Shown piece after piece: positions 1 through 64,000 of a stretch of DNA of 64,000 nucleotides. The notes beneath the pieces are model-generated. The model did not search any database and was not told the origin of the DNA. It saw only the letters and a program-made list of their open reading frames with translations. Both the position numbers and the translations under genes were made by a program. Location of the stretch: contig NZ_AOIL01000070.1 of NCBI RefSeq assembly GCF_000337595.1, positions 71,676 through 135,675 of the forward strand, written 5' to 3'. The stretch's first letter is position 1; each line of letters opens with the position of its first letter. The stretch comes from Natrialba taiwanensis DSM 12281. Lineage in GTDB: Archaea; Halobacteriota; Halobacteria; Halobacteriales; Natrialbaceae.

Positions 1-431
1 CCAACACCACCCACTCCCGGCTTCAACCCACAAACTCCACGCGACGCCCCTCGATCCCACCGATCACCACCCCGTACCCTCTCCCACCCCACCACATCCC
101 GCCTCACTCCGTCTCATCCGGTTCCTCCCTTCCGTCCCTGTTTTTAGACGAATACGGACACGACCAGCACAAGAACACAAGAACAACCCCTCTCCGCCTT
201 CCACAGACTGAACTCGCCGCTTATGGCGCGTCGCCGATCGCTCGTTCGGTAACAATCGGCTCTCACAGCCCGGTTCGGACACCAGCGACCACTGCAATAC
301 AGAACTCGTAGCAGTCGCCTCCGGAGAACCCAGATTCCACGCTTCAGCGCCCAAATCTTCAGCCCCTCTCAATAGTCAGTAGTCACTACTTGCGCCCCCG
401 CACAACCGCATCGCTACGTGCGCCGCCGAGT
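1..431. other. Left-edge non-coding region, no gene recognised
   Basis: No convincing coding frame was found. The first 130 bases are strikingly poor in G on the + strand and rich in C, with runs such as cccaccccacca. Open frames here have haphazard composition (Arg-, Ser- and Cys-rich), unlike the acidic proteins of the rest of the window. A gene entering from the left cannot be excluded, but no conserved motif supports one. Confidence 0.5.
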
Positions 432-1745
432 TCAGCTCTCGTCCTCGACGAGTGAACTCGCCTCGTCGAAGACGCGCTCTGCAGCGGCGGCAGCTCGCGC
501 CTCGGCCGTAATCCGAACGAGCGGCTCCGTTCCGCTGGCGCGGATCAGGAACCAGCCGTCGTCGGTTTCGACTCGGACGCCGTCCAGCGTGTCGACTTCG
601 TCGTACGACGCGGTGACGCGCTCTCGAACGGCGTTCATGACCGCTGTCTTGTCCGTCACCTCGATCGACGTGCGACGGATCGGATACTGTTCGATTTCGC
701 CTGCGAGTTCGGAGAGCGGTCCCTGCGAGGCGACGAACGCGACGAGTTTGCAGGCGGCGAGCGGACCGTCGGGACACAGCGTTTCGGCGGGCCAGATCCA
801 GGCACCGCTCGGTTCGCCGCCGAAGGAAACGTCGGCTTCAGTGGCGCGTTCGGCGACGTAGACATCGCCGACCTGCGTGCGGGTGAGCGATGCGCCGACG
901 GCCGTCAGCGCGTCGTCGACGGCGAGACTGGTGTCGACGGGGGCGGCGACCCGGTCGCCCTCACCGGCGGCCTCGCGAGCGAAGACCGCGAGGAGGGCGT
1001 CTTTCGGGACGAACGTTCCGGTTTCGTCGACGGCCATCATGCGGTCCGCGTCCCCGTCATGGCCGATGCCGAGGTCGGCGTCGGTGTGCTCGACGACGGT
1101 CGCGAGCGTCTCGAGGGTGTCCGCGTTTGGTTCGCTCGGACGGGCCGGGAACGAGCCGTCCGGCTGTCCGTTCAGGGTTTCGACGGTACAGCCCAGATCG
1201 TCGAGGACGGCCGCCGTAATGTCGCCGGTGCCGTTGCCCACGTCGACGATGACGGCCGGCGACCCCTCGATGTCGACCGCGTCTGCGATTGCGTCCGCGT
1301 GGAACTCGGTCGCATCCTCGTACCGGCGTCGGGTACCGAGTTCGTCCCATGCGCCGAGTTCGTAGTCGTCCTCGCGGATGCGCCGCTCGATTGCGTTTCG
1401 CTGCTCGGGACCGAAGGCTTTCCCTGAAGGTGTCCAGAGTTTGAGTCCGTTATCGGTTTCGGGATTGTGCGAGGCCGTCACAACGATGCCCGCGTCCGCA
1501 TCGAGGTGGGCGATCGAGCGGGCGACGGTCGGGGTCGCCTCGACGCCGACCTCGATCACGTCCGTGCCGCACTCGCGGAGTCCGGCGGCGACAGCATCGA
1601 CCAGCATCGTCCCACTCTCGCGAACGTCTCGGCCGAGAACGACGCTGTCGTATCCCTCCGAGGCGACCGCTCGACCGACAGCGAGTGCGAGGTCCGCGGT
1701 CACCTCGTCGCCGACCGTCCCGCGAATACCGCTTGTTCCGAACAT
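432..1745 (-). CDS. glmM: Phosphoglucosamine/phosphomannomutase family protein
   Basis: This 437-aa alpha-D-phosphohexomutase interconverts hexose 1- and 6-phosphates and feeds UDP-GlcNAc or GDP-mannose synthesis in the cytoplasm. Seen: an N-terminal FGTSGIRG phosphate-contacting segment, the TASHNP catalytic phosphoserine loop at residues 90-95, the metal loop DGDADR at 230-235, the sugar loop GGEPSG near 310, and the phosphate-binding RASGTEP segment near residue 405. The length is normal for archaeal members. The ATG fits the FGTSG start typical of the family. Whether the substrate is glucosamine or mannose phosphate cannot be told from sequence; glmM is the common archaeal annotation. It lies near FemAB-like and phosphodiesterase genes, so a role in surface glycan precursors is plausible. 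Confidence 0.93.
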   Translation of the reverse strand: MFGTSGIRGTVGDEVTADLALAVGRAVASEGYDSVVLGRDVRESGTMLVDAVAAGLRECGTDVIEVGVEATPTVARSIAHLDADAGIVVTASHNPETDNGLKLWTPSGKAFGPEQRNAIERRIREDDYELGAWDELGTRRRYEDATEFHADAIADAVDIEGSPAVIVDVGNGTGDITAAVLDDLGCTVETLNGQPDGSFPARPSEPNADTLETLATVVEHTDADLGIGHDGDADRMMAVDETGTFVPKDALLAVFAREAAGEGDRVAAPVDTSLAVDDALTAVGASLTRTQVGDVYVAERATEADVSFGGEPSGAWIWPAETLCPDGPLAACKLVAFVASQGPLSELAGEIEQYPIRRTSIEVTDKTAVMNAVRERVTASYDEVDTLDGVRVETDDGWFLIRASGTEPLVRITAEARAAAAAERVFDEASSLVEDES

Positions 1746-1885
1746 ACCTGTCGTGATGCGGTCACGCGCCTTACTATGTTGTGATTAACGCCGTTGATCC
1801 GCCCGAATAGCCGGGAACCTCCCTATCACGACGCGCCGGGATACAACGGTCCTCTCATTAGGAGGGTCTTAGTCTTCTAAACTGT

Positions 1886-1900
1886 CGAAACCGTATAGGT
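1886..1900 (+). promoter_or_regulatory. BRE/TATA-like promoter of the small HTH gene
   Basis: A purine-rich BRE-like stretch (tcgaaacc) is followed by gtatagg, centred about 40 nt before the ATG at 1936. This suits an archaeal promoter with a leader of roughly 10-15 nt. It is a pattern match only. Confidence 0.4.
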
Positions 1901-1935
1901 CGTTACGGGAATACCGCGAGATACCGATCGAACGT

Positions 1936-2250
1936 ATGCGCGCAACCGATACTACTCCCGAACACGAGTTCGACGCCGACGGCGATTCCGACTCGGATCA
2001 GAACTCGGATGTCGACAAAGCCGACCAAGCCGACACCGCGCTGACCGACCTCCCCCCGAGCGCGAAACTCGTCTACAAAGTCCTCGAATACGAGGGGACG
2101 ATGACCCAGAACGAACTCGCCACCGAGTCGCGACTCTGCGCCCGAACCGTCCGCTACGCGCTCGGCAAACTCGAGGACGGAAACCACGTCGAGAGCCGCG
2201 TCTGTCTGCAGGACGCTCGCCAGTCGACGTATCGGATTATCGACTCTTGA
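1936..2250 (+). CDS. Small winged-helix DNA-binding protein
   Basis: A 104-aa protein. The first 35 residues are a very acidic D/S/E-rich tail; the rest is a winged helix of the MarR/TrmB type. Seen: a helix with KLVYKVLEYEG, a turn-helix with MTQNELATESRLCARTVRYAL as recognition helix, and a wing ending in RQSTYRI. It is probably a dimeric transcriptional regulator or a nucleic-acid-binding adaptor. It is divergent from the mutase gene, with about 190 nt between starts. The stop codon lies inside a GACTCTT tandem repeat. No ligand-binding domain is present, so the signal it senses is unknown. Confidence 0.85.
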   Translation: MRATDTTPEHEFDADGDSDSDQNSDVDKADQADTALTDLPPSAKLVYKVLEYEGTMTQNELATESRLCARTVRYALGKLEDGNHVESRVCLQDARQSTYRIIDS

Positions 2251-2262
2251 CTCTTGACTCTT
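2242..2262 (+). repeat. Three tandem copies of GACTCTT
   Basis: A heptamer is repeated three times without a mismatch (2242-2248, 2249-2255, 2256-2262). The TGA stop of the HTH gene falls across the first junction, so slippage would not alter the protein. It is followed by a T-containing stretch that might help termination. Confidence 0.8.
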
Positions 2263-2330
2263 GTTGCCCGCCCTGCAGAGCGAGGCCTGCTCCTCGCATC
2301 TCCGTAACGGCCTGAACGCGGCCGCGATGC

Positions 2331-3356
2331 CTACCGATACTTCCGGTACCGATCGACCGCCAGATCGAAGCCGAACGCGCCCGACGTGATGACGTAGTTC
2401 GTTACCAGGCGCGGATTGAACTTCGCCTTGTACCGGTTGATGCTCGGCACCCCCGCCCCGACCAGGTCGTAGCGCTCGAGTTCAGCGCGCAGTCCGTCGC
2501 GCATGACGTGCCAGTCGAGCAGGTCGTTGATGGCGATGTCCACGTCCGCATCGGGCTTGACGCCGCCTTGCCACCGGTATCGGGTCGTCTCCGACTCGAC
2601 GACCAGAATGCCGCCGACGAACTCGCCGTCGACGCGACAGACGTACGGCCGGATCGAGCCGTCCGGAAGCACCCGGTGCAACGACCGGGCGAACGCCGGA
2701 CTCAGGTGAAACGCCCGCCCCTGGTTCTCGTAGCGGGCGGCGACCTGCTCGACGATCCGCTCGACGTCGTCGGTGTCGCCCTCCTCGATCACGTAGTCGT
2801 CCTCGCCCTCATCGGCGTTCCGGATATTGCTCCGAGCGTCGCTGCTGAACCGATCGAGCAGGTCGTCTTCGGACCGCCCTCCACCCGTGAGGTCGACGAC
2901 GTAGGTGTACGACGGCTCGACGTCGAACTCGTTCCAGACGAACGGGCGCACGTCGTCGAACTCGGCGGCGACGATCCGCGTGTACAGCGGCGAGATCTCC
3001 GCATCGAGCCACGCGAAACAGCCCTCGAGAAATCGCTTGATCCGCCGGTCCGCCTTGCGCTGTTTGAGCTTGTCGACGTTCAACAGCGCCGGCCCGAGAT
3101 AGCACGACCACGACTGCGGTGCCGGCGAGAACACCCCCGTAATCGGCCCTCTGGTGAACTCGAAGAGCGGAAAGAGACCGACCGCTTCCTGGCCCTTGTA
3201 GCCGACGAGCAAGTGTGGCGTCGTGCCCGTATCCTGGGCCTGGATCCGGATCGCGTCCGCCCGAAAAAACGGGTTCGTTCCGTCCGAGCGCTCGACGTAC
3301 CGGTCCCACTCGGCGGCGTCCTGCCACGGATCGAGTTCGGTGACTTCGATCGTCAT
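2331..3356 (-). CDS. FemAB/GNAT-like acyltransferase of a surface glycan locus
   Basis: This 341-aa protein resembles the FemAB-type double-GNAT (BioF2-like) acyltransferases found in exopolysaccharide clusters. Seen: an N-terminal half with substrate-entry features (NPFFRADAIRIQ, LVGYKGQEAVGLFPL), a central DLTGGGRSEDDLL...SSDARSNIRNA segment like the conserved lead-in to the second GNAT fold, and a C-terminal half with YVCRVDGEFVGGILVVES then RWQGGVKPDADVDIAINDLLDWHVM. The acceptor is unknown; an amino sugar or amino acid on a glycan is the family-based guess. The start overlaps the stop of the upstream phosphodiesterase gene by 4 nt (ATGA), so the pair is one operon. Confidence 0.82.
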   Translation of the reverse strand: MTIEVTELDPWQDAAEWDRYVERSDGTNPFFRADAIRIQAQDTGTTPHLLVGYKGQEAVGLFPLFEFTRGPITGVFSPAPQSWSCYLGPALLNVDKLKQRKADRRIKRFLEGCFAWLDAEISPLYTRIVAAEFDDVRPFVWNEFDVEPSYTYVVDLTGGGRSEDDLLDRFSSDARSNIRNADEGEDDYVIEEGDTDDVERIVEQVAARYENQGRAFHLSPAFARSLHRVLPDGSIRPYVCRVDGEFVGGILVVESETTRYRWQGGVKPDADVDIAINDLLDWHVMRDGLRAELERYDLVGAGVPSINRYKAKFNPRLVTNYVITSGAFGFDLAVDRYRKYR

Positions 3357-4978
3357 AGATACCCCAGGTCGGAGAGCCGATCCTCAACGGCGCTGTCGTC
3401 GGTCGCCGTGATCGGTGCTGGCTCGTAGGCCGGATACTCGGTCGTCGTACTCTCCTCGACGATCGGGAGCGTGGTGCCGTCCATCGCGGCGTCGATCGGC
3501 ACGTCGAACAGCGAGCAGATCGTCGGTGCAATGTCGAAAATCGTCGCCCCCTCGAGACCCGCTTGTTCGTCGAACGCCTCCCCGGCCGCGGCGACGACGC
3601 CGGTCTGTTTGTGGTTCCAGGATTCCATCGGCTCGCCGAACTGCGCCTGACCGAGGTCGGCGACGACGGCCGTATCGAAGGCGGCGGGGACCGTCACGAT
3701 GTCGGGGGCGTGCTCGACGTGCGGGCCGTCGAAGTACACCTCCCGCGGGGCGACGGCGTCGAACACCGGCTCCCCGTCGGGCGTTCGAACGTCGGCGAGG
3801 TTGTCGATAACCTCGTCGCGCACCTGCTCGTATTCGGAGGCGGCCACCTGCCCGTTCGGCTCGCGACCCTCGAGATTGATCCGGAGCCCGAGTTCACTTT
3901 TCGAGCGCATGTAGACCTGCGAGTTCGGGAAGTCGACTTGCTCGCTCGCCGCCCGGATCATGTCGTTCGGGACGCGACGGCCGATCGGCTCCTTGAGTCT
4001 GACGTAATCGAGCGCGGTCGCGACGCGCTGTGTGGTGACCCCGACTTTCGCGGCCGCGTTCATGGCCGTCTCGATCGCGCTGGTTTCGTTAGACCCGGCG
4101 TCGTCGCCCTCGAGCAGGTCGTTTTCCCAGGCTTTCGACCAGTCGGGCATCCCCTCGCCACCCTTCAGCGCGCCGAGGTAGCCCTCGTCCCTGAGAAACT
4201 CGTTGATCCTGAACTCGGGGCCCGAAACTGGTCCCATGCCGTGGTCGCTGACTACCAGCACGTTGTCGGGGTCGGTCTCTTCGATCGTTTCGGCGAGCTG
4301 GCTATCGACTTCACGGTAGACAGCCTCGATGGCCTTCTTGTCGCCGGGCCGTTCGTGGAATACCGAGTCCGTCTGTTGGAACTGGACGAAGCCGAAGTCG
4401 GGGTCGATCCGGCGACAGAGATATCGAAACGCCTTCCCCCGGAGTTCGATCGTCCGCTCGTAGCCCTCGATCGAGCGGTCCGGCTCGGGGCCGCTCTGGG
4501 GGTAGATCCGGTAGTCCCCGCAGGCGAGTTTCACGTCCTCGAGAATCCCCTCTGGGTGGCAGTCCGGGTCCTCGGGTGCGGTCATGCCGGGGATCAGCGC
4601 GCCGTCGAACTCGCGGGACGGGTGCGTGACGGGCACGTTGACGACGACGCTCGAGATGCCGTGCTCGCTCAGGAGCTCCCACACCGGCCGTTCTCGAACG
4701 TGCGTCGAGTTCACCACGTCCCAGTCGTAGCCGTCGAACGAGAGGAAATCGAAGACGCCGTGCTTGCCGGGGTTCTTCCCGGTGTACATCGACGGCCACG
4801 CGCTCGCCGTCCAGGGCGGGATCTGTGACTCGAGCGGCCCGCTGGTCCCGGTTTCAAACACGCGTTGTAGCGTCGGAACCGCACCCGACTCGAACAGCGG
4901 GTGAAGGATCGGGCGACAGGCAGCATCGAGTCCGACTACCAGTAAGGAGAGCCCGGTTTCGTCGGTCGAATCATCCAT
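3353..4978 (-). CDS. Alkaline phosphatase superfamily phosphodiesterase
   Basis: A 541-aa member of the type I phosphodiesterase/nucleotide pyrophosphatase branch. Seen: VVGLDAACRPILHP near the N-terminus (metal Asp), PPWTASAWPSMYTGKNPGKHGVFDF with the likely nucleophile Thr/Ser, VVSDHGMGP in mid-protein (metal-binding Asp-His), and a C-terminal WNHKQTGVVAAAG...DIAPTICSLFDVP segment shared with sulfatase-like enzymes. There is no signal peptide, so it is probably cytoplasmic. Its last residues (DRLSDLGYL) closely match the end of the paralogue at 25954-27552 (DRLKGLGYM). It is the first gene of an operon with the FemAB-like gene. An ATAACAAA motif ends 26 nt before the ATG. The substrate is unknown. 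Confidence 0.88.
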   Translation of the reverse strand: MDDSTDETGLSLLVVGLDAACRPILHPLFESGAVPTLQRVFETGTSGPLESQIPPWTASAWPSMYTGKNPGKHGVFDFLSFDGYDWDVVNSTHVRERPVWELLSEHGISSVVVNVPVTHPSREFDGALIPGMTAPEDPDCHPEGILEDVKLACGDYRIYPQSGPEPDRSIEGYERTIELRGKAFRYLCRRIDPDFGFVQFQQTDSVFHERPGDKKAIEAVYREVDSQLAETIEETDPDNVLVVSDHGMGPVSGPEFRINEFLRDEGYLGALKGGEGMPDWSKAWENDLLEGDDAGSNETSAIETAMNAAAKVGVTTQRVATALDYVRLKEPIGRRVPNDMIRAASEQVDFPNSQVYMRSKSELGLRINLEGREPNGQVAASEYEQVRDEVIDNLADVRTPDGEPVFDAVAPREVYFDGPHVEHAPDIVTVPAAFDTAVVADLGQAQFGEPMESWNHKQTGVVAAAGEAFDEQAGLEGATIFDIAPTICSLFDVPIDAAMDGTTLPIVEESTTTEYPAYEPAPITATDDSAVEDRLSDLGYL

Positions 4979-5004
4979 GGCGGAGCGATTGCGTCCGTCC
5001 CTGC

Positions 5005-5012
5005 TTTGTTAT
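5005..5012 (-). promoter_or_regulatory. ATAACAAA motif before the phosphodiesterase operon
   Basis: An exact octamer in the transcription direction, followed by GC, with 26 nt between it and the ATG at 4978. The position suits a core promoter box for a leaderless transcript. It is the first member of the motif family seen across the surface-glycan genes. Confidence 0.65.
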
Positions 5013-5203
5013 GCGAGTATTTTGTCCGTGTAAGCCGGGTCTGTATACTCACTCGCCAGTCGGCCGACGACGACTCCGGACTGTAAGCCCATCCTGTCAC
5101 TGGCACGACCAGTGTACTGTCTCCATCACTAAGGGCGTCTTCGGCTACATTCGGCTGTGATGCGCCTCGTGGTGACAAGGATAGCGACCCGTGCTGTGGA
5201 CCG

Positions 5204-6337
5204 ATGATCAGCGAAACGCCATCGCTGCTCGTCTCTTCGCTCCCCTCCAGGCAGTCGACCGGTATCGAGCCGTTTGTCGACCGCTACGCCCGCGAGTTCA
5301 GCTTCTACGGCTCGGGAAAACTCGCCCTTCGCGACGGGCTCGCCGGACTCGTCGACGCCGATCCGGACTGCGAGCAGAACGTCGTCGTCCCGGCGTACCT
5401 CCCGGACGCCGTCGTCGAGCCACTTCGTGAACTCGAACTCGAGCCGCGATACTACGCCGTCGAGCCGACGCTTGCGCCCGATTTCGTCGACTTGGAACGG
5501 CGACTGGACGGCGACACGCTCGCGGTCATGTCGGTCGACTACTTCGGGTTCCCCCAGCCCGGACTCGACGAACTGATGGCGATCGTCGACGACTACGGCT
5601 GTTATCATATCGACGATAACGCCCACGCACCGCTTAGCGTCGACCGTGACACGTTGCTCGGAACGCACGGCGATCTCGGGATCACGAGCCTCTGGAAGCT
5701 CCTGCCGGTTCCGAACGGGGCGATTCTCTACCGTACCGATGATGGCGTGATCGACCGGTACGAACCCTCGCCGCTCGCCGGTGTTCACGATGCGTTCGAC
5801 GGTCGGGACTATCAGTACGTCCTCAAATCGGTCGCTCGAGAGACGCTCGATACTGTGCCGAGAGTGAGACACTCGTTCGAACGCCTTCTCGCCGGCCGGC
5901 GGCGGTCGCCGATCGTCCCGACGCCGCGCCAGCGATACGAAGCCTGGAAAACGCCGATGTCGAAACTCTCCGCGTTCGTCGCCGGCGACATCGATCCGGT
6001 CGCGATCCGTCGCACGCGGCGGGCGAACTTTCGGGCCTGGGTGCAACTCCTCGACGGTCGCGAGGGCGTCGACCCGGTGTTCACCACGCTTCCCGAGGGA
6101 ATCTGTCCCCAGGCCGTTCCGGTCCGCACGGACAGCCCCCACGCGTTCATCACCGAACTCGAACGCTGCGGCGTCGAGGGAGTTCACACCTGGCCGCGAC
6201 TCTCGACGGCGGTACGGGGCGAGCCCGAGTACGCGACGGCGACGCGACTCTCACACGAACTCGTCACGCTCCCGGTTCACCAGCACATCGACACGACGGC
6301 GATCGAGGCGGTCGGTGAGTCGCTTCGCCGGCCGTAG
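5204..6337 (+). CDS. DegT/DnrJ/EryC1-like PLP-dependent aminotransferase
   Basis: This 377-aa protein has the fold type I layout of sugar aminotransferases. Seen: GSGKLALRDGLAGL at the cofactor-phosphate region, VVPAYLPDAVVEPL, the PLP-ring Asp in HIDDNAHAP, and GDLGITSLWKLLPVPNGAIL carrying the likely Schiff-base Lys. That Lys is two residues closer to the GD pair than in the canonical paralogue at 38549-39796, so this belongs to a divergent branch, and activity is not certain. It is divergent from the phosphodiesterase operon. A weak variant of the local promoter motif (ggtgacaagg) lies about 25-34 nt before the ATG. It probably modifies a nucleotide sugar or another surface-glycan precursor. 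Confidence 0.8.
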   Translation: MISETPSLLVSSLPSRQSTGIEPFVDRYAREFSFYGSGKLALRDGLAGLVDADPDCEQNVVVPAYLPDAVVEPLRELELEPRYYAVEPTLAPDFVDLERRLDGDTLAVMSVDYFGFPQPGLDELMAIVDDYGCYHIDDNAHAPLSVDRDTLLGTHGDLGITSLWKLLPVPNGAILYRTDDGVIDRYEPSPLAGVHDAFDGRDYQYVLKSVARETLDTVPRVRHSFERLLAGRRRSPIVPTPRQRYEAWKTPMSKLSAFVAGDIDPVAIRRTRRANFRAWVQLLDGREGVDPVFTTLPEGICPQAVPVRTDSPHAFITELERCGVEGVHTWPRLSTAVRGEPEYATATRLSHELVTLPVHQHIDTTAIEAVGESLRRP

Positions 6338-6456
6338 TTGCGGGTGGCTGACTCGCTCTCCGGTCGTGTCAGTAGCGTAGTCGGTTGTATCAGCGGCAAA
6401 GTCGATCGTGTCAGCAGCGGAGCGGCCGTGTCCGCAGCGAGTCGTATCAACAGCGA

Positions 6457-8283
6457 TCACTGCGTGCGCCGTTCCGGGCGGATTCCGGCTTCCTGCTCGG
6501 TCCTTTCGGTCTTCTGCTGCTGTTCGCGCTTGTCGTCCCCGTCGTCGCTCGCAGTCTCCGCTTCCTCAGCCGTAGCCAACGCCTGCAGTTTCGACCGAAC
6601 CGCATCCGCAAGATCGTACGACCGCACGCCGGTCCGGTCGAGGACGGCTTCCGTGCGCAGTTCGGAAAGGAGACTCTGAACCGCGACCGTCGAGCGGTCG
6701 ACCGCCGTCGCGATCCGCTCCGTCTCGAGTGGTCCCTCGCCAGCCAGCACCACGAGTACGTGTGCGGCCGTCTCGACCGTACATCGAGATCCCTCGCTCG
6801 CCCGCTCGAGACGACCGCCGATCCAGGTCGGCTCGAGCAACGCGACGACATCGCCCATGTCGTACTCCGTCTCGTCGTTCGCGACGACGAGCGCCGACTG
6901 CCCCTCGTCACCGCCGGTACCGACGTATCCCAGTTCGACAGGGGTGCCGCCGGCTTGCACGATCGTCTCCGACGCTGCGTCGGCGTCAGCGTCGCCGTCA
7001 CCGTCACCGACCTCCTCAGCGTCCGTCGAGGTTTCGGCTTCGAGTTCCTGAACTCGCGACCGCAGTCGTTCGGCTTCTTCCCGCAGTCGCTCGATGGTCT
7101 TCGTCCGGGATTCGAGCGTCCGTTCGAGTTCTTCGATGCGTTCCTTGCGCGCTTCGAGTTCAGCCTGGAGGTCGTCGCGCTCGTCTTCCAGGTCGACGAC
7201 CTCCTCGTGGAGACGGCGCAGTTCCTCGTCGTTGCCGCCGCCGAGTTGCGTCTGGACCGTGCCGGGATTGCTCAACGCGTCGGCCATCTGTTTGGCCGCG
7301 CTCGAGACGTCTCGGGCGGACTCGAGTTCGTCCTCCAGGGTCTCGATGCGTTTCTCTTTCTTCTCGAGTTCGGCCTCGAGTTCGTGGATGCGGTCCTGTT
7401 CGCGGTCCTTGCGCTCGGAGATGTCCTGCAAATCCCCGACGAGGGCGTCGGAGACGGACTTGAGTTCGGGGCGTTCGAAGTCGTCGAGGCCGGGCGTCGC
7501 GCCGGCGTCGAACGTTCGCTTGCGCCGGAACTGGACCTTGCGGACATCGATGTCGGTCCAGTCGGTCTGGACGAACGCCTGGCCATCGTCCAGATCGGAG
7601 ACCATCTCGGAGTACTCGGTGTCGATGATCCGGCCGACGACCTTGGTGTCGTTGTCCCAGGTGAGGCGGTGCCAGACGAGCCAGTTCGCCTGCGTGATGA
7701 AGTCCTTCTTGACGTCGGCCGGGCGCTGGCTGATGCCGAGGATGCCGAGGCCGTGCTTGCGCCCGCGCTTGCTGATCTTGATCAGGAGGTTCCCGGTTTC
7801 GCCGACGCCGCCCCCCTCGGGGATGTACTCGTGGACCTCCTCGACGACGAGCAGGAACGGCTTCTTGAGCTTCTTTTCCTTGACGAACAGTTGGCGGGCG
7901 ATCTTTCGTAACAACTTGTCCGACTCGTCCTCGTCCAGGTAGCCCGAGACGTCGAGGATGACGGGGACGTTCTCCTCTAAGGCGAGCGTCGCCATCTGTT
8001 CGGCGTGTTCGGGACCGATCTGGATGTCACACTCCTCGTCGGCCCCGGCGTGGAGCATCTCGTACTCCTCCTTGAGGCCGTAGTACTCCCCGTCGGTGTC
8101 GACGATGAGCAGCGGGAAGCCGGCCTCGAGCAGTTCCTCGGCGATGACGGAGGCGGTGTTCGACTTGCCCGACCCGGACTTGCCGGTGACGAATCCGCGG
8201 CCCGTCAGCAGTTCGACGACCGGCAGGTGTAGATCCGTGCCGTCGGCCGTTTCGCCCACGAGCACTTCGCGTTGCTCGCTCAC
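6457..8283 (-). CDS. HerA/DUF87-family ATPase with long coiled coil
   Basis: A 608-aa protein. Seen: an N-terminal HerA-type ATPase with REVLVGETADG, Walker A GKSGSGKSNT at about residues 34-43, Walker B LLVVEEVHEY, and GISQRPADVKKDF; then about 150 residues of heptad-like coiled coil (DREQDRIHELEAELEKKEKR and on); and a C-terminal winged-helix-like domain near residues 510-580. Such proteins are hexameric DNA translocases or ATPases; the specific partner is unknown. I prefer the GTG at 8283, preceded by a GAGGTG Shine-Dalgarno-like sequence, because relatives begin just before REVLVG. An in-frame ATG at 8364 would add 27 residues with three Cys. No nurA-like gene adjoins it. Confidence 0.88.
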   Translation of the reverse strand: MSEQREVLVGETADGTDLHLPVVELLTGRGFVTGKSGSGKSNTASVIAEELLEAGFPLLIVDTDGEYYGLKEEYEMLHAGADEECDIQIGPEHAEQMATLALEENVPVILDVSGYLDEDESDKLLRKIARQLFVKEKKLKKPFLLVVEEVHEYIPEGGGVGETGNLLIKISKRGRKHGLGILGISQRPADVKKDFITQANWLVWHRLTWDNDTKVVGRIIDTEYSEMVSDLDDGQAFVQTDWTDIDVRKVQFRRKRTFDAGATPGLDDFERPELKSVSDALVGDLQDISERKDREQDRIHELEAELEKKEKRIETLEDELESARDVSSAAKQMADALSNPGTVQTQLGGGNDEELRRLHEEVVDLEDERDDLQAELEARKERIEELERTLESRTKTIERLREEAERLRSRVQELEAETSTDAEEVGDGDGDADADAASETIVQAGGTPVELGYVGTGGDEGQSALVVANDETEYDMGDVVALLEPTWIGGRLERASEGSRCTVETAAHVLVVLAGEGPLETERIATAVDRSTVAVQSLLSELRTEAVLDRTGVRSYDLADAVRSKLQALATAEEAETASDDGDDKREQQQKTERTEQEAGIRPERRTQ

Positions 8284-8500
8284 CGCCGCCCCACCTCGTC
8301 CGCGCGCGACTCGCTCATTATCAATACAGTCCGAACACGCGACCTTGAATATTGGCCTCGACATGTCGCCAAAATCCGTTAAAAATCACGGAGCAGATCC
8401 CTATAACTGATCGAACAAATCGACTGTCGCCGTGATCAGTTCCAATTGTGATTGAAAATAAAGAAAGTAATAAAATCGCCACTATGCTATGTTTGAATAT

Positions 8501-8656
8501 TTACCCCAGCTCATTAGATAGTCCAACTATACCAATTATTAATCCAGTAAGAAGAATAAAATGTGAATATGTCCTACCAGGTGCCCCACTAATTTCAACC
8601 GCACCAACAAACAATAATAATATCATCGAAAAACGCTGTAATGCTGCACCGTTCAT
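8501..8656 (-). CDS. 51-aa two-helix membrane protein
   Basis: A short frame with ATG start and TAA stop, 70 nt downstream of the secreted-protein gene on the same strand. Its translation contains two good transmembrane segments, FSMILLLFVGAVEISGAP (about residues 9-26) and SHFILLTGLIIGIVGL (31-46), joined by a short basic loop (GRTY). Codon use is AT-rich like the neighbouring gene. Its small size, hydrophobicity and position directly after a secreted protein suggest an accessory or immunity-type partner, but I do not recognise a family. Composition makes a chance frame unlikely; homologues would settle it. Confidence 0.55.
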   Translation of the reverse strand: MNGAALQRFSMILLLFVGAVEISGAPGRTYSHFILLTGLIIGIVGLSNELG

Positions 8657-8726
8657 ATCATTTAATGAATATTAGTTATGATAAATGTTTTGGTGAGCGA
8701 TTGACATCCTGAAACAGATTATTAAC

Positions 8727-9734
8727 TTAGTAGGGTAAAAATGATTTGCTTGTTTTTATACGCTCAAAATCCGGTTTGCAACTGGCACAATCGTAGTGGA
8801 AGCTCGCATCTGATTCAACACTAAATAGATTATTACTTAATCCACCAGTTCGTTTGGCGATTGAACTTGGTTGGAAGCCTGAACTACCATCTCTTCCATC
8901 ACCATGATAATAACAATCAAACACGACTGTTTGATCTGAATAATTCGTAGTTCGATCAATTTCTATTTCGCTCCATGATGACTGATAACCATACGAAATC
9001 CCACCTGGGACAGACACCTCAAAGTATCTCTCACCACCGCTATCAGTGCCATTGTACGGTTCCCAGTCATGAATTTCCATATCTGGATTACTATTTGACC
9101 AATTCATTTCTACTCCTGCATCGTCATTTTCATACCCATTCTTACCTGTCTGGTCGAAGTTTTCCTTATACGCGAATATATCTCTGTTTTCTGTACTCTG
9201 GACAAGTTCATAACTGGACCAGAGGTCACCAAATGAATTATAGTTTGTTCTGGTACCTTCATGTAATATATTCCATTCACTGTCAGATATTGAACTATCA
9301 CCTGTTTCATTTGTAGTTAGTTCTGACTCAATTATTTCTGCCTGTTTATGCGCTTCAGCATGCGCTTTAGGAACTTGAGAGGGATCGTCTGCGAAAGTAA
9401 AATGTTCTCGTACAGTTCCACGCTCATCAACTACAGAAACATAAGAAACTAATCTCCCTGTATTTGATTCTAGTTGTACAAAATATTGTGATTCTTCATC
9501 ATCAACTTCTTGTCGGTAATTTATCACACTCTGTTTTTGGAACTCTTCTATCTCTTGTTGCGATATTTCATCTGAATATGGTCGATTGACAATTGTCATA
9601 TCAACCTGGTGATCTCGGGATGCAGTCGTTACACCAGAAAAACAGACAGCACTCGCGAGCAATCCTATAGCGCCTCGTCGAGATGTGTTCAATTTTCTCG
9701 ATCTATCATTGTGATGGTTGCTATCTTCTACCAT
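8727..9734 (-). CDS. Tat-exported protein of unknown function in AT-rich island
   Basis: A 335-aa protein. I chose the ATG at 9734 because it gives a normal Tat leader: a polar N-region, TSRRGAIGLL as twin-arginine motif at about residues 18-27, then a hydrophobic segment ending near TTAS. An upstream in-frame start at 9827 would bury this signal. The mature part has an alpha/acidic region with YFVQLESNTGRLVSYVSVVD, and a C-terminal half rich in aromatic and beta residues (EVSVPGGISYGYQSSWSEI, VVFDCYYHGDG) with three Cys close to the end (HYDCASCKPDF has two). The family was not recognised. A secreted antagonistic protein is one possibility, given its small membrane neighbour. Confidence 0.75.
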   Translation of the reverse strand: MVEDSNHHNDRSRKLNTSRRGAIGLLASAVCFSGVTTASRDHQVDMTIVNRPYSDEISQQEIEEFQKQSVINYRQEVDDEESQYFVQLESNTGRLVSYVSVVDERGTVREHFTFADDPSQVPKAHAEAHKQAEIIESELTTNETGDSSISDSEWNILHEGTRTNYNSFGDLWSSYELVQSTENRDIFAYKENFDQTGKNGYENDDAGVEMNWSNSNPDMEIHDWEPYNGTDSGGERYFEVSVPGGISYGYQSSWSEIEIDRTTNYSDQTVVFDCYYHGDGRDGSSGFQPSSIAKRTGGLSNNLFSVESDASFHYDCASCKPDFERIKTSKSFLPY

Positions 9735-10245
9735 TGCAATGTACCATATTAACTTCAAAATATTAAGTGTTTTCAACATTCTGATGTCAGTATAATACCC
9801 CATAGTGAGAATGGTTGTTACTAACACACCTGAGAAAAGATTATGTCACTCCCGCTCAACGTATCGATCGTTCCGATGATCTCGACCACGCCACCATCCG
9901 CTCGTCACGCGGCAGCCATCGTCGCTGCCGGGCGAGTTCTCGAGTCCGTCGCCGGCGGGTATCTCGCTGGCAATGGGCTCATCGGTGGCCGTGGACGGGA
10001 TCGCTGACGGCTCCACGTCGTCTCTGACCCCGTCCGCGCCGCGCACGTCTTCGCCGGTCGGGGTCGCTACGACTGTTCCTTTCCGGATTTCTCCATTACG
10101 CAATCGGGGATTCCGCCTTTCGGTTCACGCGACACCGGCCAGCGAGTGCTGCGCGGGGCGACGCCCCCCGCAGTGGATTGGCCACCGGCGGACGCCCGAC
10201 AACACGGGCCGTCCGACCGCCGAGTTCGACTCTCGGCGGGGGCTT
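9735..10245. other. Intergenic region at the right edge of the AT-rich island
   Basis: This 511-nt stretch goes from AT-rich (the probable promoter of the minus-strand secreted protein) back to GC-rich at about 9840. A minus-strand frame at 9846-10103 (85 aa, TTG start) has a somewhat haloarchaeal, acidic composition, but no motif and no proper start. I do not call it a gene. Confidence 0.4.
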
Positions 10246-10590
10246 ATGGATCGCACCCAACCCACAATCGCGGCGACGCTCACCGTTCGCGTGCCGATCA
10301 ACGCGACCGGCAGCCTCGCCGACGGCGCAACGCGCGTCGTCGAACGAATCGACGCCGTCGACCGACTCGAAGACGCCACCGTTCGCGGCATCGATCCCGC
10401 ACTGAACGACACGACGGTCGATCTCCGCGTTCGAGTCGTGTTCAGCGACCCCGCCCGCCGCGACGAGACCGAGGCCAAAACTAAACTCGCGGCCGGCGTC
10501 GGCATCAAAGCCGTCGAAAACGTGGAACCAGAGCCCGCAGAGACAGCAGAGCCGGAGCGATCGCCGACGACGCTCTCGGCCGTCGACTAG
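10246..10590 (+). CDS. Conserved small haloarchaeal protein, function unknown
   Basis: A 114-aa acidic protein. The ATG at 10246 begins MDRTQPTIAATLTVRVPINA, and the body alternates predicted strands and helices (GATRVVERIDAVDRLEDATV, TTVDLRVRVVFSD), which suggests a small alpha/beta domain. The last 25 residues are a disordered E/P/T tail. Longer in-frame starts upstream give Arg/Pro-rich nonsense sequence. There is no membrane or signal segment. It is not linked to its neighbours by overlap. The function is unknown. Confidence 0.7.
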   Translation: MDRTQPTIAATLTVRVPINATGSLADGATRVVERIDAVDRLEDATVRGIDPALNDTTVDLRVRVVFSDPARRDETEAKTKLAAGVGIKAVENVEPEPAETAEPERSPTTLSAVD

Positions 10591-10637
10591 TTCACCGTTC
10601 CGATCGCCGCCACTCGATCGGGACAGCACTTCCAGTC

Positions 10638-11300
10638 TCAGGCCCTCCCGAGCGTGAGCGACCGGTCCCTGTCCACCACCGTATAACCCTGCGCCGCGTA
10701 CGCTTCTTCCTGATAGCGATTCGCAGCCACCAACTGCGTCAACCGGTTCAGCGCGTACCGGCGCGTCGATTCGAACGCGACGACGACCGCTGTGCTCTCC
10801 CCGTCTTCTTCGACGGAGACGCGGTATCGTCCCCACGGTTTCTCGCCCGCCATGATATCGAGTTCGCAGTCGGCACCAGCGGAACTCGTCTCGGAACCGG
10901 AGCGAACGGTTACCGCCATCGTAATCGACCGCTGGCCGAACAGATACGAGTACTCGTACACTCCGCCGTCCGCCGTCGAGCGAACCGTTTCGGCCCTGCC
11001 CCATTGGAACGGAAGCGCCGGCGGCAGCGCGCTCGCGAACTCGTTCCGTACGGCATCGGGATCGGCATCCGTTCGCAAGTGCAACTCACCCTCGGTTTCG
11101 AGCAGCGGAACTCGAACGAGGGCGATAGCTGCGATCGAAAGCCCGAGGGCCGCGAAATACGGCAGAACGACGAACGCGCCAAACACAGCGATCACAGCAA
11201 CCGCCGCGACGAGAAGCGTCAGAAGCCGTTCAGTACGTGTATACCGTTCGGTTAGTGTGCGGATCTGATCCGGGACCTCGACGCCGGCAGTGGCGGACAT
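10638..11300 (-). CDS. Membrane protein with two N-terminal helices, unknown function
   Basis: A 220-aa protein. After about 25 residues there are two adjacent transmembrane segments (LLTLLVAAVAVIAVFGAFVV and YFAALGLSIAAIALVRVPL), then a soluble domain of about 150 residues. That domain has strand-rich stretches (GGVYEYSYLFGQRSITMAV, TAVVVAFESTRRYALNRLTQ) reminiscent of SRPBCC-like polyketide cyclase folds, although I cannot confirm the family. It is divergent from the lipoprotein gene at 11622, and the shared 5' region carries a dispersed repeat copy. Confidence 0.7.
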   Translation of the reverse strand: MSATAGVEVPDQIRTLTERYTRTERLLTLLVAAVAVIAVFGAFVVLPYFAALGLSIAAIALVRVPLLETEGELHLRTDADPDAVRNEFASALPPALPFQWGRAETVRSTADGGVYEYSYLFGQRSITMAVTVRSGSETSSAGADCELDIMAGEKPWGRYRVSVEEDGESTAVVVAFESTRRYALNRLTQLVAANRYQEEAYAAQGYTVVDRDRSLTLGRA

Positions 11301-11621
11301 ACCTAACTCGACACTGTCATGATCGGCTGATGAACGTTCCGAATCGAGTTCTCGTTTCGGTCGGTTGACTGCAGTGCTCCCAGAAGAGAGCGGATCCGTC
11401 GTTACCGTCGGTCGAGACGGGTCGGTTGTCGCCGCTGTCCGTCTCGAGCGGCGTTCGACACCGCCGCTACGAGCGTCGCTTCAGACGATCTGCTGTACCG
11501 ATTTCCCGGCGCAACCGCAGGAAGGTCGCAGTTACGCCGGAACTGAGTACCAACAGTCCGTATCAGGCCCGAAGCAATCAGATATCCAAACTCTCAATAC
11601 TACATTACAGAAACGGAGCGT
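11301..11621. other. Divergent intergenic region with repeat copy A
   Basis: This 321-nt region lies between two divergent genes. It contains one copy of the dispersed repeat (11479-11567). The last 40 nt before the ATG at 11622 are relatively AT-rich (ctcaatactacattac) and may hold the promoter. Confidence 0.5.
11479..11567 (+). repeat. Dispersed intergenic repeat, copy A
   Basis: It shares with copies at 17988-18075 (reverse) and 21556-21643 the core TGTACCGATTTCCCGGCG, then an AACC segment, CGCCGG, ACTGA and CAGTCC in the same order and spacing. CCGGCG (11506-11511) and CGCCGG (11535-11540) can pair as a stem. Confidence 0.75.
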
Positions 11622-12623
11622 ATGTCCCCCAGACGAGATGCAGTCCTCTCGAACGCGACCGACGAGCAGACGAGTTCCGCGGCCCCGTTCTCGCGACGCC
11701 GCGCGCTGCAAGCCGGGATCGCAACGCTGGCCCTGCCGCTGGCTGGCTGTGTAAGCGACTTATCCGACGAGTCGGCTCCAGAAGACGGAGACGGAAACGG
11801 AAACAGAGATGAAGCAGACACTGACGGTACCGACGATGGCAATCAATCGGCCGAGGAGAACGCGGCCAAAGAGCGCGACGACAGCGTCGATACTGCGCTA
11901 TCCGCAGTGGTCGAGACGTACCTCAACGCGGCCGTCGAAGAGGACACGGAGACGATGAGCGAAGTGTCTCATCGACTGAACCCTCTCGATCCCGCCGCGT
12001 TGGAAGAAGAGGGGTGGGAGTTCAGCGGCGGAAACGGCGACGACGATCCCGGCGAGTACGAGACCACCGTGCGATCGAGAGACGCCGCTACCGACGCCGT
12101 CTTCGAACTCGAGGGAAGCGAGTTCTGGTTCGACCGGGACGAACTCGACGACGACCTTGCCGACGAACGGCTCGCGCTTCTCGAGGTCAGTGCCGACGAT
12201 CCGTCCGGTGGGGACCCAACCGTCTGGGTACTCGCCACCGAAAACGGCGAATGGAAGTATCTGTTCTCGGGTCCGGCGGACGACGCGCCGGACGATCCGT
12301 CGGAGGCGTTCGAGGAACCGATCGAGGACGAGGCAAATGACGTCGTCGAGGAAATCAACTGGGAGTACGACAGCCCTACGAGCGACGTGAACCAGGCGGC
12401 GGTCGTCCTCACCGATTCGACCGAGATCGACGCGGAGCGAGTTCGTATCGAGTCGACGATTGCTGGCGGACAGACGGGTGCCTACAATAACGAAGAGTTC
12501 GGCGCAACCTGGACGGGAATCACGTTGTACCTGGAAGTCGATCCTGCGGGCGACCAAATCGTCGTCACCGCGATCGACGGCGACAAGGAAACCGTCGTCC
12601 ACCGGGAGCAGTTCGAACCGTAG
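11622..12623 (+). CDS. Tat-exported lipoprotein, acidic, function unknown
   Basis: A 333-aa protein with a textbook haloarchaeal Tat lipoprotein leader: SRRRALQAGIATLALPLAGC, the lipobox being LAGC at about residues 42-45. A disordered D/E/G/N/T linker of about 45 residues follows. A probable NTF2-like domain comes next (LSAVVETYLNAAVEEDTETM; VWVLATENGEWKYLFSG), and then a C-terminal strand-rich domain (WTGITLYLEVDPAGDQIVVTAI). The protein is expected to sit outside the membrane on a lipid anchor. No enzyme motif is visible. Its nearest neighbour on the left is divergent, so it is probably monocistronic. Confidence 0.85.
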   Translation: MSPRRDAVLSNATDEQTSSAAPFSRRRALQAGIATLALPLAGCVSDLSDESAPEDGDGNGNRDEADTDGTDDGNQSAEENAAKERDDSVDTALSAVVETYLNAAVEEDTETMSEVSHRLNPLDPAALEEEGWEFSGGNGDDDPGEYETTVRSRDAATDAVFELEGSEFWFDRDELDDDLADERLALLEVSADDPSGGDPTVWVLATENGEWKYLFSGPADDAPDDPSEAFEEPIEDEANDVVEEINWEYDSPTSDVNQAAVVLTDSTEIDAERVRIESTIAGGQTGAYNNEEFGATWTGITLYLEVDPAGDQIVVTAIDGDKETVVHREQFEP

Positions 12624-12761
12624 ACGGTCGTTGCGGACTGCTTACTGCCGCGGTCTCACCGATACAGCCCGTCCCGCACAGACCCGTCGAACACGGAGAT
12701 CCGTTGTTCTAGCGGGACACGTCGCACACGACAAGAAATCGTGCGGCTTCACCAGGAAATC

Positions 12762-14807
12762 TCACTCCTGATCGCTCTCGGCGTCATCTCGATCGATCGT
12801 CTCCTCGCGGACCGTCATTCCCTTGCGGCCCAGGTGCTGGAGCTGTCGCCGCGCGAAATCCTCCTCGCGCGTGCCGCGCGTCGCGAGCACGTAGACCAAT
12901 GCGCCGCCTGCCGGCCGCATCGTCCGCCCCGCTCGCTGCGTTCCCTGCCGTCGAGAACCGCCCAACCCGGACGCGACGATCGCCAGATCCGCCGTCGGGA
13001 GGTCGATCCCTTCGTCACCCACCCGCGAGACGATCAACAGGTCGCGCTCGTCGCGCCTGAACTCCTCGAGTAGCCGCCGGCGCTCGTGATGGGGCGTCTC
13101 GCCGCTGAGGAACGGGACGTCGAGCGCGGTTGCGAGTTCACCGCCCTGGTCCAGGTAGTCCACAAAGATGAGGGCCTTCGAGTTCGGCTCCGCGGCGAGG
13201 AGGTAGCGGATCTCGTCGATCTTGCCGCGGTTCTGGGCGGCGATTCGGTACCGCTCGCGTCCGTCGGCGGAGGCGTAGGCGTTTTGCTGTTCGTCGTCGC
13301 CCCACGGGACGTACCGGATCTCGAGTTCGGGTTCGGCGACGAAGCCGTCGTCGAAGAGCGCCTGCCAGTCGGTGCCGATCGGGGGGCCGACGAGGGTGAA
13401 GATCTCGGTCTGGCGGTCGTCTTCCCGGATGGGGCTGGCCGAGAGTCCGAGGCGGTGGCGCGACTGCAGGTGCGTACTTCGCCGGTACACGTCTGAGGGG
13501 ACGTGCTGGCACTCGTCGAAGATCACGAGTCCCCACTCGCGGTCGTCGAACAGCGAGCGGTGGCGGTCCATCCCGGCGATCTGGTAGGTCGCGATGGTAA
13601 CGGGGCGGACGTTCTTCTGGCCGCCGTGGTACTGCCCGATCTGGTGGGGACCGAGCGAGGTGAACTCCTCAATCGTCTCGGCCCACTGGCGGGCGAGGTC
13701 GCGACTCGGAACGAGGACGAGTGTTTCACCCTCGACGTGGGCCATGGCACCCATCGCAGCCACTGTTTTGCCGCTGCCCGGCGGGCCGACGAAGACGCCC
13801 TCGCCGGCCTCGGCGAAGCGGTCGATCCAGGTTTGCTGGTAGTCGCGCAGGGAGACTTCGAGTTCGACGGAGAGATGCTCGCCCGAGTCGAGTTCACGGT
13901 GGTCCTGGACGGGGTAGCCGGCTTCGTAGAGGACGCGCTTGATCGCGGCTTCCGAGCCCTCGCGGACCCAGTCTTCGGTGTCGGAGATGGGGGCGTGGAC
14001 GTGTTCCTCGTCGAGTTTCTGGCGGGCGACGTTGCCCATCACTTCGGGGCTTTTGGCTTCGAGAACGGTGTAGCCCTCCTCGTGTGTCGCCAGCCGGAAC
14101 TGGTGGGCGCGGTCCCACTGGCTCTGGACCCAGTCTTCGAGTTCGGCCGAGCGCTGGCCGAGCGCCTGGCGCATGGTTCGCGCGAGTTCGTCGAAAGAGT
14201 CGTGAGGGGCCTGCCAGACGTCCTCGGGTCTGACGACGTAGCGGTAGCCCTCCTCGCCGTTGCCGTCCGCGAGGTGGGCGAACTGGGCGAGCTGGGCGCG
14301 GGTGAACTGGTCGGGGCGGTCGACGACGATTTCCCGGCGTTTGGGGAAGACGACGACGCGCTCGCGGTCGGTGAGGTCCTCGAGTTCGTTCGGATACCAG
14401 ACGACGGGATCGGCCGAGACGGCAAGGCGTTCGAGATCGCCCCGCTCGGCGAGGGCGTCGAGGCGGTCGCTGACGGCGTCGTGAGATGGCTGGTGATCGA
14501 GCGTGCGCGCGACTTCGCCGGCGGTGAGGACGGGACGGCCGGCCTGCTGGCAGGCGTCGTGGAACGTCTCGAGTGGGAGCGGCGAGTGCGACTCGCCGTC
14601 CGCACCCGTGCTGGCGGGTGCGTCCGCGTCCGTATCCGCATCCGCGTCTGCGTCCGCGTCCGTATCCGCATCCGCGTCTGCGTCCGCGTCCACATTCGGA
14701 TTCTCGTGTTCGTTCCCGTCGGCGGCGTCCACGCTGTCGGTCTCGACGGCGTCGGCGGCAGGAAGGTGCTCGTCGCTGCGCGTCGCTGACGAACGTTCGT
14801 CTGTCAC
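12762..14807 (-). CDS. XPB/Rad25-like superfamily 2 DNA helicase
   Basis: A 681-aa protein. Seen: an N-terminal acidic stretch with a (Asp-Ala/Thr) repeat at about residues 39-63, a winged-helix-like region, a damage-recognition-like segment, then SF2 motor motifs: LRDYQQTWIDRF, Walker A GPPGSGKT near residue 340, DECQHVP (a DExH variant), SASPIRED, ALIFVDYLDQG, and QRAGRTMRPAGG as motif VI. This matches the archaeal XPB family, linked to repair or transcription-associated unwinding. The start appears to be GTG. The Bax1 nuclease partner found beside xpb in some archaea is not adjacent here. It is divergent from the 58-aa gene. Confidence 0.9.
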   Translation of the reverse strand: MTDERSSATRSDEHLPAADAVETDSVDAADGNEHENPNVDADADADADTDADADADADTDADAPASTGADGESHSPLPLETFHDACQQAGRPVLTAGEVARTLDHQPSHDAVSDRLDALAERGDLERLAVSADPVVWYPNELEDLTDRERVVVFPKRREIVVDRPDQFTRAQLAQFAHLADGNGEEGYRYVVRPEDVWQAPHDSFDELARTMRQALGQRSAELEDWVQSQWDRAHQFRLATHEEGYTVLEAKSPEVMGNVARQKLDEEHVHAPISDTEDWVREGSEAAIKRVLYEAGYPVQDHRELDSGEHLSVELEVSLRDYQQTWIDRFAEAGEGVFVGPPGSGKTVAAMGAMAHVEGETLVLVPSRDLARQWAETIEEFTSLGPHQIGQYHGGQKNVRPVTIATYQIAGMDRHRSLFDDREWGLVIFDECQHVPSDVYRRSTHLQSRHRLGLSASPIREDDRQTEIFTLVGPPIGTDWQALFDDGFVAEPELEIRYVPWGDDEQQNAYASADGRERYRIAAQNRGKIDEIRYLLAAEPNSKALIFVDYLDQGGELATALDVPFLSGETPHHERRRLLEEFRRDERDLLIVSRVGDEGIDLPTADLAIVASGLGGSRRQGTQRAGRTMRPAGGALVYVLATRGTREEDFARRQLQHLGRKGMTVREETIDRDDAESDQE
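14620..14691 (-). repeat. 30-bp tandem repeat inside the helicase gene
   Basis: Two full and one partial copies of a 30-bp unit (14620-14649, 14650-14679, then 14680-14691), itself built of 6-bp steps, encode the (DADADADTDA) stretch of the XPB-like protein. The copies are identical, which suggests recent expansion. Confidence 0.85.
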
Positions 14808-14912
14808 TGCAGGCCCTAGCGGTGGCGGGAGTAAACAGATTTCGCTTAGTCGACACGGGCGCAGTAGTCGTGTCGGTCGTTTCCGTGGTGTGGTGTGGCC
14901 TGTGAAAGCGCA

Positions 14913-14921
14913 ACACTATAT
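14913..14921 (+). promoter_or_regulatory. TATA box of the 58-aa gene
   Basis: The sequence cactatatg, preceded by a gaaag BRE-like stretch, is centred about 30 nt before the ATG at 14947. This is the spacing expected for a leaderless haloarchaeal transcript and it supports the small gene. Confidence 0.6.
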
Positions 14922-14946
14922 GTCGACCGAGGCCGTATGAACTCGT

Positions 14947-15123
14947 ATGTTCCGCGCGATCCTCCCGGAGGGACAGATCATGTGTGAGGACTACGACCGA
15001 ACGGACGACGGACTCAGGCTCTACGACGAGAACGGCGAGTTCATCGCGTTCGTCCCGTACGCGAATTTACACGCATTGCTCAACGAGGACGTCTACAACG
15101 AGAACGAGCGGTCGATCATGTAA
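14947..15123 (+). CDS. 58-aa conserved-looking acidic protein
   Basis: A short frame starting MFRAILPEGQIMCEDYDR and continuing with GLRLYDENGEFIAFVPYANL. Codon use is strongly GC3-biased and the composition is acidic, as for real haloarchaeal proteins. The YDENGEFIAFVPY stretch looks like a small beta-hairpin domain. A good TATA box is properly placed. Its stop codon overlaps the last 8 nt of the convergent TFB gene (15116-15123), so the two transcripts share their 3' ends. The function is unknown. Confidence 0.75.
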   Translation: MFRAILPEGQIMCEDYDRTDDGLRLYDENGEFIAFVPYANLHALLNEDVYNENERSIM

Positions 15124-16069
15124 CCGGCGCTTGATCGATCGCGTCGAGTTGCTCCCGGTAGCGGTTTCTGACGGTGACGACGGTGGTCTGGGCGGTGTCG
15201 GCCACGGCTCGTTGTGGGATCGTTTCGTCACAGAGCAGGCCGGCGGCGTAGATAGCAGCGGCGGCGAAGCCGGTCGGTGATTTGCCGGAGTGGAGTCCCT
15301 GTTCGGTCGTCTGTTCGATGATGTCGACGGCTTTGGTTTCGACTGCTTTGCTCACGTCGAGTTCGGAGCAGAACCGGGGGACGAACTGGCGCGGGTTCGT
15401 CGGCTCGAGGTTGATATCGAGTTCGTCGGCGATGTAGCGGTAGGTGCGCCCGATTTCGCGCTGGTCGACTCGCGAGACGGACGTTACTTCCTCGAGACTG
15501 CGCGGAATGCCTTCCTTTCGACAGGCAGTGTAGAGTGCGCTGGTGGCGACGCCTTCGATAGAGCGGCCGCGGATGAGATCCTGCTCGAGGGCCTGCCGGT
15601 AGATGACGCTTGCCGTCTCTTTGACGGGTTTGGGGACGCCGAGAGCGCTGACCATGCGGTCGATTTCCGAGAGAGCGTACTTGAGATTGCGTTCGCCGGC
15701 GTTTTTCGTGCGGATGCGTTCCTGCCAGACGCGCAGCCGGTGGAGTTGGCCGTGCTTGTCGGCTGACATCGAGTGGCCGTTTGCGTCCTTGTTGCGCCAG
15801 TCGATCGTCGTCGTCAGCCCGCGGTCGTGCATCGACTGCGTAAGGGGTGCGCCGACGCGGGAGAGTTCGTCGTGTTCCTGGGCGTTGAACGCGCGCCACT
15901 CCGGACCGTAGTCGATCGGATCTTCGGTGAGGACGAGTCCACATTCCCCGCAGACGCGTTCACCGCGATCCGGATCGTGAATGATCGTCTCAGTTTCGCA
16001 GTCTGGACATAACCCTTGGTCAGCCTCCTGGACCTCGGTTCTGGTCTTGTCGATGATGGACTGCGTCAT
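15116..16069 (-). CDS. tfb: Transcription initiation factor IIB (TFB)
   Basis: A 317-aa TFB that recruits RNA polymerase to TBP-bound promoters and reads the BRE. Seen: a zinc ribbon with CPDC...CGEC (about residues 21-40), a B-reader/linker region (GPEWRAFNAQEHDELSRVGAP), and two cyclin-like repeats (about 115-210 and 215-310), the first with GRSIEGVATSALYTACRKEGIPRS broken up by the usual helices and the second with GKSPTGFAAAAIYAAGLL. Length and order are normal. Haloarchaea carry several TFBs with different promoter preferences; this one lies between two groups of surface-glycan genes that share a special promoter-like motif, but a link is only a hypothesis. Confidence 0.95.
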   Translation of the reverse strand: MTQSIIDKTRTEVQEADQGLCPDCETETIIHDPDRGERVCGECGLVLTEDPIDYGPEWRAFNAQEHDELSRVGAPLTQSMHDRGLTTTIDWRNKDANGHSMSADKHGQLHRLRVWQERIRTKNAGERNLKYALSEIDRMVSALGVPKPVKETASVIYRQALEQDLIRGRSIEGVATSALYTACRKEGIPRSLEEVTSVSRVDQREIGRTYRYIADELDINLEPTNPRQFVPRFCSELDVSKAVETKAVDIIEQTTEQGLHSGKSPTGFAAAAIYAAGLLCDETIPQRAVADTAQTTVVTVRNRYREQLDAIDQAPVT

Positions 16070-17031
16070 CAGTAGTGGACGGAAACCGTGCTATCACTGT
16101 AAGGGGTTCACATGGTTTCGCGAGAAACGCCGACTTACTGCACCCGAAGAGGGCATGACGACGGCGTGTTTCGCGTCCCGAAGCAGTGCCCGAGAGCGGT
16201 CACTTGTCTCGCGAGAGAGTTCGAATCGGACCCGTCCCAGACCGGAAGTCCGGCGATTTCGTCTCCTGATGGGAGTCACACTGGAGAGTGAAAGTGGCGT
16301 CCACCGCCGATGACTGGGTCGAGATAGTAACTGGACGACGAGTAACACTGTAGTTCCCCACGTAAAGATGGCTTTCGAGTGCAAACCGTCAGGAGAATTT
16401 ATGTCGTTCGAGTCAAACGTTTCCTAACAGTGCTGTGTTGCCGACCCGCACACCGACGCCACTCTCCGCATCGATACCGCGTTTCGAGCCACAGTCGTAC
16501 GGCGTCGATACAGACGCCCAATCCATCGATACTGGCGCTGCACTCGATCTCGAATCGTCCACAGCAATCACGCATTCATCGCCTCGACAGCGTCGCGTCG
16601 AGAAGCCGGTCCGTACCCCCTTTGCAGCCGGTGCGAAACGTGGCTGTGCTTAAGAGTGTCTCTGTTGGTGTACAACTTGGTGTGTCAATCGTGACTGCGA
16701 ATTGCCGTTCGAGCGTACAGGGGCCGCTGCCGGTCCGACAGTCCAGTGGTTCGGACACGGCCTGGCGACGGCAGTCCTCGGCTCAAACCGTCCCAGCGGA
16801 ACCACTGGAATCGAACTCTGAGCGACGACGTGTTCACCGGGAACAGGTTCGAACCCGAACTCAGAACCGATACCAAAACCGTTCCCAGAATCGACTCTAC
16901 AATCAACACTCCACACGGGACCAAACCCAACCCCAAATCCAACCCCAACCCCGATCAACCCGGAAACAGTTCGTCCACAACCACTGCAACCGGTCCACCG
17001 GACGGCTCCCAACCGGCGGAGGCACGCGATA
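16070..17031. other. 962-nt region without a recognised gene
   Basis: No frame has convincing composition; the open frames are Arg/Ser/Gln-rich. The last 120 nt before the DUF7344 gene form a G-poor, AC-rich tract (for example aaacccaaccccaaatcc at about 16922), which may be an unstructured leader. There may be promoter elements for TFB on the minus strand near 16090-16120, but I see no clear box. Confidence 0.45.
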
Positions 17032-17631
17032 ATGTCCTCCGTCGATACCTCTCTTCCGGACGAACTCTCCTCCTCCGTCGGCGACGCCGAAACTGACGAC
17101 CAACTCTCCAAAGACGTCATTTTCGAACTCCTGAAGAACCGCCGCCGACGCGAAGTCCTCACCTACCTGCTCGAGGCCGACGAAACCGTCACGCTCGGTG
17201 AACTCGCCGAACAGATCGCCGCCTGGGAGAACGATACGAGCGTTAATGCCCTCAGTTCGGACCAGCGAAAGCGGGTCTACGTCGCGCTCTATCAGACCCA
17301 TCTCCCAAAAATGGACGATGCCGGTATCGTCGAATACGATCAGGATCGCGGACTGATCTCGCTGGCGGACAACGCCGACCTGCTGATGATGTATCTGGAT
17401 ACAGATACCCACCGACAGGACCGATGGGATCGGTGGTACGCCGGCCTGAGTGTGGCCGGTGGCCTCCTCGTTAGTGCGGCACTGATTGGTCTTCCTGGGC
17501 TCACGGCCCTCCCAACGGTTGCGATCGCTGGCGGTGTCGTCGCCGCGTTTTTCGTCCTCTCGCTCGCCCACGTCGCGACGAACCGCCAGCACGAACGCGA
17601 TGTCGACGGCAAACTCTCCCGAATCGAGTAA
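17032..17631 (+). CDS. DUF7344 winged-helix protein with two membrane helices
   Basis: A 199-aa protein. Seen: an N-terminal winged helix (VIFELLKNRRRREVLTYLLE; LGELAEQIAAWEND), the family signature RKRVYVALYQTHLPKMD-AGIVEYD, then two transmembrane helices near residues 140-185 (WYAGLSVAGGLLVSAALIGL and TVAIAGGVVAAFFVLSLAHV). This is the layout of haloarchaeal DUF7344 proteins, presumed membrane-bound transcription regulators. Two paralogues lie at 40840 and 45170. The start is the ATG at 17032, after a long G-poor leader. The target genes are unknown. Confidence 0.88.
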   Translation: MSSVDTSLPDELSSSVGDAETDDQLSKDVIFELLKNRRRREVLTYLLEADETVTLGELAEQIAAWENDTSVNALSSDQRKRVYVALYQTHLPKMDDAGIVEYDQDRGLISLADNADLLMMYLDTDTHRQDRWDRWYAGLSVAGGLLVSAALIGLPGLTALPTVAIAGGVVAAFFVLSLAHVATNRQHERDVDGKLSRIE

Positions 17632-17727
17632 ATCCGTTTCGTTCGTATCCACCCGCTCGTCCACGACTCACAGAATCTGACCAGTCGTTCCCGCTGGCGT
17701 TCTCGACGACGAACAGAATCGAGAAGG

Positions 17728-17736
17728 ACTTTTACC
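17728..17736 (+). promoter_or_regulatory. TATA-like box before an inverted repeat
   Basis: acttttacc, preceded by cgagaagg (BRE-like), would place a transcription start near 17758, in the left arm of the inverted repeat at 17752-17835. This is a weak pattern match. Confidence 0.3.
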
Positions 17737-17751
17737 CGGGCCGTTCGTACC

Positions 17752-17835
17752 ATCAGATGGCTCCCGGCGACCGTCATCCAGTACCGGAGCAGTTCGCGTG
17801 CCAGCTTGCTGTTCCACGCGCGGGAGCCATCTGAT
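17752..17835 (+). ncRNA. Candidate structured RNA: perfect 15-bp inverted repeat
   Basis: ATCAGATGGCTCCCG (17752-17766) and its exact complement CGGGAGCCATCTGAT (17821-17835) are separated by 54 nt. Within the loop, CGCGTG and CACGCG form a smaller hairpin ending next to the right arm. It lies 3' of the DUF7344 gene, between convergent genes. It could be a small RNA, a transcription-end structure or a remnant of a mobile element; no target-site duplication is visible. The strand is uncertain. Confidence 0.35.
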
Positions 17836-17987
17836 TATCGAGTACCGATTATCAGCCTCTGGCTTCCGGACAGTCAGTGAGTGGGACTACCGAACACCGC
17901 GTGTACTGTCACACAGCGCCGAGACGACACCACGATCCGTTCACAACCGACAGTCTCGACGACCGGTTTTGGTTCGGAAGCTGATTT

Positions 17988-18075
17988 CTCATCTGGACTG
18001 CCATCAGTCAGTGCCGGCGAACCCGCAATCCGTCTCGGGTTACACCGGGAAATCGGTACAGCGGACCGTCTCAGC
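17988..18075 (-). repeat. Dispersed intergenic repeat, copy C
   Basis: The reverse complement of this stretch aligns with copies A and B through TGTACCGATTTCCCGG, CGCCGGCACTGACTGA and GCAGTCC. The stem is CCGGTG/CGCCGG: a G-T wobble replaces one pair of the other copies and keeps pairing possible. Confidence 0.75.
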
Positions 18076-18114
18076 CTCGGGCCCGCAATCTCTCCTTCTC
18101 AACTCCCGACGCAA

Positions 18115-19899
18115 CTACTGATCCCGCGCGTTGTACTGCACGTCTACCGCTGCGTTCCCACACAGCGAGAAGTCTCCGAGTTCACCCGCGAACCAGTAGG
18201 CGTCGAGTTCGGTATCGACGACGCCGCGAACGGTACCGTCCGCGATTGTGTCGTCGGCGTCGACAGTCGCTTCGCCGGGATCGGCTTTGACAATCTCCCC
18301 AGTGACCGTCACGGCGTACGACGTGGGCTCGTCGGTGCCGGAGCCGTCGATAACCAGCGCGTGTGGCAGCAGTTCAGTGTCGCCGTACGCTGCAGGATCG
18401 ATCCGTTCTCCGTCGAGAAAGACGGCCGCCTCGCCGTCGGTAAACGTCACGTCCGTCAGCGCCCCCGAGAACCGGAACACCTGCGTCGAGTCCGTCACCG
18501 AACTCTGGACCGTCGAGCCGGAGATCGTCGTCGCCTCGTCGTCCGGATCCTCGTCGGCGTCGAGTTCGATCGTGCCGTCGACCGTGATCTCGTAACTCGT
18601 CGGCGTGCCGCGGCTGTCGATTTCGAGTTCGTGTGGGAGCGCCTCGCCGTAGTCTGTGGGGTCGACTTCCTCGCCCTCGACGAGCACTCGTCCCGGGCCA
18701 TCGACGGTCAGCGACGAGAGTTCGCCCTCGAACCGGAACGCGTCCTTCCAGTCGGCGACAACGCCGTGAACGCGGCCGTCCCCGAGTTCGTCTTCGCTAT
18801 CGATCGTCGCGCCCTCGGTAGTCGCCTGCTCGACCGAGCCCTCGACCGCGAACTCGTAGCGGGTCACGTCCGCGCTGTCGCCCTCGACGAGCAACAACTG
18901 CCCGTCCTCGGTGTCGTCTTCGTCCGTGGCAGCGTCCGTCTCACCGCTGGTCGTCGAATCGCTTGCGCCCCCCGAGGCAGCCTCGACCGCCGAGGTCGGG
19001 GTTCCGTCGGGAACCGAGAGTTCGGGTGAACTCGAGACGTTGGTCCGTTCGAGACCGCTGCCCTGGACGTTGCCGTCGATGGCACCGCCGGACATCTGGG
19101 CGGTCCCGCTTCCGCGGAGGACCATCGCGTGCGGGTACGGCCCGTCGGCGAAGTGCGAGTTCTCGATCGAGACGGTGTCGCCGGGCCAGACCCAGACCGA
19201 GCGACCATGGGCCTCGGTGTAGCCACCCCAGCCGGGACCGTAGTCGGTGTCGTCGTTGTACGCGACGGAGTCGACAATGGTGTCGTCGCCGCCGCCGACA
19301 CGGTACGTGCTGACGCCGTTGTTCTTGCCGTAGCAGCGGTCGAAGTGGGCCGAGCCGCCGGAGGCAGTGTTGGAGCAGTAAAAGCCGTTGTTCGGCCATC
19401 CCTGGACGTTACAGTGGCGAAACGTCATGTTACAGGACGCGTCCTTGTGGTAGAACACTGCGCCGGGACCGTGGACGAAGCTCTCGCCTTCCTTGGTCGA
19501 GCCGTCGCCGAGGTAGACGTTTTCGATCAGCACGTCTCCGCTTGGAGCCGTGATCGAGATCATGAAGCCGTCTCCGCGGTGGAGCCCCTCGAAGCCGACG
19601 TTGCGGATCGTCGAATTGCCGCCCTCGACGAGCAAGACGACGCTGTCGCCGGTCGTCAGGTCGATCAGTTTGTTCTCGAAGGTCTCGCCCTGCCCGATCC
19701 GAATGACCTGACCCTGTGCGGCGATCGTTTCGTAGTCGGCCTCGTCGGCCGCGCCGACGGTGCCGGCAAACGCCGTCGCTGCAGTCGTTGCGCCGGCCAG
19801 TTTCATATACGATCGACGGCCGAGTAATCCAGTATTACCGCCTGTCACTGCCTTATCCCCGGATGAACCGTCACCCGGTACCGAACGTTCGCGTGCCAT
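18115..19899 (-). CDS. Tat-exported right-handed beta-helix protein with C-terminal repeats
   Basis: A 594-aa protein. Seen: a Tat leader (GRRSYMKLAGATTAATAFAG, about residues 27-46); a pectate-lyase-like parallel beta-helix at about 55-285 with rungs such as NSTIRNVGFEGLHRGDGFMI, DVLIENVYLGDGST and CNMTFRHCNVQGW; a Gly/Ser/Thr hinge near 285-320; and three tandem repeats of about 85 residues (about 335-590) sharing TSYxITVxGxI, DGxVxGVV, FRFxGxL and LDGExIDPxxYG. It is probably a cell-surface glycan-binding or lyase-like protein; catalytic residues cannot be assigned. It is a paralogue of the next gene over its N-terminal half. Confidence 0.85.
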   Translation of the reverse strand: MARERSVPGDGSSGDKAVTGGNTGLLGRRSYMKLAGATTAATAFAGTVGAADEADYETIAAQGQVIRIGQGETFENKLIDLTTGDSVVLLVEGGNSTIRNVGFEGLHRGDGFMISITAPSGDVLIENVYLGDGSTKEGESFVHGPGAVFYHKDASCNMTFRHCNVQGWPNNGFYCSNTASGGSAHFDRCYGKNNGVSTYRVGGGDDTIVDSVAYNDDTDYGPGWGGYTEAHGRSVWVWPGDTVSIENSHFADGPYPHAMVLRGSGTAQMSGGAIDGNVQGSGLERTNVSSSPELSVPDGTPTSAVEAASGGASDSTTSGETDAATDEDDTEDGQLLLVEGDSADVTRYEFAVEGSVEQATTEGATIDSEDELGDGRVHGVVADWKDAFRFEGELSSLTVDGPGRVLVEGEEVDPTDYGEALPHELEIDSRGTPTSYEITVDGTIELDADEDPDDEATTISGSTVQSSVTDSTQVFRFSGALTDVTFTDGEAAVFLDGERIDPAAYGDTELLPHALVIDGSGTDEPTSYAVTVTGEIVKADPGEATVDADDTIADGTVRGVVDTELDAYWFAGELGDFSLCGNAAVDVQYNARDQ

Positions 19900-20296
19900 G
19901 TACTACGAGTAATTTGGGACTACTACAAGAAACTTTCTCTTATCTAATCTCTAAAATTTACAGACGGTAGATATGGTCTGAGTGTTCGATCACAAAACTA
20001 TCTATCTTCACAGCCGAAACGCGTTTCGCCACGTCGACTCAGTCCGGCGAGTAATACCGTATTACCGCTCGACACGGCGAATCAATACCATATAGGTTAT
20101 ACAACCGGTCGCGTCCGAATCGAGAACATGACGCGTTCTGAACTCGTTTCGACGGGAGTGGCAAATCGGTGGGAGCTACAGAGAAACGATGGCGACGGCT
20201 AGATCGGAACGGAAGACGACACAGCAAAAGGAGAGCAGACCCGTCAGCGGGGCTGTGGTGGAGGGCCGCCGTCAGGAGGACGAGGACGGCGAGCGA
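19900..20296. other. Intergenic region between the two beta-helix genes
   Basis: This 397-nt region upstream of the 594-aa gene and downstream of its paralogue has an AT-rich patch at 19905-19975, probably holding the minus-strand promoter, and a second one at about 20065-20105 (accatataggttatac). No gene was recognised. Confidence 0.5.
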
Positions 20297-21241
20297 TCAG
20301 TCGGAACTGCCGGAGGCCGCAGCCTCGGCGTCGGTCGGGACGCCGTCGGGGATGACTGCCTCGGGGTCGGTGCCGACGCTGTCACCGAGTTCGACCGTCG
20401 AGCCGGCGTTTTCGGCGATACCGGCTTCCTCGTCGTAGTCGCTATCGCTGACGACGACCTCGGTGGCGGAGCCGTTTGCACCGGCGTCGATAGCAGTGTT
20501 CTGTCCGTTCATCTCGATCTGGCAGTTGTCGACCTCGATCGTCCCGGGTGCCCAGGCCCAAATGCCGCGGCCCTGGTAGCCCTCGTCGTCGACGAGGACG
20601 CTCGAGTTCGTGATCTTGCTGCCTTCCGTCGCGACGCGGAAGTGAGAGACGTAACAGTTTGCGGCGAAACAGCTGTCGATGTGGAGGGTACCGCCGCCGC
20701 CGGTCCCGGGCGCGGAGCCGTAGATGGCGTTGTCCGCGAAGTTCTGGATGTTGACGTTCTGGAAGTCGATGTGGCCGGCGTGATCCGGATTGACCCAGAA
20801 GGCGGTCTGGCCGTGGCCGCTCGAGCTGCCGTTTCGCTCGTCGGTCCCGTCCCCGAGGTAGACGTTCTCGATCGAACTCTCGCCGCCGGAGTCGGAGATA
20901 CCGAAGGTAGCAGAACCGGTTCCGGAGGTGTTTTTACCGGTAAATCCGATGTTTCGGATCGTCCAGTCACTACCCTGCGCGGTAATGACGATATCCTGGC
21001 CGGTGGTCATGTCGATGAGTTTGTTCTCCCACGTGTCACCGGACTCGATCGTGATCGTCTGCCCTTCGGCGTCGATACGTTCGTAGTCCGATTGGCCCGC
21101 TGCCGTCCCGGCTGCACCGAGCGTCGTCGCTGCGGCCGCGACCGCCGCGATCGATTGGACGTAGTTTCGGCGTGTTAAGCCGGAATTACAGCCGTTGTTC
21201 GGAGTCGTCTCCGTTTCGGACGTACGGGAATGCTGCGCCAT
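20297..21241 (-). CDS. Tat-exported beta-helix protein, shorter paralogue
   Basis: A 314-aa protein. The ATG at 21241 gives a proper Tat leader (LTRRNYVQSIAAVAAAATTLG, split here as LTRRNYVQ and a hydrophobic run). The mature part aligns with the neighbour: DYERIDAEGQTITIESGDTW-ENKLIDMTTGQDIV, WTIRNIGFTG, SSIENVYLGDGTD, DFQNVNIQNFADNAIYG, then a short C-terminal tail. It lacks the three C-terminal repeats of the 594-aa protein. Expected outside the cell. A TATA box sits about 31 nt before the ATG, so the in-frame extension to 21415 is unlikely. Polysaccharide binding or cleavage is inferred from the fold only. Confidence 0.83.
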   Translation of the reverse strand: MAQHSRTSETETTPNNGCNSGLTRRNYVQSIAAVAAAATTLGAAGTAAGQSDYERIDAEGQTITIESGDTWENKLIDMTTGQDIVITAQGSDWTIRNIGFTGKNTSGTGSATFGISDSGGESSIENVYLGDGTDERNGSSSGHGQTAFWVNPDHAGHIDFQNVNIQNFADNAIYGSAPGTGGGGTLHIDSCFAANCYVSHFRVATEGSKITNSSVLVDDEGYQGRGIWAWAPGTIEVDNCQIEMNGQNTAIDAGANGSATEVVVSDSDYDEEAGIAENAGSTVELGDSVGTDPEAVIPDGVPTDAEAAASGSSD

Positions 21242-21267
21242 ACAATTCCGTAACAACACCTTATGCC

Positions 21268-21275
21268 CATAAACC
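21268..21275 (-). promoter_or_regulatory. TATA box of the 314-aa beta-helix gene
   Basis: Read on the minus strand, ggtttatg follows an aaagaaa BRE-like stretch and is centred about 31 nt before the ATG at 21241. This is normal leaderless spacing and it decides the start. Confidence 0.6.
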
Positions 21276-21555
21276 TTTCTTTGGATCTGAAGATTAAATT
21301 TATAGAGATTCTTTGTAACACTACGGTTTCGCTCACAATGTAGCCCGTCTCGTTCACGAAGATACGAACGATGAACGGTGAAAACGGTTCTCACAACAGG
21401 GGCTTTCCGAGTCAATACGTTCTTACTCGCATTTTAAGAAGCTATACCACCCGTTTTCCGTCTTCTGACCGGTGTGCTAACTCGTCACAGCTGATCGGCT
21501 GATCCGCACTGAAACAGTGAATAGTCCGTAATTACCCGCGCTGTCGTCGGCGAGA

Positions 21556-21643
21556 GTTCAGACAGGCTGTCGTACCGATTTCCCGGCGTAACCGAGGACG
21601 GATCGGGGTGCGCCGGCACTGACTGACAGCAGTCCGTGTCAGT
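21556..21643 (+). repeat. Dispersed intergenic repeat, copy B
   Basis: Core CGTACCGATTTCCCGGCG, stem CCGGCG (21583-21588) with CGCCGG (21611-21616), then GCACTGACTGACAGCAGTCC. It is closest to copy C in its 3' half. It lies just after the 3' end of the polytopic membrane protein gene, in the opposite orientation. Confidence 0.75.
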
Positions 21644-21688
21644 CGTGAGCCGAAATCGGTCGGAGAAATCGGTTCGGAGATCGGTACG

Positions 21689-23500
21689 CTATACGGTGGT
21701 ACCGTCAGTCGCGTTCGTCGACTCGACCGCGTACAGCTCGAACTCCTCGTTGGAGACCACCTTGTTCACGCCCGGTTGCTGCGAGACGTCACTCAATGCG
21801 TCCTCGCTGTGGTGTAGCTCCTGGTAGACCTCGATTTCCCTCGTCACGTCGTATTCCGTGACGGCGAAGTAGTAGTCGGATCCACGATACGCGCCCGTGT
21901 AGTTGCCCGCCTCGAACTCGTCGGGATCGACTTCGCCGCTCGCGGTGCCGGCGCTCGTCAGTGGAGCCTCTCGTTCGAGGCCGTAGATACCGTGATCGTA
22001 CCGGTAGGGATCGTATCCGAGCCCGGCGTACGGCTGGTCATCGACGCCGTGGTCGAAACTCGTCTCGTAGCCGCTGTACTGCTGGTCGGTCACGTGCTGA
22101 TTCGGACTGAAGATCAACGGTGATGCGTAGATGGTCCCCAGCCCGAGGACGAGACACGCGCCGAGGGCGACGGCGGCGACCGTGTTCGCTCCGGGCCTCG
22201 TGAAGTACCGTGAGAGCCCGCCGATACCCTGAGCGATCGCGACACCCGCGAGGATCGTCAGGACGACGTAGATAAATCCGACCTGTCGGAAGGCCATCGT
22301 CGGCGTCCCGACGAAGTAAAGCAGGAAGATGCCGCCGAGCGGGAAGAGCGCGATCGCGAAGTAGGTGACGAACGCCGAGGTCTCGCGGTCGACTTTCGTC
22401 CAGCCGAGCCACATGACCAGCACGAAGAGCGCGACGAGCAGTCCGATCACAGCCGCATTGAGGAACATCCGAACGAACAACTCGCCGAGGCTGCCGCCGA
22501 TCTCGGTAAGCGACGCCCCGCGTTGGTCGACCGTCTGTCCGCCGCTGATATCCGCCGACAGCATCCCGGTGACCAGCCCGGACAGCGCACTCTGGAATCG
22601 CTCGTTCGCCAACGCCCAGGCCGCAAAGATGACGCCGAGGACGATCGCGTGCGTGTAGGCCGTCGGGTGGTCGAGCATCGGATGATCGCTGTACCGCCAG
22701 CGCGCGAGGTACTGCACGCCCGCGACGGTCCCAACGAGGACGACGACGTTGATCATCTGCTGCGGGTGCACGAGCAAGAGTGCGATCCCGGTGAGATACA
22801 GCAAGGCACTGAACGGCGAGAGTCCGAGCGGCAGCCGCTCGACCGTCGACCGGCGGTGAAGGTACGCGACGAAGGCGAACAACACGACCGGAACGAGAAA
22901 CAGCGCGTTCGAGTTCGTGTGCACGCCCATGTGCGTCGCGATGTTGTTGATCGGTAGGACCATCCACGAGACGATCGCGGCGACGCCGACTGCGAGCCCG
23001 TTGCCGGAGATGTCGCGGACGACGAGCGGCACGAACACCAGGAACGGAACGAACAGGACGACGACAGTGAGCAACAGGGCCCGCTCGATGGGGACGCCGG
23101 CGACGAAGTGCAAGACGGATGCGAGCGAGTGCAATCCCGGATAGAACAGCTCGTGGGGCTGTAAGTTGCCGCTGACGATGTCCCGCGTCCACCCGAGGTG
23201 AGTCAGCGCGTCACCCATCCCGGCAAAGCGGTAGTTCCGAATCAGCGGCAGGCTCACGATCGCCGTTACCGTCGTCGCACCGAGTGCGATCCCGATCGCT
23301 TGCTGGCGGCCGCGGCAGGCAAGCGCCGTGACGAGCGCGATCGCGAGTGCGATTCCGAATCCGACCCAGACGGCCGTCGGCGTCGCGGTAAACAGCGACG
23401 GTTCGTACGCCGTTGCCGGATTCGCCCTCGCGACGAGGAGTCCCGCAGCGAGGGCGAAAAAGCCGACCGCGTACGTCACGTTGAGCACTGATCGGTTCAT
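21689..23500 (-). CDS. Polytopic membrane protein of a surface-glycan locus
   Basis: A 603-aa protein with about 12-13 transmembrane helices, including VLNVTYAVGFFALAAGLLVA at the start and a last helix near residue 440, followed by a soluble C-terminal tail of about 150 residues rich in Tyr, Asp and Gly. A loop after the third helix holds GMGDALTHLGWTRDI and HELFYPGLHSL, resembling the first extracytoplasmic loop of GT-C glycosyltransferases or polymerases. A role in glycan assembly at the membrane is inferred. I prefer the ATG at 23500, which has a good GGAGGT 8 nt upstream; a GTG at 23539 is the alternative. A 14-codon leader ORF ends on this ATG. Confidence 0.8.
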   Translation of the reverse strand: MNRSVLNVTYAVGFFALAAGLLVARANPATAYEPSLFTATPTAVWVGFGIALAIALVTALACRGRQQAIGIALGATTVTAIVSLPLIRNYRFAGMGDALTHLGWTRDIVSGNLQPHELFYPGLHSLASVLHFVAGVPIERALLLTVVVLFVPFLVFVPLVVRDISGNGLAVGVAAIVSWMVLPINNIATHMGVHTNSNALFLVPVVLFAFVAYLHRRSTVERLPLGLSPFSALLYLTGIALLLVHPQQMINVVVLVGTVAGVQYLARWRYSDHPMLDHPTAYTHAIVLGVIFAAWALANERFQSALSGLVTGMLSADISGGQTVDQRGASLTEIGGSLGELFVRMFLNAAVIGLLVALFVLVMWLGWTKVDRETSAFVTYFAIALFPLGGIFLLYFVGTPTMAFRQVGFIYVVLTILAGVAIAQGIGGLSRYFTRPGANTVAAVALGACLVLGLGTIYASPLIFSPNQHVTDQQYSGYETSFDHGVDDQPYAGLGYDPYRYDHGIYGLEREAPLTSAGTASGEVDPDEFEAGNYTGAYRGSDYYFAVTEYDVTREIEVYQELHHSEDALSDVSQQPGVNKVVSNEEFELYAVESTNATDGTTV

Positions 23501-23541
23501 CGTCTCAGACCTCCACGATGCAGCCAACTGGTTGGACACAT
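23497..23541 (-). CDS. Possible 14-codon leader ORF (ATGA-coupled)
   Basis: ATG at 23541, product MCPTSWLHRGGLRR, stop TGA overlapping the ATG at 23500 as ATGA. The start codon is 30 nt after an ATAACAAA motif, where a leaderless start is expected. The GGAGGT for the main gene lies inside this frame. It may be a coupling device or chance. Confidence 0.3.
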   Translation of the reverse strand: MCPTSWLHRGGLRR

Positions 23542-23899
23542 TGCTTGCTCGAAGCCTCGTCGAATGGGGCGTTTGTTATAGGGAACCTATCAGACAGGGT
23601 GTGAATGCAGGAAAAACGAACGGGTTTGACAGTCGTCGACACGGCGTTTCCTGGCGACTCTCCAGCCACCACCCGGAGTCATCGCGTAACCGGTACGGTC
23701 GTCGTACACGCTGAACTCGGGGGACTGCGCTGGAACCCGTTCGACAGCCACGGCCGTTGAAGGGCGACGTTGTATCGTGTACGGCGTCGTTGTCGAACAG
23801 CGGAGGGTCGGCTATGGATCGATTTCATCGTCCCCGACCGATCAACGGTTCTGATGGTTTTTGTAGCCCTCCGTAGTCCTCGGGACAACGAGTTCAGCT
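23542..23899. other. Divergent intergenic region
   Basis: This 358-nt region lies between the membrane protein and the PP-loop gene. Only the ATAACAAA motif near its left end stands out. On the right, ggtttttgtag at about 23854-23864 might be a promoter element for the PP-loop gene. Confidence 0.4.
23572..23579 (-). promoter_or_regulatory. ATAACAAA motif before the polytopic membrane protein
   Basis: An exact octamer on the minus strand, 30 nt before the leader ATG at 23541 and 32 nt before the alternative GTG at 23539. Confidence 0.6.
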
Positions 23900-25312
23900 A
23901 TGTCATCGATCACTCTCGACCGGCCGACTGTCTCCGGGTCGACACTCGCGTGCGAGGTGCACCCGTCGTCCGATCTGCAGCGCTTTTTCACCGGTGAGCC
24001 GATCACCGTCAACTACGACCGTTCGATCGAATCCGTTCCGGACGGTATTCTCGTAATTCCGATCCTCGCACAGGTGTGTCCCGTCGCCTGGGCGAACGGT
24101 GCGGACGTGTACGTCGAGACGGTCGACGGATCGTTCGCGCACGCGCTTGCGGCGGTTCAGGAGTCGCTGTGTCGAATGCACGACTTTCTCGAGGGTGGCG
24201 AGCTGTACGCTCGCCGAGTTCACGATGGCGATGACACTGGCGATGGCGAGCGGAACGGCGGCTCCGACGACGCCCCTGGAACCGGCACTGGCACCGGTGG
24301 TAGCGGTACCGACGGCGATAGCGCTCGCAACAGCGACGACGACAGCGACAGCGCGCTCCTCTTCACCGGTGGCGTCGACTCGACCTGTTCGTACGTCCGC
24401 CACCGCGAGGAAGCGCCCACGCTCGTCAGTCTCCGCGGCTGGACGATCACGCCGGACCCGGCCGACGACGAGGACTGGGCGACGCTGCGAGAACGCGTCT
24501 CGGCGTTCGCCGACGACCGCGACCTCGACACGGCATTCATCGAGACGAACGCCCTGTCGGCGCTCGATCACGCAATGCTTCTCGCTCACTACAAACGCTA
24601 CGTCGACGGCGGCTGGTACAGCTCGGTCGGCCACGGCCTCGGCCTGCTTGGCCTCTGTGCGCCGATGGCGTACACCCGCGGCATCGATGACCTGTACGTC
24701 GCCGCGACCCACTGGGACGGCATCGATCTCGAATGGGGCTCGCGACCCGACATCGACAATCACGTCCGCTGGACCGGCACGCAGTGCCACCACGACGCGT
24801 ACGACCTCCCCCGCCAGGAGCGCCTCGATCTGATCGCCGACCACGTCGAGCGCGAGGCCCCGGATCTCGAACTCCAGACCTGCAACACGCGGCTGGACGG
24901 TAACTGCGGCCGGTGCGAAAAGTGCTATCGAACCGCCGTCGGCCTCCGCCTCTCGGGACTCGACCCGCAGGCACACGGCTACCCGTTCACCGACGCGGAG
25001 TACCGCGACCTCCGGCGCGATCTCGAGCAAGGGACGTGGGTGCTCGGGCAAGACGAACGCTACATGTGGGAAGACATCCGCGAGCGCGTGCGCGAGACGG
25101 ACCGCGAGCCCGAATCGGCCGCCGAACGCGAGTTCTTCACGTGGCTCGAGACGGCGGATCTGGACGAACTCGTCTCCGAGTCGGGGCCGCCACTATCGCA
25201 TAGGGTGCTTCGAGCGGGCGCGAGGAACGCACCGGGGAGCGTCTACAACACGGCGTATCCGGTCTGGAAGACGATGAAGACCGGTCTTCACCGGGTGCGG
25301 CTAGGGCGATAA
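23900..25312 (+). CDS. PP-loop ATP pyrophosphatase-like enzyme of a glycan locus
   Basis: A 470-aa protein. Seen: an N-terminal alpha/beta region, a low-complexity D/G/T/S linker (about residues 110-150), then ALLFTGGVDSTCSYVRH, the PP-loop that binds ATP (SGGxDS type), and a Cys cluster CNTRLDGNCGRCEKCYRT (about 330-347) that probably binds zinc. PP-loop enzymes adenylate a carbonyl before amination or thiolation (GMP synthetase, QueC, WbpG/PseA families). In this setting, amidation or amination of a sugar or aglycone is plausible but unproven. The start at 23900 has no clear Shine-Dalgarno site. It sits between divergent and convergent neighbours, so it is probably monocistronic. Confidence 0.75.
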   Translation: MSSITLDRPTVSGSTLACEVHPSSDLQRFFTGEPITVNYDRSIESVPDGILVIPILAQVCPVAWANGADVYVETVDGSFAHALAAVQESLCRMHDFLEGGELYARRVHDGDDTGDGERNGGSDDAPGTGTGTGGSGTDGDSARNSDDDSDSALLFTGGVDSTCSYVRHREEAPTLVSLRGWTITPDPADDEDWATLRERVSAFADDRDLDTAFIETNALSALDHAMLLAHYKRYVDGGWYSSVGHGLGLLGLCAPMAYTRGIDDLYVAATHWDGIDLEWGSRPDIDNHVRWTGTQCHHDAYDLPRQERLDLIADHVEREAPDLELQTCNTRLDGNCGRCEKCYRTAVGLRLSGLDPQAHGYPFTDAEYRDLRRDLEQGTWVLGQDERYMWEDIRERVRETDREPESAAEREFFTWLETADLDELVSESGPPLSHRVLRAGARNAPGSVYNTAYPVWKTMKTGLHRVRLGR

Positions 25313-25372
25313 GAAGGGAAGACCAGCGGGGCCGTGAACGGCGACTTTTCGCGAGTTCAGCCGTCGATCTGC

Positions 25373-25840
25373 TTAGCTGTCGGTGTCGGAATCGGCGTCC
25401 GCGTCTCGATCCGCATCCGTATCCGTATCCGCGTCCGCATCGGACTCGTCCGCCCGTCCGGGCGTGATTTCGATCGGGTGGACCTCCTCGTCAGTTTCGC
25501 TTCGGTCCGCCGCTTTCCCACCTCGTCCCCCCGACTCCCCGCCGACCGGAATCTTCGTCCGGAGCGACGAGGCGACCGACTGCACCTGATCGGCCAGCGT
25601 CTTGACCTCCGACTGGAACTCCTCGACGGAGCGTTCGACGTAGTGAACTCGTCGGGCCGGGATTCGCCGGACGATATCGTTGCCCTCGTCGTCCTCGTCG
25701 GTCTTGATGATCCAGTGGTCCTGGAAGTAGGCGACGTGTTCGTTCGGGACGGTCTTTCGGACCGTTCCCTCGTCGGGTTCGTCGTAGACGATCGTTGCCT
25801 CACCGAGGTCGCGTTCGAGTTCGAGGTCGTCGTCGACCAT
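25373..25840 (-). CDS. Conserved haloarchaeal acidic protein, function unknown
   Basis: A 155-aa soluble protein. The ATG at 25840 starts MVDDDLELERDLGEATIVYD; the earlier in-frame start at 25957 gives unlikely sequence and overlaps the next gene. A compact domain of about 75 residues (YFQDHWIIKTDEDDEGND, IVRRIPARRVHYVERSVEEF) is followed by a helix (VKTLADQVQSVASSL) and a disordered tail ending in Asp-Ala/Thr/Ser repeats. No enzyme motif. It follows the second phosphodiesterase gene on the same strand after a 113-nt gap and may be co-transcribed. Confidence 0.75.
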   Translation of the reverse strand: MVDDDLELERDLGEATIVYDEPDEGTVRKTVPNEHVAYFQDHWIIKTDEDDEGNDIVRRIPARRVHYVERSVEEFQSEVKTLADQVQSVASSLRTKIPVGGESGGRGGKAADRSETDEEVHPIEITPGRADESDADADTDTDADRDADADSDTDS

Positions 25841-25953
25841 AGTGATGGGTTGGTCGCGAGGACGGTAGCCGCTGTGCTTGCAAGCGTTGGAGTAGTCGCT
25901 ATCGGATGACGGGATGAGGGGTGCAACCGAAGCGACGACCTCGCGGTGCGCGA

Positions 25954-27552
25954 TCACTCCATGTACCCGAGCCCCTTCAGTCGGTCTTCGACATCCGTAA
26001 AGTCATCGTCGACTGCCTCGCCGTTTTCGGGCTGTGAGACGGCGGTGCGCTCGACTTTCGTCTGCGAGGGCGTCGCCGCCGAATCGAAGGCGTCGAAGAG
26101 GACGCGCCCGTCGACGTTCTTCGGGACCGGTTCGCCGATGCCGTGGAGCAGCGTCGGCGCAACGTCGACGACGCGGGCACCGCGAAGGGTTGCTCCCGGT
26201 TCGATCGACGGTCCCCGACAGAGAATAATTCCCTCGCTCCGGTGGCTGGCCGCGTACGTCCCGGTGTCGCCGAACAGCTGGTCGGTGATCGCGTTCCGGC
26301 AGTCGTAGCCGTCGACGCCGTTGACGACGAGATCCGGCGAGCCGTCGTCGGTCGGGAAGAGTTCGTCGCCGTCGGCGATGGTGAGCACGCGATCCCCCCG
26401 TTCGTCCGTGACCGACTCGAAGAGTTCGACGAGTTCCGTTTTGACGCGGTCGATCTCCGACGGCGGGACGATGCCGTGTTCGAAGCGGTCGGTGTCGTTG
26501 ACGTAGCAGTTGCCGGCACCGTGAACGAACGCGGTCGTCTCCTCGTAGTTGACGTCGTAGAGGGCGTGATCACCGGGGATCTGTTCGGCGACCGAGTCGA
26601 CGAGCGTCCGGGGGAGCGTCGAGACGAGCAGTTCCTCGGAGATGCCGACCCGCGCCAGCACGTCGGTGATCCGGTCGCGGGAGATGCCGAGACTCGCGAG
26701 CGCGCCCCGCGTGCCTTCGTCCTCGCGTCTGGCGAGGTAGCCCTCTCGTTCCAGCACGTGGTTGATGTAGACCAGTTGGTCGATTGAGCCGAACCCGTGA
26801 TCGGAGACGACGTAGAGATCGGCATCGTGGCGATCGGTGAACTCGATCACGTCGCCGAGGATGGCGTCGAGTTTGCGGTAATGATCGAGAAGCCGGTCCA
26901 TGTCCCAGATGAGGTGCTGGAACCGGTCGGGGGCGGTGTAGACGAAGAAGAACAGCCGCCACTCCGCCCCCGCGCGATCGAACTGGAGATCCATGACCTC
27001 GCGGCGGTTGGCCAGCATCTCGTCGACGGCGACCTCGAAGTCGTCGAGTCGGTCGGCGTACTCGGGGTAGTCGAGACTGATCTCGTAGTCGGGCACCTGG
27101 GACTCGATCTCGGCCTGGAGGTCGGGCGGGTGGGTGAAGTCCTGGTCGGTCGAGGGCGTCATCATTCCGGTGACCATCGTGCCGTCCTCGTCGAGTTCAC
27201 GCGCGGGGTAGGTCATCGGGACGTTACCGACGTGGGCGGGAGAGAGGAGATCCCAGAGGGTGGGTTGGGTAACGTCGTGGCTGGTGTACATCTCGTGGGA
27301 GTAGGTTCTAGAGAGGTTCTGGAAGCCGTAGATCCCGTGTTTGTCCGGCCAGACGCCGGTCGCGATCGATGGCCACGCGAGTGGCGTCGTCGGCGGGCGC
27401 GTGCTCTCGAGGGTTCCGGACGCGCCCTCGTCTCGGAGTCGGGCGAAGTTGGGAAGCGCCCCCTCGTCGCTCCACTGTTCGATCAATCGCCACGGCACGC
27501 CGTCTAAGCCGAGGACGAACGCTCGTCCGGTCCGGTGAGTAGATCCGCTCAT
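25954..27552 (-). CDS. Alkaline phosphatase superfamily phosphodiesterase, second copy
   Basis: A 532-aa paralogue of the enzyme at 3353-4978. Seen: VLGLDGVPWRLIEQW at the N-terminus, PPTTPLAWPSIATGVWPDKHGIYGF with the presumed nucleophile Thr, YVVSDHGFGSIDQLVYIN with metal ligands, and C-terminal ASHRSEGIILCRGPSIE...DVAPTLLHGIGEPVP. It ends DRLKGLGYM, like its paralogue. There is no signal peptide. Such enzymes may remove or transfer phosphorylated groups on glycan or lipid carriers; the substrate is unknown. An ATAACAAA motif lies 44 nt before the ATG, leaving a short leader. Confidence 0.88.
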   Translation of the reverse strand: MSGSTHRTGRAFVLGLDGVPWRLIEQWSDEGALPNFARLRDEGASGTLESTRPPTTPLAWPSIATGVWPDKHGIYGFQNLSRTYSHEMYTSHDVTQPTLWDLLSPAHVGNVPMTYPARELDEDGTMVTGMMTPSTDQDFTHPPDLQAEIESQVPDYEISLDYPEYADRLDDFEVAVDEMLANRREVMDLQFDRAGAEWRLFFFVYTAPDRFQHLIWDMDRLLDHYRKLDAILGDVIEFTDRHDADLYVVSDHGFGSIDQLVYINHVLEREGYLARREDEGTRGALASLGISRDRITDVLARVGISEELLVSTLPRTLVDSVAEQIPGDHALYDVNYEETTAFVHGAGNCYVNDTDRFEHGIVPPSEIDRVKTELVELFESVTDERGDRVLTIADGDELFPTDDGSPDLVVNGVDGYDCRNAITDQLFGDTGTYAASHRSEGIILCRGPSIEPGATLRGARVVDVAPTLLHGIGEPVPKNVDGRVLFDAFDSAATPSQTKVERTAVSQPENGEAVDDDFTDVEDRLKGLGYME

Positions 27553-27596
27553 GATTGTCGAGAAACCTGCTGTCGGGGAGGTGTCGGGATGATCGC

Positions 27597-27604
27597 TTTG
27601 TTAT
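27597..27604 (-). promoter_or_regulatory. ATAACAAA motif before the second phosphodiesterase
   Basis: An exact octamer followed by GC, 44 nt before the ATG at 27552. No earlier start codon lies at the 26-30 nt position, so a leader of about 20 nt is expected. Confidence 0.55.
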
Positions 27605-27735
27605 AGACAACGTTCACGGACTGATCAGCCGAAACGACCGTTGTTCGGTCACGTTACCGCGTCCTCCCAGCAACGGCGTGATTGTTTGCTCACCATACCG
27701 TTTGCGGTCGCGCGCCTGCATACCCAAAGGGACCA

Positions 27736-27743
27736 ATAACAAA
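27736..27743 (+). promoter_or_regulatory. ATAACAAA motif before the polysaccharide deacetylase
   Basis: An exact octamer on the + strand. The first ATG (27770) is 26 nt downstream and begins a 10-codon frame that runs over the deacetylase start. Confidence 0.6.
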
Positions 27744-27769
27744 ACCGGCAGATCAAATCCGCCACGAGT

Positions 27770-27802
27770 ATGCTACGACCGCGTGGTGGGAACGATGGGT
27801 AG
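27770..27802 (+). CDS. Possible 10-codon leader ORF overlapping the deacetylase start
   Basis: ATG 26 nt after ATAACAAA; product MLRPRGGNDG; stop TAG at 27800-27802, eight bases into the deacetylase frame, whose ATG is at 27795. It could be a leaderless decoy or coupling frame, or chance. Confidence 0.25.
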   Translation: MLRPRGGNDG

Positions 27803-28745
27803 CGTCGTTTGTTCGCTCGATGCCGAACTCGGCTGGGGCTTTCACGATCTCGAAACGCCGCCCGCCGACCGGGTCGAAGCCGGCCGCCGCGGCTGGTCGA
27901 CCATGCTCGACCTCTTCGACGAGTACAAGATTCCGGCCACCTGGGCCGTCGTCGGCCATCTCATGCTCGAAGACTGCGACCGCGTCCACGCGGACCACCC
28001 CGCCCCCGAGGACTGGTTCGAATACGAGCAAACCGACTGGAACGACCGTCCCGACCTCCGATTCGGCCCTGATCTCGTCGATGCCCTACTGACCGCCGAC
28101 GTCGATCACGAGTTCGCCAGCCACTCGTTTTCGCACGTCCTCTTCGGCCGCCCGGAGACCGACCGCGACCTCGCCGTGGCTGAACTCGAACGGAGTCTCG
28201 AGATCGCGGATGCGTGGGGTCAGCCCGTCGACTCGTTCATCTATCCGCGCAACGATATCGGCCATCGGGACGTGCTCGCCGAATTCGGAATCAGCGCGTA
28301 CAGAGGACGGTCGCCGACGCACGACGGTGTGCGCGGGCTCTTCGATTCGACGGTTCGAGATCAGACGATGCTGGTCGAGCCGTACAGAGACGAGTTCGGG
28401 TTGGTGAACGTGCCGGCCTCGCTGTTTCTCTTCGGTTTCGAGGGGCCGGCGCGGACGGTTGCGGAGTCGATCTGGCAGGACCCGATGGTCGTCCAGGCCA
28501 GGCGGGGGATCGAGGAGGCCGTCGGTAGCGACGGCATCTTCCACATGTGGCTGCACCCGAACAACCTCACGCACCGCCGCGACGACCGGCGCATGCGGGC
28601 GATTCTCGAGTACCTCGATCGACGGCGGGCGGAGACCGATCTGACGGTCGAAACGATGGGCGACGTTGCGCGACGAGTGGCCGTCGCCCGCGGCGTCGAC
28701 GGCGGAGTCGTCGCCGTTGATGGCGGGCACACGAGTGATGACTGA
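27795..28745 (+). CDS. Polysaccharide deacetylase family protein
   Basis: A 316-aa carbohydrate esterase 4 (NodB)-type protein. Seen: the first metal/catalytic motif SLDAELGWGF near the N-terminus, IPATWAVVGHLMLED, the histidine motif HEFASHSFSHVLFG (H-S-F-S-H) near residue 105, and FHMWLHPNNLTH late in the sequence. There is no signal peptide, so it probably acts on cytoplasmic or membrane-linked sugars. I chose the ATG at 27795; GTGs at 27782/27785 are in frame. It is followed 56 nt later by an oxidoreductase gene with its own motif. Deacetylation of an N-acetylated sugar intermediate is the family-based guess. Confidence 0.87.
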   Translation: MGSVVCSLDAELGWGFHDLETPPADRVEAGRRGWSTMLDLFDEYKIPATWAVVGHLMLEDCDRVHADHPAPEDWFEYEQTDWNDRPDLRFGPDLVDALLTADVDHEFASHSFSHVLFGRPETDRDLAVAELERSLEIADAWGQPVDSFIYPRNDIGHRDVLAEFGISAYRGRSPTHDGVRGLFDSTVRDQTMLVEPYRDEFGLVNVPASLFLFGFEGPARTVAESIWQDPMVVQARRGIEEAVGSDGIFHMWLHPNNLTHRRDDRRMRAILEYLDRRRAETDLTVETMGDVARRVAVARGVDGGVVAVDGGHTSDD

Positions 28746-28766
28746 GAAGCGTGTTGTACGACGGCG

Positions 28767-28774
28767 ATAACAAA
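28767..28774 (+). promoter_or_regulatory. ATAACAAA motif before the Gfo-DUF362-epimerase operon
   Basis: An exact octamer followed by GC, 27 nt before the ATG at 28802, the spacing of a leaderless start. It shows that this operon can be expressed apart from the upstream deacetylase. Confidence 0.65.
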
Positions 28775-28801
28775 GCCCACCCACGGCCCGTTCTTGCGTA
28801 G

Positions 28802-29911
28802 ATGTGCTCTGCAATCCGCAGTCGATTACCCTTCTCTGGCTCGAGTGGACTCGCGCTCGGCGTGCTCGGCGTCGGCAATATCGGCATGGTTCACCTGAAA
28901 TCCGCGCTTTCGATGGCCGCGGTCGACGTTCGTGCCGCCGCCGACGCGATGCCCGAGAACCGCAACCGGGCCGAACGCGCCGGCGTCCCGAGCACGTACG
29001 ACGACTATACGACCCTGCTCGACGCGGAAGAACTCGACGCGGCCGTGGTCGCGCTACCGCCGTTTCTCCACGCCGACGCGGTCGAACGAGCCGCCGAGAA
29101 CGACATCGATGTGTTCGTCGAAAAACCGCTCGCACGCTCGACTGAGGAAGCCGACCGCTTGCTCGAAACGGCCCGCGAGGCCGGCATCGCTGTCGGCGTC
29201 GACCACACGCTTCGCTACCAGCCGGACATGATCGGCGTCAAATCCGAATACGAGGACGGGACCGTCGGGCACGTTCCGTACGCCTCGATTACGCGGCTCA
29301 ACGACGGCCCGCTCGGCCGTCCGCCCGTCGAACACGCGCCACCCTCGTGGCCGCTCGACGCCGACGCGGCCGGCGGCGGCTCGCTGCTCGAACTCGGCAT
29401 CCACTGCTTCGACGTGCTCGAGTGGCTCTTCGGCGATCTCGACGTCCACGACGCCACGACCGGCGCGACACTCGACATCCCCGTCGAGGACGCGGCGACG
29501 GTCCTGCTGCACGCACCCGAGACGGAGACGACGATCACGCTCCACTGCGGCTCCTACCAGTGGGAACAGCTCCCCGAAGTGAACACGCGCCTCCGACTCG
29601 AGGGCATCACCGGGACGATCAGCAACCAGGACCACCTCCCCGGAAACTTCTACGCGAGCGCAGCCAAATCCGCACTCTCGAACGTCGCAAGCAGAGTCAC
29701 CGGCTCCGAGTCCGACGTCTTCGGCCCCACGTTCTACCTGCAGGCCCACTACAAGGCGCTCTCGGCGTTCTGTGACGCAATTCGCAACGGCGACCGGCCG
29801 CCGATCGACGGCCAAGACGGCAAGCGGAGCCTCGAACTGGCCGAAACCGCCTACGAACTGGCCGCCGACGGAGAGACCGATGAACTCGAGACGATGGAGG
29901 TGACGCGATGA
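28802..29911 (+). CDS. Gfo/Idh/MocA family oxidoreductase
   Basis: A 369-aa NAD(P)-dependent sugar oxidoreductase. Seen: Rossmann motif GVLGVGNIGMVHLKS at about residues 19-33, VFVEKPLARSTEEA with the catalytic Lys of the EKP motif near 108, and GGGSLLELGIHCFDVLEWLFG with the active-site His near 200. The first 17 residues are an unusual extension before the Rossmann strand. The stop overlaps the next start by 4 nt (ATGA). Substrate unknown; together with DUF362 and epimerase neighbours it may form a dedicated sugar-modifying set. Confidence 0.88.
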   Translation: MCSAIRSRLPFSGSSGLALGVLGVGNIGMVHLKSALSMAAVDVRAAADAMPENRNRAERAGVPSTYDDYTTLLDAEELDAAVVALPPFLHADAVERAAENDIDVFVEKPLARSTEEADRLLETAREAGIAVGVDHTLRYQPDMIGVKSEYEDGTVGHVPYASITRLNDGPLGRPPVEHAPPSWPLDADAAGGGSLLELGIHCFDVLEWLFGDLDVHDATTGATLDIPVEDAATVLLHAPETETTITLHCGSYQWEQLPEVNTRLRLEGITGTISNQDHLPGNFYASAAKSALSNVASRVTGSESDVFGPTFYLQAHYKALSAFCDAIRNGDRPPIDGQDGKRSLELAETAYELAADGETDELETMEVTR

Positions 29912-31023
29912 CGGGCGAGTCGGTCGTCCGCGGAACGGTCGTCGAGGCCGGCGAAAGTACCGACGACATCGACACCAAGACCCCCGATACTGTCACCACC
30001 GACGGCACCGAACCCCGCGACCCGCGCGACGGTCACAGCGGAAACGGTGACGACACGCCCACTCGACACTGGAATCCCGATATCGACGCGCGGATGGCCG
30101 CCTACGAGCCGTCCGTCGAGGACGTTCTCTCGCCGACCCTCGACGCACTTTCGACCACCAACCCGGGACGAATCACCCTCGTTCCCGACATGCACTACCC
30201 GTTCCACCCCTCCACCGGCATGGTGACCGATCCCGCCCTCGTCGGCGCAACCCTCTCCCTCCTCGACGACCGGACGGACGCCGAGCTCGCCGTCGCCGGC
30301 ACGAGTTCAGCGACCATCACGTTCGAGCGCACGACCGACTACCTCGGCTATCCGTCCCTGGTGGCACGCACCGGCGCTGAACTCGTCGATTGTAGCGACG
30401 ACGACCTCGAACGGGAGCGATACGTCCTCACGAACGACGACCACGCCGTCGCGGTATCGGTTCCCGTGCGCCTCCGAGAAAGCGCCGTGATCACCGTTCC
30501 GACGCTTCGACCGACCGACGCCGGGGCGTTCGCGGGCGGACGGCGAACGCTCGCGCGGCTTGTCGACGCCGTCGCCGACGCCGCGGCAACCGCCGTTGCA
30601 GCAACCCGCGCGATCGATCCCCGCGGCTCCCTGCTCGACGCGACGACGGCCTACGGCGAGTCTCCCTACGCGGCGAACACCCTGTTTGCCGGTCCGACGC
30701 CCGCCGTCGACACCCTCGGCGCATCGCTGCTCGGCCGATCGAGCACCGCCGATCGGACGAGCGCAGCTGAACTCGAGGCGATGGGTGCAGCGGACAGCGA
30801 CAGCGAGCTATCGACGGTTCGCGTCACACCGATCGGAACCGCAGCGGACGCCAGCGACGTCGACTTCGAACAGCACCTCGCGACGCTCCGGGAGCGACTC
30901 GACGGCGCGTCGCTGCCGCCATCTGACGCAACGCACCCCGCCGTCTCGGCCGCCTACCGCCTCTACGCTGCGGTCGGCGGGGACGCCGTTCCGCCACAGC
31001 TCGACGCGCGAGGTGGGCACTGA
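29908..31023 (+). CDS. DUF362 family protein
   Basis: A 371-aa protein. After an acidic low-complexity N-terminus of about 50 residues it has the DUF362 pattern: LVPDMHYPFHPSTGMVTDP, ELVDCSDDDLERERYVLTND, SAVITVPTLRPTDAGAFAGG, and AIDPRGSLLDATTAYGESPY. It has none of the ferredoxin Cys motifs found in some DUF362 proteins. DUF362 enzymes have no settled activity, though several occur with glycan genes. It overlaps the upstream oxidoreductase (ATGA) and the downstream epimerase (shared A at 31023), so the three should be translated together. Confidence 0.8.
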   Translation: MTGESVVRGTVVEAGESTDDIDTKTPDTVTTDGTEPRDPRDGHSGNGDDTPTRHWNPDIDARMAAYEPSVEDVLSPTLDALSTTNPGRITLVPDMHYPFHPSTGMVTDPALVGATLSLLDDRTDAELAVAGTSSATITFERTTDYLGYPSLVARTGAELVDCSDDDLERERYVLTNDDHAVAVSVPVRLRESAVITVPTLRPTDAGAFAGGRRTLARLVDAVADAAATAVAATRAIDPRGSLLDATTAYGESPYAANTLFAGPTPAVDTLGASLLGRSSTADRTSAAELEAMGAADSDSELSTVRVTPIGTAADASDVDFEQHLATLRERLDGASLPPSDATHPAVSAAYRLYAAVGGDAVPPQLDARGGH

Positions 31024-32120
31024 TGGCGGAATCGAATGCAGAGTCGGATGCTGACGGGTCTGTGGCCGGAATCAAATCAGGCACCAGCACCGACACCAGT
31101 ACTGGCACCGCCACAACCGACACGACATCCAAAACCGACACCGACACCGATACCCCCACCGCCGCCGTCACCGGCGCGACCGGCTTTCTCGGCACCGCAC
31201 TCTGCACCCGGCTCCTCGCCGACGGCTGGACCGTCCGCGGCCTCTGTCGCCCCACCTCCGATCGCAAACGGACCATCCGCGACGGCGTCGACTGGTACGT
31301 CGGCGACCTCTTCGATCGACCCACGCTCCGCGAACTCGTCGACGGTGCTGACGCTGTCTTCCACCTCGCGGGCATCGGCCTCTGGAGCGCATCCCCCGAA
31401 ACGGTCGAACGCGTCAATCGCGAGGGAACCGGCAGCGTCCTCGACGCCTGCCGCGACGCCGACACCGGCCGGCTGATCTTCACCAGCACCGCCGGCACCC
31501 GCCGCCCGGACCAGCCCGGTGGACTCGCGACCGAGACGGACCTCGTCGAACCGATCGGTGCCTACCAGCGCTCGAAGGCGACAGCAGAGCAGTTCGTCGA
31601 CAGATACGCTGCCGAGGGCGGCGACGCCGTGACCGTCCATCCGACATCGGTCTTCGGACCGGGCGACGACGAGTTCACCGCGCAGTTGCTTTCGATGGGC
31701 CTCGAGCCGACGATGCCGGCCTACCTGCCGGGCGGACTGAGCATCGTCGGCCGCGACGACGTGATCGACGGCCTGCTGGCGGCGTACGAACGCGGCGAGT
31801 CGGGCGAGCACTACATCCTCGGTGGCGAGAACCTCACCTACGAGCAGGCGATCGAGCGGATCGCGGACTGCGCGGACGGCACACCGGCGCGTGTGCAGGT
31901 GCCGGCGGCGGCGATCCACGCGGCCGGGCCGGTCGCGGAAGTCGTCGGAACGGTCACGGAACAGCACGTGTTTCCGTTCGACCGAAAGATGGCGCGGCTC
32001 GCGACCGAACGGCTGTTCTACAGTTCGCGCAAGGCCCAGGATGAACTCGGATACGAGTCTCGGCCGCTCGAGGCGCACTTGCCGGCGGCGATCGAGTGGT
32101 ATCGAGCAGCGGATCGGTGA
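31023..32120 (+). CDS. NAD-dependent epimerase/dehydratase (extended SDR)
   Basis: A 365-aa protein. The first 45 residues are a Thr/Asp/Ser simple-repeat extension; the Rossmann motif GATGFLGTALCTRLL follows at about residues 52-66. Then GADAVFHLAGIGLWS, a TSTAGTRRP segment, and the catalytic YQRSK near residue 180 (YxxxK), followed by VHPTSVFGPGDDEF. This is a complete extended short-chain dehydrogenase of the sugar nucleotide epimerase/dehydratase/reductase type. It is the last gene of the three-gene operon. Substrate unknown. Confidence 0.87.
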   Translation: MAESNAESDADGSVAGIKSGTSTDTSTGTATTDTTSKTDTDTDTPTAAVTGATGFLGTALCTRLLADGWTVRGLCRPTSDRKRTIRDGVDWYVGDLFDRPTLRELVDGADAVFHLAGIGLWSASPETVERVNREGTGSVLDACRDADTGRLIFTSTAGTRRPDQPGGLATETDLVEPIGAYQRSKATAEQFVDRYAAEGGDAVTVHPTSVFGPGDDEFTAQLLSMGLEPTMPAYLPGGLSIVGRDDVIDGLLAAYERGESGEHYILGGENLTYEQAIERIADCADGTPARVQVPAAAIHAAGPVAEVVGTVTEQHVFPFDRKMARLATERLFYSSRKAQDELGYESRPLEAHLPAAIEWYRAADR

Positions 32121-32234
32121 CGCCGGCGGCGAGTAGATCGGTATCCGTGTGTGGCTGCATGAGTGCCCGCGGTCCGACTCGTGGTTCGACTCGAACGCAC
32201 CACGGCACGGGATAGCGAAAAGTGGACAGTTCCG

Positions 32235-32582
32235 TTACTCGGCGGTGTCGTGTTGCTGGTCGGTGGTGGTATCAGTGTCGGTATTGGTGGTGCTGTCTGC
32301 GTCGGTGCCAGTACCGGTTCCCGTCTCAGTATCAGTACTGGTAGTGTCGGTCGACGATCCGGGTAGCGAAAACGGGTCTGCATCGGCGGGATCGTGGACT
32401 GCAGTATCCTTCTCCGAGAGATACAACAGGAAGCCGATACCGCCAGTGAGCAGGACGAACGCGGCCCACTTTCGCGGTCCGTCGAGTTCAGCTTGTTTCG
32501 CGTCCCGGTAGATGAGTACCGAGATGACGGCACCGAATCCGAGGTACAGGAGGGCGAAGCCTGCGAGGACGGTCAGAATCAT
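32235..32582 (-). CDS. Small membrane protein with acidic Thr/Asp tail
   Basis: A 115-aa protein. Seen: two transmembrane helices (LTVLAGFALLYLGFGAVISVL and KWAAFVLLTGGIGFLLYL) joined by YRDAKQAELDGPR, then a disordered tail of about 45 residues made of Thr/Asp/Gly repeats. The ATG at 32582 has a proper TATA box about 30-36 nt upstream. The layout resembles small haloarchaeal membrane proteins of unknown function. Unlike its glycan neighbours it lacks the ATAACAAA motif. Confidence 0.72.
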   Translation of the reverse strand: MILTVLAGFALLYLGFGAVISVLIYRDAKQAELDGPRKWAAFVLLTGGIGFLLYLSEKDTAVHDPADADPFSLPGSSTDTTSTDTETGTGTGTDADSTTNTDTDTTTDQQHDTAE

Positions 32583-32610
32583 TGGACGAGTGTTGGAATA
32601 GAAGACATGA

Positions 32611-32618
32611 TATTTAAA
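32611..32618 (-). promoter_or_regulatory. Conventional TATA box of the 115-aa membrane protein
   Basis: Read on the minus strand, tttaaata precedes the ATG at 32582 by about 29-36 nt. It serves as a local example of a classical box at the same spacing as the ATAACAAA motifs. Confidence 0.6.
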
Positions 32619-32732
32619 CAACGTGATCGATACGTGCCGGCGAGAGTCGGTAAATCGCCTCGCTAGAGGAATACATGGAACCGCGTACACATCGATCGCG
32701 CGAGGGCTGTCCGACCGGATGGAAACTGACTT

Positions 32733-33662
32733 TCAGTAGTTCCCGTACGCGACCTGTTCGTACACGTCGAGCCAGCGCTCCGCCGTCCGATCGACGCTAA
32801 TCTCCTGTGCGGCCTCCCTGCCGTTCGATCGATCGCCGCGTTCGAGGGTGTCTCGGAGGCCATCGATCAACGCTTCGTCGCTCGTTGCGACACAGGACGG
32901 TGAGACGTCCTCGAGTCGCTCTCGAACGTCGCCGACAGCAACCGCGACGACGGGCAGGTTGCAAGCCATCGCTTCCTTCACCGAGTTCGGCGAGCCCTCG
33001 CTGTGCGAGGTCAAAAGCAGGGCGTCGGCGGCGTTCATGTAGTCGGGGATCTCGTCGTGGTCGGCGTCGTAGACCGTGTGCAGCCGCACCGGGCGGTCGA
33101 CCAGACCGTTGACCGCGTTGACGATCCGCCGTGCTCGCGGGTAGTTCTTCACCTCGCGCTCGGGCGTGTAGGGAAAGAGAACGTGGTGAGCGTCGTCGTC
33201 CCAGTCGACCGCCTCGCGGGCGCGACGTTGCGGGCTCGGCCGGAACTTCTCGAGATCGACGCCGTCGGGGATCACGGTGCAGTCTCTACCCAGGTACGTC
33301 CGCATCTCTTCGGACATGACCACGAGTTCATCGCACAGCGGCGCGCAGGCTCGGCTCACCGGTTCGACGGGGCCGTAAATATCGGAGCCCCACAGCGAGA
33401 GGATGACGGGTTTGCGGACCTGTGCGAGCGCCATCGGAGCCGTCAGGCCGTAGTGGGCATGGATCAGGTCGTAGCCGTTGCCGGCCTCGCGGAGTACCGA
33501 GGGGAAGAACTTGAGGTACTCGAGCGGGCTTCGTGACGTTTCGCCGTCGACCGTTCCCGACACCGATAGCGTCGAGAAGGTGACGCCGCGCCGTTCGAGT
33601 GCACGCATCTGCTCGGTTAAAAACGGCGCATCGGCGTTCGTCGTCAGCGTGAGCACGTGCAT
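32733..33662 (-). CDS. Family 4-type glycosyltransferase
   Basis: A 309-aa GT-B enzyme. Seen: an N-terminal domain (MHVLTLTTNADAPFL, YDLIHAHYGLTAPMALAQ, LSLWGSDIYGPVEP), the linker sequence VIPDGVDLEKFRP, and a C-terminal nucleotide-sugar domain with LLLTSHSEGSPNSVKEAMAC (E-x7-E motif) and LPVVAVAVGDVRERL. The start at 33662 is favoured over a GTG at 33683 because the ATAACAAA motif ends 30 nt upstream of it, while the GTG is only 9 nt from the motif. Donor and acceptor are unknown. It is divergent from the DUF354 gene. Confidence 0.9.
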   Translation of the reverse strand: MHVLTLTTNADAPFLTEQMRALERRGVTFSTLSVSGTVDGETSRSPLEYLKFFPSVLREAGNGYDLIHAHYGLTAPMALAQVRKPVILSLWGSDIYGPVEPVSRACAPLCDELVVMSEEMRTYLGRDCTVIPDGVDLEKFRPSPQRRAREAVDWDDDAHHVLFPYTPEREVKNYPRARRIVNAVNGLVDRPVRLHTVYDADHDEIPDYMNAADALLLTSHSEGSPNSVKEAMACNLPVVAVAVGDVRERLEDVSPSCVATSDEALIDGLRDTLERGDRSNGREAAQEISVDRTAERWLDVYEQVAYGNY

Positions 33663-33692
33663 CTCGGTATCGGTCTCTCTCACCGGCGGCGT

Positions 33693-33700
33693 TTTGTTAT
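33693..33700 (-). promoter_or_regulatory. ATAACAAA motif before the GT4 gene
   Basis: An exact octamer, 30 nt before the ATG at 33662. It decides between two candidate starts. Confidence 0.65.
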
Positions 33701-33779
33701 CCAGAACCTTTTCTGAACGGTCATACGGGGGTGAATATACCGATTATGGGTGTTTTACACGTTCTACTGTACGTGTACG

Positions 33780-33787
33780 ATTACAAA
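33780..33787 (+). promoter_or_regulatory. Variant motif ATTACAAA before the DUF354 gene
   Basis: One mismatch to ATAACAAA but with the same GC after it and 26 nt to the ATG at 33814. Together with the previous motif it forms a divergent promoter pair about 80 nt apart. Confidence 0.5.
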
Positions 33788-33813
33788 GCAGCCGAAGCGT
33801 CTAGCTGTGGGCG

Positions 33814-34911
33814 ATGCGAGTTCTCGTCTTTGCCAACACTCCCGCGCACGTGCATCTGTATCGGCACGCGGTCGATCACCTCGCGGAGGCGGGTCACGAG
33901 GTGCTCGTTCTGACCCGGGAGTACGCCTGTACGACCGACCTACTCGAGTTCTTCGGGCTGCCCTACCGGCGGTACGGGACCCACGAGACGCGCGTGCCAT
34001 CGAAACCGCAACTCGCTCGCGAGCTGGGCGAGCAGTTCGGCCGGATCGTCTGGGAGGCGAGACGGTTCGATCCCGATGTCGTCTTCGGTCGCGGCCCGTA
34101 CGCCGCGCTGGCGGGGACCGTCACCCGAACGCCCGTCGTCCTCGTGCTGGACGACGAGCCGGGCGACTTCAACCACACCGTTTCCCGACCGTTCGCCGAC
34201 TGCATCCTGTCGCCGGACGTCACGCGTCGCGACCTCGGTGACGACCACTACACCTTCGACGGGTTCAAGGAGTGTGCGTATCTCCACCCCGACGTCTTCG
34301 AGGCGGATCGAGCAATTCACGAGTTCCTCGCGCTCGATCCGGACGAGTCGTACGCGCTCGTTCGCTTCAACGCGATGGACGCGCTCCACGATGCCAATAT
34401 TGAGGGCTTCTCGCGGGACCAGCGGCGCGATCTCCTCGAACGGCTGAGCGAGCACGCGACCGTCTTCGTCTCGGACGAGAGCGGGACGATGGACTTCGGC
34501 GACCTGCCAGCCAGACCCTACGACCTCCATCCGGCGCTGATCCACGACGCGATGGCGGGAGCCGACCTGCTCGTCGCCGATACGGGCACGATGGTCAACG
34601 AGGCCGGCTTGCTCGGGACGCCGGCGCTTCGCTACCAGGGGACCGACGACCACGAGTACGGCGAGTTCAGCGAACTCGAACGCGCGGGTCTGGCCGAGCA
34701 GTTCGACGACTACGCCGCACTCTGCGACCGGGCGGTCGAACTCGTTCGGACGGACGCCACCGACCGCTGGCAGCGCCGCCGGCAGGCGTACGTCGGCGAT
34801 CTCGTGAACCTGACCGATCTGCTCGTCGCCGTCGCCGAGGTCCGCGGGGATCTCGCTGCACTCGACTCACCGGTGCGCGCGGTGTTGCGCCCGCGATCGG
34901 CGGTACGGTGA
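33814..34911 (+). CDS. DUF354 GT-B-fold protein
   Basis: A 365-aa archaeal DUF354 protein. Seen: MRVLVFANTPAHVHLYRHAV at the N-terminus, EVLVLTREY, FDPDVVFGRGPYAALAG, VLVLDDEPGDFNHTVSRPFAD, and the C-terminal HDAMAGADLLVADTGTMVNEAGLLGTPALRY, the nucleotide-binding half of GT-B and UDP-GlcNAc 2-epimerase-like proteins. The family is of uncertain activity; glycosyltransferase or epimerase are both compatible with the fold. If it were a 2-epimerase, it could convert a gluco to a manno uronic acid intermediate from the neighbouring operon, but that is speculation. Confidence 0.82.
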   Translation: MRVLVFANTPAHVHLYRHAVDHLAEAGHEVLVLTREYACTTDLLEFFGLPYRRYGTHETRVPSKPQLARELGEQFGRIVWEARRFDPDVVFGRGPYAALAGTVTRTPVVLVLDDEPGDFNHTVSRPFADCILSPDVTRRDLGDDHYTFDGFKECAYLHPDVFEADRAIHEFLALDPDESYALVRFNAMDALHDANIEGFSRDQRRDLLERLSEHATVFVSDESGTMDFGDLPARPYDLHPALIHDAMAGADLLVADTGTMVNEAGLLGTPALRYQGTDDHEYGEFSELERAGLAEQFDDYAALCDRAVELVRTDATDRWQRRRQAYVGDLVNLTDLLVAVAEVRGDLAALDSPVRAVLRPRSAVR

Positions 34912-34931
34912 GCGGGAGACGGAAAAACAGG

Positions 34932-36005
34932 CTACTCGGGCGAGTCGGTCCGGTTCGGCTCGGCCGGCTGCTCGAGGGCGGCTCGTTCGCGGTCGGTACT
35001 GTCCTCGTACCGGGTTCGTTGGAGCGATTCGTTCTCCGCTGCGTCCATCGAGATCGCGACGCCGAGGGAGACGACGCCGACCAGTACTGCGAGAACGGAT
35101 GCGAGCGCGCCCGTGAACCCGTCCCTGCCGCGTGCAGCCTGAACGATCGAACCGGCGAGGCCGCCGCTCCCGACGGCGAGTCCGGCCGTTCCAGCCCCGT
35201 AGAACAGGACAGCGGGATGAAAGCGCTCGATCACGTACTGGCGTTTGAGCCGCCAGTAGAAGCTCCGTAGGAGGAGCAGCGAGACGAACCGAACGAACGG
35301 GGCGTACCTGATGCTGCTTTCCTCGTCGCCGTAGAGCGCCGACATCGACACGTCGGCGACGCGGCAGTCGTTGACGCTGAGGTGCGTGAGGATGTGGTTG
35401 AGAAACCCGTACTGGTCCGTAATCGCGTCCAGGTCGAGTTCGTCGATAGCTTCGCGCGAGATGGCGGTGTAGCCGTTCTGCGGGTCGCTGATCGTCCAGT
35501 AGCCCGAGGCGAACTTCGAGAGCCCGGAGAGGAGCGCGTTGCCGACGAACCGGAACGTCGACATGCCCTCGCGGTCTTCGGCGTACAGCAGCCGATTCCC
35601 CTTCGCGTAGTCGGCCTCGCCGTCAACGACGGGATCGATGATCCGCTCGAGGATCGTCGGGTCCATCTGGCCGTCCCCGTTCATGACGGCGACGACGTCA
35701 ATCCCGTCGCGTGCGGCGCGCTCGTATCCTGTCTTGACCGCTGCGCCGTAGCCCCGATTCTCGTCGTGGCGGACCGGGACGACGCGGCGACCGTCGCCAC
35801 CGTCGGCGACGGCTCGCTCCGGCTCGCTTTCGGCGTTGACGCGGGCTGCAACCCGCTGAATCACCGCCCAGCTATCGTCCGGCGAGGCGTCGTCGACGGC
35901 GTAGATCCGATCGACGTACGACGGCACCGTCTCGATCACCCGATCGACGAACGCCGACTCCTTGTAGGACGTGACGACGACGCCGATCGATTTACCCCTG
36001 TACAT
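34932..36005 (-). CDS. Family 2 glycosyltransferase with membrane segments
   Basis: A 357-aa protein. Seen: a GT-A domain with IGVVVTSYKESAFVDRVIE, IYAVDDASPDDSW, DENRGYGAAVKTGYERA, VAVMNGDGQMDPTILERI (the D-x-D-like metal site), and DPQNGYTAISREAIDEL; then two C-terminal transmembrane helices (VLFYGAGTAGLAVGSGGLAG; ALASVLAVLVGVVSLGVAI) and a charged tail. It resembles dolichol-phosphate sugar synthases. The start ATG at 36005 overlaps the end of the upstream dehydrogenase by 14 nt. It is the last gene of the five-gene operon and may transfer the sugar made by it. Confidence 0.88.
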   Translation of the reverse strand: MYRGKSIGVVVTSYKESAFVDRVIETVPSYVDRIYAVDDASPDDSWAVIQRVAARVNAESEPERAVADGGDGRRVVPVRHDENRGYGAAVKTGYERAARDGIDVVAVMNGDGQMDPTILERIIDPVVDGEADYAKGNRLLYAEDREGMSTFRFVGNALLSGLSKFASGYWTISDPQNGYTAISREAIDELDLDAITDQYGFLNHILTHLSVNDCRVADVSMSALYGDEESSIRYAPFVRFVSLLLLRSFYWRLKRQYVIERFHPAVLFYGAGTAGLAVGSGGLAGSIVQAARGRDGFTGALASVLAVLVGVVSLGVAISMDAAENESLQRTRYEDSTDRERAALEQPAEPNRTDSPE

Positions 36006-37548
36006 CGGTTCCACCACCCGTTCGGTTCGCCGCTGATTCGTTCGGCGAGTCGTCGCCGGCGTCCTCGCTCGGCCGCCGGCCGTCACTCTCCCCGCCGACG
36101 GCGTCCGTCGGGCTGGCGTCACCCTCACTGCTGGTACTACCAGTGCCGGGCCGCGGCGGTCGGCCGCGTCGCGACCCCGCAAGCGTGTACACGCGGTGTG
36201 TCGTCCCCTCGAGTTCAGTTGCGTCCCGACCGTCGACGACCACCATCGGCTCCGCGGCGTCCCAGTCGATACGACTGAACTCGTCGTGGGGGGTGACGAC
36301 GACCGCGCCGTCGACTGCCGACGATCCGAACTCGTCGATCGAAAGGGGTCGCGCGCCGTAGTCGGCGGGGTCGACCAGGGGATCGACGCCCGCAACGTCG
36401 GCACCGCGTTCCTGAAGCTCGTCGATAACCCCCAGCGCGGGCGAGGCCCGCGTTTCCTCGACGCCGGGGCGGTAGGTGATTCCGAGAACGGCGATCGACG
36501 CACCGTCCAGGTCGGTGCCGACGGCCGCGAGTTCGCGGTCGAGTCGGTCGACGACGACCGAGGGCATGGTCTCGTTGACCGCTCGCGCCGTTCGGGTGAG
36601 GGCCATCGGCTCGTCCATCCGCGAGAGCAGGAAGTGCGGGTAGTAGGGGATGCAGTGGCCGCCGACGCCGGGACCGGGGTCGTGGAGCTGGCACATCGGC
36701 AGGTCGTTGGCCGTCTCGATGGCCTCGCGAACCGAGATGTCGAGGTCGTCTGCAAGCCGACCGAGTTCGTTCGCCAGCGCGATGTTCACGTCGCGGTAGA
36801 TCCCCTCGAACACCTTGACGGCCTCCGCGGTCGTCGCGTCGGCGACCGGGTGCACGTCGTTGGCCGAGAGTTCGTCGTAGACGAGCGCCGCGGCGCGGGT
36901 GCTCTCGTCGTCGATACCGCCGACGACCTTCGGGTACTGGCCGCGGATGTCCCGCAGCGCGGTTCCGGAGGAGGTCCGTTCGGGACAGAACGCGAGGCCG
37001 AACTCATCCGTATCGAGTCCGCTTTCGGCTGCTAGGAACGGCTGTAGTACGTCCCGGCACGTTCCCGGCGGCAGGGTCGACTCGGCGATGACCAGGTCGC
37101 CGGGCGAGAGGCCGGCCGCGATGTCCGCGGCGACGGATTCGACCGTCGTCAGATTCGGCTCGTTCTCCTCGTCTAGCAGCGTCGGGACGATGATGACGTG
37201 AACTCGGGCCTCGGTGGCGGCAGCGGGGCCGTCAGTCGTGGCGTCGAGCCGTCCCTGTCGGACCTGTTCGGCGACGAGTTCGGCGAGGTCGGGTTCGCCG
37301 ACGACGTGGCTCTCGCCGGTGGTCACGGCCTCGACGACGGTGGGGTCGATGTCGACGCCGGTCACGTTACCGGCTGTTTCGGCGTAGACGGCTGCGAGCG
37401 GGAGGCCCATCTTCCCGAGCCCGTAGACGGCGACCGGAACGTCTCCGTCGGTAAGGCGCTCTCGTTGACGGTCGGCTGGGACAGTCGTGCCGTAGAGTGC
37501 CGTCTCCCGGGCCGATTCCGGTTGTTCAGGCGCGTCACCCGTCTGCAT
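35992..37548 (-). CDS. Nucleotide-sugar 6-dehydrogenase (WbpA/WecC type)
   Basis: A 518-aa UDP-sugar dehydrogenase that oxidises C6 of a UDP-HexNAc to the uronic acid with two NAD+. Seen: Rossmann VYGLGKMGLPLAAVYAE (residues 41-57), STLPPGTC, FCPERTSSGTALRDI, EAVKVFEGIYRDVNIALANE, and catalytic Cys299 in GVGGHCIPYYP; the C-terminal domain has LGITYRPGVEETRASPA. A disordered tail of about 60 residues follows. The FCPER and GGHCIPYYP patterns fit the UDP-GlcNAc/UDP-ManNAc group more than UDP-glucose dehydrogenase. Its start overlaps the previous stop by one base. It is probably the WbpA step of the operon. Confidence 0.9.
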   Translation of the reverse strand: MQTGDAPEQPESARETALYGTTVPADRQRERLTDGDVPVAVYGLGKMGLPLAAVYAETAGNVTGVDIDPTVVEAVTTGESHVVGEPDLAELVAEQVRQGRLDATTDGPAAATEARVHVIIVPTLLDEENEPNLTTVESVAADIAAGLSPGDLVIAESTLPPGTCRDVLQPFLAAESGLDTDEFGLAFCPERTSSGTALRDIRGQYPKVVGGIDDESTRAAALVYDELSANDVHPVADATTAEAVKVFEGIYRDVNIALANELGRLADDLDISVREAIETANDLPMCQLHDPGPGVGGHCIPYYPHFLLSRMDEPMALTRTARAVNETMPSVVVDRLDRELAAVGTDLDGASIAVLGITYRPGVEETRASPALGVIDELQERGADVAGVDPLVDPADYGARPLSIDEFGSSAVDGAVVVTPHDEFSRIDWDAAEPMVVVDGRDATELEGTTHRVYTLAGSRRGRPPRPGTGSTSSEGDASPTDAVGGESDGRRPSEDAGDDSPNESAANRTGGGTDVQG

Positions 37549-38552
37549 CAGGCTTCCACCTCCTGTTCTCGGCGCGGGGTCTCCCCCGAGACGAGCGACT
37601 CGATCGTCTGGACGGTCCGAAGCGCTCTGACGCCGTCTTCGGCCGTAACTGCCGGTTCGACGCCGGTTCGAACCGCGTTGACGAAGGACTCGAGTTCGTG
37701 GCGCAGCGGTTCGCCGTTGTCGACGCGGGCGTTTTCGACGACGCTCTCGTGGCGGTAGCGGTTCGGTCCGTCGTCGGTGAGGTATTCGGGGTAGGAGTCG
37801 CGGTGAATCAGGACGGACTGCTCCAGGTAGTCGACTTCGACGAGACACTCGCGGGCCGTGACGGTGAGTTTGCGTACTTTCTTCTGGGTGACGCGGCTCG
37901 CGGTCAGCGAGGCGACCACGTCGTCGTAGGCCATCGTTGCGGTCGCGTACTGGCCGTCGTCGGTGCCGATGGCGTTGACCGAGGTGGGCCGGTCGTCGAG
38001 GATCGAGCCGACGATGTCGACGTCGTGGACCATCAGGTCGAAAACGACGTTTGCCCGGGTTGTCCGGTCGACCGGCGGGCCGAGGCGCTCGGCTTCGAGA
38101 CTGATCACGTCCAGGTCCTCGATGAGTTCCATCACCGTCTGGACGGCCGGGTTGAACCGCTCGATGTGGCCGACTTGCAGGACGAGTCCCGCGTCCCGCG
38201 CCTGTTCGGCCAGCGCGCGGCCCTCCTCGACGGTTCTGGCGATCGGTTTCTCGACCAGAACATGCACGCCGGCGTCGAGACAGGTCGACACCGTCTCGTA
38301 ATGGACGGGCGTCGGCACGGCGACCGTGACGGCATCACACCGGCGGCACAGCGTCTCGCTGTCGAGCGCCGCCGTGCCGTACTCCGCGGCGACCTGTTTT
38401 GCGACGCTCGCGTCGTGATCGGCGACGCCGACGAGTTCGACGCCGGGCAATTCGTTGTAGACGCGCGCGTGATTCTTCCCCATGGAGCCGACGCCGATGA
38501 CGCCGACCCGGATCGGTTGTGTCGATGGAGATCGCGTTCCTTCCGTACTCAT
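37548..38552 (-). CDS. Gfo/Idh/MocA oxidoreductase, probable UDP-sugar 3-dehydrogenase (WbpB type)
   Basis: A 334-aa protein. Seen: VGVIGVGSMGKNHARVYNEL with the NAD-binding Gly motif at residues 20-25, VLVEKPIARTVEEG with the catalytic EKP at 101-103, GHIERFNPAV, and FDLMVHDVDIV. These match the WbpB/WlbA and UDP-GlcNAc 3-dehydrogenase branch, which makes the 3-keto sugar that the next enzyme aminates. It is encoded directly after the aminotransferase (ATGA overlap), the partner expected for that pathway. The specificity is inferred from the operon and motifs, not proven. Confidence 0.88.
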   Translation of the reverse strand: MSTEGTRSPSTQPIRVGVIGVGSMGKNHARVYNELPGVELVGVADHDASVAKQVAAEYGTAALDSETLCRRCDAVTVAVPTPVHYETVSTCLDAGVHVLVEKPIARTVEEGRALAEQARDAGLVLQVGHIERFNPAVQTVMELIEDLDVISLEAERLGPPVDRTTRANVVFDLMVHDVDIVGSILDDRPTSVNAIGTDDGQYATATMAYDDVVASLTASRVTQKKVRKLTVTARECLVEVDYLEQSVLIHRDSYPEYLTDDGPNRYRHESVVENARVDNGEPLRHELESFVNAVRTGVEPAVTAEDGVRALRTVQTIESLVSGETPRREQEVEA

Positions 38553-39796
38553 AGATTGAAGTGATCGTGGACGGCTTCGACGACGGTTCGGCGCTCGCGC
38601 TCGGAGAGACTCGGGTGGACCGGCAGTGAGAGAACGGTCTCGGCCGCTCGCTCCGCCTCGGGCAGCGACGCAGCAGCCGTACTCACCGTCTCGTAGGCCG
38701 ACTGGCGGTGGATCGGCGGATCGTAGTAGATCGCCGAGTCGACGTTGCGCTCCGCGAGCGCGTCCGCGAGCGCGTCCCGCTCGGCCGGCTCCTCTGTCCG
38801 CACCGTGTACTGGTGGTAGACGTGACCGTATCCCTCCGGCACCGTCGGCGTCTCGAGCGGCAACTCCGCAAACTGATCGTCGTAGGAGGCGGCGTGGTCC
38901 CGACGCGCCTCGTTGAACTCGAGCAAGCGCTGGAGTTGGACGCGGCCGATGGCGGCGGCCAGGCTTGTCATCCGGTAGTTGTGACCGAGGGTGACGTGGT
39001 CGTAGCCGCCGGTTTCGCCGGGGGCCCGGCCGTGGTTGACGTACTGTCTGACGCTTTCGGCAACGTCTTCGCGGTCGGTCGTGACGATGCCGCCTTCGCC
39101 GGTCGTCATGTTCTTCGTCGGATAGAACGAGAAACAGGCAGCGTCGCCGAGCCCGCCGACGCGCTTGCCGTCGACCGTCGCGCCGTGGGCCTGACAGGCG
39201 TCTTCGAGGACGAAGAGGTCGTGCTCCTCGGCGAGATCGCACAGCTCCGGCATCCGCGCCGGCAGGCCGTAGAGGTGGACCGGCAGGAGGCCGACGATGT
39301 CGTCGCGTTCCGCCAGCACGCGCTCGACAGCAGTCGGATCGAGCGTGTACGTGTCGGGGTCGATATCCGCGAAGACAGGCGTCGCCCCCGTAAGCCGGAT
39401 CGCGTTCGCACTCGCGACGAACGAGAACGGAGAGGTGACGACCGCGTCGCTCTCGCCGACGCCGAACGCCTCGAGCGCGGCGTGAAGGGCAGTCGTCCCG
39501 TTCGAGGTCGCAACCGCGGCCTGGGTCCGACAGAACCCGGCGAACTCGCCCTCGAAGGCCCTGACTTCGGGTCCGTCGGCGAGCATTCCATCCTCCAACA
39601 CCGCTCTGACGCGCTCTATCTCCGTCGAACTGAGATCCGGATCCGCGATCGGAACGTCGTCGACGGGTTCGACGGCACTCGTGTCGGTTCTGGCCTCGGT
39701 TCCGCCGTCGGGTGCGGTCCGATCCCGCCGAATCGGTCGGTCCGTGTCGCGCTTCGCCTCACTCTCCGTCGAATCGTCTGGCGATTTTTCAGTCAT
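38549..39796 (-). CDS. DegT family sugar aminotransferase (WbpE type)
   Basis: A 415-aa PLP enzyme. Seen: an acidic N-terminal extension of about 45 residues, VATSNGTTALHAALEA for cofactor phosphate, SPFSFVASANAIRLTGATPVF, VLEDACQAHGA with the PLP-ring Asp, Schiff-base Lys228 in FSFYPTKNMTTGEGG, and GHNYRMTSLAAAIG. Length and motifs are normal for 3-keto sugar aminotransferases such as WbpE/WlbC. It overlaps the acetyltransferase gene upstream and the 3-dehydrogenase gene downstream by 4 nt each, which implies fixed stoichiometry. Confidence 0.9.
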   Translation of the reverse strand: MTEKSPDDSTESEAKRDTDRPIRRDRTAPDGGTEARTDTSAVEPVDDVPIADPDLSSTEIERVRAVLEDGMLADGPEVRAFEGEFAGFCRTQAAVATSNGTTALHAALEAFGVGESDAVVTSPFSFVASANAIRLTGATPVFADIDPDTYTLDPTAVERVLAERDDIVGLLPVHLYGLPARMPELCDLAEEHDLFVLEDACQAHGATVDGKRVGGLGDAACFSFYPTKNMTTGEGGIVTTDREDVAESVRQYVNHGRAPGETGGYDHVTLGHNYRMTSLAAAIGRVQLQRLLEFNEARRDHAASYDDQFAELPLETPTVPEGYGHVYHQYTVRTEEPAERDALADALAERNVDSAIYYDPPIHRQSAYETVSTAAASLPEAERAAETVLSLPVHPSLSERERRTVVEAVHDHFNL

Positions 39797-40371
39797 GCGA
39801 GCTGATTCGGTCCGTCAAGTGGCCCAGGAAGCGATTCGATCGTCGCCGGCGCACCGACGGCGAGCCGACCGGGCGGAACGTCGTCCGTAACGACCGCACC
39901 AGCCGCGACAAACGCGCCCTCACCGATCGTCACGCCCGGCAACAGCGTCGCGTTCGCGCCGATCGATGCGCCGTCCTCGATCGTCGGTCCCTCGAGACCG
40001 TTGTCGGTACGAACCGGATACTCGTCGTTGGTCAGCACCGCACTAGGACCGATGAAGACGTTCGAGCCGATCCGCGTCTCCGTCGGCACGTAAACGTTCG
40101 TCTGCAGGCTCACGTGCGAGCCGATCGTCGTCTGCCCATCGATGACCGTCTTGGTCCCGACGAGCACGTCGTCGCCGATCGCGGTCGCCTCACGAACGAG
40201 CACGTCGTGGCCCGTCGTGAACTCGTCACCGATCGTCACGTCCCCGTAGACGATCGAGCCGGCCCTGATCGTCGCGCCGTCGCCGAGCAGCGTCGGTTCG
40301 TCGAACTCGCCGTAGCCAACCGTCGCCTCGGGATCGATCGTACAGTCCTCGCCTGACTCGAACGCCGTCAT
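39793..40371 (-). CDS. Hexapeptide-repeat N-acetyltransferase (WbpD type)
   Basis: A 192-aa left-handed beta-helix acetyltransferase. Seen: many hexapeptide rungs ([LIV]-G-x4), for example TIRAGSIVYGDVTIGDEF, VLVREATAIGDDVLVG, TRIGSNVFIGPSAVLTND, and the acetyl-CoA region IEDGASIGANATLLPGVTIGE. This matches the WbpD/WlbB family that N-acetylates the C3 amine of UDP-2-acetamido-3-amino-uronic acid. I chose the ATG at 40371 (starts MTAFESGEDCTID); a GTG at 40467 would add 32 Arg/Ala-rich residues. It is the first gene of the operon with the aminotransferase, dehydrogenases and GT2. Confidence 0.87.
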   Translation of the reverse strand: MTAFESGEDCTIDPEATVGYGEFDEPTLLGDGATIRAGSIVYGDVTIGDEFTTGHDVLVREATAIGDDVLVGTKTVIDGQTTIGSHVSLQTNVYVPTETRIGSNVFIGPSAVLTNDEYPVRTDNGLEGPTIEDGASIGANATLLPGVTIGEGAFVAAGAVVTDDVPPGRLAVGAPATIESLPGPLDGPNQLA

Positions 40372-40505
40372 CTGTTCGGCCCTCCACCGCGTGACTGTCG
40401 CTCGGTCCGTCGCTGCCGCGGTCGGTCGACGATCGCCCGCTCGAGACTGAGAAGCCCCGTCGTACACGCCACCGCAGCGGATCGTCGTCGGTTATGCTGT
40501 GTCAT
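40368..40505 (-). CDS. Possible 45-aa leader ORF (ATGA-coupled)
   Basis: An ATG at 40505 opens a frame ending in TGA that overlaps the acetyltransferase ATG as ATGA. The product is Arg-rich (MTQHNRRRSAAVACTTG and on), which argues against a functional protein, but coupling is possible. The ATAACAAA motif is 52 nt upstream, further than in the other cases. Confidence 0.2.
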   Translation of the reverse strand: MTQHNRRRSAAVACTTGLLSLERAIVDRPRQRRTERQSRGGGPNR

Positions 40506-40839
40506 TGGTTACTCGATACCCGCGAGGGAATCGTCCTGATACAGCCGGTAACGAGGTTTTGTTATCCCCGTCTTGACGAGTTCGTAGCCACGAACTACAG
40601 CGACGAGACCGAGCTACGCCCTCCCTACAGAACGGGCCACACCCGACACCCTCATCGATCGTATCACCCCACAGATGCCGTGAATCGTTGGATCTGGCGT
40701 CTTTCACGAACGCTAACCGGTACAATCGGGTTTCGAGCAGGTAGCCGCGCGATAGTAAAGGTCGAGTGTCTCTCACTCGGTGACGTGAGGTATTCGAACA
40801 CCCCCGATCGACAGCCGATTCGGGACCGTGAGGGCACCC
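40506..40839. other. Divergent control region between the sugar operon and a DUF7344 gene
   Basis: A 334-nt region. It contains the ATAACAAA motif (40558-40565). The rest shows no gene; a gatagtaaagg stretch near 40750 and gaggtattcgaac near 40788 could belong to the + strand promoter. Confidence 0.45.
40558..40565 (-). promoter_or_regulatory. ATAACAAA motif upstream of the five-gene diacetamido-sugar operon
   Basis: An exact octamer on the minus strand. The nearest start in the transcription direction is the ATG at 40505 (52 nt); the acetyltransferase ATG is 186 nt away. Confidence 0.5.
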
Positions 40840-41376
40840 ATGTCTGATCAGGAGTTCACACAGGCTGAACTCTTCGACGTGTTCAGCAATGCCCGCCGGC
40901 GTCGCGCGGTACAGTACCTGAAACGCCAGGGCAGCACCTGCGATCTCGCACCGCTCGTCGAACAGGTCGCCGCCTGGGAGAACGATACCGATCCCGACGA
41001 TGTCACGCGGACCCAGCGCCGACGGGTCTACATTTCGCTGTACCAGACTCACCTGCCGATGCTCGAAGACCACGGCATCGTCGACTGGGACCCCGACAGC
41101 CACAGCATCACGCTCTTGCCGAGCGACGAACTCTTCGAGCCGTACCTCGACCGACGACTCGGTGCACAGCGACCCTGGCACCGGTTCTACGCGGTCGTCT
41201 CGGCGCTCGGAGTCGGTGTGTTCGCAGTTGCGTGGCTCGCCGTTGGCCCGCTGACGACCGCTGTCGCACCGTTTGTCGCACTCGCGGTCTGTGTCGGCGT
41301 CTTCGCGGTCTCGATCGCACAGCACGTCTCGCGGCGGCCCGACCTCGAGCTGCCGTTCGGTTCCGCGAGTCGATAG
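40840..41376 (+). CDS. DUF7344 winged-helix protein with two membrane helices
   Basis: A 178-aa paralogue of the genes at 17032 and 45170. Seen: a winged helix (AELFDVFSNARRRRAVQYLK; LAPLVEQVAAWENDTDP), the signature QRRRVYISLYQTHLPMLEDHGIVDWD, and two transmembrane helices (FYAVVSALGVGVFAVAWLAV; VAPFVALAVCVGVFAVSIAQ). The start is the ATG at 40840; a GTG 12 nt earlier is possible. It is divergent from the diacetamido-sugar operon, so control of that operon is an attractive but untested idea. Confidence 0.87.
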   Translation: MSDQEFTQAELFDVFSNARRRRAVQYLKRQGSTCDLAPLVEQVAAWENDTDPDDVTRTQRRRVYISLYQTHLPMLEDHGIVDWDPDSHSITLLPSDELFEPYLDRRLGAQRPWHRFYAVVSALGVGVFAVAWLAVGPLTTAVAPFVALAVCVGVFAVSIAQHVSRRPDLELPFGSASR

Positions 41377-42116
41377 TGTTCTCGGACAGGAGCGCCCTCG
41401 ACCCTGTTCGAACGCCCACCCTTCACACAGCCGTTTGTGGCCGCTCGTCAGCGCGCCGTCACCCACGATGAGTGTGAGCGCCGCGACACGGGCTGACTGA
41501 CGGACGGGTAACAGAGCCGGTTACGCCGCACACGTCATCACGCCCAGTCGCACAACCATCGCCAAAACGAGCGCGGGTGGAAGACGAGATCGACAACGCC
41601 GAGCCGTTCGGAATACATTCGGTCAGGATCGGCGACGAGGCGTGTTCGGAAGCGAGCGCGATACTATCGGGTGATCGGGCCGTGCTCGTCCGCAGGGGCA
41701 GCGTCGATCTGCTCGGCAACGATCCGTCCGGATCGGTCGGACTCGAAACGCTACCAACTAGCTCAGCGAACGAGCCCTCGCGACCAAGCGCTTCGACCGG
41801 TGCGATTGTCTCCCCATCCCCGGCATTGACCGCAGTGACCGGCACGATATCGTCAGGTGCCTCCGTTTTCCTCACGGGTGCCAAAACAGCCACTTCAAGC
41901 GCCATAAACACCGTTTCTGAGATGTTGAGAACGCATGCGCGGTCATCGTCTCAGGGGATTCCAGTTCGTCGCAATCGCCGCACCGGACGGTGGCGATGGC
42001 GGTCGCGACGGCAGAATGCTCGTCGGTCACTCGTTTGCGAAGCCACAGCTGAATTACTGACTAAAAAGTGTGGTACTCTCCACCAGGAAGCGACGAAAGG
42101 CGGTACAGCGAATCCG
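41377..42116. other. 740-nt region without a secure gene
   Basis: Overlapping frames on both strands (41459-41911 minus and 41577-42242 plus) are open but Ser/Thr-rich with no motif, no transmembrane segment and no clear start. The minus frame (MFMALEVAVLAPVRK...) is slightly more protein-like. This may be a decayed gene or plain spacer. Confidence 0.4.
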
Positions 42117-43121
42117 CTACGCGCCGGCGTCTTCGGTCACCGTCACCCAGAAGGTCGTCTCGGCGAGGGCGTCCTCGGCCGTCGGCTCGCTCGGCGGTTC
42201 GTCCTCGTAGAGGAGCACGCTAATACGAACGGTTTCACCTGACTCCGCTGTCGGCGTCACCTCGAGTTCTTCCTGTACACTCGAACCGTCTGTAACGGTC
42301 GCACTGATCGTGTCGAGTTCAGTTCGGTCGACGACCGCGTCGTCTTCGAGCGTTTGTTGTTGGACGACGGCCGTGTATGTCATCTCTTCACCCGCCTGGT
42401 TCTCCATTTCGACCGTAACGGGAACCGACTCGCCGGGTGCGACTTCGTCCTGGATGCCGCCGGTGACGAGGTCACCGCTCTCGTTTTCCGTGTACAGAGC
42501 GAGTTGGCTAAACCCACCGGAGGAGACCGGTGCGATCAGGCCAACGAGGAGGGCCCCGGCCGCGACGACGATTGCAACCCCGAGAAGCAGCGACGTGACG
42601 GTTACAGCTCCGCTCTCACCCTGGCGAAAGCCGGCCAGAGCGGCAATCGGTGCGACCCGGAACCGTTTCGCCTCGGGGACGCGAAGCCGGCGAATCACGC
42701 CGATCTGTGCCACCACGACGGTAAACACACAGAGTGCTGCCGCGGTCGACACAGTTCCAAGTCCCCACTCGGTAACCGCCAACCCGAGTGCGAGCAGGGG
42801 CACGACGGCGACCGAAACCGCAAGCGCCAACCCGAGTCGCTCGACCACGTCGATGCCTCGCGGATAGGTTTCGGCATCGACGGCCGTCGCGGTCGTCTCC
42901 CGGGCGTCGCGCTCGCCCGCTGGAAACAGTACCGAGACGAGTGCGTATCCCGGGACGAACAGCACGAGCGGCAATGCCGCAAGCAGCCGCAGCGCCGTCT
43001 CGTCAGCCACACTCGTGACGGCGACGTACGCGCCGATCGCAACGAGCGAGACGATCGCCAGATCGCCAGGATACCGTCGTACAGACCCGAGCCGGGTCTG
43101 CGTGCTCGTTCGTAAACTCAT
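42117..43121 (-). CDS. DUF1616 membrane protein
   Basis: A 334-aa protein. Seen: four transmembrane helices in the first 200 residues (LAIVSLVAIGAYVAVTSVA, LLAALPLVLFVPGYALVSVLF with the typical LPGYALV-like motif, LGLALAVSVAVVPLLALGLA, ALCVFTVVVAQIGVI), a fifth near residues 175-200, and an extracytoplasmic Ig-like domain (FSQLALYTENESGDLVTGGI; VPVTVEMENQAGEEMTYTAV). This is the haloarchaeal DUF1616 layout, often near surface-glycan genes. Function unknown. An ATGA overlap with a 30-aa leader ORF lies at the start. Confidence 0.87.
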   Translation of the reverse strand: MSLRTSTQTRLGSVRRYPGDLAIVSLVAIGAYVAVTSVADETALRLLAALPLVLFVPGYALVSVLFPAGERDARETTATAVDAETYPRGIDVVERLGLALAVSVAVVPLLALGLAVTEWGLGTVSTAAALCVFTVVVAQIGVIRRLRVPEAKRFRVAPIAALAGFRQGESGAVTVTSLLLGVAIVVAAGALLVGLIAPVSSGGFSQLALYTENESGDLVTGGIQDEVAPGESVPVTVEMENQAGEEMTYTAVVQQQTLEDDAVVDRTELDTISATVTDGSSVQEELEVTPTAESGETVRISVLLYEDEPPSEPTAEDALAETTFWVTVTEDAGA

Positions 43122-43210
43122 CTGTGCAACACCACCGCACGCCCGACGGGGCCATCGATACTCACAGTGATTGAACTCGTCACGGAACTCGAACGCGCTG
43201 TAACAACCAT
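43118..43210 (-). CDS. Possible 30-aa leader ORF coupled to DUF1616
   Basis: ATG at 43210, product MVVTARSSSVTSSITVSIDG then PVGRAVVLHR, stop overlapping the DUF1616 ATG as ATGA. The ATG lies 28 nt after an exact ATAACAAA motif, where a leaderless start is expected, while the DUF1616 ATG has no other promoter nearby. This is the best of the leader ORFs. Confidence 0.4.
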   Translation of the reverse strand: MVVTARSSSVTSSITVSIDGPVGRAVVLHR

Positions 43211-43238
43211 CTCGTCTCTCGCCTCCACGAATGTCCGC

Positions 43239-43246
43239 TTTGTTAT
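43239..43246 (-). promoter_or_regulatory. ATAACAAA motif before DUF1616 and its leader ORF
   Basis: An exact octamer followed by GC, 28 nt before the leader ATG at 43210 and 117 nt before the DUF1616 ATG. Confidence 0.6.
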
Positions 43247-43438
43247 GTGCGGTATATTACAATCTGCTATCATTTTTTGATCCCACTATCAGCCATCGGT
43301 GTACGACCCACAGCGCAGTTCCCGATGTCCTGGCCTGTCTCGGACGTTCTATCCCGACCTCAGGGACACAGACCGAGCAGTCGCTCTGCACTCGTCACCG
43401 CACGCATACGGAACTGCAGAAAAAGACGGCTACCGCGG

Positions 43439-43714
43439 TCAGAAGTCGACGTATTGTTCCTCCCACTCCCGCCGGTCATCGATCTGTTGGCGCCCATCAT
43501 CGGTAATCGCGTAGTAGTTCGTTCGCCTGTCGAGCTGCCCTTTCTCGACCAGTTCTTTGTTGACGAGCGTATCCAGGTTCGGATACAACCGTCCGTGATT
43601 GATCTCCGAACTATAGTACTTCTCGACTTCGTCCTTGACAGTCTGTCCAGAAGGCTGGTCTGCGCCTGCAATGACGTACAGCAGATCGCGCTGGAAACCG
43701 GTCAGATCGTGCAT
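43439..43714 (-). CDS. PadR family transcriptional regulator
   Basis: A 91-aa single-domain PadR-type winged helix. Seen: MHDLTGFQRDLLYVIAG, PSGQTVKDEVEKYYSSEINHG, RLYPNLDTLVNKELVEKGQLD and RRTNYYAITDDGRQQI, the last being the PadR wing with its YxLT-like motif. It lacks the C-terminal dimerisation helix of long PadRs, as is usual for haloarchaeal members. It probably represses nearby genes; the target is unknown. An ATAACAAA motif lies 35 nt upstream of its ATG. Confidence 0.92.
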   Translation of the reverse strand: MHDLTGFQRDLLYVIAGADQPSGQTVKDEVEKYYSSEINHGRLYPNLDTLVNKELVEKGQLDRRTNYYAITDDGRQQIDDRREWEEQYVDF

Positions 43715-43749
43715 TGCTCAATCACAGTGACCGTACCACAGAATAGATA

Positions 43750-43757
43750 TTTGTTAT
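43750..43757 (-). promoter_or_regulatory. ATAACAAA motif before the PadR gene
   Basis: An exact octamer, 35 nt before the ATG at 43714 and followed by tatc instead of GC. This is the last copy to the right. Confidence 0.5.
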
Positions 43758-43956
43758 CCGTATCATACAGTGCTGTTAGTACTTCTTTCAGTATTTTTCA
43801 AAGTGTCTAAATCGATTGTTCCCGTGACAACCATCCGTTCATGACTGTCCAAGAACCCTGAATATCGGCTTGTCTGTATTTTTCACGATTATTAACATCC
43901 CAACATCACGAACGGGCGGATGACATACGCACGCACGCCCCTCCGCGCATACTCCG

Positions 43957-44289
43957 TCACTCGTCGGTCACAGAGAGCGCGACATCGATACCCTCGTCGT
44001 CAATCCGGACGCGCACCTGTTCGACGGTCGCCTCGTACGCCGTCGTGTGCGATCCGTCGTCCTCGAACCGAACACATTCGGCGAGGAGATCTCCCTCGAG
44101 CAAATTATTTATCCGTCGATACACCGTCGCGGACGAGCTATCAGTCCGATCGGTCAGTTCCTTCGCCGTCTTCGGTCCTGAACTCGTTGCGACGAGGATC
44201 GTCCGCGCGCATTCGTCGCCGAGAACGTCGAGTTGGACTGTCGACTCAGTCGCCGGGTTCGATTGGGTATTACTCGCTTTCGTGGACAT
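43957..44289 (-). CDS. Winged-helix (ArsR-like) transcriptional regulator
   Basis: A 110-aa protein. Seen: a polar N-terminus, LDVLGDECARTILVATSSGP, KTAKELTDRTDSSSATVYRRINNLLEGDLL as helix-turn-helix, a wing (AECVRFEDDGSHTTAYEATV), and a short terminal strand. This pattern matches the haloarchaeal HTH proteins often called by the HTH domain alone. The start ATG at 44289 is preferred to an upstream in-frame one at 44322. It lies 240 nt from the PadR gene on the same strand and is probably separately transcribed. Confidence 0.85.
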   Translation of the reverse strand: MSTKASNTQSNPATESTVQLDVLGDECARTILVATSSGPKTAKELTDRTDSSSATVYRRINNLLEGDLLAECVRFEDDGSHTTAYEATVEQVRVRIDDEGIDVALSVTDE

Positions 44290-44679
44290 CGTCGTACTCA
44301 CCTGGTATGGTCCAGCAATCAAACTGGTAAGCGAAAGCGGTATTTTATAACGATGTGCCTTCGAGACGGAAAGTCACGCATTCCGGCGCGAAACATGGGA
44401 TTTCGATATCGAAACCGATCCTTTCGGTCAGTGAGATTCACGGTCACAGCGTCGTTTCCCACCGAACACGGTCCAACCGATCCAAATTCGGATTGAAGTC
44501 GACTCGGATCAATTCTGAGCAGAACGCCCGAGATGTCCGGATAGAGCCGCTATTCGGCGGGAAACCGTGCATTTCTCCAGCGCAGATCCACCGATGAGAG
44601 TGAACAGTCGCAGTCCTTTATTCGGATCTGCCCCCCTCGGTTGGAATGCGCTAAACCGCTCCCATACCCACCATCCACC
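44290..44679. other. Divergent intergenic region
   Basis: A 390-nt region between the wHTH gene and the zinc-ribbon gene. A ctttattc box at about 44616-44623 may be the promoter of the latter. A gcgaaagcggtattttataacg stretch in two parts (gcgaaagcgg, then tattttataac) near 44331-44351 looks like BRE and TATA sequence in either direction. No gene was seen. Confidence 0.45.
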
Positions 44680-44880
44680 ATGAACTCTCCACACCAAAAC
44701 TGGCGACCGATGGAATCGTCGACCGCAGGTGCCCGCTGTCGCAACTGCGATACACACGTCACCCAACAGTTCGCCCGCGTCTTCGGCGACAACGGCGACA
44801 TCGTCCACGGCTGTCCGGCCTGTACAACATATCGTGAGATGCAATCCGGTGGCCACCTCCCCGGTACCGAATCCGACTGA
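44680..44880 (+). CDS. Small zinc-ribbon protein (DUF7563-like)
   Basis: A 66-aa protein. Seen: two CxxC knuckles, CRNC and CPAC, about 25 residues apart around THVTQQFARVFGDNGDIVHG, a layout of the small haloarchaeal zinc-finger proteins of the DUF7563 type. It probably binds one zinc ion and may contact nucleic acid or protein. The ATG at 44680 is likely; an internal ATG at 44710 is possible. Confidence 0.72.
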   Translation: MNSPHQNWRPMESSTAGARCRNCDTHVTQQFARVFGDNGDIVHGCPACTTYREMQSGGHLPGTESD

Positions 44881-45169
44881 CTCCACGACTGCTCGCCGAG
44901 ACACGACCGGAATCGGTCGAACGACGTACAATTTTTATCGCAGACGACTGGTACTGATCGAATTGGTACCCGTGTGAAAATCGGATCGTAATCGCGTTGT
45001 GCCGCCATCAGTACTATCCTGACCGCGTTCACCGCCGGATGATTCCGTCCGTATTCATATAACAACTAATACCGCAGGTTAAAGTCAGTGGTCAGCAAAG
45101 TGGAGGACGTGCATGAGAGACGATGATGGACTGTGCGTCGAGACACGACAAATGACTGATACATAAGCA

Positions 45170-45673
45170 ATGTCTGTCCAGAGGAGTCGTCCCGAGTCGC
45201 TCGCAGAAAGCGAGGTCTTTCACATTCTCGGCAACGACAGACGACGAGCAATCGTCCAACTACTCGCACACCAATCCGGACAGGTCGATGTCTCGGACAT
45301 CGCGACCGAAATCGCCGCCACCGAGTCCGAAACGACATCAGTACCGAATAACCTCTACAAAAGCGTCTACGTCTCCCTCCAACAGACGCATCTCCCTCAA
45401 CTCGAGGAAGACGCAGTCATCGAGTACGATTCGGACACCAAAACAATCCAACCGGGTCCGAACTTCGAGGACGTTATCACCTATATCGACGGCCACGATG
45501 GTGATCACACTCGAGTTCTCCAACTCCACCTTGCCGCCTGCGTCATCGGTCTCGGCCTCATCGTCCTCACCGGACTCGACCTCCCGCTGCTTTCCAGTCT
45601 CGATCCCGTCCTCTGGAGCGTTCTCATTCTGGTCGCCATCGCCGGGAGCAGCCTCTACCGACTCTTCGCTTGA
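45170..45673 (+). CDS. DUF7344 winged-helix protein with two membrane helices
   Basis: A 167-aa third paralogue. Seen: a winged helix (EVFHILGNDRRRAIVQLLAH; DVSDIATEIAATESE), the signature NLYKSVYVSLQQTHLPQLEE, and two C-terminal transmembrane helices (LAACVIGLGLIVLTGLDLPLL and VLWSVLILVAIAGSSLYRLF) with almost no tail after them. It is more diverged from the other two than they are from each other: the AAWEND motif has become AATESE. It converges on the DUF7282 protein gene. Confidence 0.85.
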   Translation: MSVQRSRPESLAESEVFHILGNDRRRAIVQLLAHQSGQVDVSDIATEIAATESETTSVPNNLYKSVYVSLQQTHLPQLEEDAVIEYDSDTKTIQPGPNFEDVITYIDGHDGDHTRVLQLHLAACVIGLGLIVLTGLDLPLLSSLDPVLWSVLILVAIAGSSLYRLFA

Positions 45674-45921
45674 ACTCTCGCCACTCACCTACCGCTCGCG
45701 CCAGCAGGGAGACTCTTTTCACGCCGCACTCACCGACCGCGACACTCAACGGTCGCTGCACTCAAATGCGCAAGAGCCACCGTTTACAACACTCTTCCTG
45801 GCGATTTCACTCGCCACAACTATCGTTTTCGCCACAACAGAGACAACGCTACCACGCGCTCCCACGACAGCACCTGATCCGCACGGAACGAAAAAATCGG
45901 CTGACCGACAGCACTTCCGAC

Positions 45922-48345
45922 TTACGCGAGTGCCGCAGCCACGTTCGCGCTCGGTCCCGACTCCTCGGCTGCTGAACTCGTCGTCATGTCGTCCATTCCC
46001 GAGTCGTGCATACTGACAACGATGATCGTTGCCTGTTCGATCGTAACGGAAATCTCGGAGTCGTCACTAGTGTCGGTGTCAGTACCAGTGTCGGTGTCGG
46101 TATCGCCATCAGTCTCTTCCGCATCGTCAGTCATCGCTTCGTCAGTATCGCCGTTGGTCTCGGTATCGTTGTAGTCGTCTGTGTCGTCCGCTTCGGTATC
46201 CGTCTCTTCGACGCCGTTTTCGGTTTCGGTCTCAGTCTCGGTTTCGGTCTCGGTACTCGCATTGTCCGAGTCCTCGATTCCGGTCGTCGTGGAGTCGTTC
46301 TCCGCGACACCGTTGTCGTCTTCGATACCATCGTCAGTAGCATTGGTATCAGCCGCCGCCGAATCGGCCTCGGTATCCGTCTCGTGGCCATCCTCACCGG
46401 TGTCGGTACCGTTCTCGACCCCAGTATCAGCACTGTCGTCAGCACCGAAGACGAAGATGGTCGCCTGTTCGATCGTTATCTCGTGTTCACCGGCATCGGC
46501 ATCTCCGACCGCTGATTCATCGGTTGCGTCGTCGTGCTCATCGTCAGCGGCACCGTCACTGGCGTTCTGGTCGTTCGTCTCCTCCGACGGCTCCGTCTCA
46601 GTGGTCTCGTCGTCCGTTTCTGGGGATTCGGTCTCCGTCTCGTTCATTGCGTCGTCGTCCCCAGCATCACAGCACGTATCTTCCGTGGCAGCTTCGTCTG
46701 ATTCGTTTTCGACGGGAGCAGTCGTGTCGTTCTCCCCGTTTTCGTCATCGAGTTCAGTGTCGTTGGTGTCGTCGGTGGTGGTGTTAGTGTCGGTTTCGGT
46801 GTCAGTGGTGGTTTCAGTTTCAGTTTCGGTGTCGGTGTCGACATCCATCTCGTCCTCGGATTCGGTGGTGTCGGGCTGTTCGTCAGCCGCTGAATCGAAT
46901 CCCTGAACGAGGACGAAGATCGTCGCACGCTCGATCGTGATCTCGCTCTGGTTGCCGTTGGTCATCTCGTCCGCCGGCAGGTCGTCTGCGCTGTGGAGTA
47001 GGACGAAGATGGTGGCGTTCTCGATGGATGCCGTGCTAACGGAGTCCGTTTCTGTTTCTGTGTCTGGTTCTGTCTCAGAGTCTGTTTCCGTCTCAGTGTC
47101 AGTCTCTGTCTCGGTAGTCGTCTCGGTGTCCGTGCCAGTGTCAGTTTCAGTGTCGGTTTCGGTCTCGGTGGTAGTTTCGGTGTCAGTGTCAGTCTCTGTC
47201 TCAGTGTCCGCAGCCGTTTCGTTTTCACCGTTCGGTTGCATCGCACCGTCACCGGCATAGTCGCCCATGGACGACTCCATTCCGCCTGGACCGAGTGGGG
47301 CGATCGTTGGCTGTTCGATCGTCACTTCGATCTGTTTCTCGTCGGACATGGCGTCGTCGTCGCTGCACTCGAAGCCGTGTGCGACAAGGGTCGCCCGATT
47401 GATCGTGACGGTGAGTTCACCATCGCCAGCGGCGGTGTCGGCTGGCTGATCGTCGACAGGTTGGTCATCCGTCGGTTCGTCATCCGCCGGCTGCTCAGCT
47501 GCAGGCGTGTCGTTCGCTGGCTGCTCGTCTTCGGGTGCATCAGCGGCTGGCTGATCGTCTGCCGGTTCGCCGTCCGCTGGTTGCTCATCTGCTGGCTGCT
47601 CGTCTGCCGGTTTATCGTCCGCCGATTCGTTAGCCGCCGGCTGCTCGTCTGCCGACTCGGTGTCGTTAGCTGGCATCTCAGCAGCGCCGTTGTCGGCCGT
47701 TCCGTTCGCTTCGACCGTTACAACTGCCTCAGCAGTGACGGCGTCGCCTGCATCGGTGACGTACGGGCCGTCCTCTTGGCCGTCAGTCTCGACGAAATCG
47801 TACTCCTGGTTGTCGTTCGTGTCGAGGTGCGGCATGGCGACCAGCGTTTCGTCCTCAGTAAGCGGCTCGTCGAGCGTAATCTCGATGTTCTCGTGCGTCC
47901 CTGGTTCGAGGTATGCTGACGTACCGATCACGCTCTCGATAGCCTCTCCAACGAGAAGACTACTGTTGTGAATCGTCACGAAGCCCCCGTCAGGAAGCGT
48001 TGCCTCCTCCACGACGACCGTCTCGCCCGCCGTCGTCTGGTCTTCGAAGGTCACCGTCGCCGTCTGTGCCGGTCCGTCATCACTTCCATTATCGCCGGCT
48101 TCTGCATCGCCGTTCGTTCCTGTCTCATCGGAGGTTTCCGCCTCGTCTGTCGCCCCCGAGTCCATCTCCGCCTCCGACGCTGTCGTCTCGGTTGCTGTCT
48201 CTCCCTCGTTACTGCTCTCCTCGTGTGCCTGGTCGCTCGTGTTCCCACTAGCACTCGCCGATGTTGCCCCCGCGACCATCGCAACACCCGAGGTTATCAT
48301 CATCAGTGTGATGAGCAGTACGAGTAGCTTCTTGCGTACGTTCAT
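45922..48345 (-). CDS. Large acidic secreted protein: DUF7282 domain plus repeated strand motifs
   Basis: An 807-aa protein. Seen: a Sec signal (VRKKLLVLLITLMMITSGVAM) near the N-terminus, a Glu/Thr-rich spacer, a DUF7282-like beta domain (about residues 100-200: TVTFEDQTTAGETVVVEEAT, DGGFVTIHNSSLLVGEAI, GTHENIEITLDEPLTEDETL), then about 600 residues of extreme low complexity (ADEQP, TETETDTD and similar). Six short motifs punctuate it: VTINRATLVAHGF, VTIEQPTIAPLG, ASIENATIFVLL, ITIERATIFVLV, ITIEQATIFVFG, VTIEQATIIVVS. No C-terminal transmembrane anchor is visible. It is probably an extracellular or surface protein. Function unknown. Confidence 0.82.
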   Translation of the reverse strand: MNVRKKLLVLLITLMMITSGVAMVAGATSASASGNTSDQAHEESSNEGETATETTASEAEMDSGATDEAETSDETGTNGDAEAGDNGSDDGPAQTATVTFEDQTTAGETVVVEEATLPDGGFVTIHNSSLLVGEAIESVIGTSAYLEPGTHENIEITLDEPLTEDETLVAMPHLDTNDNQEYDFVETDGQEDGPYVTDAGDAVTAEAVVTVEANGTADNGAAEMPANDTESADEQPAANESADDKPADEQPADEQPADGEPADDQPAADAPEDEQPANDTPAAEQPADDEPTDDQPVDDQPADTAAGDGELTVTINRATLVAHGFECSDDDAMSDEKQIEVTIEQPTIAPLGPGGMESSMGDYAGDGAMQPNGENETAADTETETDTDTETTTETETDTETDTGTDTETTTETETDTETETDSETEPDTETETDSVSTASIENATIFVLLHSADDLPADEMTNGNQSEITIERATIFVLVQGFDSAADEQPDTTESEDEMDVDTDTETETETTTDTETDTNTTTDDTNDTELDDENGENDTTAPVENESDEAATEDTCCDAGDDDAMNETETESPETDDETTETEPSEETNDQNASDGAADDEHDDATDESAVGDADAGEHEITIEQATIFVFGADDSADTGVENGTDTGEDGHETDTEADSAAADTNATDDGIEDDNGVAENDSTTTGIEDSDNASTETETETETETENGVEETDTEADDTDDYNDTETNGDTDEAMTDDAEETDGDTDTDTGTDTDTSDDSEISVTIEQATIIVVSMHDSGMDDMTTSSAAEESGPSANVAAALA

Positions 48346-48632
48346 AGTGTGCCGTTGAAGGCACTCGTTCATCGCTGGAGTGGCGCTTAAACTGCCACAA
48401 CCATTTCGGCAGGAAACTGTACACTACGCGTTCCTGACGCCAGACACGCCAATCCCGTCGCCTGCAGAAAGGACGGATTGAGAACCACAACGACACCAGT
48501 CGCCGTTCGACATTCGCCGTACTTGTTGTCGCCCTTCAGTGTGCGCCCCCGATTCGCCACACATTACTCATACTCGCGACAGATGATACATAACACACGG
48601 AACATAACACACGACACGCGATGTGCGATACA

Positions 48633-49199
48633 CTACTCGTTCGACTGCTCCGGCGACTTCGACGCCGTCGGCTCGTGCCCCGGCAAACAGACCAAATTCT
48701 CCCGTCCCAGCCGTAACTTGGTAACCTGATCGTCCTCCTCGAGTTCAGCCAGCAGCCGGCTCACCTTCGCTTTCGACCAGTCGACCGAGTCAACGATACG
48801 GGACTGTTTCATGCGCCCCCCGTTCTCGCGGATGAGTTTGTGGACCTGTTCCTGGTCGGTCATGAACTCGTCGCGGTGGGAGTCGTAGTTGGGGTTGTGC
48901 TTGTGTCGACGATTGTAGCCGGGTCCGTGCTCGCTGTCGTGGTCGTAATCGTGTTCGGAGGTGTCACCGTAGCTGTCGGCCCTGCGATTCTGTAACCGAT
49001 CTCGAGCGACGAGGATAGTGCCCAGGGCAGTCAAGAGGAGTAATCCGAGGAGTGCTGCGAGATGGGCACCACTGCTCGTTTGAAGTGGCACCGCAGAAAA
49101 AGTCGGCTCGAATCCGACGCGTTCAGCGACTGCGGCGTGGTCGCTAGCCGAGCGAAGCAGTCCCGCGTCGGAGACGGTGGTGGGGAAGTGGATGCTCAT
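48633..49199 (-). CDS. Membrane-anchored winged-helix protein
   Basis: A 188-aa protein. Seen: one transmembrane helix (LAALLGLLLLTALGTILVA, about residues 57-75), a polar His/Asp/Arg linker, and a C-terminal winged helix (QEQVHKLIRENGGRMKQSRI; VDWSKAKVSRLLAELEEDDQ; VTKLRLGRENLVCLPG). This is a frequent haloarchaeal regulator layout, in which a DNA-binding domain is tethered to the membrane. The N-terminal part may lie outside. The start ATG at 49199 is preferred over a longer GTG/ATG frame at 49247, but the N-terminus is uncertain. Confidence 0.75.
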   Translation of the reverse strand: MSIHFPTTVSDAGLLRSASDHAAVAERVGFEPTFSAVPLQTSSGAHLAALLGLLLLTALGTILVARDRLQNRRADSYGDTSEHDYDHDSEHGPGYNRRHKHNPNYDSHRDEFMTDQEQVHKLIRENGGRMKQSRIVDSVDWSKAKVSRLLAELEEDDQVTKLRLGRENLVCLPGHEPTASKSPEQSNE

Positions 49200-49469
49200 G
49201 ATGACGACGAACGAAGACTCGCTCACTCGTTTCTGAACCGTCGACACCCGCCTTCAAAGTATTTTTTATGGGTCATGTATTGTTATTACTTGCTAAGTAT
49301 ATCACAGAAAGTGGTGTGTGCGGGAATCCGACGCGATACTGGAGCAGTCTCCGTCCGGTTTCGAAGGATACCGTAGCCGTTGGTAATTCGATTTTACCAG
49401 TGAGCGATAATCCGGCTGGAAGGCCGATGCGTGAGCGGAAGCCAGTGGGAGCCGACACCCGTCTCACCA

Positions 49470-49844
49470 TCAGATGCCCGGGACACCGGCGGCCTCGAAA
49501 CCGGTGATGCCGAGGACTGCGAGGACGTACAGGATGACCAGGACCGAGATCCAGGCGACGATCGTGATCGCGATCGCATCAACCCAGCCGCCAGGATAGC
49601 GGGCGTTGATTACAGCAAGGTACGCGACGAAGACCAGGAGCGGGCCGAGCAGCGGAATCCAGCCGAGGAAGAGCCCGACGACCGCCCAGACGACCGCTCC
49701 GATCAACGCGGTGATGAACGCGTACGTGTAGTCGTCCGTATCGACGACGAACCTGGCACCGAGGAAGATGCCGAGCGCGCCGATGAGCAGGCTAACCACG
49801 AACACGATGAGGTTCTCGATCATAGACTGAGTGAGTCCCCCCAT
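49470..49844 (-). CDS. Small polytopic membrane protein
   Basis: A 124-aa protein with about four transmembrane helices: ENLIVFVVSLLIGALGIFLGA, YAFITALIGAVVWAVVGLF, IPLLGPLLVFVAYLAVI and AITIVAWISVLVILYVLAVL. The loops are short and contain FVVDTDDYTYA and NARYPGGWVD. No catalytic motif; resembles small haloarchaeal membrane proteins of unknown function. I chose the ATG at 49844; another ATG lies at residue 8. Confidence 0.78.
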   Translation of the reverse strand: MGGLTQSMIENLIVFVVSLLIGALGIFLGARFVVDTDDYTYAFITALIGAVVWAVVGLFLGWIPLLGPLLVFVAYLAVINARYPGGWVDAIAITIVAWISVLVILYVLAVLGITGFEAAGVPGI

Positions 49845-50063
49845 ACCGATAGTTATCACTCACCTACACGAACTGGACTGCATAATTAATCCGTCTATCA
49901 ATACGCTGTTCGTCGGCGTTCGCGCCGGTTCTTCCGGGAAATTACGCAGTACTTTCGTAACGAAGACGAGGCGTTATCGGGGAGCAGTTGTCGGTTTGTC
50001 ACTCCCCCTTCGAGTTCGTCTCGATTGCAATTACACGCTCTTTTCGCTCTCCCGATGTCTAAT

Positions 50064-51161
50064 TCACTCCTGTGAATACTGCTCGTGCTGTGTCGCCATC
50101 GCCGCCCGCTGTGAACTCGTCGTGGACCGGTCGGTCTCCTGGACGAGAGACCGAATCCCCGACTCGAGACCCACCTGCGCCTCGAACTCGAGTTCACGGC
50201 GCGCCTTGGTGATATCTGCGCCACTGTGTCTGATGTCGCCGGGTCGGGGTTCTCGGTGGACGATCTGGGCGGTGGAGCCGACCGCGTCCCGAACGAGTTC
50301 AGCGAGGTCGCGGATCGACGTGCGTTCGCCGGTGCCGATGTTGTAGGCGGTGCCGACGGCGTCGGTCGTCGCCGCTTGCAGGTTTGCCCGGACGATGTCG
50401 GAAACGTGGACGAAGTCCCGCGTCTGTTCGCCGTCACCGTCGATGGTGATCGGATCGTCCGCCCGCGCCTGGTCGAGAAACGTGGAGATGACGCCGCTGT
50501 AGGGGCCTTGCTGGCGCGGGCCGTAGGCGTTGAAGTAGCGGAGCGCAACGGTAGGCAGGTCGTAGAGTTCGGCGTAGCGGCGGGTGTACTGGTCGAGAGC
50601 GAGTTTCTGGATTCCGTAGGGAGAGTTCGGGTCCGTCGATGCGGTTTCGGAGATCGGGAGTTCATCGGGGTGGCCGTAGACCGCGGCGCTCGAAGCGACG
50701 ACGACCCGTGCGTCTTCCTGGCGAGCCTGCTCCAAGACGAGGAGACTGGCGTCGAGATTCGTTTCATTGCTCCGTCTTGGAGCGTCGACGCTTCGGGAGA
50801 CGCTGACGAGAGCGGCCTGGTGGAAGATCAGATCGACGCCGCGAGCGGCTCGCTGGAGTGCCATGGGGTCGCTGATGTCGCCGTCGATCACGGTGACGTT
50901 GTCGTGGACAGTCGTCGAATCCGTCGTTTCAGTCGACGTTGCTGGTGATTCCGATGCTGAGGCCGATGTCGATGTTGGTGTCGATGTCGATCCTGAGACC
51001 GACGCTGACACGGGCGGAAGATACTCCCGAGAGCCGGTCGAGAAGTTATCGAGCACGCGAACCTCGTTGTGCGGAGCCAACGCACCGACGAGATGGCTCC
51101 CGATGAACCCCGCACCACCGGTTACGAGGACTGTGCTGTCGCGGATCGCTGGCGAGGTCAT
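50064..51161 (-). CDS. NAD-dependent UDP-sugar 4-epimerase-like protein with an inserted linker
   Basis: A 365-aa extended SDR. Seen: STVLVTGGAGFIGSHLVGAL (NAD motif, residues 9-28), LDNFSTGSREYLP, then a Ser/Thr/Ala-rich insertion of about 40 residues (SASVSGSTSTPTSTSASAS and on), then VTVIDGDISD, LIFHQAALVSVSRSV, SSAAVYG, catalytic YGIQK, LRYFNAYGPRQQ and DGDGEQTRDFVHVSDIV. This is a complete UDP-glucose 4-epimerase/GalE-like or UDP-GlcNAc epimerase enzyme apart from the disordered insert in the Rossmann half, which is absent in typical relatives. A TATA box lies 26-35 nt upstream. Confidence 0.88.
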   Translation of the reverse strand: MTSPAIRDSTVLVTGGAGFIGSHLVGALAPHNEVRVLDNFSTGSREYLPPVSASVSGSTSTPTSTSASASESPATSTETTDSTTVHDNVTVIDGDISDPMALQRAARGVDLIFHQAALVSVSRSVDAPRRSNETNLDASLLVLEQARQEDARVVVASSAAVYGHPDELPISETASTDPNSPYGIQKLALDQYTRRYAELYDLPTVALRYFNAYGPRQQGPYSGVISTFLDQARADDPITIDGDGEQTRDFVHVSDIVRANLQAATTDAVGTAYNIGTGERTSIRDLAELVRDAVGSTAQIVHREPRPGDIRHSGADITKARRELEFEAQVGLESGIRSLVQETDRSTTSSQRAAMATQHEQYSQE

Positions 51162-51186
51162 TACTCCCGCGAGGACGGCCGCTCGG

Positions 51187-51196
51187 TTTAGTATAG
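51187..51196 (-). promoter_or_regulatory. TATA box of the epimerase gene
   Basis: Read on the minus strand, ctatactaaa lies about 26-35 nt before the ATG at 51161, consistent with a leaderless transcript. Confidence 0.5.
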
Positions 51197-51297
51197 CACT
51201 CCTCCCGCCGCCGTACACGGAGCCTACGCCACTGCCGAGGACGATCCGAACTCGAGCGGGAGAGACAGAAGCTATATGCGCCCGCCTCGGCAACGCT

Positions 51298-52683
51298 ATG
51301 GCACCTATGAGCGTCGACCTCGTCGTGCGAAACTGCATCGTCGTCACGCCCGCCGGGCGGTCGCCGAACTCGGGGGTCGCCGTCGAGGACGGAACCGTCG
51401 TCGCCGTCGGCCGGAGCGACCGGCTCCCCGACGCCGATCGCGTCGTCGACGGCGAGGGCAAGGTCTTAGTCCCCGGCATCGTCGACTGTCACATCCACAA
51501 CCGCGAGCCCGGGCTTGAGTACAAGGAAGACTGGGAGTCCGCGACGCGCGCGGCCGCCGCGGGCGGCGTCACGACCGTCGTCGGAATGCCGAACACCGAC
51601 CCGGTGATCGACCGCCCCGAGCACCTCGAACTGAAATTCGAGCGCGGCGAGGCCTCGGCACACATCGATTTCCAGAGCTACGTCGTCGTCACCTCGGAGA
51701 ACCTCGACCGGATTTCGGCGCTGGACGAGGCCGGCGCGCTCGGCTACAAGATTTTCCTCGGCTCCACCGTCGGCGACGTGCCGCCGCCGAACGACGGCGA
51801 GATTCTGGAGGCGATGAAGCGCATCCGCGAGACCGGCAAACGACTCGGCTTCCACGAGGAAAACGGCGAGATCATCGATCACTACACGGCGCAGTTCAAG
51901 GCGGACGGCAAGACCGACCCAATCGACCACTCTCACTCTCGGCCCGTCATCGCCGAGCAAGAGGCCGTCGAACGGATGATCACCTTCGCCGAGGAGACCG
52001 GCACGAAGGTCCACATGTTCCACGTCTCCTCGGGGTCGGCCGCCGAAGCCGTCGCTCGCGGGAAGGACCGCGGCGTCGATGTGACCGCGGAGACGACGCC
52101 GCACTACCTCTGGTTCACCGAGGACGTCATGCGCGACGTCGGGAATCCCGCGCGCATCCAGCCGCCGATCCGGGACGCCGACGAGCGCGACCGACTCTGG
52201 GCGGTCGGCATGGACGAGGGCGCAATCGACTGTATCGCGACGGACCACGCCCCGCACACCCCCGAAGAGAAGAAAGTCGACGATCCGTTCGGCAACACCT
52301 GGGACGCTATCTCCGGCTTCGTCGGCCTCGAAACCGAGATTCCCGCGTTGCTCACCTTCGTCGATCAGGGACGGCTCACGCTCGAGGAGTGGGTCTACCG
52401 CCACGCGGTCCGTCCAGCGCAAGTTTGGGGGATGTATCCCCAGAAAGGATCGTTACAGGTCGGTACGGACGCGGACTTTACGATCGTCGACCCCGACCGC
52501 GAGTGGACGCTCGAAGACCGCGACGAACTCCATTCGAAGAACTGCGTCACGCCCTTCGTCGGCGAAACGTTCACCGGCGACGCGGTCGCGACGGTCGTCC
52601 GCGGCGAGTTCGTCTACGAAGACGGCACCGTGGTCGGCGAATCCGGATACGGGACGCGAGTTGACGTAGACGACGGCGACTAG
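51298..52683 (+). CDS. pyrC: Dihydroorotase (class I)
   Basis: A 461-aa amidohydrolase that closes carbamoyl-aspartate to dihydroorotate in pyrimidine synthesis. Seen: VDCHIHNREPG (metal His-x-His), a GYKIFLGS segment with the Lys that is carboxylated and bridges the metals, MFHVSSGSA, and TDHAPHTPEEK with the catalytic Asp. A C-terminal sheet completes the barrel. Allantoinase and hydantoinase are relatives, but the REPG and DHAPHT patterns favour dihydroorotase. Two ATGs (51298, 51307) are possible; I list the first. The gene is not clustered with other pyrimidine genes. Confidence 0.88.
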   Translation: MAPMSVDLVVRNCIVVTPAGRSPNSGVAVEDGTVVAVGRSDRLPDADRVVDGEGKVLVPGIVDCHIHNREPGLEYKEDWESATRAAAAGGVTTVVGMPNTDPVIDRPEHLELKFERGEASAHIDFQSYVVVTSENLDRISALDEAGALGYKIFLGSTVGDVPPPNDGEILEAMKRIRETGKRLGFHEENGEIIDHYTAQFKADGKTDPIDHSHSRPVIAEQEAVERMITFAEETGTKVHMFHVSSGSAAEAVARGKDRGVDVTAETTPHYLWFTEDVMRDVGNPARIQPPIRDADERDRLWAVGMDEGAIDCIATDHAPHTPEEKKVDDPFGNTWDAISGFVGLETEIPALLTFVDQGRLTLEEWVYRHAVRPAQVWGMYPQKGSLQVGTDADFTIVDPDREWTLEDRDELHSKNCVTPFVGETFTGDAVATVVRGEFVYEDGTVVGESGYGTRVDVDDGD

Positions 52684-52789
52684 TGCGGGCGCTGGTTCCG
52701 GTACGCGAAGCCATCGCTCGAAGACAGCGCGTGCCGCCCGCATCGCAAAGCCGAAACCGACATTACCGAACCGACCACACTGTCTGACA

Positions 52790-53416
52790 GTGACCCGTGT
52801 CTGTCTCATCGGGACTGACGACTGTACCCTCCAGTACGAACTCCTCTCCCGCGAGACCGCTCGCGAGGCTCTGACAACCTACGATCTCCGACGCCCCTTC
52901 GAAAACACGATCGCACTGCGAACCGTCAGCGTCGGCGCTGCCGTCTCCCTGCTAAACGATCTCGACTGGTATCTTACTCGCTTCGTCGACGCAGCACTCG
53001 TCCAGGACCCCAGCGTGAGCGAAGACGAATGGCTCTCGCGTGAACTCGCGACGGAACTGCGAAACGGGGCGATCGAACCGGACGAAACCGCCGAGTTCTG
53101 TAAGATCTACGGCGTCGAACGGGTCGAACCGACAGGTGCGTCGGCGTCAGAGCAAGCGCAAGCGGACGAGTCGGGGACGGAGATGACTGAAACCGCTGAG
53201 AGAACCGCCACAACCGAAGCCGCCGAATCAGCCAAAGCAGCCGAAACGGCTGTCACAACCGATGAAACGTCATCACCCCACCGCCAACCGCAAACGCGGC
53301 GGCTCGTCGAACCGCTCTACGTCCGCCGAACGGACGACACGCTGCCCGAATACGACCTCAGGGATGTCGACTCGACGCTCGTCGTTCGGCTCACCGAAGC
53401 CGAACACTCGCCCTGA
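52790..53416 (+). CDS. DUF5804-like haloarchaeal protein with inserted linker
   Basis: A 208-aa protein with a GTG start. Seen: a conserved-looking N-terminal domain (TRVCLIGTDDCTLQYELLSR; ETAREALTTYDLRRPFENTI; SVGAAVSLLNDLDWYLTRFV), a Glu/Thr/Ala-rich disordered linker (about residues 112-165), and a C-terminal segment (VEPLYVRRTDDTLPEYDLRD). The DUF5804 family I recall is much shorter, so the linker looks inserted. Function unknown. It starts 106 nt after the dihydroorotase gene on the same strand. Confidence 0.75.
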   Translation: MTRVCLIGTDDCTLQYELLSRETAREALTTYDLRRPFENTIALRTVSVGAAVSLLNDLDWYLTRFVDAALVQDPSVSEDEWLSRELATELRNGAIEPDETAEFCKIYGVERVEPTGASASEQAQADESGTEMTETAERTATTEAAESAKAAETAVTTDETSSPHRQPQTRRLVEPLYVRRTDDTLPEYDLRDVDSTLVVRLTEAEHSP

Positions 53417-53500
53417 ACTCTGTTGTGATCGATTCCGAACGCGAAAATCGTGCGTTTCGGATGTGCAAGAGAACGGATCAGTGGAGACGAACCGACAGAC

Positions 53501-54202
53501 TCACTCCTCCGTCTCTGTCTCTGATTCCGCCTCCGAGGCAGTATCTGATCCGATGACAGACGTGGATGAACTCGCACTACCGCTCCCCGAAGCCATACTC
53601 GGGCTGTGTTCGTCCCCATTTTCATCGACGACCGTCACCGAGAGTTTCGTCGCCGGCTCGTCGGGGAAGGTGGCGCGGACGAGTGCGCCAGCGGTTCCTA
53701 CTTGTTCGGCACAGGCTTGGTCCGGTGCTTCGTTGCTGACTGCAGCCTCGATATCTAGCCTTTCACCATCGAGTTCAGTAGACTCGACCACCAGCTTATG
53801 ACAGAGGTCCGGCGAACCGGCCTCAATAGAGACAAGCCTCGAGTTCTCGAACTCTGTGTCGTCGACGAATCCGGAGGTGTCCTCGTCGACATCGTGGTCA
53901 GCGAGCCAGCCGTCGGCGTCATCACGTGACTGAAGATACTCGATTTCGGGGTTGTCGGAGATATCCGGTCGGTGGTACTGATGGGTTTCCGTAGTCAGTT
54001 CGTCCTCGCCATTTCCGGTGTCGTCGCTCTCGTTCCCGTTTGCCGACTCGTTTCCGTTTTCGTTCCCGTTCCCGTCGGAGTTGGGCCCGGCACCGGGATC
54101 CGGATCGTCGTCATCGTTGCTATTGTTCGCGACGCAACCGGCTGTGAGCGCGAGTAGTCCTGCGGTGCTACCGAGGAGCGTCCGTCTGGAGGGTGGTGAC
54201 AT
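53501..54202 (-). CDS. Tat-exported lipoprotein, function unknown
   Basis: A 233-aa protein. Seen: SRRTLLGSTAGLLALTAGC, a Tat leader with lipobox (TAGC near residue 23); an Asp/Gly/Asn/Glu linker of about 45 residues; a domain with DISDNPEIEYLQSRDDADGW, RLVSIEAGSPDLCHKLVVES, and two further Cys that could form a disulfide; and a Ser/Glu tail. Surface-anchored. No recognised family. Confidence 0.83.
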   Translation of the reverse strand: MSPPSRRTLLGSTAGLLALTAGCVANNSNDDDDPDPGAGPNSDGNGNENGNESANGNESDDTGNGEDELTTETHQYHRPDISDNPEIEYLQSRDDADGWLADHDVDEDTSGFVDDTEFENSRLVSIEAGSPDLCHKLVVESTELDGERLDIEAAVSNEAPDQACAEQVGTAGALVRATFPDEPATKLSVTVVDENGDEHSPSMASGSGSASSSTSVIGSDTASEAESETETEE

Positions 54203-54272
54203 CGCTATGCCGTCCTACATCGGGCCGGATAAAGATGATTACCCTAGGTGAAAGAGCGATTTTGGCTACGCG

Positions 54273-55253
54273 TTACCCGAACAGTCCGGTCGACAGATAC
54301 CGCTCGCCGCTGTCCCAGAAGACCGTCACGACGAGCGGACAGTCCTCGATATCCGTGCCGCCGTCCGGTTCCGGCGTCGCCGGCTGCTGGCGATCGAACG
54401 CGTCCGGGATTTCCGGACACCCACCGGCAGGGTCGGCGATTTCGGTGGCGATTCTGTTCGCGACCAGACTCGTCGCGCCGCTCGACTGCCCGACGAGAAT
54501 GCCCTCTTCGCGGGCGAGGCGGCGACACTCGTCCTCGGCGTCTTCCAGTCTGACCGTCTCGACGCGGTCGACCAGGTCCAGATCGAGGTTGTCGCTGACG
54601 AATCCCGGCCCCATGCCCTGGAACTCGTCCTCGCCGGACTCGCCGGTCGAGAGGACGGCGTTCCGTTCCGGCTCGACGGCGATGATATCCATCTCGGGGA
54701 ACGCTTCGCGGAGCCGGCGACCGGTTCCCGAAAGCGTGCCGCCGGTGCCGACGCCGGCGACGAACGCGTCAATTTCGCGGTCGCCGACCTGTTCTAGAAT
54801 CTCGGCTCCGGTCGTCTGATAGTGGGCCTTCGGGTTGGCCGGGTTCTCGAACTGGCCGAGCTGAACCGCGCCCTGCGCCGCGAGTTCATCCGCGCGTTCG
54901 CGGGCGTCTTCCATCTCGCCGTTGACGAGTTCGAGTTCGGCGCCGTAGGCGGCCATGACGCGGCGGCGTTCCTCGGATTTCGAGGCGGGCATGACGATGG
55001 TGAGGTCGTAGCCACGGGCGGCGGCGACGAGCGCGAGGCCGATGCCGGTGTTCCCGCTCGTCGGTTCGACGAGCCAGTCGCCGGGTTCGATCGCGCCCTC
55101 GCGTTCGGCCGTACGGATCATCTCGCGGGCCGGGCGGTCCTTGGCCGAGCCTCCCGGATTAAAGGATTCGACTTTTGCGGCGACGGTTGCCCCATCCGGT
55201 GAGTCGACCTGGACGAGCGGCGAGCCGACGGTGTCCAGGATGCTTCCCTTCAT
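54273..55253 (-). CDS. PLP-dependent cysteine synthase
   Basis: A 326-aa O-acetyl(phospho)serine sulfhydrylase-type enzyme. Seen: VESFNPGGSAKDRPAREMI with the PLP Lys38, EPTSGNTGIGLALVAAARGY, VAGVGTGGTLSGTGRRL for cofactor phosphate, and GILVGQSSGA near the C-terminus. It makes cysteine from an activated serine and sulfide. The tail (about residues 280-326) is slightly longer and more acidic than in bacterial CysK. Cystathionine beta-synthase activity is a remote alternative. It is probably monocistronic. Confidence 0.92.
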   Translation of the reverse strand: MKGSILDTVGSPLVQVDSPDGATVAAKVESFNPGGSAKDRPAREMIRTAEREGAIEPGDWLVEPTSGNTGIGLALVAAARGYDLTIVMPASKSEERRRVMAAYGAELELVNGEMEDARERADELAAQGAVQLGQFENPANPKAHYQTTGAEILEQVGDREIDAFVAGVGTGGTLSGTGRRLREAFPEMDIIAVEPERNAVLSTGESGEDEFQGMGPGFVSDNLDLDLVDRVETVRLEDAEDECRRLAREEGILVGQSSGATSLVANRIATEIADPAGGCPEIPDAFDRQQPATPEPDGGTDIEDCPLVVTVFWDSGERYLSTGLFG

Positions 55254-55357
55254 TAGACCAGGGTATGGAGTCGAGACGTAAACCCGTGCTGGACACAGGC
55301 AGGACGTGCCGGTGGTGACTCACGTTCTGATAGGATCGCCGTCCAGTCTGCGGGGCG

Positions 55358-56416
55358 TCAGTTCGACGGCAGCGCAGGCGTCACCGTCTCGGACGCGTCG
55401 ATGCGCTCTCGGGCGTAGGCGTCCGCCGCATCGAGGACCGTGCAGTCGTCGGTTTCGGCGCGGTCGATCATCTCGCCGAGTCGGTCACCGATCGCTTCGG
55501 CCTCCGCGTAGGCCTCGTCGTAGGTGCCGCCGAGGTGTTCCTTGCCGACGGTGATCAGCCCGCCCGCGTTGATCACGTAATCGGGCGCATAGAGGATATC
55601 CCGCGCGGCGAGTTCGTCGGCGTGACGCCGCTCCGCAAGGACGTTGTTCGCGGAGCCGGCGACGATGTCGCACTCGAGTTGGTCGATCGTCTCGTCGTTG
55701 ACGACGCCGCCGACCGCACAGGGAGCGAAGACATCGCAGGGCTGCTCGTAGATATCGTCCGGCGCGACGACATCGACGTCGTGGGCCGCGGTGAACTCGT
55801 CGATAGCGTCCCGGTTCACGTCGGAAATCGTCACGGACGCGCCGTGTTCGAGGAGTTCTTCGGCGAGCAGATGGCCGACCTTGCCCAGCCCCTGGACGAC
55901 GACGTCGAGGTCGCCCGGCGAATCGGTGCCGTAGACGTGCTCGGCACAGGCGCGGATGCCGGAGAAAACACCGTGGGCCGTGACTTCGGAGGGGTTTCCC
56001 AGCCCGTCGCTGCCGCCGACGACGTGGTCGGTTTCGCGGGCGACGATGTCCATTTCTTCGGCTCCGGAGTTGATGTCGACCGAGGTGGTATACCGACCGC
56101 CGAGACAGTCGACGGCGCGGCCGTAGGCTTCAAGCGCGTCTTCGGTTTTGACCTCGGCCGGATCGCCGACGATGACCGCTTTCCCCCCGCCAAGCGGCAG
56201 ATCGGCAGCGGCTGCTTTGTAGGTCATCGCCTCGGAGAGACGAAGCACGTCCGTCAGTGCGGCGTCTTCGGACTCGTAATCACGGATGCGCGTCCCGCCG
56301 AGGCTTGGTCCGAGACTGGTATCGTGAATCGCGACGATGGCTTGCAATCCCGTCTCCGGATCGGAAAAATACGATACCTGCTCGTGGCCCGGCTCGGCGA
56401 TCGAATCGAATACCAT
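55358..56416 (-). CDS. Leucine/Glu/Phe/Val dehydrogenase family protein
   Basis: A 352-aa amino acid dehydrogenase of the Leu-DH branch. Seen: AIHDTSLGPSLGGTRIRDY, EAMTYKAAAADLPLGGGKAV with both substrate and catalytic Lys, DINSGAEEMDIVARET, and NAD-binding VVQGLGKVGHLLAEEL; then VGGVVNDETIDQL and DYVINAGGLI. It deaminates a branched-chain amino acid to its keto acid with NAD+. The ATG at 56416 is chosen because upstream frame sequence is not family-like. It is divergent from the thioredoxin gene at 56559. Confidence 0.9.
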   Translation of the reverse strand: MVFDSIAEPGHEQVSYFSDPETGLQAIVAIHDTSLGPSLGGTRIRDYESEDAALTDVLRLSEAMTYKAAAADLPLGGGKAVIVGDPAEVKTEDALEAYGRAVDCLGGRYTTSVDINSGAEEMDIVARETDHVVGGSDGLGNPSEVTAHGVFSGIRACAEHVYGTDSPGDLDVVVQGLGKVGHLLAEELLEHGASVTISDVNRDAIDEFTAAHDVDVVAPDDIYEQPCDVFAPCAVGGVVNDETIDQLECDIVAGSANNVLAERRHADELAARDILYAPDYVINAGGLITVGKEHLGGTYDEAYAEAEAIGDRLGEMIDRAETDDCTVLDAADAYARERIDASETVTPALPSN

Positions 56417-56558
56417 ACTGATAACGCTTGTGTTTGGTGTAAAAATACCACCGACTCGGCGCGGGTCACATTTGTCGCGTGTCAAGTCCGCCCGCTCCGC
56501 AGCCGCAATGCCTGTCGGAAACATGGGCGTTAAGCATCCCGGCATCCAATCCGTGCGT

Positions 56559-56927
56559 ATGAGTCTCGAAACCATGCAGCCGAATCCCGCGTGGGACGCC
56601 GCCTCTTACGAGGACGCGGTCGATACCCTGGGAGCACACGATGATCTGGTATACACGGTCTGGGGCGGAGACTGGTGTAAGGATTGTCGCCGACTCCTGC
56701 CGGACTTCGGGGCTGCCCTCGACGCGGCGGATGTCCCCGAAGACCGAATCGACGAGATCGCCGTCGACGAGGACAAGCAGGGCCCCGGCGTCGACGAGTA
56801 CGGCATCGAGTTCATTCCGACGATCGTCGTCGAAACCGAGGACGGCGACGAAGTGACTCGCTTCGTCGAGGAAGAAGACGTGCCGCCGGCGATCTGGCTG
56901 GCCGAGCGGATCGACGACGAGCGATAG
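56559..56927 (+). CDS. Thioredoxin-like protein
   Basis: A 122-aa protein. Seen: YTVWGGDWCKDCRRLLPDFG with a WCKDC redox motif near residues 36-40, DEIAVDEDKQGPGVDEYG, and the cis-Pro segment FIPTIVVETEDGDEV. It is a complete thioredoxin fold and probably a disulfide reductase of the cytoplasm. The CKDC spacing differs from classical CGPC thioredoxins, so specificity may be different. Confidence 0.9.
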   Translation: MSLETMQPNPAWDAASYEDAVDTLGAHDDLVYTVWGGDWCKDCRRLLPDFGAALDAADVPEDRIDEIAVDEDKQGPGVDEYGIEFIPTIVVETEDGDEVTRFVEEEDVPPAIWLAERIDDER

Positions 56928-57104
56928 ACGATAGGCGATAGAGTCGGTATACGCACCGGAAGGTGGTGGCGGGACACGAGCGAGAAACGGCCCCATCCGA
57001 CGCTCCGACGGTGCGAGCGAAACGGAGTCCGCTGGAGTTCTTTTGCGTCGCCTCTTGGGTGCGCGTTCAGGGGTGTATATGCGTCTAGCGAACGAAGGGA
57101 CGGT

Positions 57105-57572
57105 ATGGAGAGCCGGCTTCAGCGATTCGTGGCGGAGGAGCTCTGGCTCCTGGTCGCGATCGTGACGCTTGCGCTCATCAGTCTCGCGGGGGTTGCCGGA
57201 TTCGGGTTGCTCTCCGGCGCGATTGCCATCGTCGGCTGGTTTCTGCTCACGCCGATACTGCTGTTCTGGGGCGACGAGATTGCAGCGGCCCTCGGTAGCG
57301 ATCACGAGACGCAAGCGCCGACGCGCGAGCGCGATGCACTCGACGAACTCAAACACCGGTATGCAAGCGGCGAACTCAGCGAGGACGAGTTCGAACATCG
57401 GCTCAGTCGACTGCTGGAGGCAGACGACGCGTTCGAGCGCAGCGGATCGAACGGCAGTAGCGAGAGGGAACCGAGAGCGGTCGAGACCGGGAACTCGACC
57501 GGACAGGATGCGTCAGTGGATTTTGCCGAGACAGACGGAGATGATGGCAAGGAGCGAGAAGTCGACCGATAG
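57105..57572 (+). CDS. SHOCT domain membrane protein
   Basis: A 155-aa protein. Seen: two transmembrane helices (LWLLVAIVTLALISLAGVAG and LLSGAIAIVGWFLLTPILLF), then the SHOCT motif RDALDELKHRYASGELSEDE-FEHRLSRLLE at about residues 85-115, and an acidic disordered tail. SHOCT domains are small oligomerisation helices found next to membrane segments. This layout is abundant in haloarchaea. Function unknown. Confidence 0.85.
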   Translation: MESRLQRFVAEELWLLVAIVTLALISLAGVAGFGLLSGAIAIVGWFLLTPILLFWGDEIAAALGSDHETQAPTRERDALDELKHRYASGELSEDEFEHRLSRLLEADDAFERSGSNGSSEREPRAVETGNSTGQDASVDFAETDGDDGKEREVDR

Positions 57573-57638
57573 CGACGGGTTCCGGACCGAACATCGAACC
57601 CCCAATGACACCGACCGCCGACTCGACACGAGTCGACG

Positions 57639-59792
57639 CTAGAACGGACTTTCGGTCTCCGTCCTGCCGTCCTCGAGCCACTCAAGTGCCTCCTCAACAT
57701 CGTGCGTCGGCGGCGAACACGTCCGATCACGACAGACGTACAGCGTCGGCTTGCCGTCACGTGCTTCTCGGCCGGCCCAGATCGCCGGCGCGTCCATCAA
57801 CTCGAGTTCGTCGAGCCACGCCGCGAGTTCGTCGTCCGTCGCCGGCCGCCGCGCGAACAGGCGGTCGGGAAGATAGCGCGAGGCGAACGGCTCGACGAAC
57901 TCCTCGGGGAGGTCGTCCGCGGCGATCGTCACCTCGAGTGCGCCCGATTCGAGCCGATCGGCGGCGAGACAGAGCGTCGCGTGTTCGAGCGAGTTCGTCT
58001 CCAGGCGGTTCGCGTGCGTTTCGAGCACCGTCGTGGCTATCCGTTCGAACTCGTCCGTCTCACCGGCGAAGCCGTCGAGTTCGAGTAGTGTTTCGACGGC
58101 GACGCCCGCGGCAGAGGGCGTCGACTGGTCGCCCAATTCCTGCGGGCGGGTGACGAGGGATTCGCCGCTTTCGGGCGTGAAGTACAGCGTCCCCTGCGCT
58201 TCGTCCCAGAACTCGGCTTCGATGACGCGCGCGAGTTCGAGTGCGAACGCGAGGTGGTCGACCTCGCCGGTCGCCTCGTAGCAGCCGAGTGCGCCCCGGG
58301 CGAGGAAGGCGTAGTCCTCGAGGTAGCCGTCGATGGCGACGTCGTCGTCCTTGTACCGCCGGGAGAGGCGCTTCTCGTCGGCGTCCCAGAGTCGATCGCG
58401 GACGAACGCGAGTGCGTCGGTGGCCATCTCAGCGTAGTCGTCCTTGCCCAGCACGAGCGCGGCTTCGGCGCAGGTCGCGATCATCAGGCCGTTCCAGCCC
58501 GCGAGCACCTTCTCGTCGCGGTTCGGTCGTGGACGCTGTTCGCGCGCCTGGAACGCCGTCTCGCGTGCCGAATCGAGCCGCTCTTCGACCTCGTCCGTCG
58601 GCAGGTCGAACCGGTCCGCCAGCTCGTCGATCGAGGCGACGCGGTTCGGTTGGTTCGTCCCCTCGAAATTGCCCGACTCGGTGATGTCGTATCGGGAGCA
58701 GAACAGTTCGGCGTCGGTCTCGTCCGCAAGGACATCGCGAACGTCGTCCGGCGTCCAGACGTAGAACGCCCCCTCCTCACGCTCGCCGGTTTCGGGAGCT
58801 TCGCTCTGGGCGTCGAGCGTGCTGAAGAAGCCTCCTGCCTCGTGCATCAGTTCGCGCTCGACGAAGTCCAGGGTCTCCGCGACCACCTCGGCGTAGCGCT
58901 CGTCGCCGGTCTGCTGGTAGCCGAGCAGGAACGCCCGCGGAATCTCGGCGTTATCGTACAGCATCTTCTCGAAGTGAGGGACCGTCCAGTCCCGGTCGAC
59001 GCAGTAGCGGTGGAATCCGCCGCCGACGTGATCGTAGAGCCCGCCCGCCGCCATCGCGTCGAGCGTCTCGACGAGGACATCGCTGAACTCGTCGCGCCCC
59101 GTTCGGTCCGCGGCGCGGGCGAGGACGCGGAGTCGCGAGGGCTGGGGGAACTTCGGCCCGTCGGAACCGAAGCCGCCGAACTCGCGGTCCGCGCTCCGAA
59201 GAGAGGCGTTTGCGGCCGCTTCGAGCACGTCGCTCGACGGCGGCTGCGACGCACCGACGGCATCCGGCGTCTCCTCGAGTCGGTCCGTGGCGGCTGCGGT
59301 CCACTGGTCGGCACGGGTCTCGATTTCCTCGCGGTCGTTCTCCCACGAGTTCGTCACGTTTTCGAGGATCTCGAGAAAACCGGGCTGCCCTCGCTTTGCC
59401 TCCCTCGGGAAGTAGGTGCCGACGTAGAAGGGCTTGCCCTCGGGGGTGAGCCACGCCGAGAGGGGCCAGCCGCCGCGACCGGTGACGAGCTGGCAGACGG
59501 TCATGTAGATGCTGTCGATATCGGGGCGCTCCTCGCGGTCGACCTTGATCGGAACGAAGTGCTCGTTGAGTTGCGCTGCGACGGCCTCGTCGGCGAAGCT
59601 CTCGTCCGCCATGACGTGACACCAGTGACACGCCGAGTAGCCGATCGAGAGGAAGATCGGCACGTCGTGCTCGCGAGCTGTCTCGAGGGCCCGTTCGTCC
59701 CAGGGTTGCCAGTTGACGGGGTTGTCCGCGTGCTGGCGCAGATAGGGACTCTCCTCGTCCGCAAGCCGGTTTCGCTGCGTCGGGTGAGCCAT
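57639..59792 (-). CDS. DUF255 thioredoxin domain protein (YyaL/SSP411 type)
   Basis: A 717-aa protein. Seen: an N-terminal thioredoxin-like domain with RLADEESPYLRQHADNPVNW, FLSIGYSACHWCHVM (CHWC redox motif near 56-59), DREERPDIDSIYM and GGWPLSAWLTPEGKPFY; then a long alpha/alpha-barrel of glycosidase type (GGLYDHVGGGFHRYCVDRDW; HFEKMLYDNAEIPRAFL; LAGWNGLMIATCAEAAL). It is full length for the family, which is conserved across all domains of life but has no firmly established activity. Confidence 0.92.
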   Translation of the reverse strand: MAHPTQRNRLADEESPYLRQHADNPVNWQPWDERALETAREHDVPIFLSIGYSACHWCHVMADESFADEAVAAQLNEHFVPIKVDREERPDIDSIYMTVCQLVTGRGGWPLSAWLTPEGKPFYVGTYFPREAKRGQPGFLEILENVTNSWENDREEIETRADQWTAAATDRLEETPDAVGASQPPSSDVLEAAANASLRSADREFGGFGSDGPKFPQPSRLRVLARAADRTGRDEFSDVLVETLDAMAAGGLYDHVGGGFHRYCVDRDWTVPHFEKMLYDNAEIPRAFLLGYQQTGDERYAEVVAETLDFVERELMHEAGGFFSTLDAQSEAPETGEREEGAFYVWTPDDVRDVLADETDAELFCSRYDITESGNFEGTNQPNRVASIDELADRFDLPTDEVEERLDSARETAFQAREQRPRPNRDEKVLAGWNGLMIATCAEAALVLGKDDYAEMATDALAFVRDRLWDADEKRLSRRYKDDDVAIDGYLEDYAFLARGALGCYEATGEVDHLAFALELARVIEAEFWDEAQGTLYFTPESGESLVTRPQELGDQSTPSAAGVAVETLLELDGFAGETDEFERIATTVLETHANRLETNSLEHATLCLAADRLESGALEVTIAADDLPEEFVEPFASRYLPDRLFARRPATDDELAAWLDELELMDAPAIWAGREARDGKPTLYVCRDRTCSPPTHDVEEALEWLEDGRTETESPF

Positions 59793-59915
59793 AGATTCGC
59801 CTACGGCTGGCAGTCCTAAAAGCCCGCCGTACCGCGGGTATGCGGGTTCTAGATCGTTACGGTCGGGTCCGCGATAGCCACTGGAAAAAACAGAGTCGGA
59901 TATGTGGTGTTGGCG

Positions 59916-60608
59916 TTAGTTGCCGCCGCCACCGCCGCCATCGCCGCCGTTGCCGCCGTCGCCACCGGCTCCGCCGCCGTCACCGGTTTCGTTACCGTTA
60001 CCGGCCCCGCCGTTACCGGCTCCGCCGTTTCCGTCGTCGCCGGCTCCGGGATCGTCGCCGCCGTTTCCATCGTCGCCACCGTTTCCATCGTCTCCACCGT
60101 TTCCATCGTCTCCGCCGTTTCCATCGTCTCCGCCGTTTCCGTCGTCGCCGCCGTTGCCGCCGTCGCCGGACGCGCCGAGGTTCGCCTCGACCAGGTTCAA
60201 CTCACCGCTACGGAACGAGCCGTCCTCGCCCATCGTCTCGCTGTCGCCGGCGCTGAGGTCGGCATCCTCAGTCAGGAGGTAGCCAAGCGACGGGGCAGAA
60301 CCGCCCATGTCGGTGTTGATGAGATAGAGGTCCCAATCGTCCGGCGTGTCGAACTCGTCGTTCAGTCCGGCGGTTTCGAACACGTCGTCTTTCGTCCCCT
60401 GGTCCAGTTGCGAGGCGACTTCGAACTCAACACCAGGGTAGTAATCTTCACCGAACACGACGACCATGCCTCCGTCTCCGCCATCGTCCTGTGCCGCAGC
60501 AGTTCCCGTCGCACCTGCACCGAGGGCAACTGCAGTCGTCGCGAGCGCGCCCTTTTTCATGAACGATCGTCTCGAATCGTCGAATAGTCCGTTATCATCG
60601 TCTGTCAT
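59916..60608 (-). CDS. Tat-exported protein with Gly/Asn/Asp repeat tail
   Basis: A 230-aa protein. Seen: SRRSFMKKGALATTAVALGA (Tat motif near residues 12-31), a mature domain of about 95 residues (MVVVFGEDYYPGVEFEVASQ; DWDLYLINTDMGGSAPSLGY) and a tail of about 80 residues made of (Gly-Asn-Gly-Gly-Asp-Asp) repeats and related units. There is no lipobox, so the protein is released or bound otherwise. The start at 60608 is preferred because the frame upstream lacks sense. Function unknown; the tail resembles calcium-binding or spacer repeats without fulfilling any specific motif. Confidence 0.8.
   Translation of the reverse strand: MTDDDNGLFDDSRRSFMKKGALATTAVALGAGATGTAAAQDDGGDGGMVVVFGEDYYPGVEFEVASQLDQGTKDDVFETAGLNDEFDTPDDWDLYLINTDMGGSAPSLGYLLTEDADLSAGDSETMGEDGSFRSGELNLVEANLGASGDGGNGGDDGNGGDDGNGGDDGNGGDDGNGGDDGNGGDDPGAGDDGNGGAGNGGAGNGNETGDGGGAGGDGGNGGDGGGGGGN
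60058..60170 (-). repeat. 18-bp tandem repeats coding for the Gly/Asn/Asp tail
   Basis: About six copies of an 18-bp unit (encoding NGGDDG) with a few third-base changes (atcgtct, gtcgtcg). Near-identity between copies suggests recent slippage expansion. Confidence 0.85.
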
Positions 60609-61313
60609 ATCTCTCACCTGAATCCCCGTGTCTGGGGCAAACGGTTCTTGAACCAATTTTCGCATAAGTGAACGACATTGTTTCACCGTCTAAGATAGAC
60701 TGTATTTGGGAAACAGACGGAAACAGACGGTTTGATGCCCCATATGTCCGTATTTCCACGGGCCTCGGAAACCGAAGGGAGAGCTATCAACAATGATTTT
60801 TTATCGATCCACCGGGGTGCTCGGCCGGCCGAGTTTGGATCCGTTAAAACGTATCAGATACCGATAAGGCGTTCAATCGAACCTGCCCTCGGAGATCGTC
60901 CACCCCGACGCTCGAGTTCGGTGCTGTAGCCAGTTCACCCGGTTCCCAACGGAAATACGGATAGGACGGCGGGTTCATTATACAGTAAAACAAACGATTT
61001 CCCGAGGCTGTGCCGTCGAAAAGCGATACGAGAAACCGGATCCATCTCGTGACTGTCCACACAAGCAAGGTCTCAGTCGTCGACCACCGCGACGGCGACC
61101 GACGAGTCGAGTTCCGACCGGACGCGAGCGACACAGCGCTCGTAGCGCTAGTCGGCCGTGACGCCCCCCGTCGCCGCGCCCCTAATTTCTACGACCACCG
61201 TTCCAAAACGGCGTATTGTGTCGGCGAAAGCGAGGCGTGAAACGGGATGCAACTGACGGCGCGAGCGCCTGCGCCGCCGCGTTTTCGCCGGTCGCGTTTT
61301 CACCGGCAACCTC
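60609..61313. other. 705-nt region without a secure gene
   Basis: The part next to 60608 is AT-rich and contains a perfect tandem pair of ggaaacagac (about 60709-60730). In the middle, ATG/GTG frames at 61010-61240 (plus strand, 76 aa) include a plausible short stretch (VTVHTSKVSVVDHRDGDRRV, EFRPDASDTALVALVG), but the ends are Arg-rich. It may be a gene fragment. I do not call it. Confidence 0.4.
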
Positions 61314-61847
61314 TCACTCCCGACGAACGTATTCAACGAAGGTGAACTCGTCGTGTTCGTCGCGGCTCACCGTCTGAAATGACTCGTGGTTCCAGTCCGG
61401 GAGACGCGCGTCGCCGTCCGGTTCGGCGTGGACCTCCGTGACGATCAGCCGATCGAGTGCAGGCAGGAACTGTTCGTACACCGTCGCCCCACCGGCGACG
61501 AACAGGCGGTCGGTGCCTCCGTGGCGCTCGTCTGCAGCGGTTTCGGCCGCCGCGATCGCCTCCTCGATCCCGTGTGCAACGACGGCGTTCGCGGGCGTTT
61601 CGAGGTCGCGACTCGTCAGGACGATCGTCGTCCGCCCGGGCAGCGGTCCGCCGAGTGTGTCGACGATGCCCTCATACGTTACCCGCCCCATGATGACAGG
61701 ATGGTCCATCGTGACCGTCTTGAAGTGCTGCAGGTCTTCGGGAATGTGCCAGGGCATGTCGCCGTCTGTCCCGATAACGCCGTTGTCGGCGACGGCGACG
61801 ATGCCGACGAGTTCGCGATCGGTTTCGAGCGCGGGGTCGGCGGTCAT
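61314..61847 (-). CDS. folA: Dihydrofolate reductase
   Basis: A 177-aa enzyme that reduces dihydrofolate with NADPH. Seen: LVGIVAVADNGVIGTDGDMPW at the N-terminus (with the substrate/cofactor segment), HFKTVTMDHPVIMGRVTYE, GRTTIVLTSRD, and FVAGGATVYEQFLPALDRL (GG of the NADPH site), then TEVHAEPDGDARLPDW. The start overlaps the thymidylate synthase stop by 4 nt (ATGA). The two enzymes form a cycle: ThyA makes dihydrofolate and this enzyme regenerates tetrahydrofolate. Confidence 0.95.
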   Translation of the reverse strand: MTADPALETDRELVGIVAVADNGVIGTDGDMPWHIPEDLQHFKTVTMDHPVIMGRVTYEGIVDTLGGPLPGRTTIVLTSRDLETPANAVVAHGIEEAIAAAETAADERHGGTDRLFVAGGATVYEQFLPALDRLIVTEVHAEPDGDARLPDWNHESFQTVSRDEHDEFTFVEYVRRE

Positions 61848-62860
61848 TCGGCGACTGCGAACTCGAGTCCGTCGTGGGACTCGTAGTCTCGAAGGGTGAT
61901 GTTGTCGGCGGACAGGTCGTCGATCGACGCGGCGTCGAGTTCGAGCGTCGACCGGCCGAGCGGCTCGCGCGAGAGCTGTTCGAGCAGTCCCGGGACGTGG
62001 TCCAACCGCTCGTCGCCCTCGTCCTCGGCGGGGGCTTCGGACGCGAGCCACTCGCGGATCCCACGGTAGTCCGCGCGCTCTTCGGCGTCGGCGAGTCGGG
62101 ACTGGAGGGCGCCGAGATTGTCGGCGTACCACTCGCCGCGCGCGCCGCGGCCGCAGTAGACGTGGGCGTCGACGACGGTGTGGGCGAAGGTGCCGGGTTC
62201 GAAGCCGGTCTGCTGGGCGACGACTTTCGTCAGGAGCGCGTAGGCCGCGATGTTGAACGGAATCCCGAGCGCGATGTCGCCCGAGCGCTGGGTGAGGTGG
62301 CAGTTCAGCCGGTCGCCCTGGACGTTGAAGACGAACGAGTAGTGACACGGCGGCAGCGTCGAGACGGCCGCGTTCGCGGGATGCCAGGCGTTGACCACGA
62401 GCCGGCGCGAGTTCGGCGAGTCAGAAAGCGTGTCGATGACGTACTGCAGTTGATCGAAGGTTCGGCGACCGTCGTCCTCCTCGGTGACCCAGCGGTGGCT
62501 CTCGTCGGGCCAGGACTCGCCGGGGAGCCGTGCGGGTTCGTCCGGGACCGGGTAGCGACGCCAGAAGCGACCGTAGGCGGTGTCGAGTTTGCCCTCGTCG
62601 TCGGCCCACGCGTCCCAGATTTTGGTCTCCTCGCGGAGGTTCTCGACGTGCTCCTCGCCGGAGAGATACCAGCAGACCTCGTGGAGCATCGAGTTCCAGC
62701 GGTAGCCGTCCATCTGCTTGGTCGTCAGGAGGGGATAGCCCTCCCGAAGGTCGACCTCGTAGTGCTCGCTGAACGAGGAAATCGTGTCGACGCCGGTGCG
62801 ATTGGGTTTGTACGCCCCCTCGCTGAGTGCCGCGTCGACGAGGTCCAGGTACTGTTGCAT
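61844..62860 (-). CDS. thyA: Thymidylate synthase
   Basis: A 338-aa ThyA that methylates dUMP to dTMP using methylene-tetrahydrofolate. Seen: NRTGVDTISSFSEHYEVDLR, the phosphate-binding region, LPPCHYSFVFNVQGDRLNCH with catalytic Cys172, HLTQRSGDIALGIPFNIAAY, and a long C-terminal extension of about 70 residues after the domain's usual core, typical of several haloarchaeal forms. It is co-transcribed with and overlaps the dihydrofolate reductase gene. Confidence 0.95.
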   Translation of the reverse strand: MQQYLDLVDAALSEGAYKPNRTGVDTISSFSEHYEVDLREGYPLLTTKQMDGYRWNSMLHEVCWYLSGEEHVENLREETKIWDAWADDEGKLDTAYGRFWRRYPVPDEPARLPGESWPDESHRWVTEEDDGRRTFDQLQYVIDTLSDSPNSRRLVVNAWHPANAAVSTLPPCHYSFVFNVQGDRLNCHLTQRSGDIALGIPFNIAAYALLTKVVAQQTGFEPGTFAHTVVDAHVYCGRGARGEWYADNLGALQSRLADAEERADYRGIREWLASEAPAEDEGDERLDHVPGLLEQLSREPLGRSTLELDAASIDDLSADNITLRDYESHDGLEFAVAE

Positions 62861-62943
62861 TGTCGCGGTATTCGCAGCGGTGACGTAAAATGGGTTCGCG
62901 TTTCCGGCGGGCGGTCCACTTTCACCCCGGTGTCAAAACCGTC

Positions 62944-62949
62944 TTTATC
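62944..62949 (+). promoter_or_regulatory. TATA box of the HHH-RNase H-like gene
   Basis: tttatc, preceded by tcaaaacc (BRE-like), is centred about 30 nt before the ATG at 62977. The spacing suits a leaderless transcript. Confidence 0.5.
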
Positions 62950-62976
62950 CCCGCGCGCCTGCCACCGACTACGACT

Positions 62977-64000
62977 ATGGCAGGTCGCACCGGCGCTCGA
63001 GTTCTCGCACTCCCGCCCGAAACGGTACTCGAACGGCCGGTCGCGACCCTCCACGATATCGGCGCGACGCTTGAGCCAGACGCGGTCTGGGTTCTCGGCC
63101 GTTCCCGCGAGCCGACAGCCGCCGCCCGCGCTCGCCACGCGATCGACGCGCCCGTGATCCATCCGCCGCTCGAAACGGGCGGTGATGCGCTTTCGAGACG
63201 GCCGATCGGCGACGACGGGCTCGCGTTCGCGGTCGCCCGGAGTGCGAGCGCACTCCGCGCTGGCGACGGGATTCGCAGCGCTTCAGACCAGAACGAAGAC
63301 GAGCGCGAGGTCGACGCCCTCATCTGCGACGACATCGCGACGACGACCCGCCCCACCGCACTCGAGACGACTCTCGATCACGCGGCCGAACTCGCGGCGG
63401 CACTGCCCACTGGACGGACGACGACCGTACTGACCGGCGGGCTACCGGCCGGCTACGACGAACGCTGGCACGTCGCCGCCGAAACGGGCACGGTTCGAAC
63501 CGTCGAGCACGACCCGCTGCGTTCGTCCGACTCAGTGGCCGACGACTGCGTCGCCGTTCGCGTCCGGGGTGCCGGTCCCGTCGACGGCTACGGCGGCCCG
63601 AACGCAGTCGTTGAACTCGAGTTCACGGCCGACGGTCTCGTATCGAGCACCGCGCACGCGGCGAGCGACTTCGGACTGGAAGCCATCAGCGGAATCGGCC
63701 CGAAAACGGCCGGCCGGCTCGCGGAGTGCGGCGTGACGACCCGATCGGAGTTGCTCGAAACGCCGGTCGCCGCGCTCGCGGACATCGAGGGCATCGGACC
63801 CAAGAGCGCGCGCAGGATGCACCAGCACGCGACGGTACTCGAAACGGGCGAGCCGCGGCGAGTCGGCAATGCGTCACTGCCCGGCGAGAACTGGTCGACG
63901 CCGCCGCTTTGTATCGACATCGAAACCGACGGCCTCTCGCCGACGATCATCTGGCAGATCGGGGTCTACGACCCGTCCACGGATACCTACCGAGCGTTCG
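62977..64000 (+). CDS. HHH plus RNase H-like exonuclease-domain protein (cut by window edge)
   Basis: Open from the ATG at 62977 (MAGRTGARVLALPPETVLER) to the last base without a stop, so at least 341 codons. Seen: an N-terminal domain of about 220 residues without clear homology, a helix-hairpin-helix pair (ISGIGPKTAGRLAECGVTTR; DIEGIGPKSARRMHQH) at about residues 235-285, and the start of an RNase H-like fold with CIDIETDGLSPTIIWQIGV (first metal Asp and Glu of the DEDD type). It probably binds and trims DNA or RNA. The C-terminus is outside the window. Confidence 0.85.
   Translation, partial: MAGRTGARVLALPPETVLERPVATLHDIGATLEPDAVWVLGRSREPTAAARARHAIDAPVIHPPLETGGDALSRRPIGDDGLAFAVARSASALRAGDGIRSASDQNEDEREVDALICDDIATTTRPTALETTLDHAAELAAALPTGRTTTVLTGGLPAGYDERWHVAAETGTVRTVEHDPLRSSDSVADDCVAVRVRGAGPVDGYGGPNAVVELEFTADGLVSSTAHAASDFGLEAISGIGPKTAGRLAECGVTTRSELLETPVAALADIEGIGPKSARRMHQHATVLETGEPRRVGNASLPGENWSTPPLCIDIETDGLSPTIIWQIGVYDPSTDTYRAF

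Follow-up and report, generated by a model that had tools for sequence, protein, structure and literature searches.

We describe a family of proteins, here called the bead family, that carry a short motif, usually six times over, along an acidic chain. The window, that is, the whole stretch of 64,000 nucleotides that was analyzed, comes from a Natrialba genome near N. aegyptia and N. asiatica. It codes for one member, the bead protein, with six motifs of about 13 residues and the consensus L-x-V-T-I-E-Q-A-T-I-F-V-V. Within the Natrialbaceae the motif module is conserved and has no annotation; it is carried by 36 proteins from about 17 genera, and the family is real and new as a family while working like known kinds. 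The reading that we prefer, tentatively, is that the six strands gather into a single sheet or an open solenoid from which the linkers protrude as loops, and that the molecules may stack into a surface fibre or matrix.

Layout of the bead protein

The open reading frame runs from 48345 to 45922, with a further in-frame ATG upstream at 48372, and orthologues are found in 7/7 genomes of the genus Natrialba. A signal peptide is followed by an acidic stretch, one DUF7282 domain and about 600 residues with the six motifs. The signal peptide is predicted from the sequence and from an N-terminus shared by the homologues, and the protein looks secreted. The features, from the N-terminus, are as follows (motif scores are from the leave-genus-out matrix described below).

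45922–48345, minus strand: bead protein gene (ORF, 807 codons, conserved locus)
48256–48345, minus strand: predicted Sec-type signal peptide, about residues 1–30, MNVRKKLLVLLITLMMITSGVAMVAGA
47716–48060, minus strand: DUF7282 domain, residues 96–210 (Pfam PF23951, E 3.1e-43), optional in the family
47419–47700, minus strand: acidic linker, residues 216–309, rich in (A/E)DEQPAD repeats (from the sequence; 15/30/45 bp tandem repeats)
47371–47418, minus strand: motif 1, ELTVTINRATLVAHGF, residues 310–325 (score 19.0)
47287–47334, minus strand: motif 2, QIEVTIEQPTIAPLGP, residues 338–353, special type with L/I-G end (score 25.4)
47041–47286, minus strand: linker 2, Thr/Glu/Asp (6/18/42/54 bp tandem repeats)
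46993–47040, minus strand: motif 3, VSTASIENATIFVLLH, residues 436–451 (score 28.0)
46903–46950, minus strand: motif 4, QSEITIERATIFVLVQ, residues 466–481, close behind motif 3 (score 38.7)
46489–46902, minus strand: linker 4, Thr/Glu/Asp, with a CC pair retained in Natrialba orthologues (tandem repeats)
46441–46488, minus strand: motif 5, EHEITIEQATIFVFGA, residues 620–635 (score 38.5)
46057–46440, minus strand: linker 5, acidic (tandem repeats at 46120–46259)
46009–46056, minus strand: motif 6, EISVTIEQATIIVVSM, residues 764–779 (score 30.8)

We trained a matrix on 176 motifs taken from 30 proteins of genera other than Natrialba. In the window protein it found exactly six matches (scores 19.0–38.7) and no others, and these are the six motifs that the first-pass annotation of this DNA had described. 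When this region was shuffled 5000 times, the scores reached at most 18.1 (mean -3.1). The domain that this annotation had called DUF7282-like, ahead of the motifs, is a true Pfam match, confined to residues 96–210 and scoring 146.9 bits against a curated cut-off of 27. The window protein thus combines the predicted signal peptide with six VTIEQATIFVV motifs in acidic linkers. The motifs take up 19% of the length of their region and hold 62% of its I/L/V/F/Y/W/M residues. A five-residue period also fits the motif, with VTIEQ-ATIFV as two pentapeptide-like units. At the DNA level, TIExAT(I/V) has five occurrences in the 4.6-Mb genome, and the bead gene accounts for three.

Measured between 16-residue motif windows, the linkers from motif 1 to motif 6 are 12, 82, 14, 138 and 128 residues long; the acidic spacing first noticed therefore stands, with a range slightly wider than the 20–130 residues given for it. 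Aspartate and glutamate make up 40% of the linkers, and any 10 linker residues include at most three hydrophobic ones.

The motif module across the Natrialbaceae

Related loci were gathered with the DUF7282 domain as query. The order dihydroorotase, epimerase, (small membrane protein), DUF7343 regulator, bead gene, DUF7344 regulator, DUF1616 was seen, whole or mostly, in 16 of the 27 neighborhoods compared and at about 40 distinct loci in total. The two syntenic regulators in the window are:

48633–49247, minus strand: upstream gene, TM segment and DUF7343 winged-helix (Pfam PF24034, E 1e-27; synteny)
45170–45673, plus strand: facing gene, DUF7344 winged-helix with C-terminal TM segments (Pfam PF24035, E 5e-25; synteny)

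That winged-helix regulators with TM segments flank the bead gene at most syntenic loci suggests a membrane-linked control of its expression. Elsewhere in the window, positions 8001–10000 have a GC content of 0.448, against about 0.64 around them, and this stretch is possibly a foreign island.

At the conserved locus the DUF7282 domain is N-terminal (the window, L103, L104, L111 and L114), C-terminal (L105 and L119) or absent (L115 and L121), and the six motifs persist whatever its placement. The motifs are therefore an independent module. The core of the family is the motif set and not DUF7282, which is an optional and mobile domain. The motifs had at first been likened to strands of DUF7282 domains, but a comparison of the motif profile with the DUF7282 alignment using hhalign gave a probability of 0.9%, and many homologues have no such domain; we rejected the idea that the motifs are copies of DUF7282 strands. 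The window protein resembles the haloarchaeal DUF7282 (PF23951) proteins in having one such domain, and differs from them in the same two respects, the mobility of the domain and the nature of the motifs. No mention of DUF7282 was found in a literature search. DUF7282 paralogues in Natrialba (L017, L011 and L012; frames of 1477–1596 aa) have a long N-terminal array of repeats of about 20–30 residues, for example TVEQIQAAADGGAQGVLVQ.

These observations also bear on the possibility that the motifs serve as docking peptides, each contributing a strand to a partner (DUF7282, the S-layer or another surface protein), and that the whole protein is a multivalent tether. A short linear motif within a chain that seems disordered, and the coexistence of several domains (DUF7282, CARDB), would suit such a role, but L115 and L121 lack DUF7282 at the very locus that is conserved, and the locus contains regulators and membrane proteins and no conserved structural partner gene. 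We regard this possibility as very unlikely.

With genera assigned from names in the reference collection, the family includes members in Natrialba, Natronococcus, Halopiger, Natrarchaeobius, Halobiforma and Natronobiforma. Profile searches with the motif alone recovered members across many genera of the Natrialbaceae. Motif-only profile searches (per-genome E 0.01) found no member outside the Natrialbaceae, an absence that is provisional since the other haloarchaeal families were sampled evenly but incompletely; the sole match outside, in genome G320, failed a motif re-test and was rejected. Six is the usual motif count, and some members have five or seven. A second group of members, at other loci, is devoid of DUF7282 and often has one or two terminal cysteines. 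At the same locus, the Natronorubrum protein has three motif matches, and those of Natrinema and Haloterrigena have one pentapeptide-like rung, for example VENPTIENLNVENVTVYVLVV, beside DUF7282. No Pfam or NCBIfam model falls on the motifs, the DUF7282-less members have no specific match in these collections, and the motif profile matched no PDB sequence.

Frame breaks were seen in the orthologue of N. asiatica (L043:7610-7703) and in that of one other Natrialba (L038:7021). They lie at or near single-N assembly gaps, and the genes were not taken to be broken; in N. asiatica both gene halves carry motifs. The N. asiatica junction translates like a Nextera adapter, which seems to have been left in the public assembly.

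Motif identity and linker turnover

The first-pass annotation would have been contradicted by motifs that differ between orthologues; we found that the motifs are conserved while the linkers turn over. Between close pairs, tens of residues are gained or lost in the linkers and motif length is constant. Family-wide, linkers range from 5 to 208 residues, the one between motifs 3 and 4 being usually short (median 16 aa), and the linker DNA holds tandem repeats (6 to 54 bp), a ready source of length change. Between the window protein and that of N. aegyptia, dN/dS was 0.08 for motifs and 0.22 for linkers; more distant pairs, for which linker alignment is uncertain, gave no consistent difference. 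In seven of eight pairs the motifs also showed less synonymous divergence than the N-terminal part, likely because of the codon bias of Ile, Val and Phe.

A permutation test on 30 proteins with six motifs each showed that motifs sharing an ordinal position were more alike across genera (29.9) than permuted ones (26.1); none of 2000 permutations reached the observed value. Motif 2, for instance, usually ends in L/I-G and not in FVV. Thus, as far as the sequences tell, the motifs are not freely interchangeable. The LG-type motif is placed elsewhere in some DUF7282-less members, and in L115 motifs 4–6 are nearly identical. Ordinal identity is support and not proof for a cooperative fold, because common descent alone could produce it.

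This pattern matters for a reading in which the motifs act as stickers, each alone cross-linking the motifs of other molecules, so that a loose extracellular gel would form from chains with no defined monomer fold. Such a gel would be in keeping with short beta motifs, present several times per chain between long hydrophilic spacers free in length and sequence, and with the C-terminal cysteine of many DUF7282-less members; squid ring-teeth proteins likewise alternate sheet-forming segments of about 12 residues with amorphous spacers (PMC6393770). Interchangeable stickers, however, should gain and lose copies and lose their ordinal identity, whereas most members keep six motifs and their signatures, and the single-motif relatives in Natrinema would be poor cross-linkers. 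We consider the gel somewhat unlikely.

As to the cysteines themselves, the Natrialba orthologues have internal CC pairs, and L107, L116, L118, L120, L122, L125, L128 and L129 end instead with one or two cysteines at the C-terminus (SCSCTG, ACHC, HCTC, SCAC, TAC, TSC). These are unusual in such acidic proteins and could possibly form a disulfide link.

Strand assembly and known systems

The motif had been proposed to be a single beta strand, and modeling with AF2 agrees. For L113, with an alignment of 13 rows, the model was poor (pLDDT 44). For the motif region of L124 (Halopiger), we used 36 natural fragments, with 181 of 210 motif positions aligned motif on motif. The resulting model has exactly six strands of 12–15 residues, one per motif and all hydrogen-bonded (residues 9–22, 84–96, 108–119, 151–164, 184–198 and 254–268), at low confidence (mean pLDDT 51.7, strand blocks about 55–66, pTM 0.36). 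A Foldseek search with it returned no solved relative. The model weakly supports a pairing of the strands with one another, and does not give the sheet order.

Six paired strands with ordinal identity could also make up a normal, monomeric beta domain whose loops are very long; it would bind a ligand or a surface and not polymerize. The low confidence of the model that pairs them, the missing fold match, the largely unconstrained linker lengths and the relatives with 1, 3, 5 or 7 motifs all tell against this compact domain, which we hold to be distinctly unlikely. Isolated edge strands that pair between molecules, as the first-pass annotation proposed, are a possible reading, but six as the commonest number, the ordinal signatures and the draft model point more to strands that gather, perhaps inside a single chain.

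A sister family (L032:127-1701 (-), L037, L203, L207, L212 and many more) consists of secreted proteins with five longer pentapeptide-like rungs, such as ATLQNVQVGTLELDNVTIENATIEELTVEQLDV, in acidic linkers. Of 125 Natrialbaceae genomes, 94 have matches to it, often with several copies, and the window's own genome has none. In comparisons with hhalign, whose E-values are those of single pairwise comparisons of very short profiles, the bead motif profile matched the single Natrinema rung with a probability of 85% (E 6e-6) and the sister-family rungs more weakly, with 52%. Pentapeptide-like rungs of sister proteins are the nearest relatives of the motifs. The likeness to the rungs of pentapeptide repeats and right-handed beta-helices lies in the motif, in its match to the Natrinema rung and in the sister proteins, with VTIEQLTIEDLTIENANVTVFVI and longer runs; unlike pentapeptide repeats, the beads have only about two five-residue units each and stand far apart. 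The Pfam pentapeptide-repeat model had no match in the window protein, its homologues or L032, and L032, the one sister member scanned, had no Pfam or NCBIfam match at all. The comparison suggests, without proof, that both families may consist of solenoid rungs pulled apart by linkers.

That no described architecture resembles the bead protein, as was first stated, is too strong, since FapC (PMC12392863) and the squid ring-teeth proteins (PMC6393770) share its principle. FapC, a functional amyloid of Pseudomonas with a solved structure, stacks imperfect beta repeats joined by linkers of about 30–260 residues (PMC12392863). Like the bead protein it is secreted, has a few imperfect beta repeats with a conserved Gln, and has disordered linkers of widely varying length, one of them kept short (PMC12392863). 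It differs in having three repeats of 35–40 aa, Asn/Gln arrays and a fap operon, whereas the bead protein is archaeal and has about six repeats of about 13 aa with very acidic linkers. No Pfam or NCBIfam match to FapBC-type repeats of about 35–40 residues was found on the motif region, and no fap operon around the bead gene, its neighbors being those of the order given above. The squid ring-teeth proteins and silks share the architecture of sheet-forming segments between spacers, which are Gly/Tyr-rich there and acidic here; we claim no sequence relation.

In the assembly that we prefer, the Natrialbaceae-specific protein would be secreted, its core being about six short beta strands, or rungs, set in an acidic chain that is presumably disordered. 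At high salt these strands would gather into a single beta sheet or an open solenoid, and the linkers would protrude from it as loops, forming a hydrated acidic brush. Strands left exposed at its ends may then stack on the next molecule, as FapC repeats do, and the resulting polymer would form a fibre or a matrix on the cell surface. In favor of this assembly we count the six motifs of most members, their ordinal signatures, the closeness of motifs 3 and 4, the concentration of hydrophobic residues in motifs, the six paired strands of the model, the same plan in the sister family, the Natrinema rung match and the FapC precedent. Against it we count the low model confidence and empty Foldseek search, the members with five or seven motifs, the Natronorubrum and Natrinema relatives with three or fewer, the LG-type motif that shifts place and signatures that may reflect descent, and a motif dN/dS not consistently under that of the linkers. 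An in-register parallel stack would moreover pile up charge, because 82% of motifs have an acidic residue at position 3. The more specific form of the idea, a 'split solenoid' in which disordered, hypervariable linkers separate the rungs and assembly takes place only extracellularly, at high salt, is in our estimate unlikely.

The work defines an unannotated family of predicted secreted proteins within one haloarchaeal family. Biofilms of Haloferax volcanii bind amyloid dyes (PMC4180959), and haloarchaeal functional amyloid so far rests on this staining of Haloferax biofilms. By analogy, the bead genes may be candidates of the kind sought for the matrix of amyloid-dye-positive haloarchaeal biofilms; the link is an analogy because no member was found outside the Natrialbaceae. 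If the rungs assemble, theirs would be a beta core that tolerates insertions of 5–200 residues between strands, and a natural salt-dependent material. Should the split solenoid be true, the Natrialbaceae would have in it a widespread extracellular material, and the bead genes would be a candidate gene family for archaeal functional amyloid.
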